Assembly (NCBI GenBank): GCA_013180625.2
Contig: SNVD02013915.1
Location: 744,001-808,000, forward strand
Origin: Boswellia sacra
Taxonomy: Eukaryota; Streptophyta; Magnoliopsida; Sapindales; Burseraceae
Direction: 5' to 3'
Length of the DNA stretch: 64,000 nt
Shown here: piece by piece, positions 1-64,000 of the stretch
Position numbering within the stretch: position 1 is the stretch's first letter
How the letters are laid out: each line of letters opens with the position of its first letter
Notes under the pieces: model-generated
Database searches by the model: none
Told to the model about the DNA's origin: nothing
What the model saw: only the letters and a program-made list of their open reading frames with translations
Translations under genes and position numbers: made by a program

Positions 1-1854
1 CATGGTAAATAAATGGAAAAGGACAAAAGAGATAGAATATCATCTAAGTGACATCAACTCTTCCAATTTCATTAATAAACATCATCGAACAATAAAATGG
101 AAGAAAAAACAATGAAAGGAACCAAAGTGGGGTGATCCTTTAGGCATTCTAAACTTATAGTGCTGCCAATGCACTCTTCATGAGACTCATCACGCCCATC
201 ATAATCCAATTAAGAAGGAAAGTAAAATAAAAACAAAGGAAAAGACGAAATGACATGAAATGAACCAATATAACCAATAAAGCATAATTGAAACATTCAA
301 CATAAAAGAGAAAAGAGATGAAACAATGGTTTTCATATGAGTATCATTCTCTCCATCATCCCATGTGGCAATTACTGAGAGTTACTCTTCCACGCATCCA
401 ACCAAAACAAAGAAGAAATGAAAAAGAGAAGGAAAATGGTATTGCAATAAGTAATCATAAAACATTAATAGAATCAAATAAAGAAAATCAATAGAAGGAA
501 AAACATATATCATAAGTAACAAAATAAAAGAACATATAAAAGAGTAAAGAGAGTTATCCTCTAAGTGGGGTTTCTTCCATCATGCTTTAAAACAATTATT
601 TGGAAGGATTCCTCCATCACTCATCAAGCCCATGGAAATAAAAGAAAAATAAAGAAGAAGGAGAAGAACACATAAATAACCAACATAATATCATAAAAGA
701 ATAAAAGAAGAAGATGGAGTTGAAGTGAAGAAAACAATAAACATAAACTAAAATAATGCATAAAATAAACTAAAAGCATGATAATAAACTAAAGGCATAA
801 TAATAAACTAAACTAAACATTAAATAAAAACATAAATTGAACTAATCCTAAACAAGCATAATATTAATATAAACTAACACCCTAATTATAATAATGGAGT
901 TAAGAGGGGAAGCGTATGGAAGAGGCAACTCTCACCACTCCTCCTAAGATATCCCTTGGAAAGGGTCGATAAGCCTATTAGTTAGGCTACCGGCCCCCTC
1001 TTAAGACCTAATTAGCTACTAATTAAAGAAAACAAAAGGAATTAGGGAAGAAAAGAAAGATGGCCCTCAAACCTTACCAAATTTTGAACTTAATTAAAAG
1101 AAAATCTTGACTATGGTGGGCATTCCAGAATAATCCAAGGAACAACCAGGACATCAAGAACGCCTCAAAAACACTAAAAATATTATATTGGTTGAGGGTT
1201 TCTGAATAATATTCAAAATCCCTCTTTTTATTTGTTTTGGGTTTTTTTTTTGCCAAAAAATTCATGATTTGGGGAACAATGCGCGTTTCTTTAGGGACAG
1301 AGTGGGAACTAAAGAGTCACAGAAGTTAATGTGGGACTTTGAGTACACACGTGCATGTGTATTTCCCTAAAGCAGTTTTTGCAATGCCGTTTCCAAAGAG
1401 TTCTAAGAGACACATCTGTATTCTATAGAGACATGTCCCTACTTACATACCCATGTCTGTAAGGCCTATACTTTGTGTATTTTACCGCCAAACTTTCCCT
1501 TTAACACTTAATGTTTACATTTTGAGGGTGCTGCCCCAGATCCCTCAGAAGAAGGGTCTTCTGCCCCTTCTAAACCTCGCCACAACCTTACAATGAAGGT
1601 TGATTCGCATATACGCAGGGGCAATCAAATGTAGGGTGTTGACATGACCCCCTAATCCTCTAATGGTGTGCATGTCCTCACAAGCATCACATTTACCCAA
1701 CATGGACTCACACCTACTTGGCATCCCTTACTGTTTTCTTTTACCCTTTTTCAGGCGTTTCTTTAGAGTTCTAGTGTCTTTTCTAGTTAAGATCATACCT
1801 TTGAATGATGTCTCTAGTTATCATCATTGGGCTCCACATCATAAGCAAAATTCC
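1..1854. other. No gene seen; A-rich spacer
   Basis: The first 900 bases are strongly A/G-rich on the plus strand, with loose repetition of 'aaactaaa' and 'cataataata' around 740-850. Nothing here reads as a conserved protein. The short open frames at 1074-1265 and 1663-1908 have no recognisable motif and look like chance. The stretch leads into the reverse-transcriptase remnant at 1855, so part of it may be untranslated retrotransposon sequence, but I cannot show that. Confidence 0.5.
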
Positions 1855-3215
1855 AATCCTTACACAAACCTATCTATGAACCACAAAGAAGACTTAATCC
1901 ATACATGAAATAGGTTGTGGGAGCTGAAATCTTAAAATTACTTGATGTAGGAATCATTTGTTTTATTTCGTACAGCAAATGGGTAAGCCCAATTCAAGTT
2001 GTACCAAAGAAAATGGGGTTCATAGTTGTCAAGAATGAAAATAATAAACTTGTATTAACAAGAGCCATGATTGGATAGAGAGTTTGTATTGACTAGAGGA
2101 AGTTAAATTCTTTAACTTGAAAGTATTAGAAGGCTTAAAGTATTAATGTTAAGCCCACATCTACAAGCTTAAGCTTTTAGAAAAGTGGCAAACTTAACAT
2201 GGTATCAGAGCCATAATGACCTAACGGTCGCAGGTTCAAATCCCCTCCGTGTTATTTAAAAATTAATTAAAAAGTGTTGTTGTTTGGCCCACTGGGGCAT
2301 GTGAGGTTTGATCTGGTCCACGTAGCAAGTGGACGGGACCCTTGCACGTGAGGGGGCGTATTAGAAGTCTTAAAGTATTAATGTTAACCCCACATCTACA
2401 AGCTTAAGCTTTTAGAAAAGTGGTAAACTTAACAAAAAGGATCACTTGCCATTACCTTTTATTGATTGAATGCTTGAAAGGTTGGCAGGTCACTCACACT
2501 ATTGTTTTCTTGATGGTTTTTTAGGTTATAACCAAATTGCAATAGCCTCAAAAGATCAAGAGAATACCAAATTTATTTGTCCATTCAGAACCTTTGCTCA
2601 TAAACAAATGCCACTTGGTTTGTGCAATGCTTTTTAACCATGTTCCAAAGGTGTATGATAGCCATATTTTTTAATATGAATGAAATGTTCATTGAGGTTT
2701 TTATGAATGATTTTTCTTTTTTTGGTTCTTCTTTTGGTGAATGCCTTCACCATCTAACTTTGTTTCTTAAATGGTGTCAAGAAAAAAAATCTAGTTCTTA
2801 ATTGGGAGAAGTGCCATTTCTTGGTAAGACAAGGCATTGTGTTAGGACATATGATTTTTAGCAAAGCCATTGAAGTGGACAAGGCAACAACTGATCTAAT
2901 TGCAAATTGGTTGCCTCCCACATTAGTTAAAAGAGTGAAGAATTTCCTTGGCCATGCTTGGTTTTATAGATGTTTCATTAAGGAATTTTCTAAAATTTCA
3001 CATCATTTGTGCAATCTTTTGGCTAAAGGTGTTATTTTGCACTTTGATAGAGATTGTTTGGATTCTTATAATGCTTTGAAATGTGAACTAATATTTTCTC
3101 CTCTTATTATGGCACCAAATTGGTCATTACCCTTTCAATCAACGTGTCATGCTTTTACTTTCTTGTTGGTGCAATTCTAGGCCAAAGAATAAACAATTTT
3201 CCTCCTGTTATCTAC
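1855..3215 (+). pseudogene. Degenerate Ty3/gypsy (Athila-like) reverse transcriptase/RNase H remnant
   Basis: Broken frames translate to typical plant gypsy polymerase text. The fragment begins near 1918 with 'EILKLLDVGII', followed by 'KWVSPIQVVPKK' and 'VVKNENNKL'. After an interruption come 'DHLPLPFID', 'LDGFLGYNQIAIA', 'TFAHKQMPLGLCNAF', 'LVLNWEKCHFLV' and, in the 2821-3180 frame, 'FLGHAWFYRCFIKEFS' ahead of the RNase H linker 'ILGQRINNFPPVIYY'. The catalytic YVDD-type motif reads 'FMNDF' near 2703, so the active site is lost. Several stops and frameshifts are present, for example just after 'LCNAF'. A TRIM at 2124-2434 splits the domain and another insert begins at 3219. The remnant is dead. 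Assignment to gypsy is firm; the Athila sub-lineage is inferred from wording shared with the 27-37 kb element. Confidence 0.85.
2124..2434 (+). mobile_element. TRIM (terminal-repeat retrotransposon in miniature)
   Basis: Two direct repeats of 76 bp (2124-2199 and 2359-2434) both begin 'tattagaag' and end 'aacttaaca', differing at only a few positions. The base after the left repeat starts 'tggtatcagagc' (2200-2211), the usual primer-binding site complementary to plant initiator tRNA-Met. Just before the right repeat is a purine run 'gtgagggggcg', a plausible polypurine tract. Flanks are 'gaaag' and 'aaaag', an imperfect 5-bp target duplication. The internal segment has no coding capacity. It is inserted in the reverse-transcriptase remnant. 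The internal 'ggttcaaatcc' near 2233 resembles a tRNA B-box. Confidence 0.85.
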
Positions 3216-3218
3216 TAT

Positions 3219-3595
3219 TGTAACATCCCCTAGACCCAAAATTCGATGCCACGTAAACCCATATTATCCTCTTTGGGACCCCTAATCAAAGACATAGTAC
3301 CTAACGGATTTGATCCTAAAGGACGCGTCCCTTATATCTTGAACTTAGGACATTACCTTGTTTTTGCAACATAAGTACCATTTGAAGCTGTACGGGATGT
3401 GCCTGGGACCTTTGGGGTCTTGGATAAAGCCATGAGGACTAATGCTGGGTTAGAATCCTAGGGGTGCCAAAGCGGACAACACAAGTTTATGGTGACATGT
3501 TAGGTCAAGGTGGTCCAATGGGGGCAGTGAACCCTGGGTGTCACATAACATGCTCAGGCCCCTGTAGGTCTGGTACATTGGGAAGGGGTGTTACA
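3219..3595. mobile_element. Solo-LTR-like insert with TGTAACA/TGTTACA ends
   Basis: A 377-bp block starts 'tgtaacatcccc' and ends 'ggggtgttaca', so its ends form an 11-bp inverted repeat with TG...CA termini, as LTRs do. It is distinctly more GC-rich than its surroundings and interrupts the RNase H reading frame exactly after 'PPVIYY'. I do not see a matching 5-bp duplication (actat versus tataa). No second copy lies in the window, so solo LTR is an inference. Confidence 0.45.
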
Positions 3596-3769
3596 TATAA
3601 TAAGTGCTTAAGAAACTTTTGAAAAATAATAATGTTTTCTTTTTGTATTTTATTAAAAGAAATCACTTTCTTCTTCTCTGTTTTGGGCAATAAAGGTTGT
3701 ATTATTTAACAAAAAAAATGAATTTCTTTTACAGACACTTTTTGTCTGAATAATGATAAGATATTTATA

Positions 3770-4237
3770 ATTGGATTCTTGTCCAATTATTTATTATAAA
3801 GCGTAAGGAGCATTTCCTACACTATGATTATAATTGAAGTTTGTCCAATGATTTATTATAAAGTGTAAGGAGTGTTGCCTACAATATAACTATAATTGGT
3901 ATGATTTATTATAAAGTGTAAGGATTGTTTCCTACATTATGATTATATTTGGAACTTAGCCAATGATTTATCTAATGATTTGTTATAGTGTAAAGAGCAT
4001 TTTCTATATTGTGATTTTAATTTGAGCTTATCCAATGATTTATTGTAAAGTGTTAGGAGCGTCTCCTACATTTATAGTTGGAGCTTATTCAATGATTTAT
4101 TGTATATGAGCGTTTCCTATATTTGTGATTGGAGTGTTTCCAATGATATGTAATAAAGTGTGAGGTGCATTTCCTACACTATGATGGAAGTTTATCCAAT
4201 GATTTATTATAAAATCTAAGAAGCATTTCCTACACTA
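3770..4237. repeat. Diverged ~65-bp tandem repeat, about seven to eight units
   Basis: The phrase 'ccaatgatttattataaag' followed by 'tgtaaggagcatttcctac' recurs with drift, for example near 3785, 3846, 3901, 3961, 4031, 4092, 4139 and 4196. Units differ by substitutions and small deletions. The array is followed by a short (TA)n tract at about 4241-4255. No coding potential is seen. Confidence 0.8.
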
Positions 4238-4324
4238 CATATATATATATATATAGAGGAAGGGTGTTAAAGGTATTTGCTACTACATGAAATAGTATCT
4301 TTCAAGACGTAGAGTAGCTGTTAT

Positions 4325-4460
4325 AATGCGTTACACTATTGCTATAGCATGAAACAATGTTGCTACAGTGTGAAACAGTACCGCTATAGTGCAAACAGTG
4401 TTGTTACAATGTGGGATAGTGTTGTTGTAGTATAGAACAATATTGCTATAGTTAAAAAAA
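4325..4460. repeat. Short ~22-bp tandem repeat (about six units)
   Basis: Units of the form 'gttgctacagtgtgaaacagt' recur in tandem ('attgctatagcatgaaacaa', 'accgctatagtgcaaacagt', 'gttgttacaatgtgggatag', 'gttgttgtagtatagaacaa'). The 4331-4615 minus-strand open frame simply reads through this repeat and is not taken as a gene. Confidence 0.7.
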
Positions 4461-4665
4461 AAATAGTGTGCTACAGTACAAACGAGAATGAAAGAAGTAA
4501 GTAAAGATTTATTAAAATAGCAAATTACATAATTTTTGCATTGAAAACAATTATTGAACAACGATTGAAACTTATGAAAAATAAAATATAATAAATAGAT
4601 GATATGGCTCATCAAAGTGTGCCAGGAAAGCCGTTATGTCCTGGAAACAGCTTAGCTTCATATTT

Positions 4666-5205
4666 TTAAATGGCATCTTTGTATAAGAATGATGCTGTGA
4701 ATGCATCTTTCTTTTTCTCCATAGTTGTCACATAAGTTTGGGCTATGGCAAGGTCATCTTTGGCTTTTTGTATCTCTAGATCAAAAAGTGAAAGTTCGAC
4801 AATTTATTTCTCATATATAGTAATAACTTGTACGAGTTTAGTTAGATGGTGCTTCAAAAACTCCACATTAAAACCTGCATCAATAGTTTCTAAGCATGCG
4901 TCACCCCATGCCAAAAGCATCTTATTGGTTATTTCACTAATAGTGCTTAGGCACAAAGTAAGGAATGTGATGCCATGCTTTGAGACAATTAGGTTCTTGA
5001 CAAGAAAACTAACTTTGCACCTTGCAAAAAAATCCCCTTTAGCTTGGAAACCTTCTGCTAATATATCAATTATTTCTACAGGAGTATTGAACTCCATGAA
5101 TTTGTCTATTTTACCACTCAATGGATAGATAGTTTCAACAAAAGTTTCAACAAGGGTACCAAGAGTATTATTTGCAAGTTGGGTAAAACTTTCTTTGAGT
5201 CCTCA
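4666..5205 (-). pseudogene. Unknown protein fragment with C-terminal coiled-coil, one in-frame stop
   Basis: On the minus strand one frame stays open from about 5205 to 4666 except for a single TAA near 4804. It starts 'GLKESFTQLANNTLGTLVET', runs through 'AEGFQAKGDFFARCKVSF' and 'LLAWGDACLETIDAGFNVEF', and after the stop continues with a charged, helix-prone tail including 'DLEIQKAKDDLAIAQTYV'. The even amino-acid use and amphipathic heptads look like real protein. A plausible AG acceptor sits at its upstream edge. Further upstream (about 5580-5750, minus) another open stretch ends in 'SSSSESKAESLS' next to a possible GT donor, so this may be two exons of one gene. I do not recognise the family. 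The stop suggests decay, but it could also mark a real C-terminus. Confidence 0.4.
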
Positions 5206-7399
5206 TTGTTTAGCAGATTGACAGTGCTAGCAAAAAGAAAATTCACAAAAAATGATCTCAAGTGAAGCGATGTTGTATTCGACGTATAGGTGCATAGTGA
5301 GTATTAGAATAAATTAGAATACGTATATAAAGTAAGTTTACCATCACCGAATGCATTGATTAGTTTATGTAAGTCTTATGTGGGATCCTCTTCACTTATA
5401 TATTGTGGAGAATGTGTGCAACAAACTGGCGGTTTTATATCTAATGGCTAGGTTTTGGATTTATAACAGGCATTCACTCGTGAATGAGAATTTTTCCATC
5501 TAAAAGGTTAAGTATTATCATCATCATCATCATTGCAAAACATTATGATAGTAGTAGTAAATAAATAAAATAAAATAAAATTTTACTGAGAGATTCTGCT
5601 TTGGATTCAGAGGAAGAAGAATTATTGCGTTCAATATTCATTATACCATATGCATTAGGAGAGTGAGTATTCAATCTCATGATGGATCTAAGTCTTAAAC
5701 TTCTCAAAACACGTCTTTGAAGATGATTGATTATTATTTTTCTTTGCCATATTCTCTTTATTTGTAATATGAGAAAGGGTGAATAGAATAATTAATAAGC
5801 ATGCGTTGCATTCTAATATAGCATGCGTGTGTGCGTGTGCGCGCGCGCGTGTCTGTATGTATAAAGAGAGAAGAAGAATAATGATTTCAAGGGTGAGGAA
5901 TGGAGTCAGATTGCTTCTGCAAACATGAGATTAATAGAACATGTGGTACTTATAGAAGTCGAGTTAGAAGTGATAAAGTGATTATGTGATATGGTTAATT
6001 GAATTTGATAAAGGATTAAATTAATTTTTTGATAAGTATTTTAAGGCTTTGCACATTGTTGGAGTAATTGTGTGAATGAGATAAATTTTTCTTTTACTTT
6101 ATTTGTGATCATATGGGCCCTCTTAATTGATGGCTTTGTTTGTGTGAATATGGAGGGTAATGTAATAGGATAATAAGTGAGTATGAGTGGGACATGAAAT
6201 TGTCTCTCAATTTAAGGATAGGTCCTGGTAAACTAAATTTATTTTCTTTGCATAATCGGATAGTAGTTCTTATATTATATGAATATCTATTATACTTTGT
6301 GATTACTAATATTCTATTTATTATTTGTTATATTTGCTTTAGAATTTGTGCTTCAATTAAGTTTTAAGAGTATTAGTTTCTTATTAATTTATTCACTATT
6401 TATTATAATATTATTAAAAGTCCTTAGATTGATCATATGGATTACACATTTTATACACAGTCCATATGATCAAGAGGGCTAATGTTTGATGGTCAATTTA
6501 TTTAGTTTGGAGAAAATAGGCCCAAGCTGTTAAAGGGGCTTAATTGTGTCCTTGTGGTGTGGAAGGACTAAGGAAGTATAACAAATCCTATTATTTGAAA
6601 TATTAAAGTTTAAGCCCGCTTGGGGTGTTTTGATCCATAGAGGATATTTTAAATAATAAGATTACATATTGACTTGTTTTACTTTATTTTAAATACGATT
6701 TTTTTAAAAAGAATTATATTTTAAAATACATTTGATAATGTTATAAAATAAAATATCTAGAAAAAATGATAATAATAATAATTATTATTAGAATTATTTT
6801 TAAAAAGTACTCTTTTTGAATTCAAATGAAATAATATTTAAGAAAGATAATTATTTTTAATTTCCAAAAAAGTATTATTTTCAAAAAAAATATTTATCTA
6901 AAAGATAGTTATTATTTTCAAAAGATATTCTTTTAAATTTGAATGGAATATATTTTTAATTTTTAAAAGAGAAAGGATAAGGGAGATTTTTGGGGAAGTG
7001 AATAGTATAAATGTAATATCCAAACTTTCCTATGCGATAGTGATATATTAGTTGGCAAACTGTATGGCACAAAAAGGAAAATTTTAATAGAATAACTACT
7101 GATTATGCTCAGTCACGTAAATTTGGTTGTCAAGATACGTAAACTAAGAAAGGGAAAATTAATTGTTTCCATTCAAGGTTACACATTTACTTATTTCCTA
7201 TCTTGGCTAGTGTATATAAATCAAATTTTTAATCGAGATCGTCTACATGCAAAATACATTCACATTGTGTCTCTAGGGTTTTGCTCGTTTGCAGCGCTAG
7301 GTTTTTTGGCATAGGCATCTGTGAAGAAGAACGTACCGATTAACATGATAATAATAAAAGAGAACAACAATAGAGAGAATAGTAGTAGCAGAAGAGTAA
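5206..7399. other. Mostly non-coding AT-rich spacer; small inverted repeat
   Basis: Apart from the possible upstream exon near 5580-5750, nothing coding is convincing. A (GT/GC) dinucleotide-rich run lies at about 5822-5858. A 13-bp inverted repeat, 'ttgatcatatgga' at 6429-6441 and its complement at 6461-6473, would form a hairpin with a 19-base loop. 6660-6960 is nearly pure A/T. The open frame 7105-7314 has no motif. Confidence 0.5.
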
Positions 7400-7439
7400 C
7401 ACAAACAACACATCAGAACAAATCATAAAACGAAAAACA

Positions 7440-7690
7440 ATGAATGTAGAGAGGTAGAAAATTTAAGCGATGGGTGAGGAGAGCAATGAGTGCATAGTGT
7501 TGAGTGGCTAGGACAAGCAAAATAGAGAAAGATGGGAAAATTAATTGATTTCGTATAACCTTATTAAATAACAAATATGGTGAGGACGTGGGTTTGACTT
7601 TGAGATGAATGTTGTATTTGACTATTTTTCAAAAAACTACCTAATATAAAAAAAGATAAAGTGACAAATATGTTAAAAATTCTTGTATTG
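7440..7690 (-). mobile_element. CACTA-like end, inverted copy
   Basis: Read on the minus strand from 7690, this starts 'caatacaagaatttttaac' and matches the plus-strand block starting at 7927 along about 250 bases, including 'catatttgtcacttta', 'accatatttgt', 'tttctctattttgcttg' and 'ctacctctctacattcat'. The first bases are one substitution from the CACTA consensus. The two copies face each other with about 236 bases between their termini. Confidence 0.55.
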
Positions 7691-7926
7691 ATTTTTGTTT
7701 ATACGTCACCTAAAGCTTACAATGTCATCAACCAAACCATTAATCCACATTTATGCATGAATTTGTGATTAATATGAAATTACAGCGCTAAAATGGTCTA
7801 AAAAACCAAAATCTATCTTCCAAAACCCTATTTCGTGTCAAATTAATTTATATATAGTAAATGAGAGTAAAAAGAAGCATAAAAAGATTACGTCTCCTCT
7901 TTCTAGTGATCTATTCTTGAATTTGA

Positions 7927-8588
7927 CACTACAAGAATTTTTTACATATTTGTCACTTTAACTTTTTTATATTTGGCAATTTTAAAAAAAAAAAACCATC
8001 AAATATGACCTTCATCTCAAAATCGAACTAGCCTTCTCACCATATTTGTCACTTAATGAATTTCCCTAAATTACATATTTGTCATCATATAAAATCAATT
8101 AAATTTTCCCTCTTTCTCTATTTTGCTTGCCCTCCTTGCTCAACACTACACACTTATCGCTCACATTGCTCTCACCTATCATTGCTCTCACCGCTTAAAC
8201 TCTCTACCTCTCTGCATTCATCGCTCACCTCACTCCTTTTTCATGCAACTCACGTCCCTGATTGACCCCTTATCAACTACTCACACGATAATTCCTTCAC
8301 ACAACAATTTATTAGCTACACGTCACTGATTTCTCAGTCATCAGGTACTTAGGTCCCTCGCTTCATGACTGTTTAAGAAATTATGTTGGTCTTTGCATCA
8401 CTGATATCGCTAAAAGTTTTAATTTCATCAACAAGGTTCCTACAAAAAGCGACTAACATAACTATGTGTCAGTTTGACCTATTGACACGTATAGAATACT
8501 TGTTGGGGCCATAAATGTCGTATATTAACCGACACACATACATACATGAGGTTAAAAACCTAAAAGTGTGAGCATTTTTCTTGTAGTG
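7927..8588 (+). mobile_element. Small non-autonomous CACTA-like element
   Basis: It begins 'cactacaagaat' and ends 'ttcttgtagtg', the perfect terminal signature of plant En/Spm (CACTA) elements. Flanking trinucleotides are tga and taa, so the usual 3-bp duplication is imperfect. The 662-bp interior has no transposase. Short open frames at 8056-8329 are low-complexity Ser/His/Leu text and are not genes. Confidence 0.65.
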
Positions 8589-8665
8589 TAAGCTAAAAAT
8601 TTCTAGGGTTTCATCCCCTCTAAGGATATACAACGGTGAGAAATTGAGAGAAACCTTATTTATTC

Positions 8666-9041
8666 TCACTTACTTTACTAAAAGAGCAATGACAATTATA
8701 CCATTAACTTAAGATAAGACTTATCAATGTCCCCTTAAATAAAATCTCACTACTTATAAGCAATAATAATAAGAGATATGGTACATAACTGACCATTAAG
8801 TGGCATTACATGTTTTCTCTTCTCTTCTAAAACATATACACATTAATAAGTTAGAGATCCTAATTGCAATACCACTTTAAGGTGAGTCATGTGTCATTAT
8901 ATTATTGTTTATATTATTAATGTTACTTATATGTGTATTAGTGATTCCTCCCATAAGTGAGACATCTTTTGGGGGTCGATTGGTAATTTCCATCTTAATT
9001 TAGGGTATAATTGTCTTTTCCCTCTTTAGTAAAGTAAGTGA
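8666..9041. mobile_element. MITE with ~45-bp terminal inverted repeats
   Basis: The left end ('tcacttactttacta', then 'gacaattatacc' and 'ttaacttaagat') is the reverse complement of the right end ('atcttaatttagggtataat', then 'ttagtaaagtaagtga'), over roughly 45 bases with a few mismatches. The 376-bp element is AT-rich and non-coding. I cannot settle the target duplication; exact ends may be off by a few bases. Confidence 0.65.
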
Positions 9042-12000
9042 TAAGGAAATAAGGACTTCTACTACTATCACTCATTGTTTTGTATACTTATAGAGGAGAT
9101 GAGAAGCCTAAGCAAGACACTCTAGCACAAAAGCAGAGACTAGAACAAGGAAAAATGTACGACCCTGTTTGGTTTCCTCAATTTCCCCTCTTTCCCCTTT
9201 CACTCTGAAATGAATTCCTCATAAAATGGAAGTCTAGTGTTTGGTTTCAATTAGATAAAAAAAGGCAAAACAATCAAGCCTCCAGTACAAGCCGTTAACA
9301 GTATGCTATCTTTTGAATATAAAAAGATATTTTACAAATGAAAAAAAAAATATTTTGAGTATTATCAATAAATAATACTTTTATAAATTTTTCATTTTAC
9401 AAATATACTTATGTGATATAAATAAATAAATATAAAAAGTTTATATTATTGACTAAAATCGATGATATAATAATCGCATAATAATATTACATAAATTTAT
9501 ATGAACTAGTTTAATTACTCATTAATATTTTGCAAGAAAATATCTAAAAACTATCTTTTGTGTCTATATAAATGAACTCTTCGCAACATGAGGAAAATGT
9601 AATATAGGGTGTGTTTGGAATTACTATGCTGTGAAAAATTATTATTGAAAAAACAGTTGTTAGTTGTGCTGTCTTCAAAAGTTTAAAGTATTTGGTAAAT
9701 TAGCTTTTCAAAATTGATGTGCAGTCTAAAAGCCTAGAATATATGTTTAGTAAACTTGATTTTCAAAAGCTTATTTTTAATAAAAATGCAAAATTATAAA
9801 AAAAATTAAATTATTAATATTTAATTTAAATATTATAATAAAATAAAACAATTAAATATATTTGTTTGTTTTTATTGAAAATAATTAAATTAATTAAAAT
9901 AAAAATTCAAAAAATATCAAAGAGCTGCCTTTGTCCACCATCTGTCATTCATCAGCCACCATCGACCGGTGAAGTGGAACAACACCGCCACTTTAAGAGA
10001 CTCGCCGGAGTGTTCTGGGCACAAATCCACTAACAATTTCGTCATTTCGACTATAAAAAGTTGTTAAATTATGTATATATTATAAAACCAGACATTTTAA
10101 GGTCTGCATAAAAGTTTTTTTCATTAGAAAATTTTAATATTTGATTTTTGGCAAATTTTTGAAGTTTGCTGCTTAGTTTTGAAAATTCTGCAAATTTTGG
10201 ACATGTATAGTTTTATTTCAAAAATTGATTCATTTGGGAAAACATTTTGCAAAACCAGTTTCTATATCTCATTCTTTACTTGAAATTCTTTCAAACTAAT
10301 GTGGTTTTTCTCAAATTGAAGTTGTTGTATGATTTATGGTGCTTTTTCAAATTTAAGATAGTGGATCTTGGATTTTCATTTGTCAAAATAAAGCATGGAA
10401 AACGAGTTGGTTTTGACAAACTTAGACTACACGAAAAATTATGATTTTTGATATGATCAATTGTGTAATTGTCTTCTACTAGACTGAAAACTTTTACAAT
10501 GATTCGATCCCTGTGGACTTTATTATGATTTTTTTGAAGTTAGGCTATTCAGTTTGTAAACTCATGGAGTAGAATTTGGAAGTGTGCAAAACCAAGTTGT
10601 TTCAAGAGCTTTTATATTTTGTATTGACTTATAATCTTTAAGACAACATGGTTTAAGTGTCTAAATGAAATTAGTAAATTTTTCTAAGGTTTGGCATCAA
10701 TTCTCTAGAAATCAACTAATAAAGCTTGTAGAGCGTTGGTTTAGCAATTTAGTCGAGATTACCCAATATGTATGATCATTCTTAAGAAATTTTTAGTGAT
10801 TTGAGGTTTAGATAAGGACTTCTTATTGAATCGTGTTTGGGCAAGTGAGCTAGACTTTATCAAAATCGACATATATATGGACTATTTTGAATAGGAATTA
10901 TGCGGCTAAGGGATGTTTCCTTGGGGAATAATATATGCTTTGTTTCCACCTTTTGATATGCGTGTGAAGTGCATTCTTAAACATACTTTTGTTTATGTAT
11001 GAATTATAGATATATGCGTGTGGTATATATGCATTTTTGTTATATGCAAAACTAGCTCCCACTTATAAGTTATATACTATGTGGAATTAGACTCGTAATT
11101 TCAAGCAGTTTGCCCAATAAATATATATACCCAATCACACTTTCTCATATTGATCTATTATCCCGAAATAAAATTAGGTGCTGATTAGGGTTCGATTGGA
11201 GCGTTTTTCGTTCCTAAATAAAATCTTGACTGCTTTATCATGATTAAATATAAGGTACGTCATCAAATCTCGTTCTATTTCTTGCTCCACGTTGTTTTTC
11301 TCCATCTCTGGTGACATCTATTCTCATCTCAAATGATGGAGTTTTTTTTTAAAAAAAAAAATGGCGTCTAGATTGTTGTAATTTAATACAAATCATGTTG
11401 AGGGGTTATTCTAAGAGTTAAGATAAAACTCAAAACATCTTTGAAATTTAGGTGCTATTCATTTATAATTTTTGAATTTTTGTTTTCAAAAGGATTTCAT
11501 TTTTATGTAAGGATATGTAGTTAGTATTGAATTTTGAAAATAATATGTAGTTTATATTAAGAATATTTGAATTTGAAATATATTGAAAATTGGAAAATAT
11601 GCCTAACAGAAAAAAATGTTTTTGGAATTTATAATTACACAAACATAGCCTTAATTATTTTTTACTATATTTCCCTTAGAGCTCACGGTTGAATGGCTTC
11701 ATTATATTTTAGAAATAATTAAAAATAAAAAAATTTAGCTTTTCTCTTCTTTTGTTTGACTTAGAATGTTTAAAACTTTTTTGGTGTTTTTTTTAAATTT
11801 ATTTTGAAACGTTGAAAGTTAACCATCGATAAAGATACAATCCATTTAGATGCACAGATTATGATATTGGCAAAAAATAAATAAAAATAAAATAAAATCA
11901 TCATCATCATCCCTATTTTCTTTCTTTTCGATAAGCATTCAAGTATCAAATATATCACAATAAAAACACAGACAATGATCCTAGAACCATGCATTCTCCA

Positions 12001-14449
12001 AATGCATAAATAAATCTTTTATATCATTTAGATAGAAGATAAAATAAAGGTTCATAATAAATCTCAAGCTTACTTGATTATTGACAAGGTTTTCATGTTT
12101 CTGAATTAATTTGCTCACCTCTTTCCCCATATCCTAATGGTTTCGGCTTCCCATCCACTGAAGAGTATCACCTAAAAGCTGCAAAACAACAATAAATTAA
12201 TGTGAGATAAAACTATAAAATTTTCGAAGTCATTTTTTGAGCTCACTCAATGCCAAAAAAGGGGAAAATATCGTACTAATTGGCAAGAGAATCTTTATAC
12301 TAAGTAATGACTCTTAACATAAAAAGATGTAAGCAATAATAATAAAAAAGGCAAAAAGTAGTCATGAGAAATCAATGTCCAAATGATGAGCACCTCATTG
12401 GGTTGCAAAAGACAGTATAGAGAGAGAGGCGGCTGAGGCTAAGAAAGGAGAAAACACATGCAATATAAAATTATATATCTAGGGTTTCAAATAAAAGTGA
12501 AGGGAAAAACATATAGCTATCAATGTAGGATTTGTGTCATAAAGCATCATTAATTGAAACTCGATATTTAATTTCACTGGATAGGTTTAAGTAATTTTAT
12601 GTTTTGATGAGGTAAATAAGAAAGAGATATCATATGAAACCATCAATTTTTCAATAGAATCAAATCATAGGATTGATCGATGTACCTTATTCTTCTGTCG
12701 AAGAAAACTGTTATGAAGATTTGAATTTTGAAAGAGATGTATGACACAAAACTGAAAATTTTTTGATAAGATCACTGTATGTCAATTTTTAATTGATCCA
12801 ATGTAGTAAATCCCCATCGTAGGTGTTATGTAGAAATTAATAATTCAATTCAAAAGTGGGATATGTATCAAGATGTTTTTGCATCTCATATGGACGAATC
12901 AAAGATTTGAACTTTGAACTGAATCTTCAACTTGGTATAGGGTTGGAAAACAAAAGATGTGTCTATATGGTGACTCGTTATCTTGTGAATCATCTCTTTG
13001 GATAGAAGAAGACGGGGCAAAAAACATTGACAACCCTAAGGTTTGGGCGAAGTAACAGCGCTAGCCCCACTGTTTGGAAAGTGACGTCTAACCTCCACTT
13101 TAACAAAAGCACTTAACGGCGTTAAGAAAAAGGGAAGGCATTAGAATCTTTGCAAATATACCAAATAATTAAATATGAAATATTAGTTTTCCCTTATAAA
13201 TGCTATATCTTTATCCAGAAATGTTTTGAAAATTTAACGTTGAATATTCTAATGACTCAAAGCAACTCTAATAAATAGTGCTATATTATCTTCAAGAATA
13301 CTATAGGAAAATAGCTTTGAATATTTCTATGCTTGCTTACATGTTATAGCAAATGTTTTGAAGAAATGCTGAATAAACATCATTAAATAAACAACCCAAT
13401 ATGCTTATTAATTCATCTGGAAATGAATCCAAATTTGACTTTTTACCTTATTAGGTTTCATTTTGAAAACCTAAACCCAACTGTTAAATTAACATGTTAC
13501 CCAAAACCGATCCATTTAATCCAACTGTTTTTTCTTTCTTAATGAAATACTGATGTATCATAAAATTTGTAGCTTTATACTCTAAACATAAAAAGATGAA
13601 ATAATAGCAACTCATAAAACTTTAATTCTTTTCTTATCAACGGATAAATCTATTTGTTTATAGGACTTAGATATTTATTAATTTCAAAACAAGTGTTTAA
13701 TAAATAATAAGAATAAATATTGAGAAATTATACAAGGACTAATATTTTAAAATCTATTAAAAATTCAAAATATGATAAAAATTTATTTAATATCACTTGC
13801 TAAGGTCAAACCAGAGCATGTTTTAGAAAATAGAATATATTTTTCAAAATAAATAAATAACAATGAAAAATTTTTAAGATTTCAAAATATTGATTCGGCT
13901 TCCTTCTTTTTATAATCAATTCTGTAAAATAATAAGTTAACCAACAATAATATCATAGAATTAATAATAACTTTTAACATCTTTTGTATACGTTTATTAA
14001 GATATTCTTATTCTTAACAAGTTAAACATGCGAAATAGGTTTTCATAGACTAAACCCAAACATGGTCCAATGTTAAATGTGTTTTATTTTGTTGACCCAT
14101 TAATGACCAAACCTAATAAAACTTGACCTGACAACCACTTTAATCCAATGGGTTTGTATAATGTTAATAGGGTTGTGTAGAAATTTGTGAGGCCTAACTT
14201 TCCTTTTCTAAGCTTAAGTTTATGTCACGTGATTTTATCGAAATCTCTAACCTGGTCTATTTTTTTAAGTTTGTTGTGTTTGCTGGATTTTTGTTCTTTT
14301 TTTTTTTTTTTGGTAATGAGTGTTGTTATTTAAGCTTCTCAAAATCTCTTTCAGAACTCCACTTGAATTAAAACAATATTTCAAAATTAAAATCTATAAC
14401 TACTTTTATATAATACCAAAATCACTATTTTATATATCTTAAGATTAAG
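9042..14449. other. Long AT-rich spacer, no convincing gene
   Basis: No protein family is readable on either strand. Minor items: 'agggtgtgtttggaatt' near 9605 looks like the left end of a hAT/Mutator-type MITE without a visible partner. At 12119-12180 the minus strand shows a 60-base exon-like segment bounded by 'ttgttttgcag' and 'gtgagc', but every frame has a stop. 11395-11640 resembles the MITE arm at 27043-27190 ('gaattttgaaaataatat' is shared). Poly-T lies at 14302-14315. Confidence 0.4.
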
Positions 14450-15570
14450 GAGTAGTTTGTTTTCTTCAACTTATCATTTAACACTTAAAGTGTTTAGATT
14501 TAAATCTTAAAATTTTTATTTTTTTTCCATTTAACACTTATTTTAAGTGATAAATTACTTAATTGAAAAAGCGAAAAATTTATCACTTTTTCTAATCACT
14601 ATTATCTAAATGAAGTGTTAAAAATTTTATTTCATAAATATCCCTACATATTAAAATAATATAAATTTTATCAAATGTTTATTTATGAATATTATTTTAA
14701 TTAATTAAAATGTATAATTTTGGTATATTTGTGATTGTTTTGGTCTTTATTATCAAATTGTTATATTATTCATTACTATATTTATAATTACCATATTAAA
14801 ATATGATAAATATTTTTTATAATTGGTAAACTTTCATTTATTTCTATTAATATTTCAAATTAATTAGCTAATAATATGTTGAATAATAACTATTGAAAAA
14901 TTTGATATCATTATAAATAGCAAGTTTTAAAATAGAAAATATATTTGTTAGAATTTTATTAAATATTATAGAGACAGTTTTATTGAAACTTCAAAAGTTA
15001 TTTATTAGATTGCTAAGGACATTTTATTTTATTTAATAGTGTAAATTTTAAGTAAAAAATTACTGTTTAATATTGTCAGTTAAAAGACCATATTAATTTT
15101 TTTCTTTTTAAGTTTATGAAATGGAAAACACTTTAATTAATAGAATTATTCTTTTCTGATTCAAAATATGGTTCTCAAAATATAATGGATAAAATACTAC
15201 TCTTAAAATTTTTTTTTATACAAATTGATATAGCGCAAACTTGATTTAATTGGAGGAATGAATTTTAAAAATTGATAATATTAATGATATAGTAGTTATA
15301 CAATAATATCATATGAGTTTATATAATATAATATTAACTATTTAAATGAAAAAGAGTTTTTATTTAATTTTATTAACTATTTAATTTTTAAAGGATTGTA
15401 TAAATATAACTATAAATATTTTATATTTTAATAAGGGTAAAAAAAGTCACATTAAAAGTAAAATATTTTCTTACCACTTTTTTTAAGTGGTATCTAAAAA
15501 AGTAAACAAATATTCTATTAAGTGGTACAAATTAAATTCTAAAAAGTGTTAACTGATTGAAACGAACACC
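14450..15570. mobile_element. Possible AT-rich inverted-repeat element
   Basis: The left boundary ('gagtagtttgttttcttcaa', then 'aacacttaaagtg') and the right boundary read on the minus strand ('gtggtgttcgtttcaatcag', then 'aacactttttag') share an interrupted inverted repeat, as in 'rTttGTTTGGT'-type MITEs. Similarity is weak and the ends are uncertain. The interior is about 80% A/T without genes. Confidence 0.3.
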
Positions 15571-15607
15571 ACATAAATCTCTAAAATATCTCAATCTTCT
15601 TCTCTGC

Positions 15608-17661
15608 TAGGCTTGGAACCGGGGCGGGTACGGGGCGGCAAGTATCCAGCCCCGCCCCGTTGCCCCTTTGCGGGGGGCGGGGCGGGGCGGGGCAAAAAAA
15701 ATTTTGAGCAGATCCAGACCCGCCCCGCCCCGCCCCGCCGCTGTTTATATTTTTACAATCACACCCCTATAATCTTTATATTTTTCAACTTCATCCCCTG
15801 TAATATTTACATCTTTGCAAATAACTCCTTTATCAATTTCTCATCATATTATTTATAACTATGATCATTTTTCAACAATCATAAAAATAATAAATCTTCA
15901 AACTAAAATCAAAATGGTTGTATATTACTATTTGATTTTATTAGTAATAATGTTACATATTCCATTAGGAATAATGTTAAAAGTTTATTATTACTTGTAA
16001 ACTAGTTAATTGACAATTTTTAAAATAGTTGATAATACAATTAAATAATTTTTCAATGACATGTTCATTTAATTTCAATTTAATAATAGTAATAATATGA
16101 TTGGTATATACCAAATAATTAATATTATAAATATTTATGAAATATTAATAATTTAATTAACTAATTTAAATTACGATAAATCATATATTTAAAGTTATAA
16201 GATTATTTTTATCATATTTCTATTTACATATTTAGAAAATAATATATTGATTATATTAAACATATACATTTTTAAAATAATATTGTTAATATTGCAATAA
16301 TTTAAATAGTACTTAGTAATCTATATCAAGATTGTATATGTTATACAAATTTAATTACTATAAAATACAAATATTTAATTACCATTTGATTTTATTAGTA
16401 ATAATGTTACATGCTTTATTAAAAATAATGTTAAAAATGTATTATTCTTGTAAACTAGTTAATTAACACTTTTTCAATAGTATGTTGATTTAATTTCAAT
16501 CTAATAATAGTAATAATATGATTTGTATATACTAATTAATTAACATTATATGTATTTATGAAACATTAATAATTAAATTAATTAATTTAAATTAAGAATT
16601 TACGATAAATCATATATTTAAGGTTATAAGATTATTTTTATCCTATTTTTATTTACATATTTGGGAAATAATATATTGATTATATTAAATATATACATTT
16701 TTAAAATAATCATGTTAATATTGCAATAATTTAATTAGTGCTTAGTAATCTATATCAAGATTGTATATATTATACAAATTTAATTACTATAAAATACAAA
16801 TATTTAATTACCATTAATTGTTATTTAATTATATTAGTAATAATGTTACATACTTTATTAGAAATAATGTTAAAAGTGTATTATTGCTTATAAATTATTT
16901 AATTGACAATATTTTAAATAGTTGATAATACAATTAAATAAATTTTTAATAAAATGTTGATTTAGTTTCAATCTAATAATAGCAATAATATTATTGGCAT
17001 ATACCAAATAATTAACGTTATATATTTATGAAACATTAATAATTTAATTAATTAATTTAAATTACAATAAATCATATATTTAAGGTTTTAAGATTTTTTT
17101 ATCATATTTCTATTTACATATTTAAAAAATAATATACTGATTATATTATAGATATATATTTTAAAAATAATCTTGTTAATATTGTAATAATTTAATTAGT
17201 ACTTAATAATCTATATCAAGATTGTATATATTATACAAATTCAATTACTATAAAATACAAATATTTTATTTTGTCATTATAATATGACGAAATTGATGTT
17301 AATATACTAAAAGATGTTAATTATTAATTAAAATGTCATTTTTATTAAAGTATTTGCATTATTTGTAAAATTATTAAGAATTTATATATATGAAAAGTTT
17401 AACAAATATAACCTAAAAAATTACATAATAGTCCTAAACTTTAAAAATTATATAAATACACCCTTAACCCTGCGGGGCGGGGCGGGTCTACGGGTCCACG
17501 GGTCCAAATGGCTGGACCCGGACCCGGACTCGCCCTGGCCGGGACAGAAATTTTATGCCCCAGACCCGCCCCTATGAATGCTCCGGGACGGGTCTTGACC
17601 CGCCCCGTTGGACCAGGTCCAACCGGGTACGTGGTGGGTCCGGGGCAAATGCCCAAGCCTA
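15608..17661. mobile_element. hAT-like non-autonomous element with GC-rich termini
   Basis: Both ends carry 'taggcttgg' in inverted orientation (15608 and, on the minus strand, 17661). Each is followed by a strikingly GC-rich subterminal block of repeated 'cgggacgggt/ccgccccgcc' motifs (15617-15744 and 17468-17645), against an otherwise very A/T-rich interior. Flanks are 'ttctctgc' (15600-15607) and 'ttctccac' (17662-17669), a 6/8 match expected for an old 8-bp hAT duplication. There is no transposase. The proline/glycine-rich open frames in the GC blocks (15613-15858, 17441-17755) are composition artefacts. Confidence 0.6.
15931..17270. repeat. Three tandem ~450-bp units inside the hAT-like element
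   Basis: The sequence from 'ttattagtaataatgttaca' recurs at about 15938, 16393 and 16838. Each copy passes through 'ttgataatacaatt' (or its decayed form), 'taataatagtaataatatga' (or its 'agcaataatatta' variant), 'ataaatcatatatttaa' and 'tctatatcaagattgtatat'. The three copies are aligned along their whole length with only small indels. They are A/T-rich and non-coding. Confidence 0.85.
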
Positions 17662-19606
17662 TTCTCCACAATCCATGGCTCTTATTCTCATGACACAAAA
17701 TCTATTTACATGTCGGGATGTTAAAATAAATTTGGGGCCGACAGGGATCCCTTGAATAGGGTGGCTTTGGTGTGGGCTGGATTACCTGTAATTTTATTGG
17801 ATGATGATGGGATTCGTAACTTTTACCTGCCCCACCCCCCAATTATTAAAATGATTATTTTTAAGTAATATAATACACTTTGTCTTTATTATTTAACTAA
17901 AACACCAAGAAAACCTAACCACTTTTTTTATTCCTTCGATCTAAATCTTTCATGTTAAACTTATTAATTTTCTCATACATATGACCTAACTTTCTTTATT
18001 TAAATAAATCTTATGATAGAGTTTTTCTATTTGAATAGATTATTAGAGATGCAAAGTCGTTTTATTTATTTTCCTTACATTTAGTCAAGGTTGTATGAGT
18101 CACACTAATTTTGCATGTACTCATATGAGTTTATTTTATTAATTGGCTTTTTTTTTTTTCATTTAGAATACATAAAATTAGAGACCCTCCTTAATGACAA
18201 TATAATCATATCTTGAAAAGTTGAAACTTTATTCAATTTACAGGCCATTGAAGTTGTTATTCAGAAATTGTCCATTTGAAACTAATATAAATATCTCTTC
18301 CAAAGTGAAGAATACGACCCAAAACGATTTCAATTATTAGGCCTTTGCAAATTTCTTGGCTTATTTAAGCCAAATGAAACGAGAAAAGAAAAATAATTTA
18401 CGTATGAAAATGACAGTCTCTTAACTCTTCCCAAAGAATTAAATTAATGAAAAGAGTTGAAAATGTTATGTTCATAACCATTAAACAAATTGAAAACGTT
18501 CAGTTTGTATTGATTGAACAAAAGTTGTTTTTTAAAAGAAGAAAAAAAAAGTTATATATAACATGAAACATAAGCTTCAAGCATACTTGAAATTAGGTAT
18601 TCAAAGAGAAACAATGGTTTAGAGCTTAAGGAAAAACATTATATAAAATAATTGTTCGAATAAGACATTGGGTATATTCAAAATTTTTGATCTCGTTTTT
18701 TGTCATTTACATGCCTTTGGCAATAGCTTCGGCCCCTTGGGATTGGGCTGGCCTGAATGGCATGTTTGCACCCACGTTGGGAAAACAATATGATTTAATT
18801 AAATAACTATTTCTTACACCATTCAAATATAATCTTAACTTGAACTCTAGTTTATAATTTTTTTTTTCTGGATAATCGATTAGAAACCAAGATGCTAACG
18901 GGCTTATGCTTCAAAGAATCCGATATTGGATTTTTTTTTTCTTATTTTGAAACAACAGTTTGTAGTATCACTATTGATCTATTCCCCCTACAAAATTACT
19001 CCGACCATGTTAAGCTTTATAAATTATAGAAAAATTAGTGTTTGACAAAGCATTAACAGCCTTCCTGGGATTTTCAAGTACCATCACTAAATCTTTTGAC
19101 ATAGTGAAGCTCATTAGAATGATTGATTAAAGGTTTGTCCGATGATAAAAATAACTCTTAAAAGTTTTCCAAGGTTGAGGCTGGATAAACCTCCAAAAAA
19201 TAAAAAGCACTATACGCATTTTCAAAGAGCGTTCATGATTTTTTTTTTATTAAAATTCACCAAAAATATATAGATAATTTTAAAATAACCTGCATAATCA
19301 CTATAAAATTAATAGACCAATATTCAATTAACAAAGAAAAATACAATTTAAAGTAAAAATTTTTTATAAAAAATTTAGATTAAAAAATATATTTATTAAT
19401 ATGGCATTTATGACATAGAAAATTATTTATATTTCTATGTAAAATTTAAAAATCTAATTTTAAACAAAGAAGTATATTTAGAGAAAACGAGTGAAGATTA
19501 ACATCTTTAAAGATATAACCTCACCCCATCGAAAATCATCATAAAACTTAACCATTAAAATTATAAAATCTATGATAAGAGGCTTAGTGATAGATTTTGA
19601 AGACCT
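17662..19606. other. AT-rich spacer, nothing identified
   Basis: I see no gene, RNA gene or clear transposon. Homopolymer T or A runs occur at 18149, 18540, 18859 and 18931. The region ends at the Harbinger-type element. Confidence 0.5.
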
Positions 19607-19609
19607 TAA

Positions 19610-20756
19610 GGAGCTGTTTGGTATAAGGAGTAGGAATCTTGGGAATGAAATTTAGATTACTGGGAAAGTGATTATAAGAATTTGATGTTTGAAAAACTAA
19701 CATTACTATGTTTGGTTACCTATAGAAATCTTATTTGTGATCAAATTATTATATTTGGTTATACATAGGAATGGAATGTGTTAATTTTATTTAATATGAT
19801 AATAAATTTTATAATTAAAATTTTTTTAATAAATAAATGTATTAATTTTATTTAATATGTTACTGAATTTTATAATTAAATTTTTTAATAAATAAATATG
19901 CTAATTTTATTTAATATGTTAATGATTATATATATTGTTACAAATGTTATATTATTAAAAAAAATTCCTATTTTCTTTGCCTATAATCACTTTTCAGTCA
20001 AACTTTTCTTTTTTTTTCCTTTCTTTTTTCCTTCTCTCTTCTTCGTCTCCCTCTCCCTCTGTTTTCTCCAAACCCCCGGCTCACACCACCCACACCACCA
20101 CTCGTAGCCACCCAAATTAGGAAAATACAATGAATTAAAATTTCCAAACCCACGACAACCACCACTCACAGCTACCACCACCCAGAAATTCCACAACCAG
20201 CCATCCACCACAAGCAGATCAATTCAGCCTTCCACCACAAGCGCCACCACCGTTGCCATCCAGCCACATGCACACCACCTTCACAAGAACCGTTGCCTTC
20301 CACCACAAGCAGCACCGCTAAGAAGCCAAAAGGTGCACACGCCACTGCCAAGCACCGCCACCATTGCCATCCAGCCACGCACACACCACCGCCAAAAGAG
20401 AGACAGATACCAGTTTGAGAGATGAGGGATGAGAGAAGAAAGGGTAAGGGCTGGGTGTTGCGCAGGAGAGATGAGGGATGAGAGAAGAGAGATGGGCATG
20501 GGGTGGGTGGTGCGCGAGAGAGATAAGGGATGAGAGAAGAGAGATGGGTGTTGAGTGGGATTTTTCACTGGATGGGGTGGGATTAAGATTGCCCGGAATT
20601 TGAAACTCAAGGTTTGAGTTTACCCCCATGGACAATAATGTGAAGCCCTTGGGAAAGTGACATGCCAGAGTTTATAACAGTAATAAGGATACCAAACGCT
20701 GGAATGGATTTATATTCCCATTCACATCTTTCCCACTCCTCATACCAAACAGCCCC
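19610..20756. mobile_element. PIF/Harbinger-type non-autonomous element (TAA duplication)
   Basis: The left end 'ggagctgtttggtataagga' and the right end read on the minus strand 'ggggctgtttggtatgagga' form inverted repeats of about 27 bp with three or four mismatches. TAA flanks both sides (19607-19609 and 20757-20759), the classic PIF/Harbinger TWA target. The 1147-bp interior contains no transposase DDE text. It holds a run of 'ccaccaccgttgccatccag' type repeats and a purine-rich tandem array. The minus-strand open frames at 19987-20635 are low-complexity readings of these. Confidence 0.75.
20405..20565. repeat. ~60-bp purine-rich tandem repeat, about three units
   Basis: Units contain 'gagatgagggatgagagaag' followed by 'agagatgggcatgggg' or variants, at about 20416, 20466 and 20517. 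The array lies inside the Harbinger-type element and has no coding meaning. Confidence 0.7.
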
Positions 20757-21540
20757 TAAGGATTATCGTCAAATCCCTAAGGATTCTGTTAAAATTACCA
20801 TAATTTATACGAATTCCCATCAATTCAGAACAACTTCAGTTTTGACTCCTTACTGGTACGTTTATGAATTGTCATGTAAAATGTCAATTTCTGCAACTAC
20901 AAATTGACATTTCTAGCATACTTGCAACTAGCAATTGACATTTCTAGCATACTTTTCTAAGTGATTGATTTATAGCCATAGATTGGATGGTAAGTAATTG
21001 AATCTGATATCATAGTACTTAAACCAAACCCATATGCAAAAATATTCTTCCAAAATCTTGAGGTTCACAACATACATTACTATATAAATTCCCTATAAAA
21101 AAAAAAGAATTACGTTTTTTCTCTCTATTTTTCTCATATACCGATGTAGATGCTGATAATGGATAGTCAAAACCCTGATAAATTCTGGTAGGTCAAACAC
21201 TGATGTCTCCGCAATATTAAGACCTTTAGCTCAAGTTCTGATTCGCAAAAATCTAAACAATTGTAACAGCTTTTCAGAAGGGAAGCTACTGTTAGTCTTA
21301 CATGATTCCTGAACCCAGAACCCAGAGTGCACAATTATAAATTCTGGGAAAGAATTACTAGAATCACTGTGCAACTACAAGATACATGTCATTTATTAAT
21401 AGATTTTTCCTATGATTTCTCTTTCACTTTAGTGATCAAGACTCCATAAAATCCGCCCGGATGGATTATGAATGAAAATTGCATATACAGAAACAATTGC
21501 AATCAATATGATGAATAAAGTTCATGCACAGAATGGATTA

Positions 21541-24500
21541 TTACATGTCTACTTCAGTGGTAGTAGCATTCGTTTGCCTTAGAAACCTTGACATGCTTTT
21601 GCTGATAGATTGCGAATTCTCAGCAAACATGTAAAGACAGAACAAACATAAACCTGATTCCAGCAAAAAAGGTAAGTAATGGAAAACCATCAGTTTTGTA
21701 CCTATGATTGTAAATGATCAACCAGATAAAGGTAAAGCACACTCAAAAATTGAACTCTAGCAAACAAATGATACTCTTGCATTAGAAATGCCTGTAGACA
21801 TCTCACTCCAACAGAAACCAAATTCTATCTATAAAAACACAAACAATTTAATTTCAATTTCCTCAGTTGTGACAACAAAGAAAGCAGATTGCTCCAGAGA
21901 GTCAAAAAATAACAGAGTAACTTGCAAAAAGGTGCATCAAAGCATTAAAAAAAAATAGAGTTTCATATGTTTCAACCAAATTTACTACTTTGGAGTGAAA
22001 GGCTATCAGTTACTAGTTCTCAGGCTATTATTAAATGTGAACAATAAATATGAAACTTTCTCGTATCAGTCCCCAAATTATTATACAAATGAGTAACATG
22101 ATGCTCATATGATTCATATCACAAGATTAGTATGATAAATGATATTGCAGAAATTTATAATTGCCAGATGGATAAGGCAATAATGTAGCTAATGATGTCG
22201 GCAGTCTTAAGCTAATGTTGAATGACTTGTGATGGAAAATTTGGAATACAAACTTTACAAATATAATACTCTAAACATCTTTATAGATCTCTCTGAAAAA
22301 AAAATGATAATAATCATTAAAATCAAAACAGAACAATACTGCAAAAGAACAAAAATAAAAAAGTAATAATTACATAGGCGTGACTTTATCCATGCAAACC
22401 ACAAAAAACAGGTCTAGGAGGAACGTTTCTCTAGGCTAGATATCAAGTCAATCAATATTACCTATCCAGACATTTAAAAACAGCATTATCAGCAACCACA
22501 AAACAGAATCTTAATTAAGGGGAAAACTTTGTAATCTAAGCTCCATTGTATTTAATTAAATGGAAGATATATATATTATACGTACCGGCATAAGCAATTG
22601 TTACACCAGAGACCAGTCGACCCAATGCTGATAAAATGTAAAGACAAACAACAACCTGAACAAAGGTATATGTCAGATTATTATTCTGATATTTACAGTG
22701 ATAATGAACACTCAAGCTAGACTACAAAGGAAAGAGAGAGAAAAAAGCAAACAAGAAGAAATAGAAAAATTATGGACCAGGTAAAATCTGTTTTAGCAAC
22801 TATACCCTGGCAACTAGTCTTCCCTTGGGCAGGGCTTTTATATAAACAGACAATTGTCTGACATCAGATTGGCCAAGTTAAGGGTTTAAACATCCAAATT
22901 ACAGAATATGCTTGCTAGGCATCGCTTATCACAAACTTAATCCCTCATTTTGAACGTAAATCACATACTCTCACATTTTACAGAATGATTTCTGCATTGA
23001 AATTTAATAAGATCCAAAATGACAGATACTCTCACTTAGCAATAAAGCAAAGCCTACTTTCTTTTAATATTCTCTGACAGACTATTAATAAAGAACTGAG
23101 CCTTGAGTTTATTTTCATGTTCTCTGTGCCCCATTACAAGAAATTTGTCAAATAAGCATCAAATCTATGAATCTCCAACTCCAGAGGAAAAGGATCACCA
23201 CAACCACTTGAAACATTTGTAAAATATGAACCTACTACAGAAACTGATAATTTGGAACAGAGAGCTATTTATTTTTTGAACTTCATTTGTTTAGCCAAAA
23301 CAAATTCAACAGCAACATCTTGTAACATTTTACTTTGAAAAAATAAACTTTAATATTTTCTCTACATAAGCGTAATAATGTTGGATCTCAAATACTCGAA
23401 ATTTTTAAATCTCATCACTTCAGGCCCCTAATATAGAGCGGTAAAAATGACAAGGAAATCCCATTGAAAACACAAAAACTTATGATAGAGCAATTTTCTG
23501 AGCTTCTAGCAGAATTAGAAATCAACTTTTCAAGATAACTATTCAAAGTAACCAATCTCAAAAGTAGCCAACCTTTAGCTGTTGAAGGCTGCAAATAACA
23601 TCTTTGGAGAGCTATGACCAAAAACACAAAAGGCTGCCTCACAAACAGAAAGAATAACCGGAAAAAAACAAAAAACAAAAAGAAGTAATCGTCCAAGAAG
23701 TTAACTTTGCAACAATCATGCCAATTTTATTTTCACTTTGTCAAAGTTACTATGTGGGTGCAACTTATCCTTTTACACACTTTAATCTTTGAGTAACTGT
23801 GAGGTAATTTGTCAAGAGTTTTAGATACTACCGTTAGGCCATTTGCTATAAACTTGAACTTTTGGGATTAGCAATTATTCGATATGGCACTTGAATCAAT
23901 GACAACTATGGTATTAGTCCATAGGATCCCTTCAAAGCACCCTTCCACATGGATTGGTAAAACCAAGGAAAATGATTGCACCAATGGGAGTTGACTTAGA
24001 CCTAATGCTTCGTAAGCACTAGAACCAAGTAGTCCCACCGAGCCAAAACTTGGGATTGACTGATCTTGTGTTCAAATCCTGAAAACCCCTCCATTATATT
24101 AATATTGACACTCGTGGTTTTTAGTCGACTGTAGCACAACATACAAAGACTACATCACAATGTCTTCATTTCTTTTCCCAAATGATAAATCACAATGTTC
24201 TTTTTTCTCATACAGATAGATTTCCAAGAACTTAAGGCCAGAAAATTTGAAGCTTGAGAGTGCACAGAAACTAATATTTCAAGATATCGAATTGAGTACC
24301 TTAAAGAATAGCCTCTTGTCATGCCCGGTTGCAGCAACCCTCAAAACAGACTCAGCTGCGCCTACAGTATTAGCTAACCATGCAACAATGCTATTAGCAG
24401 TGTCTTGAGAGATCTGCCATTCAAGAGGGTCCACGGGTACCCTACAAAACAGGTTTGTCTAGAAGGTCATTGTCAAAATGGAATAAGTATATGCCAGATA

Positions 24501-25910
24501 CTACATAAATCAAAAGCAATACATACACATGCAAATATAAGAAGCTCTATTCTTATAAATCATTTGAAAAAATTTACATACGAGAGAAACTTAAGATCAT
24601 ATAAGATAACAAAAAATATAGAATGCCTAACTTCTTTTAGAAGTATTTTTAGCATTTACTATATATATTAAACTTATGCAAGAGCCTTTGGGTCAAAACA
24701 CAATCAAACAGAAACTAGAGTACAGAGATAATTTAAAAAGCTTCAACTTGCAATATCTTGAAATAAAATAAACCATTAAAAGATAATCAAAATTTTTCAT
24801 TCCCTTATAATTTCATACATTTCCTTCTTCAAACCAAACAAAAACCATATGTACTAATCAATCAAAATGACATAAGAGTTTTTGGAGCAACTTGTAAAAC
24901 CTACCAATACATAATTCCACATTTCTAAACTAGTAAAATTCTACCATAATAATACTACTAATAAGTATGCATGAACTGTTTATCAGGAACGAAGAATTAC
25001 TAATAAAACTATTTTATCCTCATGCAATGGTCATGATAGAGTAGTAAATATCAGAAGATGACCCAATAATATAATATTACTTCATAGTCAAAAGTTCATC
25101 TCCAAATTATCCTTCAGTGCCACAAATATTAAGCCATAGTTAATTTGTATCACTGTGTACTGAAACCTTTGATCCCTATAACAGGTACTGCGATTTTCAT
25201 CCCGGAAATACCATTCCGTTATTAATAATTAGGGTAATACTCCATATCCCAAAATTCTATCTTAAATCATGACCCCAAATGATATGGAATTAATTAAAGT
25301 TATCACACCATTCATTTGTCAATCATCAGTGAATTCTGTATCACTTATAAAAGTTTAGGATGAGTAGCCCTATCCAATAATTAGACACCCAGAAAAGAAA
25401 ATAATTATAAACAGAAGACAATTTCATCTAACTTCTCAAAAGACATAAACTACAGAAAGTTTTCTTTTTTTTTTCCTTGTTTCTCGGACATACAAAGAAC
25501 TGAAAGATAAAATCCCATGTACCCATCAAACCTAAAATTGACCTAGATAACTATAAAAGGGAAAACTTACAAAACCCAGGTCAACTCCTTATAAATTTTC
25601 AACCACTTAGAAAAAAATTTCTCAGCAACTGAACACAAGTTAAACATAAAAATCGGAGATACCCGTGAGGTAAAATGGAAAGAAATGAAAAGGGTGCTCA
25701 CGAAATGTTCATTTGGCGGAAAAGAAGGCCGAGAATGGCGAGAGAACAGAGGAGAACGATGAGAACATCAGAAAGTAAGGAGAGAAAACTTGAGTTTCGA
25801 TAGGCGCAATGGTAGTAAACTAAGGTACCGCATACAAGCACTCCTAATGCCTTCCTTACTTCACTTCTACTGCTGTCCATCTCCTCGTCTTCTTCTTCTT
25901 CTCTTTTCAT
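21541..25910 (-). CDS. Reticulon-like protein (RTNLB family, short form)
   Basis: Four exons on the minus strand, 25702-25910, 24300-24441, 22586-22655 and 21541-21653, have GT donors and AG acceptors and join in phase to 534 bases (177 residues plus TAA). Reticulons are endoplasmic-reticulum membrane proteins that bend tubules through hairpin membrane segments. The N-terminus is acidic ('MKREEEEDEEMDSSRSEVRK'), followed by two hydrophobic stretches around residues 24-68. Exon 2 gives 'VPVDPLEWQIS' and 'LRVAATGHDKRLFFK'. Exons 3-4 give 'LYILSALGRLVSGVTIAYAG' and 'LCLFCLYMFAE', the usual reticulon ending. The length fits the small plant RTNLB proteins that lack a long N-terminal domain. ATG at 25910 is the first in frame; the frame upstream runs only to a TTG. 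All residues expected of a working gene are present. Intron 2 is about 1.6 kb and carries ordinary AT-rich sequence. Confidence 0.9.
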
Positions 25911-25971
25911 TTCTCCCCCTCGCTTCAAGGACTCCTCTTTATTCCTTTACTTTGACTTTTCTCTCTTTTAT

Positions 25972-25988
25972 TATTTTATATATGTTTG
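25972..25988 (-). promoter_or_regulatory. Probable TATA box of the reticulon-like gene
   Basis: Read on the minus strand, 'catatataaaataat' lies about 65-75 bases upstream of the ATG at 25910, leaving room for a start site and a short 5' leader of purine-rich sequence. It is the only good TATA match close upstream. Confidence 0.5.
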
Positions 25989-25989
25989 G

Positions 25990-27042
25990 CCTTTTACGGA
26001 AACCGAAACTTTTACTAATGTGCCACGTACCACAGTGCCCTTTATTTTATTTTTTTTTTTTGAACCAGCATTTGAAAAATTGAATAGGCGTTAAAAATTT
26101 AAACAAAATTACCACTTTGAGCCTACTTGTAGAATTAGAAGCGGCAATTTTGCAGGACAAAATGTTAGTCAACTGGAATTACCCTTAATCATATTCTTGT
26201 TGTGTTCATATTTGCGTGAACAATTTTAACCTATTTAATAACTATATTTTATTCGTATGGAGGGTCTCCAATCCTTTTAAGACATAAATGGATATTTTAC
26301 CGATACAAGTCCCTTATAACACAATTAGTCGCTTCTCACACAGAGAATAAAATATATATTTTTTAATTATCAAAGCCAAGGATATTTTGTAACTCAAAAA
26401 AAGATATGAAATAGAAAATAAAAATAAAATAATTTGAAACTTGATGATGTAGATGGACTTAAACATATATATATAAAGTTATAATCATGCTAAACGTGTC
26501 TTGTGTTAAACAATTCATATTTATATTTGAATACAAAAACAACTAATTTACTATTTATTTTATCGTGCCATCTTGTATTATCCGTTTAATAATCATATGT
26601 CATCCCTAAATTAGGTTTACTTTAACATGATATGAACAAGACACGTACACGCATGAATTGTCATCCCTAAATAGACCTACAATTTTTTTATTTTAATGAA
26701 GTATTAATGTTTGATATACCGACATGTATCAAGCGTTAATAAGAATGATAAGAGTTGAAATGTCAAATGTTAGTGTTTGTATAACATTTTAATTTTTGGA
26801 AAGATGATCAATAAAAAAAATCTTTAAATTATATTTATATACACACACATATGTATACATATATATATTTCCTTTGTTATTATGGCAATCTGATGGAATA
26901 TAACAATTGGGTTGAGTAAGGCAATCTCCATTCCATCGGAATTATCATCCTAACCCAATTCTCAATTTGAATAACTTGATAAAAGGATAAAGAATAGAGA
27001 TGATTCTCAAAAGAAAATGAGGATTTGTTAGAACTTTAATGA
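25990..27042. other. AT-rich spacer upstream of the reticulon gene
   Basis: No open frame with protein character. Tracts of T (26041-26061) and an (ACAC/ATAT) patch at 26840-26870 are the only notable composition features. It presumably includes the promoter of the reticulon gene. Confidence 0.45.
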
Positions 27043-27190
27043 AGGGGTGTTTGTTTATGTATTTTAAGTTTTTGTTTTTAAAGTTTGGTAAAAAAAATAT
27101 AGTTGATTTTAATTTTTTTTGAATTTTGAAAATAATATATAGTTGATATTGACTTAAATGTATTGTTTAATGTGCGTTTTCTAAAAATAG

Positions 27191-28607
27191 TGATAGGTGT
27201 CTATTTATGTATCATTTTCATATCAATTCATCTATGTTTCTTTGCTATAATCCTTGGTATTTTTATGTTTTTGTGTGGTTTTGATGTTTGTAGGAGTTTT
27301 GGAGGAACTTGCACCAAAGTGAAGTAAAACCCTTCATTTTCACCTCTGCTAGTCAACCATCTTCTCGGATTTAATTGTATTGATATACAATGAACCCGAT
27401 GACATGTTATATACCGTTGGAAAGCTCTCGAAGTCTATTTTCTGGAGAAATTTACGGTTTATAAATCCATTCAGTGTACCAAAAGTTGTAATCAAAACAG
27501 TGTGAGAAGTATAGAAATGTAATTCCACAAATCACTGTAGCATGTATAATACGGGACACTGTAGCAGGTTACTGTAGCATAGTATATAAACACATTTTAG
27601 GGTTTTATTTGAATAACTTGAAGAGGGGAGAACGTGGTGGAGGCTGCAGCTCTGGAATTCTTTCATCTCCTGGAGTTCTTGAAGGAGAAAGGAAGCTTGG
27701 AAAGAGGAAGAACTACAATCCACAGAGAATTACATCAAATTTGCTAAGTTTTTCCCTTCCCTTTCATTTTCTGGAATGTCTCCATGTTGTATTGTATTTA
27801 CCACGTTCTTAAACATGTGTAACTGAATCTGAATTGGTTGAGGGTGATTTCAAAGCCCCTGATATGGTTTTTGTAAGTTGATTGTGCAAGAAGTTGTTAT
27901 CCAATTCTCTAATTGAATTTGCTAGTATTTTCCTATATCTAATGCTTATGATTGCTTGCTATATTGTATTTCGAATGGCCAACTGAATATAATCTGGTTG
28001 TTGTCTATTGCTAGAGTATAAATCTTGATCCGTAATTGTCTTGAATTTCTAATCCTTAGTAGCAAAATTGTGATCAGAGATTGCAATTGGAGAATACAAC
28101 CTAAGTTAAATAATCCGAGCTTGTGTGTTTATTGCTTAGATCAACCTATCTTTCTTATCGTAATGCACCCATTGAATTAAATTTAGAGAGCTTGTTCTAG
28201 GTTGTTTAATGGATAGAGATTAAATAAAGAGTCTGTTTTATTTAACAACAAAGTAAGGAAAGATTGGGATAACAGAGCTTGTTGTTATCTACGGTTGATA
28301 ATTTCAATGGTGTAATTGGATGACAATTCTATGATTAATTCGCAAATCCATATCTTGTGGCAGAGAATGATCCCTTAACCGGATTTTTTGTCATTGATTA
28401 ATTCTCACTTCAATTAAGTTTGCATTGTGTTATTCTTTACTTGCATTAATATTTCATCTAGTTAACCAATCAACGAAACCCCCCCTATTTAGTTTATTGT
28501 TGCTGGAAAATAACAAATTCAATTAGAATCAATCCTCGTGGGAACGATATCTACTTATCACTTTATTACGTGTGCGACTAGTATACTTGCTAGTTTCGAA
28601 CGCATCA
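27191..28607 (+). repeat. 5' LTR
   Basis: The 1417-bp LTR matches 35695-37107 throughout. It contains three copies of 'actgtagca' (about 27534-27580) just ahead of a TATA box. Both LTRs contain the same small open frame near 'GERGGGCSSGIL', which is shared sequence rather than a demonstrated gene. Confidence 0.95.
27583..27590 (+). promoter_or_regulatory. LTR TATA box
   Basis: 'tatataaa' lies in the 5' LTR about 390 bases from its start, preceded by the tripled 'actgtagca' motif. The matching site in the 3' LTR (36084-36091) reads 'tatttaaa', so the upstream copy has the better promoter. Transcription would start about 30 bases downstream. Confidence 0.6.
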
Positions 28608-28613
28608 AGTTTT

Positions 28614-28630
28614 TGGCGCCGTTGCCGGGG
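28614..28630 (+). other. Primer-binding site for tRNA-Asp
   Basis: 'tggcgccgttgccgggg' is exactly complementary to the 3' end of plant tRNA-Asp(GUC) and lies six bases beyond the LTR. tRNA-Asp priming is typical of Athila/Calypso gypsy elements. Confidence 0.9.
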
Positions 28631-28713
28631 ATTGATTTTCTAATCAATTTGTTATTCTGTTTTTACTACTGATTCTTGATTTTTATTTTCTGATTGTTTG
28701 TGTTTAGGCTTTT

Positions 28714-29938
28714 ATGTCCGAGAGAGAAGCGGATCAACGACTTAAGCGAATCAAGGAGTTTCTCGAATCCTCGAATTTAAGACTAAATCGGTCAATTTCA
28801 ACTCCACCTCCAGAATTTGACCTTGCACGACATACTTCCCTTCCATCTTCTTGCAGTTCAATCAAATCTGAATCGGAAGTAATGGTGATGCAAAACAATC
28901 AGACTCTTAAGGAGTTAGCGGCTCCAATTATTGATCAACAACCGCTGTGCATAAATCCCAACCTTGAGGTAGAATTTAAGCTTAAATCTGCACTAATTCG
29001 TCTCTTACCTACATTTCATGGTTTTGCAGGAGAGGATCCTATCAAATACCTCAGAGAATTTCATGTGGTATGCTCAACTATGAAGCCAACTGGCGTGTCT
29101 GAGGAGCAAATAAAATTGAGAGCTTTCCCATTCTCATTAGCAGATTCGGCGAAAGATTTGCTATACTATCTACCATCGGGTACCATCACCACGTGGAATG
29201 AGATAAGTAAACTCTTTTTAGAGAAATACTTTCCCACTTCGAAAGCTATAAACATTAGAAAAGATATCAGTGGCATTCGACAACACAATGGAGAATCACT
29301 TCATGAATATTGGGAGAGATTTAAAAGGTTATGTGCTATCTGTCCAAACCACCAAATTAGTGATGGACTCCTAATTCAATACTTCTATGAGGGTCTCCTA
29401 CTAATGGAAAGGAGTATCATTGATGCTGCTAGTGGTGGAGCACTAGTTAATAAAACATCGGAAGTTGCAAGACATTTGATTAGCGACATGGCAGGGAACT
29501 CCCAACAATTTAGCGGCCAATTTGAGCCACAACTACTGAGGAGAGTAAATGAGGTAAGTACCCCGAACATTGAACAACAACTTTTTGAGCTTACCTCTCT
29601 TGTAAAAAAAAATGGCTGCAGGACATATGCATCAATCTTATGTATGTGGAGTATGTTCTACCACGAAGCATCCAACCGATATGTGTCCAACTTTGCAAGA
29701 AAGAGATACGGAACAAGCCAATGCCATGGGTGGATTTCTAGGACAACCAAGCCAAAGTTATAGTAATCATCAACCAATCGCCCCAAATGCCATACCAAAT
29801 CGGCCACCAGGTTTCAATCAACCAAGAGTGCAGCAACCATTTCAAATGCAGCCACAACCAACACCACAACTAGCTCCACAAAACTCAGGTATGGCTCTCC
29901 AGGACATTGTTAAAGCACTTGCTACTAACACAATGTAA
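28714..29938 (+). pseudogene. gag: gag polyprotein (Athila type), frameshifted
   Basis: The ATG at 28714 opens a 349-codon frame. Residues ~90-250 carry the gypsy gag core: 'LLPTFHGFAGEDPIKYLREF', 'LPSGTITTWNEISKLFLEKY', 'GESLHEYWERFKRLC' and 'DGLLIQYFYEGLL'. Gag forms the particle that packages the element RNA. Near 29606 a nine-base A run appears to have slipped, since the continuation is in another frame (29612-29938) with a CCHC-like knuckle 'CGVCSTTKHPTDMC' and a Pro/Gln-rich tail. That frame ends at a TAA (29936-29938), after which the same text resumes in a third open frame. Breaks therefore separate the particle domain, the knuckle and the protease. No product of normal length can be made without recoding. 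Confidence 0.85.
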
Positions 29939-30795
29939 TTTCAGCAGGAAACTAGGGCAAGTATCCAACACCTGGAAAATCAAATAGGACAATTGGCTAC
30001 TAACATGAGCAAATTCAAGAGTCAAAGCTTAGAAAAATTACCTTCTCAGACAGTGATCAATCCAAGAGAGAATGCTAGTGCAATAACTTTGAGAAGTGGA
30101 AAGCAATTACAAGTCCCACAAAAAAAGTCACAAACTAATGAAGGGGATGACACCACTTCCACCATGAACAAAACATCATCTTCTAAGGTAGATCTTAAAA
30201 CTCAAATTCCTTCTTATGTTACTCCTCCACCATTTCCTAGCAGATTTGCAAAATCAAAGAAGGAAGAACAAGAACAAGAAATCTTGGAAACTTTTCGCAA
30301 GATTGAGGTAAATATATCACTTTTGGATGCTATTAAGCAAGTGCCTCGTTATGCAAAATTTCTCAAGGAGTTATGCACCAACAAGAGAAAGTTGAAGGGA
30401 AATGAGAAAGTAAGTGTGGGGGAAAATGTTTCAGCTGTACTACAAAGAAAAATTCCTCCGAAATGCAAAGATCCAGGTACGTTTACCATTCCAAGCACCA
30501 TTGGTAGAACCAAGTTTGAAAGGGCTATGTTAGATTTAGGAGCATCTATTAATGTCATGCCATATTCTATTTATGCTTCTTTAAATCTTGGACCTCTTGC
30601 GGAAACTGGTATTACCATTCAACTTGCTGATCGTTCTAAGGCATATCCCAAGGGAGTTGTGGAAGATGTTCTTGTGCAGGTAAATCAATTGGTTTTCCCT
30701 GCAGACTTCTATGTTCTTGAAATGGAGGATGAGACATCTCCTAATCCAACACCGATTCTTTTAGGGAGATCCATTCTTGAAAACTGCTCGAACTA
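29939..30795 (+). pseudogene. gag C-terminus and aspartic protease
   Basis: The frame open to 30796 has the linker phrases 'NPRENASAITLRSGKQL' and 'IPSYVTPPPFPSRF' found between gag and protease in Athila elements, then the retroviral-type protease around 'MLDLGASINVMPYS' (active-site DLGAS near 30533) and its end 'TPILLGRSIL'. A one-base shift at about 30775 moves the expected continuation ('TARTKIDVHDGTLTMEFDG') to another frame at 30777-31175. The protease itself looks complete and its catalytic Asp is kept; some plant elements have DTGA, this lineage often DLGA. Confidence 0.85.
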
Positions 30796-31420
30796 AGATT
30801 GATGTTCATGATGGCACTCTCACCATGGAGTTTGATGGCGAGGTGATTCGTTTCAATATTTTTAAGGCAATGAGGTATCCTAGTGACTTGCATTCTGTTT
30901 TTGCAGTTGACATTATTGATTCTTTGCCACAACAATGTTTTGAGTTAACTCGCAAGGATGGATTGGAAATGGCTATTAGTGAGCACATAGGGACAGAAAA
31001 TTCCAAAGAACCAAGAAGGTTGATACAAGTGTCCAAAGAAATGGAGGAAGCTATGGCATGCTTAGATGAGACTATAGCTATAATCACAAACAGGTATGAT
31101 GTTTCGTACATTGAATTGCTTTATCTAATGAAAAGTTCTTCCTTCTGTGATGAAAGCCAATACCTTGGAGCTTAAGCTACTTCCAGATTATTTGAGGCAT
31201 GTGTTTTTGGGTGAGAATAATTCTTTGCCAGTTATAATAGAAATGGGCCTTGCACCACTACAAGAAGAGAAACTCGTCAAAGTACTTAGAGATCACAAAA
31301 TAACTATTGGGTGGACGATTGCTAACATCCAAGGCCCAGCCATACGCATGCAATAATTCTTATTGGAAAAAAGATCCAAGCCCACTAGAGAAGCACAGCA
31401 GAGATTGGATCCTCCCATGA
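30777..31420 (+). pseudogene. Truncated start of the pol region; reverse transcriptase missing
   Basis: Two frames continue the polyprotein after protease: 'KIDVHDGTLTMEFDGEVI' and 'VDIIDSLPQQCFEL' in 30777-31175, then 'LELKLLPDYLRHVFLGENN' and 'LVKVLRDHKITIGWTIANIQ' in 31147-31356. The last polymerase-like words are about 'SKPTREAQQRLDPPMMEP' (to 31425), the segment that normally sits just before the reverse-transcriptase core. Immediately afterwards the sequence becomes 3' non-coding Athila text. The polymerase, RNase H and integrase were thus removed in one deletion, which defines the element as non-autonomous. Confidence 0.8.
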
Positions 31421-31425
31421 TGGAA

Positions 31426-31885
31426 CCAATGTCGGGCTGAGGACGTTAAACCAAGCGCTTATTGGGAGGCAACCAAATGTTTTTGAAAAATAAAAAAAGA
31501 AGAAAAGAAAAATAAAATAAGGTAATAATGATCGATTTTTGTGTCTCGAGGAGATTCCTTTCGTAGGCCATCAAATTGATTAGGTTTTATCTCTCTTTGC
31601 CATCTGTCTTATTTGTTTTTTTAATATTATTTTACTTGTTTTTGACTTTTGTTTGCTATTGTGTTGTTATCTCTTTTATGTGTCTTTAGTTTCGTTTCTG
31701 CTCTTTTCTTTTCCTTCCTTTTGTTTAATTTGATGATTCTGTACTTCGAATTCATTTGTGCAACAGCTTGAGGAAACATCCAAACTGGAGCTGAAGTCAT
31801 TGCTTGAAGGTTTGAAACGTGCATATCTTGGAGAAGAACAGACTCAATCGCATTATCGGTAATATCTCTCCTTTTCTTCTCTTTA
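31426..31885 (+). other. Post-deletion 3' leader with a second, diverged pre-RT word
   Basis: 'gacgttaaaccaagcgctta' at 31443 followed by 'ttgggaggcaacc' is the conserved region that normally follows pol in Athila elements. At about 31765-31860 a short stretch translates to 'SKLELKSLLEGLKRAYLGEE', which resembles a diverged second copy of the 'LELKLLPDYLRHVFLGENN' word at 31160. It may mark an older template switch. No longer frame is present. Confidence 0.5.
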
Positions 31886-32440
31886 ATGGATGCCGATATC
31901 TTTCTGTTGAACCTTCGTAAATATTTTCCTTCACTTCCTCAAAATGCTGTGTTTAAAATTTATAAATTACGGATGACTAGACTTTGGGTACTGATGCTCT
32001 TAAATATGCCTGCGGATATCCGATGGCTTATCGAAGCCAAGGTGAGATTGTCCGGTGAGCCGGACATTAATCTCGCAAAATACATACCTGGTCTAGAAAA
32101 GAGCTACTAGGCCAAGAGGCGAAGAGCGAAAAGGTTACAAGTATGTTATAAATGTGCTAGATGGAATTGTAACCATACTTGTCGTTCATTAGGTTTTGCG
32201 TCCAGGAATAGAGAAGATAAACTTTCATTTATTAAGAATGGTTTGAGTAATGAGTCGCTGGATAATATTTTGTTAACTCTCGAGTCACATTCTTGTGGAC
32301 TTGTTCAGCGTGAATTGCTTAATCTATGGACACACTTTCGTGTTGAATTGCAGTGTTATAGTCTAGGGAATCTGACTAAAAACGACCCTGTTTGCCAGTT
32401 TATAAGAAACCTGGATGGGAAGCAAATCCCCGACTCATAG
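31886..32440 (+). pseudogene. Basic, cysteine-rich frame resembling a betaflexivirus nucleic-acid-binding protein
   Basis: A single frame runs from the ATG at 31886 to the stop at 32440, broken only by one TAG at 32108-32110. Before the stop lie about 74 residues with a hydrophobic middle ('MTRLWVLMLLNMPADI'). After it lie a basic run 'AKRRRAKR' and a closely spaced cysteine/histidine cluster 'CYKCARWNCNHTC' (32144-32182), then about 85 further residues with no motif I know. The order hydrophobic segment, basic run, zinc-finger-like cluster matches the small 3'-proximal proteins of Betaflexiviridae (carla-, viti- and trichovirus-type), which bind nucleic acid and in some genera suppress RNA silencing. 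This match is from remembered family features only. It could instead be an unknown plant or env-region protein. It lies in sense orientation, between the pol deletion and LOG. Confidence 0.4.
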
Positions 32441-33053
32441 AAGGCGTTTCAGCCGTTACTGGACGTAAAACCAGAGGAAGATGTGAGCCACAATCACAAC
32501 TACTTGTATATTGAATGTGTGTTGTTGTTGTCTAATTTTATTTCTCTCTTGTTTCGTTTGATCTGATTATCAATGTTGTTTTTGTGTTGTTGTTGTTTGT
32601 TGATTTGTTTGTTTTAATTTCAAGTTTTCTTTTTGACAAACCATATGACTACCCTATGGCATAAGTACACGTGGGAGACAAGTGTGGAGGTTTTGTCAAC
32701 CTCCGCCGAAAGTGTATCTCCTTTTTTTATGTTTCACGTGGGAGACAAGTGTGGAGGTTTTGTCAACCTCCGCCGAAAGTGTATCTCCATTTTCCATGCT
32801 TCACGTGGGAGACAAAGTGTGTAGGTTTTGTCAAACCTCGCCGAAAGCATATCTCATTTTTTCAAATCTTGAGGCGATAAATCTGCATCGAGCAACCCCC
32901 ACCGAAATTATGTCCCCATTGCAAATTGAGAGTTACGTGTGTATATATCCATTTTGCATATTCTCAAATGTCATTTTATAACCTGTCTTGCACTGAATCG
33001 CATAATACCTAACGTACATTATTGTCTTGCACAAGTTTAGAGCACTTTTAGAA
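32441..33053 (+). other. Spacer between the two captured frames
   Basis: It contains a T/G-rich 'ttgttgttg' stretch (32520-32625), the 67-bp triple repeat, and 150 bases leading to the LOG start. No coding sequence is recognised. Confidence 0.5.
32668..32868 (+). repeat. 67-bp tandem repeat, three units, each with a hairpin
   Basis: Units start 'cacgtgggagaca' at 32668, 32735 and 32802, exactly 67 bases apart; the third is more diverged. Each contains the palindrome ggaggtt-ttgtc-aacctcc, able to form a 7-bp stem with a five-base loop. The unit also begins with a G-box core 'cacgtg'. The overlapping open frames at 32633-32981 just read through the repeat. Confidence 0.9.
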
Positions 33054-33703
33054 ATGGAGAAAACACCAATTCGGCGATTCCAAAATATATGCGTATTTTG
33101 TGGATCGCAATTTGGTAAAGATGGAGAGTTTACAATAGCAGCTCTTGATCTTTGTAGGACATTAGCTGCGAGGGGTATTCATTTGATTTATGGAGGGGGT
33201 AGTCTTGGGTTAATGGGGTGTGTGTCGACAGCTGCATCCTTGGGAGGAAGTAAAGTTCTCGGCATTATCTCTAAACCATTAGCTGTGCGAGATATCATAG
33301 GCAACACAATGGGGGAAGAGTTACAGGTCTCTAGCATGCATGAGCGTATTGCACATATGGTCATTAAATCTGATGCATTTATAGCTTTGCCGGTGGTTAT
33401 GGTACATTAGAGGAGATATTTCAAATCACCTCTTGGGCACAGCTAAACATCCATCGGAAACCCATTGGTTTGTTAAATGTCAATAATTTTTTTGATGGTT
33501 TGTTGTCTTTTCTTGATCAAGCAGTAGAAAAAAACTTTATCTCACAGTCGACGAGGCAAATCCTGGTTACAGTTTCAACTGCAGGGGAATTAATTGACAA
33601 ATTACAAGCATTCGTCTATTCGCCTGATCCAACAATAGCTCGGATAGATTGGTTTGCGGAAGGCAATAAAAAGCGTAAACTGGATTTAACGCTAAGTCTG
33701 TAA
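33054..33703 (+). pseudogene. LOG-like: Captured LOG gene (cytokinin riboside 5'-monophosphate phosphoribohydrolase), one frameshift
   Basis: LOG enzymes release active cytokinin bases from their nucleotide 5'-monophosphates. From the ATG at 33054 the frame reads 'RFQNICVFCGSQFGKDGEF' (Rossmann start), 'IHLIYGGGSLGLMGCVS' (nucleotide loop) and 'HERIAHMVIKSDAFIALP', then ends at 33410 because one base is missing at about 33389-33391. In the shifted frame it resumes as 'GGYGTLEEIFQITSWAQLNI', 'RKPIGLLNV' and runs to TAA at 33703, with the last residues 'NKKRKLDLTLSL'. The combined length (~216 codons) is that of a complete LOG protein. The break falls inside the PGGYGTxEE signature, the catalytic motif, so the gene is inactive unless recoded. 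Plant LOG genes have several introns and this copy has none, indicating capture through RNA. It lies in sense with the element. Confidence 0.9.
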
Positions 33704-35682
33704 TCTTTATCTACTGGTTTGCTTCACTTTTGTTTGCTTTCTTTTTATTGTGTTTATTTGAGATTTTTCATGTTATTTCTTTTGAGCTTTTTCAGGTTAT
33801 TTCTTTCGTTTCAGGTAATATTTTCTAATCTGGTTTTTAGAGTGGTGGCTTAAAAAGTTCAAGTTCTCTTGAAACGCATTCTGGATTTCTTTAATCCATA
33901 ATGGCTGAATAAGGAGGCTAACTTCTAAACTTTTTAGACCCATTCTAACTGAATTGTTTTTGTTTGTTGACTTGTTGGACTTTGTTATTTTATGAGTAAG
34001 TTTAGTTTTATGTAATTTAGAGTTGTTATGTGTTTTTGTCTTTATCAGTTTCGATTAAAAAAAAAATTGTGGAAAAAACTTGAGAATGGCAGAATATGGG
34101 GTTTCTTCAACCCTTGAAACGCATTCTCTCGAAATAAATCTGTCGTTTGTTTGTTTCATGTTGTTTGAAGTGTCTTGTTTCTTGTTTTGTTCTTTCTAAT
34201 AAAGGTATATAGGCTGGAAACCTTAAGTCTGCGGGCTACTGGTCCTAAGGATTGTTGAAATATATAATCTTGACTCAGGTGTAACAACGCCACGTACCTC
34301 TTTTCTTGCATTTTGTGGGTCGATGATAAGATAATGATTGAATTGAGAATAACTCTTGGAAAATGATAAATGATGCATGGATCTGTGTGCTTGAAATGTT
34401 TATTGGTTTTCGCTTTGCCTTTGATTCCTTGTGCAACATTGAGCACTAAGCCATTATCACTGAGTTATTTGTTTACTTAGAGAAAGTTTATGTAATTTAA
34501 GTGTTTCTTCAGATTTCGATGAATTCTAGAACTTGTTTGATGGTCACTCGAGGCGAAATCCTAGACTGTGCAACATTAGGGAAATGAATTAGGTCATCTT
34601 TGGACCGTTTGAGCCTTAATAGCCACCCTTGACTGAAATTGATCCCTAGTTACCCCTTTGAGCCTTTGTAAGCCTTTTTTTTTCTTGTTAACTCACTAAA
34701 AGATTTCCTAACCTCAAATGAATTTTTTTTTCCAAAACAGTTTATCGATTACCCATGAGCATGTAGATCCTTCACGATTACATTTTGAGCTCTGTTCTGG
34801 TTTTGGGAAGTCAGAGGAGGTTGGGTTGTGTCATAAGCAATGCAAGTGAGTTCTATTGTGTTTGTAAAAAAAAAAAAAAGAAGAAAAAAAAATCAATATG
34901 TACTTCTTGTCCACATACTTACACATTGAGGACAATTTGTTGTTTAAGTGTGGGGGAGGGGAAGTGTAATAAAAAAAAAAGAAAAAAAGAGAAAAAAAGA
35001 GAAAAAAAGGAGAAAAAAAAAGAAGAAAAAGAGATCTATACCCTTAAGTGTTCTTAAAAAGAATGAAACAACAAAGTGTGGAGGTGTAGTTTTCTTTTGT
35101 TTTCTACAAAAAATAAAAAAAGATTGAGTGTTCTGAATAAGTTTGGGGGAGTAACCTGGTGAATTGAAATAAGTTGTGTTATAAGGGTTGAGCTCCACAT
35201 ATTCTTGAATGATTTATGTGTTTGTGGGTGATTTGATCCAAATTATTATCCTTTATCATACCTTCACCCAAGCCAAACGTTACAAGCTTAATAAAGTCCT
35301 ACTTGATCCTTGGTGTTGTGCATGTCTACATTAGTGGAGAGTGACTTGAAAAGCAAGCCTATGGAGTTCATTTATACGCATATCTTCACTATTAAATATG
35401 ATTCATTTTTATGCATAAACTCATCCGGGTTACAAATGATTAGGTGAGAATGGCTCTACACATACACACGTGAGGAATTGAAGTAGAGTGAAACTAATCT
35501 TTGTAATGAGATTCTTGATCAAATGCATTATTTTGAAGTTTTCCTTGGGTTATAATTAAGTACAATCTTTGAGGCCTATTTGCAAGTTAAAACATGTGTG
35601 TTTTAATTTTTTATTTGATTCTGTTTAGATTTAGTTTTGTTTTCATATCGTTGTAGTTGCTCGAGGACTAGCAAAGTCTAAA
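33704..35682 (+). other. 3' non-coding region of the retrotransposon
   Basis: No gene is visible. 'gaaacgcattct' occurs twice (about 33873 and 34118). A-rich and A/G-rich runs lie at 34866-34892 and 34968-35035, each near the phrase 'aagtgtgggggagggg' or similar, reminiscent of purine tracts repeated in the Athila 3' region. Short open frames here are low complexity. Confidence 0.6.
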
Positions 35683-35694
35683 TGTGGGGGAATT
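35683..35694 (+). other. Polypurine tract
   Basis: 'tgtgggggaatt' abuts the 3' LTR and fits the site where plus-strand DNA synthesis begins. Confidence 0.75.
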
Positions 35695-37107
35695 TGATAA
35701 GTGTCTATTTATATATCATTTTCATATCAATTCGTCCATGTTTCTTTGCTATATTCCTTGGTATTTTTATGTTTTTGTGTGGTTTTGATGTTTGTAGGAG
35801 TTTTGGAGCAACTTGCACAAAAATGGAGTAAAACCCTCATTTTCACCTCTGCTAGTCAACCATCTTCTCGGATTTAATTGTATTGATATACAATGAACCC
35901 GATGACATATCATATACCGTTGAAAAGCTCTCGAAGTCTACTTTTTGGAGAAATTTACGGTTTATGAATCCATTCAGTGTACCGAAAGTTGTAATCAAAA
36001 CAGTGTGAGAAGTGTAGAAATGTAATTCCACAATCACTGTAGCATGTATAATACGGACACTGTAGCACGTTACTGTAGCAGAGTATTTAAACACATTTTA
36101 GGGTTTTATTTTGATAACTTGAAGGGGGGAGAACGTGGTGGAGGCTGCAGCTCTGGAATTCTTTCATCTCTTGGAGTTCTTGAAGGAGAAAGGAAGCTTG
36201 GAAAGAGGAAGAACTACAATCCAAAGAGAATTACATCAAATTTGCTAAGTTTTTCCCTTCCCTTTCATTTTCTGGAATGTCTCCATGTTGTATTGTATTT
36301 ACCACGTTCTTAAACATGTGTAACTGAATCTGAATTGGTTGAGGGTGATTTCAAAGCCCCTGATATGGTTTTTGTAAGTTGATTGTGCAAGAAGTTGTTA
36401 TCCAATTCTCTAATTGAAGTTGCTTGTATTTTCCCATATCTAATGCTTATGATTGCTTGCTGATTGTATTTGGAATGGCCAACTGAATATAATCTGGTTG
36501 TTGTCTATTGCTAGAGTAGAAATCTTGATCCGTAATTGTCTTGAATTTCTAATCCTTAGTAGCAAAATTGTGATCAGAGATTGCAATTGGAGAATACAAC
36601 CTAAGTTAAATAATCCGAGCTTGTGTGTTTATTGCTTAGATCAACCTATCTTTCTTATCGTAATGCATCCATTGAATTAAATTTAGAGAGCTTGTTCTAG
36701 GTTGTTTAATGGATAGAGATTAAATAAAGAGCCTGTTTTATTTAACAACAAAGTAAGGAAAGATTGGGATAACAGAGCTTGTTGTTATCTACGGTTGATA
36801 ATTTCAATGGTGTAATTGGATGACAATTCTATGATTAATTCGCAAATCCATATCTTGTGACAGAGAATGATCCCTTAACCGGATTTTTGTCATTGATTAA
36901 TTCTCACTTCAATTAAGTTTGCATTGTGTTATTCTTTACTTGCATTAATATTTCATCTAGTTAATCAATTAACGAAACCCCCCCTATTTAGTTTATTGTT
37001 GCTGGAAAATAACAAATTCAATTAGAATCAATCCTCGTGGGAACGATATCTTACTCATCACTTTATTACTTGTGCGACTAGTATACTTGCTAGTTTCGAA
37101 CGTATCA
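35695..37107 (+). repeat. 3' LTR
   Basis: The 1413-bp partner of 27191-28607 differs by scattered substitutions and a few one-base indels. Its TATA box is altered to 'tatttaaa'. Confidence 0.95.
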
Positions 37108-37140
37108 AATAGTTTTAGGAATACATAAACAAACGACCCT

Positions 37141-37449
37141 CTGACTCAAAATATTTACAACTGACTTAAATAGTAATGTAATACAACCATTAGAAATAAA
37201 AGATAAAAACAAATTACCACTTCAACTAGAAAATAGGAAAAAAATAATAATCCCCAAAAATTAGGACTCCATAATGTCAATACTTTAGAGTTGTAATTGA
37301 GACCAAATTATATAAGGAATGATCACATGCTCCACCACAAGATACAAGTAACATATTCCCTCCCCCTTAAAAAATAGACTTGCCCTCAAGGCTTAAAAAC
37401 AATATTTTTAAAACTAATTTCCTTTCAGGCCCATGATGACATCATTATC
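37141..37449 (-). pseudogene. 3' end of a Ty3/gypsy polyprotein and downstream region (remnant)
   Basis: On the minus strand 37350-37410 reads 'gccttgagggcaagtct' and 'aagggggagggaatatgtta', the usual end of a plant gypsy polyprotein (the 'LEDKSL...GEG' phrase) running into the purine tract and an LTR starting 'tgttac'. The frame has stops. It may belong with the minus-strand gag at 43380-43760, the middle having been lost or replaced. Confidence 0.45.
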
Positions 37450-37715
37450 TTTTTTGATGTATGACATATTAGGAATAAATTAGGGATTTTAATTTTGATT
37501 TTAGGGATTTTAATTAATTAGTGATATTGACTATTATTAGGGATTTTGACTTCGTAAATTGGGAGTAATTCTAATTTGATTTATTTTTCTAATTAATAGT
37601 TTACTATTTTATTTAGGATTTAATTTTGATATTTTCTTATTTAGTTGGAATTAGATTCTATTTCTTAGTCAAGTTATGATTCTTGGCACTACAAATAAGT
37701 GTCTTTAGTTATTTT

Positions 37716-38864
37716 GTCTATTAATTAGTCAAGTTTAGTTGGTGTAGGGGTAAATTTGTCTCTTGTATTGGAGATGGTCGTGACACCTCACTTTGGCAGG
37801 ATTACTGGTTGCCACAGGGGCGTCTTTGTGATTTGTTTTCTTTCAGGAATCTTTCATCTACAGGTCTTCCCTCAGATGCCAAGGTCTCCGCTATTATTCA
37901 GGATGGGGATTGGACTTTTCCTGATGGTGGATCGGCCCTTGGACGAATTTGGGACTCTATCAGCTTCCGGCCTATGATGGGGACTCCTGATCGTATTGTT
38001 TGGAAGGGCCACACCTCTGGAGTTTTCTCCATTGCCTCAGCATGGGAGTTTTTACGGAGTAGACGAGCCGTGAATTCATTTCATCATCTTCTTTGGTTCC
38101 CTGGCCATGTTCCAAGACACTCTTTTATTCTTTGGCTTGCCTCCTTGGGTCGTCTTCGTACTATGGATCGATTACAGCGTCATGGCATGTTATCCTCTTC
38201 GGGCTGTGTTCTCTGTGCCTAAGCAAATGAGACTCATGAGCATCTTTTCTTTAGATGTCCTTTCTCATCTTCTGTATGGGAGGAGATTACAGCTAAGACT
38301 CTCATTATTTGGCCATCTTCTGATTGGCTCACTCTACTTCATTAGGCTTCTCTTCATCTTCAGGGCAGAAAGAATTTTGAGCATATCCTTGCACGTTTGG
38401 TCTTTTCTGCCACAGTTTATTTTCTATGGTATGAGAGGAATGATCGTGTGTATCAGCAGCGTCATCGGACTTGTCGTCAAGTGATTGATGAGATTTTTAC
38501 CTTGGTTCGCTCTCGGCTTCTAACCTTGGAGGCCAAGTATGTGATCACTCCTCAACTTCGTGCCATATGGGGTCTTCATCATTAGTTTGTTTTCTTGGAC
38601 TTTATTTTGCTAGATTGGGCTAATGCGCCCTTTTGTTTTTATTGTTTGGGTGATCTTGGCTATGTTGTAGTTGGTTTTGGGCCTATACACAATCGTTTTG
38701 TCTGGGACCTTTGGTTTTATATTCTGTTTATTCGTTTGAAGCTTTTGGGCTTTGTTATTTCCTTTTGGACTTGTGAGTACTAAATACTCTTCTTGGGGTA
38801 TGCCCCTCGTATATTGTACTATCTTTTTTCTTTTTATGTGAATAGTAATTTTTCCAAAAAAAAA
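37716..38864 (+). mobile_element. 5'-truncated LINE with 15-bp target duplication
   Basis: A perfect 15-bp duplication, 'gtctttagttatttt', flanks the insert (37701-37715 and 38865-38879), which ends in an A tail. The coding part is the C-terminus of a plant L1-type ORF2: the zf-RVT zinc-binding domain, 'GVFSIASAWEFLRSRR', 'HHLLWFPGHVPRHSFILWLA' and 'QRHGMLSSSGCVLC', then in a shifted frame 'ETHEHLFF'. The 3' part, 'YERNDRVYQQRHRTCRQVID', ends at 38585, followed by the 3' UTR. The same family occurs at 44067-45077 on the other strand. Endonuclease and reverse transcriptase are absent by 5' truncation, and the remaining frame has shifts. Confidence 0.92.
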
Positions 38865-39047
38865 GTCTTTAGTTATTTTATTTCTTAAGTTGTTGAATAT
38901 GGATTTTTGATCTTTTAGTAAAAAGATTATTTTTCTCCCTCAATTTCATTCTACTTCTCTCTTAATTTCTTCTATTATTTCTCCCATTTCTTCTGTCTAC
39001 ATCTCCCTCCCTTTCTTTTAATTTGAGGAACCCCGTTTCTCATCAAT

Positions 39048-39059
39048 TGGTATCAGAGC
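39048..39059 (+). other. Primer-binding site for initiator tRNA-Met
   Basis: 'tggtatcagagc' lies two bases beyond the left LTR and matches the plant initiator tRNA-Met 3' end. Confidence 0.85.
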
Positions 39060-39348
39060 GTCGTTTTGATCCCCTCTTGTACTATTTATCCTTTAATTTT
39101 TTTTTGTTCAACCCATAAACCTTAAACCTCCCACCACCATCAACTTACTTTACCCCAATTTCATCTCTTCCATCACCCCCTCAATTAAAAAAAAAAGTTA
39201 CAATCACTATTCACAACGAGTACTGTTCATTCCAGAGTACTATTCACAGACGAATACTGTTAATTTCGAAACTACTATTCACCGGAGTTACTGTTCACTA
39301 TAGGTACTGTTCACCGCGGCCATCATCATACTCTTGTCGCTATCTACA

Positions 39349-40026
39349 ATGTGTCCTTCATTAAAAACTTCAGTACTCTTAATGATACAAGCCTTAGAAA
39401 ATAGGACAAACATTAGCATTGATGCTTTGGAAAGTAGAATGGACGCCATGAACAATATGATAGCAGAAATATTAGCAGCTATAAAAGCCTTACAAGCTTC
39501 CTTTCTTGCAAAACAAGACTCTAATTTGGAGTCATCTACCAAACATAGGAATCAAGAGATTTTTGATGCAACTCCTATGAATCATAAGGATAAGTGTGAT
39601 GATTCTAGTGGAGATGATGAAGCAAGCGAGATTGATCTTGAAGATGGGCATGAATCTAGAGGTGATATTGAGATCGAGGGCAAGATGAATTCTAATGATG
39701 ATATGGAGCCTACACGTGAAGAATCTCATGAAATCATTCAAAAAATTGATTTCATAGGTTGTAATTCATATTTGAATTCTTCTACCCCTATCATTGGGTC
39801 TATGGTGAAGTCTTTCATGGTGATTATTGTTTCTCTACCAAAATCGAAGGCCGCTGAAGCATCAGTAATTTTTCTATCACGTGTGCTTCCAATATTGGAT
39901 CGTTATGAAGTGAAGATGTGGATTGACGACTTTCCAATGATCGTGCAAGACAAGACGTGGTTTTTTTTGTATATTGGCAATGACAATTCGGCAGGAGTCA
40001 AGTTCTTTCAAACAAGGGAGAATTGA
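39349..40026 (+). CDS. Unknown internal protein of the small LTR element
   Basis: An ATG at 39349 opens a 225-residue frame filling most of the internal region. Residues ~10-60 ('ALENRTNISIDALESRMDAM', 'AEILAAIKALQASFLAK') are a strong coiled coil like the N-terminal part of many plant gypsy gag proteins. Residues ~75-135 are acidic ('DDSSGDDEASEIDLEDG'). The C-terminal 80 residues include 'VKMWIDDFPMIVQDKTWFF' and match no family I know. The stop codon TGA (40024-40026) is made by the first three bases of the right LTR. There is no upstream frame overlap and no polymerase. Intactness against decayed neighbours is notable. It may be a relic gag or a captured gene end. Confidence 0.5.
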   Translation: MCPSLKTSVLLMIQALENRTNISIDALESRMDAMNNMIAEILAAIKALQASFLAKQDSNLESSTKHRNQEIFDATPMNHKDKCDDSSGDDEASEIDLEDGHESRGDIEIEGKMNSNDDMEPTREESHEIIQKIDFIGCNSYLNSSTPIIGSMVKSFMVIIVSLPKSKAAEASVIFLSRVLPILDRYEVKMWIDDFPMIVQDKTWFFLYIGNDNSAGVKFFQTREN

Positions 40027-40458
40027 TGTAGGACATATTAGGAATAAATTAGGGATTTTAATTTTGATTTTAAGGATTTTAATTAATTAGGGATTTTGAC
40101 TATTATTAGGGATTTTGACTTCCTAAATTGGGAGTAATCCTAATATGAGTTATTTTCCAAATTAATAGTTTACTATTTTATTTAGTATTTAATTTTGATA
40201 TTTTCTTGTTTAGTTTAGAATTAAGTTCTTTCCTAATAGATTCTATTTCCTAATCAAGTTATGATTCTTGGCACTATAAATAAGCGTCTTTAGTTATTTT
40301 ATTTCTTAGCTTGTTGAATATAGATTTTTAATCTTTTAGTAAAAAGATTATTTTTCTCCCTCAATTTCACTGTACTTCTCCCTTAATTTCTTCTATTATT
40401 TCTCCCCTTTCCTCTGTCTACATCTCCCTCCCTTTCTTTTAATTTAAGGAACCCCATT
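40024..40458 (+). repeat. Right LTR, main part
   Basis: It matches the left LTR without its LINE: 'gacatattaggaataaatta', 'gcactataaataagcgtctt', 'tgttgaatatagatttt', and ends 'ggaacccca' before the insertion. The final bases 'ctcatca' lie at 43068-43074. Confidence 0.85.
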
Positions 40459-40468
40459 TGTGGAATCC

Positions 40469-40517
<49 letters not shown>

Positions 40518-41302
40518 CAATTTTAGAAATATGCATGTTTAAATAGTGAGAATTGGGTTGGATTATGGTAGTGGGCTTGTGTTGGAAATTGATAAGGATG
40601 AATTGGGCTTAAATTACAAATGAATGGACTTAGGCCCAGGGGTAGCCTTGGATATATAAGAGAGACATGAGGGTTCTAGAAGGGGGAAGAAGGAAAAAGA
40701 GAGAAAAGAGAGAGGAGAGTCTCACGGTCCCAAGAAGAGAAGAAGAGAAGAAGGAGAAGAAGAAAAAGAGAGGAAAAAGGAAAAATTTTCAAAGAGGTAT
40801 ATAAGCTTGGAATACAAGTAGGGATTTTCTAACATTATGCTTATCTCATGTCATGTATTTTGTTGTTTAATTGATATTGGTTTGTTATGTATGTGACTTA
40901 TTCTAAATTAATTGCTTTGTTGCTTGGGTGATGAATTATGAGTGAAACTACTTATTATAAGTTGATTGTTTATGGTTTGAATGAGAAATTATGTGTGGAA
41001 ACTAAGTGTTGATGAAGTGAAGTAGAGATGGTTTTGAGGGGAGTTGTAGTTCATGTGACTGCCTTGTATTGTTTGAACTGATGCATTTTTCTGGATTAGG
41101 AATTGTATGATTTTTCATTTGTTTAGAAAAATAGACATATGAAGCTTTAATTTGCCGCTAATTTCGTTGAATTTGGAGCTAAAATGGATTTTTTGTGAAT
41201 TTTTGAAGTTGGGAGTTGAAATCTGGAAATGGGATGCTTTAACCGACTCTGGATTTCGATTCTGATGTTTCCCTCAATAGCACTCGACATTCGTTTGTCG
41301 AG

Positions 41303-41824
41303 TGGAAAAAGTTGAGTGTCGAGAGGCGTTGTGTCGAGTGTCTAGCGCCGAGTGTCGAGGGTCGAGTGTCGCGCATTGCGTGTGCGACTCGACGTGCATG
41401 TTCGAGTGTCGAGATGCGCTGTGTCGAGTGTCTAGCGCCGAGTGTCGAGGGTCGAGTGTCGCACGTTGCGTGCGTAACTCGACGCGCATGTTCGAGTGTC
41501 GAGTGTCGAGAGGCGCTGTGTCGAGTGTCTAGCGCCGACTGTCGAGGGTCGAGTGTCGCGCGTTACGTGCGCGACTCAACGCGCATGTTGGACTGTCCAG
41601 TGTCGAGAGGCGTTGTGTCGAGTGTCTAGCGTCGAGTGTCGAGGGTAGAGTGTCGCGCGTTGCGTTCGCGACTTGACGCGCATGTTCGAGTGTCGAGTGT
41701 CGAGAGGCACTGTGTCGAGTGTCTAGCTCCAAGTGTCGAGGGTCGAGTGTCGCGCGTTGCGTGAGCGACTCGATGCGCATGTTCGAGCGTCGAGTGTCGA
41801 GTGTCAAGGTGCACAGTGTCGAGC
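41303..41824. repeat. ~95-bp CpG-rich 'gtcgag' tandem array, five and a half units
   Basis: Units pair 'gtgtcgagaggcgctgtg' with 'gagtgtctagcgccgagtg' and 'gactcgacgcgcatgttcg', starting near 41311, 41403, 41492, 41590 and 41687, with a partial sixth to 41824. The unit is itself built from 'gagtgtc' and 'gactcga' words that are mutual inverses, so it can fold back. CpG density is far above the rest of the window. Confidence 0.9.
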
Positions 41825-41938
41825 GAAATTACAGAACCACCCCAAATCGACTGTACACTTCCCAAAAGTCCTGGATTTTGCATAAAAATTGTATTATCTT
41901 GAGATTTATCATAGTGATGATATTGAAAAGTTGTTAAT

Positions 41939-42460
41939 GTATGCATTGGACCTTGGACGGGCCGTTTTGTACATGGATCCAAGGAGAATGCGGTGATAAA
42001 ATTTTAGTGTTGGACCTTGGATGGGCCGTTTTGTATACAGATCCAAGGGGAACATGAGTACTATAAACATCATGTGTTGGACCTTGGATGGGCCTTTTTG
42101 TATACGGATCCAATGGGAGCATATGTACTACAAACATGAGGTGTTGGACCTTGGATGGGCCGTTTTGTATACGGATCCAAGGGGAACACGAATTTATATA
42201 AACTTGATGTGTTAGACCTTGGATGGGCCTTCTTGTACACAAATCCAAGGAAAACATGAATGTATATAAACTTAATGTGTTGGACCTTGGATAGGCCATT
42301 TTGTATACGGATTCAAGGGAAACACGAATATAATAAACATGATGTGTTGGACCTTGGATGGGCCGTCTTGTACACGGATCCAAGGGGAACACGAAGGTAT
42401 ATATACTCGATGTGTTGGACTTTGGATGAGCCATTTGGATACGGGTCTAAGGGTAACATT
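41939..42460. repeat. ~67-bp tandem array, eight units with a conserved hairpin
   Basis: Units start at 'ttggaccttggatgggcc' near 41949, 42009, 42076, 42142, 42210, 42278, 42345 and 42412 and end with 'gatccaagggg' and an A/T spacer. 'ccttggat' and 'gatccaagg' pair within every well-kept unit around an ~18-base loop. The 166-residue minus-strand frame across the array is a by-product of a unit close to a multiple of three. Confidence 0.9.
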
Positions 42461-42933
42461 AGATGAAAGATTTTTATTATTAAGTGAACAAGTGATACAT
42501 TGATGGGTGAATGAGAATGATTGCTTGATTTATTATAAAGGGTTGTGTAACTATAAATTTGAGTAACTATTTGAATGCTTGTGATTTAGTATAATGTTAG
42601 AACCTTTCCTATTGGGTTATATGCTCACCCCCTCCCTCTACAGGTACGCAAAAAGATATTTGTATTAGTGGTGTTCTAGAGCTTTCCTAGGGAGTCTGGG
42701 CGTTTACATGCATGCGATGGTTTTGAAAAAAGTTTGACTAGCTTAATTTGTAATAGGAATTTTTATTATGTGATTATCAGTCCATGTTCTAAATGTGATC
42801 ATCAGTGTATGTAAAGTTTATCTTGAACAAATAGCAAGACGTTGTAATGAATTCATGTGGCATGTATAAATATATGTATGGATCTGAAAATGAAAAAATA
42901 TATATACATATACATACATACATATATATACAT

Positions 42934-42978
<45 letters not shown>

Positions 42979-43379
42979 GATATTGAAGATGTCTTTTTAT
43001 TATTTTTCTTCTAAATCAATCACCCTTAAAGTCTTCAAATAAGAGATTTTAGGGCGTGATACTGTTCCTCATCATTTTTCTTCATAATAGGCTTCAATTA
43101 AAAAAATATTTCTTATAATGATGACCAGGACCAAATCTTTCATTGTAATTATAGCATAATCCTCTAGCACACCACCCGCTCTTGTATTTCGTCTTACGAT
43201 ATTTGTCGAACTGGAAGATTGGAAGTGCTAGTTATGGCCTCATTGTTAAGTGACAATTTTTTTATCAAATCTGGGGCAACACTGACTTGCTCTTGTGAGG
43301 TGTTGCGAGCTTCATATAAGTGAGCTAATCTGGTAGTTGTCATTAATGACATAGGGCATCCAGCAAGAAGTCAGGTTTA

Positions 43380-43770
43380 ATTGTTTCATTCAATTTGCTA
43401 ACAAAGCAACTGACTTAATGATTTGGCGAAGGTTACCCACTTTGGACAATAATTTCTCAAATTGGGTTTAACTTGTTGCAATTTAGTTAAATCGCCTAAG
43501 AAGTCTTAGTACTGAGAAGGACCATACCTAGCATGTACAACATCACAAAACTTTTGCCAAGTTATGTTGTCTCCTTTCTTGATCATTTGGAACCACAGTT
43601 GAGTGTCTCCCTCTAAATGAAAGGATGCAAGTGCTACACTTTTCTTCTTCTACTGTTTGATGGAATCGAAAGTTCAACTCTACATATCCAACTAGTTGTA
43701 TCTTCATTGCCACTGAAAAGTGGAAAATCAAGTTTGACCATCTTTGGAACATAGGACTACAATGGACCAC
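43380..43770 (-). pseudogene. Ty3/gypsy gag fragment
   Basis: The minus-strand text 'MVKLDFPLFSGNEDTTSWI' (from about 43742), 'DTQLWFQMIKKGDNITWQKF', 'CDVVHARYGPSQY' and 'DLTKLQQVKPNLRNYC' is the classic plant gypsy gag core. A stop follows 'GPSQY' and the 43620-43680 stretch is shifted. No pol follows downstream on this strand, where the 37-43 kb nest begins instead. Confidence 0.8.
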
Positions 43771-44066
43771 TTTGGTGAAAACAAAAACTGCTTGACTTAT
43801 ATTATAGTATAGATGTGCAAGAATTAGGTCTCCATAAAGATTTGTTCAAGGGAGACCTATTATTACTACTTGACTTATATTAAACATTACTAGTAAATAG
43901 AACTAAATCAAGATTGAATTTAAGTTAAATTAATGAAAACAAAAGAAACGAACAGTGGAAAACAAAATAATAAATCAAACAGCAAGTTTTCGAGGAGTTT
44001 GTAAACAATAATGATGCAAACTACGGATTCAATTTCACCACATGAACTGATTTCTTGCACATTGAG
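43771..44066. other. Leader-like AT-rich sequence upstream of the gag fragment
   Basis: It contains 'aggtctcc' twice in inverted setting (about 43828 and 43853) and no coding text. It probably belongs to the same minus-strand gypsy leader or LTR that resumes after the LINE. Confidence 0.35.
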
Positions 44067-45077
44067 TTTTTTTTTTTTTGGGAAAACATTTACTATTCAC
44101 ATAAAAAAAAGGTGAATGTACAAGATACAAGGGGCATACCCCAAGAAGAGTACCTAATACTCACAAGTCCAAACAGGAAAAAACTAATGCCCAAAGGACC
44201 CAAAACAAAACAACCTGAACAAAGAGCCAAATGCCCAATCAAACAGAAAAAAAGGCGCATAGGCCCAGACTAACCACAACTAAGCTAACAATAGCAAAAC
44301 AAAGTCCAAGAACAAAATTAATTATGCAGACCCCATATGGCTCGAAGATGAGGAGTGATCGCATATTTGGCATTCAAGGCTAGAAGCCAGGAACGAACTA
44401 AGTCAAAAATCTCATCAGTCACCTGACGACGGGTCCGACGTCGCTGTTGATACATACGATCATTTCTTTCATACCAAAGTGAATAAACTGTTGCAGAAAA
44501 GACCAAACGTGCAAGGATATGTCTAAAATTCTTCCTGCCCTAGAGATGCAAAGAAGCCCACTGAAGCAAGGAGCTCCAACAAAAGGATGGCCAAACAACG
44601 AGGGTCTTAGCTGAAATCTCCCCCCAAACAGAAGATGAGAAAGGACAGCTAAAGAAAAGATGTTCATGGGTCTCATTTGCTGAAGCACAGAGAACATATC
44701 CTGAAGAGGATAAAATACCATGGCGCTGAAGTCGATCCATTCAGCACCCATAGTGCGAAGCCGACCTAAAGAGGCAAGCCAAAGAATAAAAGAGTGTCTT
44801 AGGACATGGCCAGGGAACCAGAGAAGATGATGAAGAGTGTTCACCGGACGCCTACTCCGTAACAATTCCCATGTGGAGCCAATAGAGAAAATACCTGAGA
44901 TATGGCCCTTCCAAACAATATGATCAGGAGCCCCCATCGTAGGCCGGATGCTGACTGAATCCCAAATCAACCTAAGAGTCGGGCCTCCATCTGGAAAAGC
45001 CCAATCCCCATCTTGAATAATGTCTGAGACCCCAGCATCTGAAGGAAGACCTGTGGATGTAAGAGTCCTAAAGGGTA
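44067..45077 (-). mobile_element. 5'-truncated LINE, minus strand, 8-bp target duplication
   Basis: The duplication 'acattgag' lies at 44059-44066 and 45078-45085. The A tail (T run on plus strand, 44067-44080) gives the orientation. The coding remnant is again zf-RVT: 'HISGIFSIGSTWELLRSRR', 'HHLLWFPGHVLRHSFILWLA', 'QRHGILSSSGYVLCASANET' and 'HLFFSCPFSSSVW'. A seven-base insertion after 'LGRLRTMG' shifts the frame relative to the sister copy at 37716-38864. Both copies are truncated at nearly the same place. Confidence 0.9.
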
Positions 45078-45085
45078 ACATTGAG

Positions 45086-46323
45086 TAATTAATCTCTAGG
45101 ATTCATTCTTTCTCAAAAACACATATGATGTCTGGTCTTAAAGAAGTATTTAGAGAAACCATTAAACTATGATGTCTAGCTTATATCATCAATTTAAAGC
45201 TATTAAGCACAAAAAGAACAAATAAAAAACCAAGCAAACGTTAAACATGATGTTTGTCTTCACACTTGCTTTTTTTTTTTTTTCACTAAATTAGTTCAAG
45301 AGTCATATGATGTCTATGCAAACTGCAAAAAAGAAAAAATTCTTTATACATATGCCAATGGTGATCAAGTATCAAAACAACATAAAAAATGAAATTCAAC
45401 ACAAGTGAAGAAACTAGGGGTATAAATTCATCAACGCTACATAATTAGCTTAAAAACATGATATTAGATTACTGGGCTTCATTGAAACCGTAGCTATGAG
45501 TTTAATTACACATCATGGACAAGAACACATGAATTCCAATTGAAAAGAACATAAAAAAATTGAATTGAAAAGAAGAAGCCCTTGAAGAACCAATGTTGAT
45601 GTTGAATAGCTCCTCTAAGCTTCTTGGTTACTTCTGAATTCTCTCTTACATATGATGAACGACCCACCTCCCCAAACTCCTCTAAAAGTCCTCAACAAAT
45701 CCTTATATAGTTGTGTTTTAATGGTTTTCAAGTGCTTGAAGGAATCCTTGTTGTGAAAGGAAAGTCTAGGTACACTAGGATTCCCTATTTTGTAGAGAAA
45801 GACATTCCTATTTCACTCCAACTATCCTTTTCAATTATAGCTGTCTTATAATTGAATCTAAACAAGATTTAGGAGACCACTAAGCGTTTTAAAGGTTCTA
45901 AAACTGAGCATTAGTTAATTCCTAAATTTGATAACTTTTTGTGCTAGTTGTTTCTAAATCACATTGAAATAGTGCACTGAGTTTTTCTCACTAAGACCAT
46001 CATAACTTCTACGAAACCGATAACCACAAAACCTAAAATTCTACAAAGATCTTACTTCTACAGCTTTCCAACCACACAAGGCATATCATCCAGTTCTTTC
46101 TAGATCAATACCGTCAAATCCAGAGATTTGATCCTTATGTAGAGGTAAATTATCATGATTTTTTTTCTTAAATATTGCTCTAACTGTTGCCATTTAGCAT
46201 CTTCAACTGAAATAACTAAAAACTAAACAAAAGAAAGGTGAAACACACAAGCTTAACTTAAAAACAAAACAATTAACTAAGAAATGAGTGTATAAAATGC
46301 ATATAATTCTTTAGTTATCATCA
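45086..46323 (-). mobile_element. Possible LTR/leader of a minus-strand retrotransposon
   Basis: Read on the minus strand from 46323, the sequence starts 'tgatgataactaaagaat' and runs as non-coding text with a 'ctatataagga' TATA-like site (about 45712) and CT-rich transcript-like sequence downstream, resembling gypsy LTR organisation. A T15 run lies at 45271. It may be the 5' LTR of the element whose gag is at 43380-43770. I see no primer site or second copy. Confidence 0.3.
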
Positions 46324-46418
46324 CCCGCGTGAGGTTCGTTACCACCTAATTGAGCTTTAATCCGATGATAACGCAACTACAGTTATAACCATCAGACTAA
46401 AGGGAATTACATGATATA

Positions 46419-46960
46419 CACTACAAGAAAAATGCTCATATTTGGCGGTCAATAAAGCAACACCAATGGCACCGCCAAATATAGTCAATTTTGCGGTCAG
46501 TCAAAATACCAAATATGATCACAACCATACTTCTCACATAAAAGAGCCAAGTATAGTTATACAAAATTTGGTGGGGAACCAGCCATATTCGTCACTTTTC
46601 TAGTCAAATTTAGATGCTCTTAACGGTAACTTTTTTGAATTAGTTACTTGTTTGGCGCTTCCAGCCCGATAAATATGACTTTGTTTGAATTGTTTACTTA
46701 TTTGGCACTCTTTGCCCGATAAATATAGCTTTGTATTTTTAATTTGCCCATACTTGGCAGTTTTGGACTGATAAATATGGCTTTTAAATTCTTTGTAACG
46801 GTAATATTTTTGAAATTGAAAATATTTGTCACTTTCTGAGCGGTAAGTAATGAATATTATCACAATATTTGACATTTTTTGGCCACTTAATATTGTATAA
46901 AAGGAAAAAATATATATATAATACTTGGCTTATGGATATCCGCCAAGTATTATATATATA
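46419..46960 (+). mobile_element. CACTA element end with subterminal repeats
   Basis: It starts 'cactacaagaaaaatg' at 46419. The next ~500 bases repeat words such as 'tatttggc', 'gccaaatatag' and 'cggtaa' on both strands, the subterminal transposase-binding pattern of plant CACTA elements. The opposite end (cttgtagtg) is not found to the right, so the element is truncated, split by later insertions, or extends past the window. No transposase text is seen next to it. Confidence 0.65.
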
Positions 46961-48559
46961 TATATATATATATATATTTTATATATTTTTGTAAAAACAA
47001 GTATGTAAATTTTTTTAAAGAATACAATTCACTGAAATTCAACTCCCAAAACATATTAATCAACAAACAAATTAACCAAGCAAGAACACATATACCTACA
47101 AAATCAATTATACAACAAAACCAATTGTCCAAGTCATACTCCTAAAACACGACAACAGCACTTCAACAACTTCACCCATTACTTCATATATAATGTAATC
47201 CATGGCTTCATCCATATGTAAAATCAGATGATGCTCTCAAATAAAAACATTCAGATTAAGCACCACGTGCACATGAACTAAAACATTCAAAGCACTTTAC
47301 CAACAACTAAGTCATTACATAAAACAACTAAAACAGCACATCATCAATAATAGCTTCAACTCCACTTGAATCAAACTAAGTCATTATATAAAGTCATTAA
47401 ACAACACATCACCAACACATATATATAAACTAAACAAAATAACACTTCACCACCACTATAATATCTTCAATCAGGTTAATAAATTCACCAACACTAACCT
47501 CAAAGAAACCAGTTTAATCATACAAAGGAATGATGTATAGCAACTAAAGCAACATACAGTTGCATCACATATATATCAACTAAAGAAATTAACACTTTAG
47601 CAGCATCAGACAGTTTTCAATTAGATTTAGAAATAATATACATCATATGAACACAGTTGTCAACTACAGCATCCAACCAATTAAATGGAAATTTAATTAA
47701 TGCAAAGCAAAGACATACCTGGAAATTAGAAACTGAACTAGCTACAATTCCTTTAAGTGAATCAATTGCTTATTATAAATCATGATCTTGTCCATTGCTC
47801 ATTCAAATATGCCTACTTTCAAAGCATACAAAGACATAGTGAAACAAGAACTTTGAAACAAAAAAATGAATGATCAAACAAATCTGTTAGTAACAAACCA
47901 TGCTTCCTAAAAAGCCACATTCAACCTTACTAACATATATGTAAGGAGAGTATTCCAAAAGTCTTTATATAATAGTTTCTAGATTTGTTAACAAAAAAGC
48001 TTTAAAAGATTGATCATGTTAAAATGGTTCCTATCCATCCACTTCTAAATTGCTCTTTTCATCATGTAATCCTTGAACCACAAAAATCAACAAATCCATC
48101 AGCATTTAAATCTTTAAACCAAAAAGTCAGCATCTACATCTTTAAAATAACATTCAAATTTGTTAGTCTTCCATTTGCAACCATAAAAATACAATATCAA
48201 TCAAAACCAAAGATGCATCAACTTAGTTACATTTACTCAAAAATCCACAGAAAACATACTCATATAAATGAATTATACATGAGTTAATAATAATTCTTAT
48301 TAAAAATGCATGAGTTCATAATTGCAAGTCCTTAAGCAATTGGCGAAGAATAATTATGATACCACTGCAAATCGGCAATCATAATACCACTACTTTTCAA
48401 GAATAGTTTAAGTAACAGATTATCCTTGTCTTCCATTTACATAAGTAGAATCCTTATCCAATTATAAGTTTGATTTAAGTAAAAGTTTAGTTGTAGAGGT
48501 TTGAGTGGTGGTTTGGTAGTATTCTTTGAATCAATGAACGTGGATGAGTTTCCAATCTA
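46961..48559. other. AT-rich spacer after the CACTA end
   Basis: A (TA)n run opens it (46951-46978), followed by A/C-rich sequence with repeated 'actaaaac' and 'caccaac' words. It may be the inside of the CACTA element, but no protein is readable. The 48024-48287 frame has no motif. Confidence 0.4.
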
Positions 48560-50328
48560 TTCTACTAATTTGTCTTTGTTCATCATCAAATGGCTGGTTT
48601 AATCGGATGTGCTAGCAAATGTCAGTAGACTTTAAATGACAATATAGTTACTTTCTAGATTTGAAGCATTTTGAGCCTTGTTGCAAAACTCTAACTCTAT
48701 CGTAGTCCTTACCTTTATTGGGTGAGCATATTACTAGCTTTATATCTCTTAACAGTCATATTATATAATATAGCTAAGGATTATTTTCAATAAAATGACC
48801 AACATATAAAAAATTAAAAAGAACCAAAAAAAAAAGAAAAACAATTCTCTTCATCGTTTTCTAAAGGCCCAGCCCAGGCTGGTGATTTATTATGATCATA
48901 TTATTTTTCTTCACAAAAATCATAAAATCAACTAAATTAAAATAAAAGAACCGAGTCAGTATTAGGATGCATGTTTAGCATCATATAGCTTCTTGAATCT
49001 AGTAGATACATATTTGATATTTCCGTTTTTGTTATGAAATCCTAAATGCAAAGTTAAAAATAGCTTCATTTGTCTAATAGAACACCTAATTCACAGAAGA
49101 TTTTACAAATCAAATCCTAAGGGCAGGAACGCAGATGAGTTACAAATTGAAGGTTCATTAGTTATTGGGGATCAAGTTCATACCGAAGGAACATGTTAAA
49201 GGGTCATTTGATAATAAACTTATCTGTTTTTCAGTTTGCCTGCAAAATCAAACATAAGAAAGTTGAAAATACCATCTTAATTATATAAATTCTGGGGAAA
49301 AAAATGAAAACTCCAATCAGTATGCATGCAATGTGATATTGTAAAGGAGGCATAGAACCTTCGGTGAAAGATTTGGATAGTTTGACATAGAAGCCTCATT
49401 AATTTATTTTTATTTCTCTTTATATATATAACAACACTAACTTGATAACCTGGCCTATTAGAATATAACAAGCAGATATAAATTATTTCTAGCTTTAATA
49501 TTTCTTTTGATGGGCTCCATAATAATCGTATATAAATTGTCTTCTATTGATTAACAATCATGAAATTAAAGTATAAAAAGTAATAATAACAATCATTTGT
49601 AAATGAGATAGACATAGACTAAAAATGTTACAAGTAAATAAATTTAAAAAAAGAACTATAAGTAAATTAATCTGCCTCAATTTGTTTGCCTCACATAATT
49701 CAGTAACTATAGCAACTGCCTGATCCTGCATTTCAGGAATAAATCAAGTACTTCTTTCGTTTGTCTCTCACTTATAGCAAAAAATTATCAAAAAAATCTT
49801 AAGAGCCTAAGTTAATAGCCAATAAATTCATGCTCAAAGATTATTTATCCTTTCAGTACCTAAATAGACAGGGGAATCGTGAATTTAAATCACCAAAATG
49901 CCAAAGGCATATTAGGCTTCAAAAAAAATGCACACACACTCTAGCCACCCTAAGTGCTTATTTATTTAATTATTTACTTTATAGAAACAAATATGCTTGA
50001 CCTCATATTGAAAAAATTGTCATACCAAACACAACAAAACTAGAAATATAAAATTATATATAGTACTAGCATACACCAAACAAGCATTACATTATTCAAT
50101 TTCATTTAAAAACATGCAATAGCTCACAACTCCTATATATAGATAAGTTGATGTTTTAAATAACAAAGTGTGTGGAGACCACAAAACATGATCATGATAA
50201 CATCCCACTAACTACGAAGTATTAGAATATTGGACTTCGTAGGCTTTTCACAAATTTTATTTAATTTATTAAACATGAGAATGCAAAAAAGATAAAGATT
50301 ATTTCAAATCCAATTCGTCAATTCTATA

Positions 50329-50600
50329 AAATAAAGTATAATTAAAGAAAAGTACAAATAAAGTCTTCACGCCTTCCATTATCAATTCTATAAAATTAAG
50401 CATAACTAAAGAAAAGTAAAAATAGAAGTCAAAGATTACGGCTAGTCCATTCACGAAAACATCTCTAAAATAAAGTCTTCACCTAGGCTCTTCAAGTCTT
50501 CCATCGTTAATTCTATAAAATAAAGTATAATTTAAGAAAAGTAAAAGTGGAAGTCAAAGATTACGGCTAGTCCATTCATGAAAACATCTCTAAAATTAAA
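50329..50600. repeat. ~126-bp direct repeat, two units plus a partial one
   Basis: 'attctataaaat' followed by 'aagtcaaagattacggctag' and 'gaaaacatctctaaaat' occurs at about 50385-50474 and 50511-50597, with a partial earlier copy near 50330. Confidence 0.75.
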
Positions 50601-50685
50601 ATCTAAATTCATTTGAATCGATAGAACTTGAGGCAACTTGAAACATATCAAGAAAAAGAAAAGTAAATTAAAAAAAACGAAAAAG

Positions 50686-51010
50686 CACCTTTAGGATCTG
50701 AAGGAGGCGGCAGAGACATATAGCAACCAGATCGTCTCTCCTCTTCCTCTTGCAGCAGCAAATGAAGATCAAGCTTAAAAAAATGGATGTAAATAAAAAA
50801 TTATGGAATAAAAATGTAAAAACATAACTTTTATGATCAAGAGGAGGCGACAGAGGCATATAGTAACCGGATTGTCTCTCCTTCTCTTCCTCTTGCAGCA
50901 GCAAATGAAGATCAAGCTTGAAACAAAAAAGATGTAAATAAGAAATTATGGAATAAAAATGTAAAAACACAAACTTTTAGGACCAGGAGAAGGAAGAGGC
51001 ATAAGTAACA
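50686..51010. repeat. ~147-bp direct repeat containing an exon-like core
   Basis: The block 'cttcctcttgcagcagcaaa' with its neighbours 'ggaggcggcagagacatata' and 'ttatggaataaaaatgtaaa' is found at about 50690-50820 and 50830-50970, with a third shortened copy to about 51010. The duplicated core is the 'LDLHLLLQEEE' exon-like segment. Confidence 0.75.
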
Positions 51011-51806
51011 AGATGATGAAAAATTCCATGTTCGTGGGCTTCTGCGCTGTGAGAGAAATGAAAACGAAATAGACAATGATGAGAGAAACAGAATGGAACA
51101 GGTCATCCACAACTTTGTTGCTGGTCATCAGTACCATCCACACCTCTTACGTTGAAAGAGAAACGGAGAAGGGAAGAAGAAGAAGAAGAAGAAGAAGAAA
51201 GTGATTTTAGGGCTCATGAAATTTGATTTGGGGAAATGAAATTTTGTCTAGAGCCTATGATCCCCACCGGATAATGTCTCAAACCTCCCCTACTTTAATG
51301 TCACGGAGACGGGACTTTTACATTATTTTTTTAAAAAGAGTTTCTACTTTTTTAGAAACGCATTATAGGTATCCCTTATGTTACATTTGACGTTATATAA
51401 CATCATCTTTCCATCTATTTATATTTTAATTATATTTATACCTTTATCTATAAATAAGTAAAAATATGTATATAATAATAAACAAGGGAGGATACATTAA
51501 TTTACAATTTTACTCCTAAAATGCAACACAGAAAAACAAATCTGGGCAGTGCATTTGATAGCCTCAAAAGACCATTTCATTGGAATGTAGCCGTTAGGCT
51601 GTGCATGCATGGGTTTAAACTACTATAAGACACTGAAGCTAGCTTCGCAATTGTCACAGTAATAACACAACTTCAATTTCTTCATACACTTTCATCTCAC
51701 ATTCAAATCCATCACACAAAAGGCAGGCCTGTGCACATCAATAACATAGCTTTAACTCAGAAATTAAGCCTCAATTTACGCATCAAATTACATTGCAAGG
51801 CAAAAC

Positions 51807-52292
51807 ATGAGCTCAAGCACAGAAAGGAATCATTCAGTCTCAAGCACTGCAAGGCATGACAACAGTGCAGCAAGCATGGGCAGTTGTAAAATGATAAATG
51901 GCAGCTTGATAAAATTCAAGAACAGGAAATGTAAGTGTGGTTCAAGGGCAGGTGTTATGATTTATGAGTCATCTAATAATCCTGGTAGGTTCTATTTCAT
52001 ATGCAAAAATGGTGTCTACAATTTTTTTAGGAGGTGGGATCCTGATGTTGATGAGGTTAACAATGATCTAATTGATACGGTGAACTGCTCTAAGGTAAAG
52101 GATGATCAGACTAAAAATGATGATATTGAAGTGATATTAAAGGAGATGCAAACTGATATGAAGAGGCTATTGATCTTAAATGAAAAGATTGTGCAAAGCC
52201 ATGGAAAAACCAACACTGATGTGATCGTAAACAAGCTCCTACCATATTTGTTGCTGATTACTTTGGTAGCACTACTTATAAAGACATCGTAA
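51807..52292 (+). CDS. GRF-type zinc-finger protein with C-terminal membrane anchor (MULE accessory)
   Basis: One uninterrupted 161-residue frame from ATG 51807. Residues ~1-36 are Ser/Asn-rich. Residues ~38-80 are a GRF-like finger: 'CKCGSRAGVMIYESSNNPGR' followed by 'FYFICKN' and 'NFFRRWDPDVDE'. GRF fingers bind single-stranded nucleic acid; three Cys of the usual set are clear, but the fourth (normally Cys before the FF) is Tyr here. Residues ~105-135 are a helical, charged segment, and residues ~144-158 ('LLPYLLLITLVALLI') a membrane anchor. Small GRF-plus-anchor proteins are widespread unnamed plant proteins. The gene lies between the left TIR and the 3' end of the transposase, convergent with it, as mudrB does in MuDR, although it shows no likeness to MURB. 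Unlike the transposase it has no stop, so it may still be expressed. Confidence 0.75.
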   Translation: MSSSTERNHSVSSTARHDNSAASMGSCKMINGSLIKFKNRKCKCGSRAGVMIYESSNNPGRFYFICKNGVYNFFRRWDPDVDEVNNDLIDTVNCSKVKDDQTKNDDIEVILKEMQTDMKRLLILNEKIVQSHGKTNTDVIVNKLLPYLLLITLVALLIKTS

Positions 52293-52763
52293 TTGAAATA
52301 CATGTAATTTTTGTTATTGGTGTCTGACATGCAGTACTATATACAAACTGTAGTATTATGATATGAAATGCATGTAAGATATTTCTACAACATTGCAATG
52401 AATAGAACAATAATCTACTTTATTGTCATTTATATAAACAAAAGAGCACAAACAATACCAGTTATATAAATAAAAGAGATGATCTTATAGCATCTATATA
52501 AACAAAAGAGAACATGAAGTTACATTGTCAATGTTATCTATATAAACAAAAGAGAACATGAAGTTACATTGTCAATGTTACTTCAAAGTTAACTTGTAGC
52601 TCTTATAGCATTTATATAAACAAAAAATTGTCCATCATCTTGTTTGTGCTAATGTACCAAAATATTTGTCAAAAATACTATCTAAAATATACCAAATTGT
52701 GTGCTAGTTTGCCCAAGTATGATAAGTATCCATGCATAGACTATTGCCTAGGATTTCTGGATT

Positions 52764-55700
52764 TCATTGTTGCTCTTGGGAGAACCACCTAGTCACTGCA
52801 TGCATGAATAACCACATGAAATCAGTAGGGATTAGTAAAATACATCAATCTATTTTTAATTAATAAGATATACCTCTTCCTCTCCCCATTACATTTGAGT
52901 TTTGAGTTTGCTGAGATGCTGTTGGGGCTGAGCATCCAATATCTTGTGAGGCTTCATATGTCTGAGATGATGGAATGTTTGCTGGAGTCCGAGATGTAGC
53001 TACACCAGGTTGAGAAGAAGTTGCTTCAGTATGACTTGGAGTTGGTTGAGAAGATGTTGCTTCAGTTGATGGTACTCCCTGGAGCAGTGAGTAATATTAA
53101 TCAGTGAAATGGTAATGAAAGTAACTTATATGAAATTTGTAATTTTACCCATTTTTTCTTTGTAACTGGGAGTTTTTGTATCCTTTCTTCATTTGGCTGA
53201 GAAGTTGGTGCATTATTTGGATGAGATGATGGTGCATCAAGATTGATTTCTGGTCTATGAGCCTATGATGCAGCAGCTGAAGATGTACCCACATTGGATC
53301 TTTTTACCTTAATCATTAATCAAAGATCGATTATTACTTGTCAACATATAAATGTAATATTTCTTAATAGAGAAGATTAATATTAAAAATATAAATAGTT
53401 ACCTTTTTTTTTTAAAAGCACCTGGGGGATTTTTGCAAGTCCTTTTATTATGATTGTAGCCTCCGCAATTCTTACATATCATTGTGAAAAGCTTGGTAGG
53501 ACGGGGGTCTTCATCAGGAGCCCTTCTTCTAGATTTCTTAGGCCTGCCAGCCTTTGTCCTCATCTTGGGAGCTCCCAAATTGTTGCAAGGGACCTCTGGC
53601 CATTTATCTTGATCAGGGATAGGCTTGATGCAATGGTCATATGTTGCAATGTACTTCTCTTTATGCAGCATCTTGTTGACAAATTGATACACATCAATCC
53701 TTCTTTTCTTAGCACAAGTAATGGCATGCACACAAGGCATACCAGACACTTGAAACATACCACATGAACACCATTCTTCGGTCAACTTCACCACAAACAC
53801 CCTCCCATTATTAACAACTTCAAATTCTAGATTTCCACACCAAAGTACTTCAAGGCAATTAGCCCACTTTGCTCTATCAGTAATTATAGTCCTAATGTTT
53901 GGCCCAACATCAGTCTTCCACTTCAAGCATTCTTTCAACCTGAAATGAGGGATAGTTTGGAAAAATAAAAATACAAGTTTAGTAAGTATACAAAATGAGG
54001 CAGCAAGTATACAAAATAAAGCTTTATTTGATTAAAACAATGAAATTCAGAAAATAATTATATTTGATTATAACAGAAGAATGCAAAATAAAACTGTATT
54101 TGATTAAAAGAGCAAACTGCCAAAATAAATCACAAAATTAAAATCTAGAAATTAAATTAAATTAAATGAAAACTAAAGCAATTTACTTACTTCTTATGCA
54201 TTCTCTTCATAATTTTCCTTCTTATCTCTTCAACCATGCTAAGATATGTAAGACTCCTATATCGATTAATCCAAGAGTTAAACGATTCAGTTATATTGTT
54301 TGTTACATGATCAACTTTTACTCTTTTATCAAATGCATGCCGGCTCCAATTCATTGGAGGAATGTTGCTCAACCATTCATAAGCTCTGTCATCAATCTGG
54401 TTTATTTGTTCCATGGCTGCAGTGAAGGTATTAATATTGGCAGTCTTGCAAGCTTTCCAAAATAAAGATTGCAGTGCTGGTCTTGTATGTTGTTTTTTGA
54501 AATTTTCATAAACATGTTTACCACAATATCTATAGGATGCATATGGCCACTGTAAAGACAAAGCATTCAAAATTCCTTTTTGCCTATCACTCATGAATGT
54601 CATAGGCATCCCTAACCCATCCTGCCCTCCAATGTGTTGACCTAGGAGTTCTAGAAACCAATTCCATGTGGAATTGCATTCAACCTCACAAATTGCAATG
54701 GCTAAGGGAAACATCCCATTATCTGCAGCAATTGCCACAGCTGCCAATAAGACTCCCCCCATAGGCCCTTTAAGATGACAACCATCTACCCCCACAAATG
54801 GCCTACAACCAGCTATAAACCCTGCCCTATGTGCTAGAAAACTAAGAAAAAACCCCTAAAATTTTGGAGCAGCAGAGATTAGTGCTGCATCTGCCCTAAC
54901 AAAACATGTAATACAAGGGTTTGTTAGAAGGATGATGTTAGCATATTTATGCAACAAATTTAGAGCCTTTTGATGATGCTCACCAACAAGTTCTAAAGCC
55001 CTAGTCCCCGCCCTATATAGCTTTCGTTTTGTTGGTTGTAGCCCATATCTTCTCTTCATATCCTTCTCTAACCAGTCTACATCTAGATTAGGATTTTCCC
55101 TAAAATACTCCTCATACTTTTGGGCTATCCAAATATAAGTGCACTCAGGTGTGTCATTCGGTTTCTTACAATCATGGACAGGATATAAGCTCTTAATTTT
55201 GTATGTTATTAAGTCTTGTGTTGGGGAGGCATGAATCCTCCATGGGCAGCCTTCATTTGCACATTTACATGTCACTCTTTCTTTCTCATTTTTTATTCTT
55301 TTTAGCATTATCCCATTATGAATTGCATACTATCTAAGCACATCTCTAAAGTGGTCCACATTGTTAAAGGTTTGGCCAACCCTTAACTCAACCTTTCCCC
55401 CTAACCTAGTCTTAAAAAGCTTTCTGCTATGGATCCTAGCCATCCTAGAACTACCTACCTTATCATCTGAACTTGTAACAATTTTCTCAAAGTTTTCACC
55501 ATCACTCTGGTAGTGTGATTGGTCATCTTCAGAGTCATCTCTACTACCATTGCTACCATTCCCATCCCCACTATCCTCAAACTGAAACTCTTCATCACTA
55601 TTTGGCCTGTAATCAGCATTTGAATTCGGGTCATACTCATTGTGGCATATTGAATTTGCCATTGAACCTTCAGTTTCATCAACCCGATTACTCACACCCT

Positions 55701-56175
55701 CATTTACATCAACCCCATGACTAGCACCCTTATTGATATCAACCCCATGACTAACACCCTCATTCACATCAACCCCATGACTAACATTGTCCCTATCTGT
55801 ATCATTAACATTATTAGCTACATGTTCTCCAGATTTGTCTACCCCATTCAACTCAGGTTTGCTACCAGGAATCTCAAATGCAATTGGAGCAGTATCAAGA
55901 GGTGTAACCTCAACTGTAATTGTTATATCAAATATCTCCCTAATTTCATACATTTTCAAAATGTTTAAAAATGTGGAGTCACTGTCAATAACTATAACTT
56001 CACCATTCCAGGGTAAAGATACACTAAACTCAATATCCCTATGATCATAAACACCAAGTTCACAATAGTCATTAGCAGCACTAAATAATCCTATCCTAGA
56101 GACCTTATCAGGGTCTATAAAGCCAAATGGGATCTCACGACCCAATGACTGAAACGTTAACTAAAATTCTACCAT
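52764..56175 (-). pseudogene. mudrA-like: mudrA-type MULE transposase with four in-frame amber codons
   Basis: Five exons (54191-56175, 53403-53939, 53149-53299, 52874-53078, 52764-52795) join in phase to exactly 970 codons. Order: an N-terminal domain ('REIPFGFIDPDKVSRIGLFS'), an acidic region with a ~14-residue repeat ('SHGVDVNEG' four times), a MuDR DNA-binding domain ('CKCANEGCPWRIHAS'), the MULE catalytic domain (first Asp in 'GVDGCHLKG', second in 'MSDRQKGIL', then 'YCGKHVYENFK'), a SWIM finger (CxCx9CxH from 'CSCGMFQ' to 'PCVHA'), a CCHC knuckle 'CKNCGGYNHNKRTC', and a Ser/Thr/Gln-rich tail. TAG codons stand at 56161-56163 (codon 5), 55330-55332, 54856-54858 and 53263-53265; no other stop or frameshift is seen. 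It is therefore inactive as read, although otherwise well kept. Confidence 0.88.
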
Positions 56176-57454
56176 GACACTGCCATGTGCATCAATTGAT
56201 ATTGTGGTAAATGAAAAACAACAAAATTAAGAAAAAAAACAATATTATTAGAAGGCAAAATTTTCATAACATAATATATATTTTCCATGAAAGCATAAAT
56301 AACAGAACAGTATGACATGCATGAATGAGCAACCTTACAACATAACAAATTTGGCTAAAGTTTCGATTTTTACAAACCATACAAACAGTACATTACAACA
56401 CAACATAAAATTTCATTCGACAACAACACCTTATTGCATTAACAAAAATATTAACACCATAAAAAACATAGATACGAGCGATAAACAAACAAAGATCAAC
56501 GTCAAACAGCAACAACACCACAACGCAGTACACATGCAAGATTGAAATCTACTTGAATATACAAAATCTAAGGCATGCATGACCATATAACAGTACGAAC
56601 ATGCATCTTACTTCATTAATTACACTTAATTTTCGTCAATTTTAAAGAACCCCAAATTTTTCCTCAATATTAGGGTTTCGAATTTGCTTTAATAAACAAA
56701 CTACATACAACAACAATGTAATGCCATAAATCCAATTCAGATTCATGAAAATATTTGAGAAAAAATCACAAAAAAAGGTCCCTATATGCGTTAGCCGAAA
56801 TTATCGCAGTCGACAACATGCATGCATTTGAATCCACTCATGAATTTCTTACCCGAGAGTGTCGCTATCTTCTTCAACGATCGGACTTCACTCTGCAACT
56901 GGCTTCAAAGCAAGTCCTACGTACACTGAGTTCACGTAAAGCAGGAAGATGAACAGTTGACTGAAGGAGAAACTTTGCATCAACTGGTCAGGTGTGCGTG
57001 AGGATAGTGGTGGGCTCGATTGGGAATTTTTTATTTTTGACTACGTTTATATAGTGCTGACTATTTCAATATAAAAGACTCATATACCCCTGTTACTTCA
57101 ACTTATTTACATAAATAAAACGGCAAATGTAACAGAAGGGGTGCCTATGACGCGTTTCTCAAACAGTAGGGACTCCTTTTAGAAAAAAATGTAAAAGTCC
57201 AATCTCCATGACATTAAGGTAAAATATAGGGGAGGTTTGTGAGATTATCCTAATCCCCACCCCTTGACTTTTTTAATATTTTAAGTAAAATAAATTTGTT
57301 GGAAATTAGTTTTTCCTTATTTATTTCATTGAGATTATTTAATTATCTGTATGTTATATCCATGATTTGAAATAGCGGCTTCGAGTTCACATCTCCACCA
57401 TTAATCAAGGAGATAGAGTTAGGCGTGAAATTGATATATATAGGATCCATCAAA

Positions 57455-58004
57455 ATGTTATTAGGAATAAAATTTGGGATTCAATTTAATTTTTAGATAT
57501 TTAAATAAATCAAGGATTTTTATTATTATTAGGAATTTTGAATTTCTAACTAAGAGGAATACTAATTGGGGTTGATTTCATGATTAACATTTGGGTAATG
57601 CTACTCATACAAACTATTTATACGAACTCACATAAACAAACTGATGTGGCATCCATATATGATCGCCACATCACCTATGTTAATTAATATAATTTATTAT
57701 TAATATATATTTATCAAATCACTGCATTTATTTATCAAATCACATTATGCCACGTCAGTTTGTATGGACGAGTTTGTATAAATAGTTTGTAAGAGTAGCA
57801 TTACTCTTAACATTTTCCTTTTCTCAATGGTATATATTTTGGTATTTTCTAGTGGAAATATGACTATATTTCTATTTCTCAACTGAAATAGATTTCCCAG
57901 TTAAATAATGTTTGTTGGTAATATAAGTGCCATTAGTTAATTTATTTTGTCAAATAAAGATTATCTCCCCGCCTTTCTTTTATTGATAACCATGTTCCTC
58001 ATCA
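57455..58004 (+). mobile_element. Diverged solo LTR of the 37-43 kb small-element family
   Basis: 'ttattaggaataaaatttgg', 'attattattaggaattttga', 'ggaatactaattggggtt' and the end 'ccatgttcctcatca' follow the order of the LTR at 40024. It is clearly older than that copy and is split by the MITE at 57593-57806. No matching duplication is found. Confidence 0.5.
57593..57806. mobile_element. Mutator-type MITE with perfect 9-bp duplication
   Basis: The ends 'gggtaatgctactc' and 'gagtagcattactc' open inverted repeats of about 58 bp that continue through 'tacaaactatttata' and 'caaactga(c/t)gtggca'. The 9-bp flank 'ttaacattt' is perfect (57584-57592 and 57807-57815). The total length is 214 bp, non-coding. 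Its TIR differs from that of the big MULE. Confidence 0.9.
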
Positions 58005-58823
58005 AATGAATTTTGAAAATTAACAAAAAAAAATTAAAACAATATATTAACTATTAAGTAAATAGTTATTTAATTAAATTTATTATTATCAAATCTACAA
58101 AAAAAAAAAACTTTCGAAAGAGTTGTCGGACCACCATCAAAGCCAGCTTTTGACAAACGTCATCGGAGCAGTCTGGTGACACCTCCCCCTCTAAATTGAT
58201 TAGCATCAGCCGATATGCAGTTCTTTTTAGGCATTTTTGGCATTTTATGTGGTGCAAATCTTTCATCGTCCTTTACCACAAAACATCGGATGAGTCGAAA
58301 ATCTCTCAATTGTTACATAAATCGGTTAATTTCAATCAATTTGGTATGAGAGGTATCATCGAATAACTTGGCGACAATTGCCAACAATCGGTGCCCACAC
58401 AGCCTTTCGACAATACTTCTGACATGTTTTTTAATTTTTTATTAAATTTATTAAATGATGAAATTTTAATTAGAAACTTAGTAATTATTTTATTACTAAT
58501 TAAGTATCATTTTAAAATGAAATTTGAATAAATACTATAACTATAATATATGAATTAAAATTCTAAAAAACTAGAGTTATAATTTAGCGAAACAGATTAA
58601 TATTAAGTAAGCTAAAGAAATAACACATGAGATCAAATAAAATTCGAATAGTTGAACCTTAGAAAATTGAAACAAAACCTTATAGATTTTTGAAAAGGGA
58701 CACAATAACTCTATGCAAAAATGTGATTTTTCGAAGTATACTCCTTTGAGTGCTTGGATGTAGTTAATTAATATGCTGACTAGACATTGACAACATTTGG
58801 GTGTCTCAATTGGATAGGGATTC
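58005..58823. other. AT-rich spacer
   Basis: No gene is evident. Frames at 58066-58266 and 58577-58870 (minus) lack motifs and domain-like composition. Confidence 0.45.
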
Positions 58824-59053
58824 ATGTCAATTCTTAATCTCTCTCTTCGAGCCCCACAACACAAAAGCAAAGCTGGCTACGTGTTCTCAGTCTCAAATAT
58901 GGCAATTTATTATTCTAAATCGGAAATGGGTAACTTTATGAGATTTCGATTCCAATCAAGTGATGGTGATGAAAGTGAAGAAATCATCACTTCTCTTCTA
59001 ATTGACCCTGATTTCTCTGTGCAATTAATCAATCAAGCCTTCAATTTAGCAGG
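58824..59053 (+). CDS. Possible first exon of an unknown gene
   Basis: The ATG at 58824 opens about 77 codons reading 'MSILNLSLRAPQHKSKAGYV', later 'FMRFRFQSSDGDESEEIITS' and 'LINQAFNLAG', then a good donor 'caggtatgg' at 59051-59059. The second half has balanced protein-like composition and an acidic patch. I do not recognise the product and found no convincing second exon in the repetitive DNA that follows. It could be a gene start whose remaining exons lie past the duplicated region, or a fragment. Confidence 0.35.
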
Positions 59054-59227
59054 TATGGGAATGCTACTCGTCTATGTAAAATAAATCATTGTTTTGTTTT
59101 GGTTTTGTCTAGGTGTTCTGGTGCTCGGTCCATGATATGCTTTGACTTACACTCATCGTGAAAAGCCAAATTATCTAAGGCATAAGTTATGTATCGAGTT
59201 CAATTTTTCCTTTTTGGGCATATGGAG

Positions 59228-60552
59228 AGTTTAGACTAAATAAGAGTTATTTTGTTGGTTGTCTTGTGGCAACAAAACTAAATAACTAGCCTAATATTTC
59301 AAATTGTCATATCATTAACCTAGTCACTATTTGACAATCTGCTTGAAAAAAAATCTTGTTACGAAAAATTGTATTATAGCTAAATAGGATGCCTTATGGA
59401 TAGATTTTAATACTATGTTATAAATATGGTGAATGAGAGACATACCAAAAATCATACTTTTTTGTCTTTGTTTCTTGCTTCAAGTTGAATCTCTGCATCT
59501 ACTACATCTGCCTTCAACTTCTACATTCAAAATTCATGTCATACAAAATACGTATTCCTTGGTGAGAATGAGCATAACTAGTAGTTTTTGATACATATAC
59601 GTATCTTACATGGGAACATATACTTATTAACGCTTATTGATCTGTAGTTCTTTACTTTAGCTCAAGCCTCGACAGCAACCCACCTTTTATAGACATTATG
59701 TTGCAGAAAATACTTTTGCATGGGTGGGAAGATGTCTTATGCACTGTTCTCAACATCAAATTACTTATTTAGTGCATGAGAATCATTAATAGAATTAATG
59801 TTTCTTTGTGGTTCTTAATTTAAGTTTAGCCTCAATAGCAACCTAGTTAGGTTGGACATCATGTTTCAAAAAATACTTTTGTGTGGGTGAGAAGATGTCT
59901 TATGCACTATTCTCAAAGTCAAATTGCATATTTAGTGCATGAGAATCATTTCTGGAATTAATTTTTCATTATCTGTGGCTCTGAAGGTAAAGTGTCAACT
60001 ATCAATTCAGAATTAAAAGTTTAATGCTGGAAATCATGTTATTGAAAATATATTTTTAGAGGACAGAGAAAGTGGCCTACGGATAGTTTTCATATTTGTA
60101 ATTTTACCACTGAACATGCCAAAAATTAATGCTTCTTCCTTTGTGGTTCTTACTTTAGGTAGAAGCTCAACAACTATCAAGTTATTACCTAACATCTTAT
60201 ATATGGAAGAAACAATGTTGCAGAAAATACATTTTCAAGGGTAAGAAAAAGATGCCTTATGGTAGTTTTTAATAAAATAGACGCATAGAGCATGAAAAAT
60301 ATTTATCCAAGTAAAAGCTATGATAACTGATGCAGATGGAAACATATTGGTATTTGTAGCGGGAAATTATTACACACTATAGAAGAAAGACAAAACTACC
60401 CTTGATGGGTTGTCCAGCCTATTTCACAACGGGATCACGCAAGGGACGAATTTGCATAGTCAACAACGAACCACACATTTCATATTTCCGATCTCTGTAT
60501 CCCGGACAAGGTAGGAAACATCAAAAGAGAATGACATTGTCGCAGCACACAC
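59228..60552 (+). repeat. Tandem duplication, copy 1 (1325 bp)
   Basis: It runs from 'agtttagactaaataagag' to 'gtcgcagcacacac' and aligns base for base, with no net length change, to 60570-61894. About a dozen scattered substitutions are seen by eye. Inside are diverged ~150-200-bp sub-units built around 'ttgcagaaaatacttttgca', 'agatgtcttatgcactgttc', 'gcatgagaatcat' and 'tttgtggttctta', suggesting an older tandem array duplicated again as a block. Confidence 0.92.
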
Positions 60553-60569
60553 GCCTGTGCACAAAAGGA

Positions 60570-61894
60570 AGTTTAGACTAAATAAGAGTTATTTTGTTGG
60601 TTGTCTTGTGGCAACAAAACTAAATAACTAGCCTAATATTTCAAATTGTCATATCATTAACCTAGTCACTATTTGACAATCTGCTTAAAAAAAAATCTTG
60701 TTACAGAAAATTGTATTATAGCTAAATAGGATGCCTTATGGATAGATTTTAATACTATGTTATAAATATGGTGAATGAGAGACAAACCCAAAATCATACT
60801 TTTTTGTCTTTGTTTCTTGCTTCAAGTTGAATCTCTGCATCTACTACATCTACCTTCAACTTCTACATTCAAAATTCATGTCGTACAAAATACGTATTCC
60901 TTGGTGAGAATGAGCATAACTAGTAGTTTTTGATACATATACGTATCTTACATGGGAACATATACTTATTAACGCTTATTGATCTGTAGTTCTTTACTTT
61001 AGCTCAAGCCTCGACAGCAACCCACCTTTTATAGACATTATGTTGCAGAAAATACTTTTGCATGGGTGGGAAGATGTCTTATGCACTGTTCTCAACATCA
61101 AATTACTTATTTAGTGCAAGAGAATCATTAATAGAATTAATGTTTCTTTGTGGTTCTTAATTTAAGTTTAGCCTCGATAGCAACCTAGTTAGGTTGGACA
61201 TCATGTTTCAAAAAATACTTTTGTGTGGGTGAGAAGATGTCTTATGCACTATTCTCAAAGTCAAATTGCATATTTAGTGCATGAGAATCATTTCTGGAAT
61301 TAATTTTTCATTATCTGTGGCTCTGAAGGTAAAGTGTCAACTATCAATTCAGAATTAAAAGTTTAATGCTGGAAATCATGTTATTGAAAATATATTTTTA
61401 GAGGACAGAGAAAGTGGCCTACGGATAGTTTTCATATCTGTAATTTTACCACTGAACATGCCAAAAATTAATGCTTCTTCCTTTGTGGTTCTTACTTTAG
61501 GTAGAAGCTCAACAATTATCAAGTTATTACCTAACATCTTATATATGGAAGAAACAATGTTGCAGAAAATACATTTTCAAGGGTAAGAAAAAGATGCCTT
61601 ATGGTAGTTTTTAATAAAATAGACGCATAGTGCATGAAAAATATTTATCCAAGTAAAAGCTATGATAACTGATGCAGATGGAAACATATTGGTATTTGTA
61701 GCGGGAAATTATTACACACTATAGAAGAAAGACAAAACTACCCTTGATGGGTTGTCCAGCCTGTTTCACAACGGGATCACGCAAGGGACGAATTTGCATA
61801 GTCAACAACCAACCACACATTTCATATTTCCGATCTCCGTATCTCAGACAAGGTAGGAAACATCAAAAGAGAATGACATTGTCGCAGCACACAC
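60570..61894 (+). repeat. Tandem duplication, copy 2 (1325 bp)
   Basis: The second copy starts 1342 bases after the first; 17 bases ('gcctgtgcacaaaagga') lie between them. Its last 150 bases contain the frame 'GCPACFTTGSRKGRICIVNN' also present, with changes, in copy 1. It has no known domain. Confidence 0.92.
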
Positions 61895-61899
61895 AAGTT

Positions 61900-62010
61900 C
61901 CCCTACCAACCCCCCCACCCCTACCCCTCACCCCGGCGCCCGCCCCCCCCCCCCTCTCGGCAAAAAAAAAAAAAAAAACCAAAACCCCAACCCAACCCAA
62001 AACCCAAAAA
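61900..62010. repeat. C-rich then A-rich low-complexity tract
   Basis: Plus strand C runs ('cccccacccctacccctcac', then a stretch of 12-13 C) are followed by 17 A and 'ccaaaaccccaacccaaccc'. It sits exactly after the duplication and before an LTR-like block. The 61744-62169 frames crossing it are artefacts. Confidence 0.8.
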
Positions 62011-62019
62011 CACACTACG

Positions 62020-62664
62020 TGTCAATTTGAGGATCCCACTTTTGCAGACGCCAATGGAATGGTATCCACATGTCCGCTCGGGAGATTGACAGCACAACAT
62101 ATATAAAGCTGGGGACCAAGGAAACTCAGCTAGCCGCTCATCCAGCTTATCATGAGCGGCCCAAATCACCTACACGCATGAAGAAAGAGGTACTTAAGGA
62201 ATAAATAAGGTTAGGAGAAGGGAGTATCTCACGAAATCCCCGATAGCCGCCATTCTTTCTATGATCCTAGGAATCTCTTAGAATCGTGGGTCATCACAAA
62301 GGAGGGACTCAACAACCCTTCCAGCAACCAACTATGATTCTCTCATTATGTGCTCCTCCCTTGTTCCACTTCTCGAAACGAGCTTGCTTAGATTTTATGT
62401 TTCGTCGATTTATCAACTAAGAAGCCCATTGACTTGAGCGTCAAAGGGTCCACGTCGGGAAACCATGGCACCCCTTAACATTGTCTTCTGTTTTATAGGT
62501 CTTTCACTAGTTAGAACATGACTGAGGAGAGTGTAGGTTATCAAGAGAATGAGAGTTCACGGTTGTTCTACGGGTAGCTAGACATTCCCACTCTAGGCGG
62601 CAGTGCGTAAATCCTCGTGGAGACGTGTGTCGCAGCCATTGGTTTTCGATTTGCTGCATCGACA
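62020..62664 (+). mobile_element. Solo-LTR-like block with TGTC...GACA ends
   Basis: It is a 645-bp block of higher GC than its surroundings. It starts 'tgtcaatttgag' and ends 'tgcatcgaca', has a TATA-like 'catatataaagctgggg' (62098-62114), and later 'cattgacttgagcgtcaaag' and 'cactctaggcgg', words typical of plant Ty3/gypsy (Tat-type) LTRs. No target duplication (ctacg versus gtatt) and no partner are seen. Confidence 0.45.
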
Positions 62665-62689
62665 GTATTAATACTTGTTTTTATGCAAT

Positions 62690-63480
62690 TCTTACTGCAA
62701 GTAAAACCTAATAGGCGCCATTTGGCTTACTTATGGAGATGATGTTGCAAAAAATAGTGTTTTAAAGGTTAGAAAGAGCATATCTCAAGAAATTTACTTT
62801 TATTAGTTTATGCATGGGGGGTAATTAACCCACACATGAAGTTCATGCTTAATTGTCTGTGATTCTTTTCTAGGACCGAATCTCAGCTACTAAAAAGCGA
62901 TCATTTGGCTTTGGATTTATGAAGTTACATTGCAAAAAGGTATACGTTCTCAAAGGTGAGTTATCATCATCCACCCTCCCTGGATAGATTGCAGTACCAA
63001 AATTATATATGCTGATTATGAAAATGACATCCAAAGATAGATGTTAAATTTGTGATTCTTAAGTCATTAAAAATCTCATTTATACCTATTTCACTGTTCG
63101 TCTTGTCATTACAGAAGTCATATTTCACAAAATGTTGTTTTAAAAGTGACTACAGGCATCTTTTATTGCAGTTTTTGGTCTTAACTTGCAAATGTGGTGC
63201 ATAAGAAACATGTTAAATTAATGCTTGCTTCTTTATCATTTTTAATTCAGGTAGAATTGCAGTTTCGACCAAGTCAGGATTTGACTTTTGATCTTAAAAA
63301 TCATGTTGTAGAAAATACTTTTTAAAGGTTGGAAAGAGAATTCTTATGGACTGTAACTTAAATGAGCATATACAAGTGTTATGAGAAACATATCCAGAAC
63401 TAAAACTTATTTGTCAATAATTATTATTTCAGGTAGAAACTCAGCTACTGCTAAGTGAACATTCTACATTGATTGTGGGA
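62690..63480 (+). repeat. Further diverged units of the 59-61 kb sub-repeat
   Basis: 'gatgttgcaaaaaatagtgt' (62741), 'gtagaattgcagtttcgacc' and 'catgttgtagaaaatacttt' (63303) and 'ggtagaaactcagctactgc' (63433) recapitulate the sub-unit of the duplicated block at about 170-190-bp spacing, more diverged. They suggest that the LTR-like block inserted into one long array. Confidence 0.6.
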
Positions 63481-64000
63481 ATCATTTTCTTAAAAGTAAT
63501 TACCCAAAGGCATAGGCAGTTCCCAGTATAAACATATATAGGGCATTAGAACATAACGAGAGTCTAGTGCTAATAGACAATGAAACCATCAATGAATGGG
63601 TAAATAAATATCCTCCAAAAAAAGTGGGAGAATATTACTTCAATAGCATATTTTAACTACAATTAAATTCTATAGAGGAATACTATTGTTAGTAACAGTA
63701 ATTATAATAATGCTTCACTTATACTGCTCTTTATTATGATGGTCTTTGTAATCTTCTTAAGATTAATAGTAAATCTTTGTGGTCTTTTTTTAACACATTT
63801 GAACTCAACTAGTCCATCATAATTATATGTATTAGTATGAGCAAGTTCTGGGAACTTTGAGCCTGTTTAATGGGAATACATGTTCAAAAGAGTACTTAAA
63901 GATACGAATGGTTTTTGGATCTACTGCAAGAGCATCCTTTTCCATCTGTGGTAGGGGAGAGAATGGTTTCTTCTCTCCTATCCGTGGTAGGGAAGATAAT
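63481..64000. other. AT-rich sequence to window end
   Basis: No gene. The final 70 bases hold two near-copies of a ~35-base phrase, 'ccatctgtggtaggggagag' and 'ctatccgtggtagggaagat', which may start a new repeat or gene beyond the window. Confidence 0.4.

Follow-up and report, generated by a model that had tools for sequence, protein, structure and literature searches.

The LTR retrotransposon at positions 27191-37107 of the window (the whole stretch of 64,000 nucleotides of Boswellia sacra DNA that was analysed) is an old, coding-dead copy of a pol-less subfamily, which by its structure we take to be probably Athila-type. Its two extra open reading frames, one NABP-like and one LOG-type, are resident parts of the family that have been under selection family-wide and probably help the element; the probability of this reading as a whole is put at roughly 0.86.

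Structure and lineage of the element

The element is a real LTR retrotransposon, with an LTR pair, a TSD, a PBS-like stretch and a polypurine tract; apart from the TSD copies, to which no strand applies, all features are on the + strand. The TSD (AATAG) is found at 27186-27190 on the left and 37108-37112 on the right, and the 5' LTR (27191-28607, with TG...CA ends) and the 3' LTR (35695-37107) are 96.83% identical over 1419 aligned columns, with 39 mismatches and 6 gaps. The PBS-like stretch TGGCGCCGTTGCCGGGGA (28614-28631) is presumably a fit to tRNA-Asp, and the polypurine tract lies at about 35680-35694. The N-terminal and core part of gag (28708-29763; Pfam Retrotrans_gag, E 2.2e-18) loses its frame near 29760, at a point where ~50 bp more are present in the other copies read, and the C-terminal part, with a zinc-knuckle-like CX2CX4HX4C recognised by eye, is in a different frame (29606-29938). 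The protease region (29939-30796) matches the aspartyl protease family Asp_protease_2 slightly under the cut-off (E 1.4e-4, 22.9 bits, cut-off 24.3); the same region in the pol-bearing sibling L036 scores above it. The protease-to-RT linker (30765-31425), its frames broken, ends at a deletion junction with two filler bases (31425-31428), and RT, RNase H and integrase are absent, confirming that pol stops before the RT core. Beyond the junction are a spacer (31428-31885), the NABP-like ORF (31886-32440), which has 184 codons plus a stop, one internal stop and a basic, cysteine-containing product, a tandem repeat (32668-32864; period 67 bp, 2.9 copies), and the intronless LOG-type ORF (33054-33703), broken by a frameshift adjoining its PGGxGT motif. 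None of the four genes is whole in the window copy: three of them (gag, protease, LOG) are divided between frames, and the NABP-like ORF has an internal stop. The element described in the original prediction is confirmed, with the qualification that these frames are broken.

The order protease-RT-RNase H-integrase in pol-bearing siblings places the family in Ty3/gypsy. An additional RNase H (aRH) in pol is the mark of Tat elements (PMC6317226), and no second RNase H family was detected at E<=0.001 in the pol of one copy, L034. The Athila ORF-1 domain (PF03078), which occurs in 16% of Athila elements and is not a required feature (PMC6317226), had no match in nine window frames (E<=0.1) or four sibling frames (E<=0.001).

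The two extra genes and the selection on them

The LOG-type ORF matches Pfam Lysine_decarbox in 33006-33410 (E 1.4e-8) and 33374-33703 (E 9.1e-23), and the LOG fold family together with the PGGxGT motif assigns it by sequence to that family. Four of the five open LOG frames listed contain ALPGGYGTLEE, and the fifth has H replacing P. A relative, P0002, passed TIGR00730 but scored 120.2 bits against the 300 needed for the LOG equivalog. The LOG type of the element clusters with LOG-like proteins of other plants, separately from ordinary plant LOGs, and a scan of viral contigs with the LOG alignment returned one distant locus (44% identity).

Variants shared by many copies are poor in nonsynonymous changes. 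Among 38 copies, LOG variants present in at least five copies comprise 8 nonsynonymous and 28 synonymous changes, versus 126:42 for singletons (p=4.5e-9); the corresponding figures for the NABP-like gene in 41 copies are 2:8 versus 87:43 (p=0.0048). In a 12-copy sample alone, which was hand-picked and non-random, from ~100 listed exact junction matches and off contig starts, LOG gave 7:18 versus 65:24 (p=9.5e-5), and the NABP-like test was non-significant (p=0.18). Judged from these variants, the LOG-type ORF has been under purifying selection across the whole family, and the NABP-like ORF, with weaker support, appears to have been so as well. Between L001, an element of another source, and L013, the dN/dS of the NABP-like gene is 0.18 at a dS of 1.4, close to saturation.

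It is possible, though unlikely, that both genes are neutral passengers of master copies, the synonymous excess being left over from selection that preceded capture, or an effect of sampling. Most sampled copies are indeed broken: open frames were found for NABP-like in 1/12 and for LOG in 2/11 of the 12-copy sample (24/30 and 8/30, respectively, in a 30-locus set chosen for likeness to the window). A similar tendency is seen in the intergenic spacer between NABP-like and LOG (18:11 versus 99:27, p=0.09) and in the protease region (89:41 versus 227:71, p=0.12; p=0.041 over all shared variants), so part of the selection signal may be general. The available portion of PMC9289625 notes LOG in Citrus and Populus elements without a function. 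Passengers, however, would give an equal ratio in every frequency class, whereas the omega of LOG is 1.01, the neutral expectation, for singletons and 0.12 for variants in at least four copies; in the latter class the spacer after LOG has an omega of 1.26. Relatives of the NABP-like protein are, moreover, 60-80% identical along their whole length among the matches listed (120 of 935), which also speaks against passengers. Pol-bearing and pol-less copies are intermixed in their 3' halves, with discordant trees; since this half appears to recombine between the two forms, selection is not assignable to pol-less copies alone, and constraint on the extra genes may be limited to pol-bearing elements.

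In 32111-32440 the NABP-like gene matches Pfam Viral_NABP (E 6.8e-9, 36.4 bits, cut-off 23), and 28 of 30 aligned family members match Viral_NABP, and 24 of 30 Carla_C4, at E<=0.001. Such matches, which exceed the cut-off for both profiles, would suit a recent insertion of a carlavirus-type virus segment into this element as an endogenous viral element, which is nevertheless very improbable. The ~182-aa protein belongs to a family of its own, of which 935 proteins were found at E<=1e-3; named hosts among the matches listed (120 of 935) include Xanthoceras, Populus, Rhamnella, Acer and Orobanche. In L001 the gene follows integrase. On these two facts a young insertion was rejected. The family alignment has the cysteine spacing CX2CX4CX3C, which does not match the CX2CX9CX4C printed for one carlavirus in the available portion of PMC3689765, and in several members the last ~60 residues extend beyond the Pfam match. 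Scans of viral contigs returned no relatives of the NABP-like protein (family alignment) and none of gag. Modelling of the NABP-like proteins with AlphaFold gave a mean pLDDT of 58.5 and a pTM of 0.30, too weak for a fold search.

Loss of pol and spread of the shortened form

From 31428 onward, the sequence of the window is the post-integrase sequence of pol-bearing siblings. Between the two junction points L034 possesses 2645 bp (RT, RNase H and integrase) that are absent in the window, and its RT-RNase H-integrase frame is open over 963 aa (Pfam RVT_1 137-292, RT_RNaseH 383-484, Integrase_H2C2 586-641 and rve 662-755). A single deletion of ~2.65 kb removed everything from RT to the end of integrase. 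Both L034 and L036, pol-bearing copies of the same genome that were fully read, have NABP-like and LOG genes 3' of integrase, as do further pol-bearing loci (NABP-like in 8/8, LOG in 6/6 tested). The genes are therefore older than the loss of pol and did not replace it. According to the original prediction, one Athila element had exchanged its polymerase for captured foreign genes, held them in the space freed by pol, and would act as a gene shuttle. Its pol core is absent and two non-standard genes are present, but such an exchange is scarcely credible when both genes occur in that position, 3' of integrase, in pol-bearing siblings, when the genes start at 31886 and 33054, apart from the junction at 31425/31428, and when both occupy the normal region between pol and 3' LTR rather than a hole left by pol. 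The idea of a gene shuttle is likewise unsupported, the genes being resident parts of the family and the LOG grouping apart from ordinary plant LOGs.

Replication of the chimera as a unit was borne out. The same junction is present in 26 of 30 loci from the same genome, window locus included; this set (L004-L033), loci of the best-scoring among 40 scored candidates of 9596, is biased towards window-like copies and contains two pol-bearing ones, L011 and L021. The assembly has 3384 matches to the deletion junction (<=3 mismatches; none for the reversed control) and 1222 to the integrase-end junction (control likewise 0). By these counts, which take in truncated copies and possibly duplicate contigs, the pol-less form has multiplied beyond its pol-bearing parent. 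Two other copies examined have 5-bp duplications of their own (GTTTG and ATTGT), and the 12 pol-less copies sampled have the NABP-like gene in 12/12 and LOG in 11/11 of sufficient length. The shared internal deletion and the many independent insertions identify this as a non-autonomous pol-less family. The case that would have refuted the original prediction, one lone copy into which the genes were inserted separately, is ruled out, and with it a single-copy accident.

Proposed history and comparison with known systems

The full order of the family is LTR, gag, protease, RT, RNase H, integrase, NABP-like, intronless LOG and 3' LTR, with both extra ORFs in sense and the NABP-like product a basic, cysteine-containing protein similar to carlavirus NABP. 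One deletion took RT through the end of integrase, and the shortened element, retaining LTRs, PBS and polypurine tract, amplified past its pol-bearing parent. The shared LTR and 3' half suggest that Gag-Pol from pol-bearing siblings most likely moved the pol-less copies, and the discordant trees that template switching swaps the 3' half between both forms. Because the extra ORFs appear to be under purifying selection in the family, they are probably useful to the element: by analogy, the NABP-like protein may bind nucleic acid or dampen RNA silencing, and the LOG-type protein may yield more active cytokinin in the cell. One copy, C375, is without gag core and pol, yet has LTRs 99.2% identical where read and both extra frames open. 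It is tentatively suggested, as a proposal that may well prove wrong, that a widespread eudicot Athila-type lineage encodes, immediately downstream of integrase, a nucleic-acid-binding silencing suppressor of the carlavirus kind, that one branch added a cytokinin-activating LOG, and that both serve the element so well that copies lacking gag core and pol, such as C375, persist with these as their principal intact genes, a putative anti-silencing factor and a hormone enzyme standing in for the replication genes.

What looked like an oddity is now a family open to testing. Should the NABP-like protein prove to bind RNA or to suppress silencing, a counter-defence protein would be common to plant RNA viruses and LTR retrotransposons, and would help to explain how pol-less elements came to be more numerous than pol-bearing ones; should the LOG-type protein prove active, the element would have a developmental hormone enzyme under selection.

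Bs1 of maize is an LTR element with a transduced host gene, and Steinbauerova et al. in 2011 reportedly noted that two Athila-like elements resemble LOGL4. The available portion of PMC9289625, citing Steinbauerova et al. 2011, describes Gypsy elements of Citrus and Populus with a YgdH/LOG domain, which resemble the present family in having a LOG-family gene within a plant Gypsy element. Those elements came from an RT-based screen and so are pol-bearing, and that portion mentions neither a virus-like partner nor pol-less amplification. Non-autonomous Athila elements of Arabidopsis are likewise pol-less, with ORFs under purifying selection and inter-family recombination (Marco and Marin 2008, PMC2410132, available portion); the ORFs kept there are Gag or Env, whereas here they are NABP-like and LOG-type. 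On the evidence of these portions, LOG in plant Gypsy elements (PMC9289625) and pol-less Athila with selected ORFs (PMC2410132) are already in print. A literature search found no published description of a ~182-aa virus-like ORF conserved across several eudicot genera. A survey of eORFs had a cut-off of 250 codons, by which the NABP-like (184 codons) and LOG (216 codons) ORFs would be left out (PMC6317226). Orchid Gypsy elements with an RNA demethylase are similar in that an additional, conserved enzyme is fixed in a Gypsy lineage, and differ in the enzyme, in being complete at 25 kb and in activity demonstrated in vitro (PMC9289625, available portion). The cysteine-rich protein (NABP) of carlaviruses shares with the NABP-like protein a Pfam profile match and a basic stretch next to a cysteine motif; the retrotransposon-borne protein has another cysteine spacing and a longer conserved C-terminal part (PMC3689765, available portion). 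Like Bs1 and other cases of transduced host genes in the available portion of PMC13317346, the element has non-retroelement genes within an LTR element; in contrast to Bs1, genes and element here constitute an established family of thousands of copies, with siblings that retain pol.

Structure and state of the pol-less element

The element at 27191-37107 of the window is a structurally complete LTR retrotransposon, with 5' (27191-28607) and 3' (35695-37107) LTRs that are 96.8% identical to each other, a primer-binding-site-like stretch, a polypurine tract and a flanking target-site duplication, AATAG. A Pfam scan of nine frames identified gag, a Viral_NABP match (carlavirus nucleic-acid-binding type; NABP-like) and two pieces of a Lysine_decarbox/LOG-type gene (LOG), and matched the protease slightly below the cut-off; reverse transcriptase (RT), RNase H and integrase, together pol, had no match in these frames. 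The LTRs, the duplication and the Pfam matches agree with the original prediction of a complete element without a pol core and with two extra genes. Frame changes break up gag, protease and LOG in this copy, and one internal stop interrupts the NABP-like frame. The rice-derived substitution rate is 1.3e-8 per site and year, at which the LTR difference gives an age of roughly 1.2 million years, or more if the host is slower.

Three other pol-less copies (C5351, C1128 and C375; L037-L039), those besides the window's with the 5' half read, share a second deletion, of the segment at window 28710-29483 containing the gag core, which is kept in the window copy and in the pol-bearing L035. LTR identity is 95.9% in C5351, 96.8% in C1128 and, over the 1348 columns read, 99.2% in C375, whose 3' LTR is cut by the locus end; both extra frames are open in the C375 copy (L009).

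Elsewhere in the window, two direct repeats (59228-61894) of 1325 bp each, 98.7% identical and 17 bp apart, contain further 165-bp repeats, and successive minus-strand frames at 53399-56160 look by eye like a MuDR-type transposase.

Pol-bearing siblings and the shared junction

The original prediction had proposed a search for other copies with window 31420-35690. Run against the 638.6-Mb assembly of the same species (7431 contigs), this query gave 45 matches, from the 40 candidates scored among 9596. A common deletion junction, joining the protease-RT linker to the post-integrase spacer (31425/31428 in the window), is present in 26 of the 30 best-scoring loci, a set that includes the window's own and is biased towards window-like copies. 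The other four are L010, broken at that point; L016, a truncated copy; and L011 and L021, with integrase at that position. Copies number in the thousands: the 29-base junction, with at most three mismatches, occurs 3384 times in the assembly (reversed control, 0), equivalent to about 5% of it as an upper figure that assumes every copy to be full-length, which many are not. At L016 1-1140 the truncated copy adjoins a frame resembling by eye the chloroplast ATP synthase beta subunit (atpB-like); plastid DNA seems to lie next to or inside this element.

The pol-bearing sibling L034 (also sampled as L021) encodes RT, RNase H and integrase in one open frame of 963 aa, whose flanks match those of the pol-less form; an open NABP-like frame and then LOG follow. 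L036 (also sampled as L011) is pol-bearing too, and more decayed. Measured on L034, the deletion in the pol-less form spans 2645 bp, with two filler bases at the joint. An integrase-end pattern occurs 1222 times in the assembly (control, 0), and in all eight further pol-bearing loci drawn from these matches integrase is followed by the NABP-like gene, open over its full length in three; LOG was found in six of six pol-bearing loci tested, including the poorly preserved L061. Because both genes lie 3' of integrase in L034, L036 and further pol-bearing siblings, both were in place before the loss of pol, and the proposed swap of polymerase for foreign genes is incorrect. Judged by the post-integrase spacer, both genes lie in the region where plant elements usually carry extra ORFs, as described in PMC7264820. 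A decayed RT region at window 1866-3224, 50-70% identical to the pol of L034, is by that similarity assigned to another, older Gypsy element.

In a tree of the protease block, the two pol-bearing copies group together as a separate clade (95.2% identical to each other, ~86% to pol-less copies), whereas in the LOG tree the same two are scattered among pol-less copies (~93% to all), one pairing with L017 and the other with L006 (supports 0.865 and 0.847). This discordance points to exchange of 3' halves between the two forms. A signal of selection in pol-less copies could then have been brought in from pol-bearing ones, so that the selection on the extra genes is not assignable to one form.

Origin and constraint of the two extra genes

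The element LOG is plant-like, its nearest solved structures being Arabidopsis At2g37210 and At5g11950. A 27-protein tree puts the element LOGs in one group with Reevesia, Populus, Parasponia, Diplodiscus and Pterospermum proteins and sets them apart (support 0.999) from the ordinary LOGs found in Arabidopsis, Dioscorea and Rhynchospora. LOG-type domains are noted in Gypsy elements of Citrus, and of Populus under a looser filter, in PMC9289625. The simplest reading is a single old capture.

The window's NABP-like piece has 22 relatives at 61-79% identity, those with a full frame mostly ~182 aa, and a profile search found 935 proteins at E<=1e-3; the 120 listed include five named host genera (Xanthoceras, Populus, Rhamnella, Acer and Orobanche). 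Viral_NABP matched 28 and Carla_C4 24 of 30 aligned members, and the cysteine spacing is unlike that printed for a carlavirus in PMC3689765. The NABP-like and virus proteins are likely to share ancestry, with transfer possible in either direction. On a contig in a bacterial bin (L001 1-3330; Candidatus Nomurabacteria), an integrase frame of plant Gypsy type is followed by an NABP-like gene, the order of the pol-bearing siblings, with no LOG in the remaining 980 bases; the contig is likely to be misplaced plant DNA. The NABP-like family gives a dN/dS of 0.18 against L001, at a dS near saturation. The two extra genes are separated by a 67-bp tandem repeat (window 32668-32864) that varies in copy number among other copies.

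Of the 30 loci, 24 have an open NABP-like frame and eight an open LOG frame; in 12 copies from the junction list the counts are 1/12 and 2/11, and most copies are dead, as old insertions would be. Variants were accordingly compared by frequency class (N:S), which is less affected by post-insertion decay. For LOG in the 30 loci, variants in at least four copies were 12:33, an omega of 0.12, against 109:36 among singletons, an omega of 1.01 (p=8.4e-9); with the 12 copies added, and variants in at least five copies taken as frequent, the comparison was 8:28 vs. 126:42 (p=4.5e-9), and the 12 alone gave p=9.5e-5. The NABP-like gene gave 3:7 vs. 74:43 in the 30 loci (p=0.049; all shared variants, p=0.11), 2:8 vs. 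87:43 with the 12 copies added (p=0.0048), and p=0.18 in the 12 alone. Values elsewhere were 89:41 vs. 227:71 for the protease region of pol-less copies (p=0.12; all shared variants, p=0.041) and 23:6 vs. 88:38 for the spacer after LOG (p=0.37), both in the 30-locus set, and 18:11 vs. 99:27 for the spacer between the genes in the enlarged set (p=0.09). These tests support selection on LOG well and on the NABP-like gene moderately.

Mean pairwise identity is highest in the NABP-like gene (0.967; LOG 0.931, spacer 0.927, protease region 0.895), which has few indels among family copies. Its shared synonymous variants are also fewer in L004-L033, and the RNA itself may be under constraint. This virus-like ORF is the part of the family most worth following.

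Propagation and known parallels

The pol-less copies may be mobilised in trans by their pol-bearing siblings, with template switching between the two forms, and the NABP-like and LOG-type proteins would have functions of their own. Non-autonomous Athila elements with ORFs under selection are described for Arabidopsis in PMC2410132; the Boswellia sacra family shares their way of life, but the genes it has kept are different.
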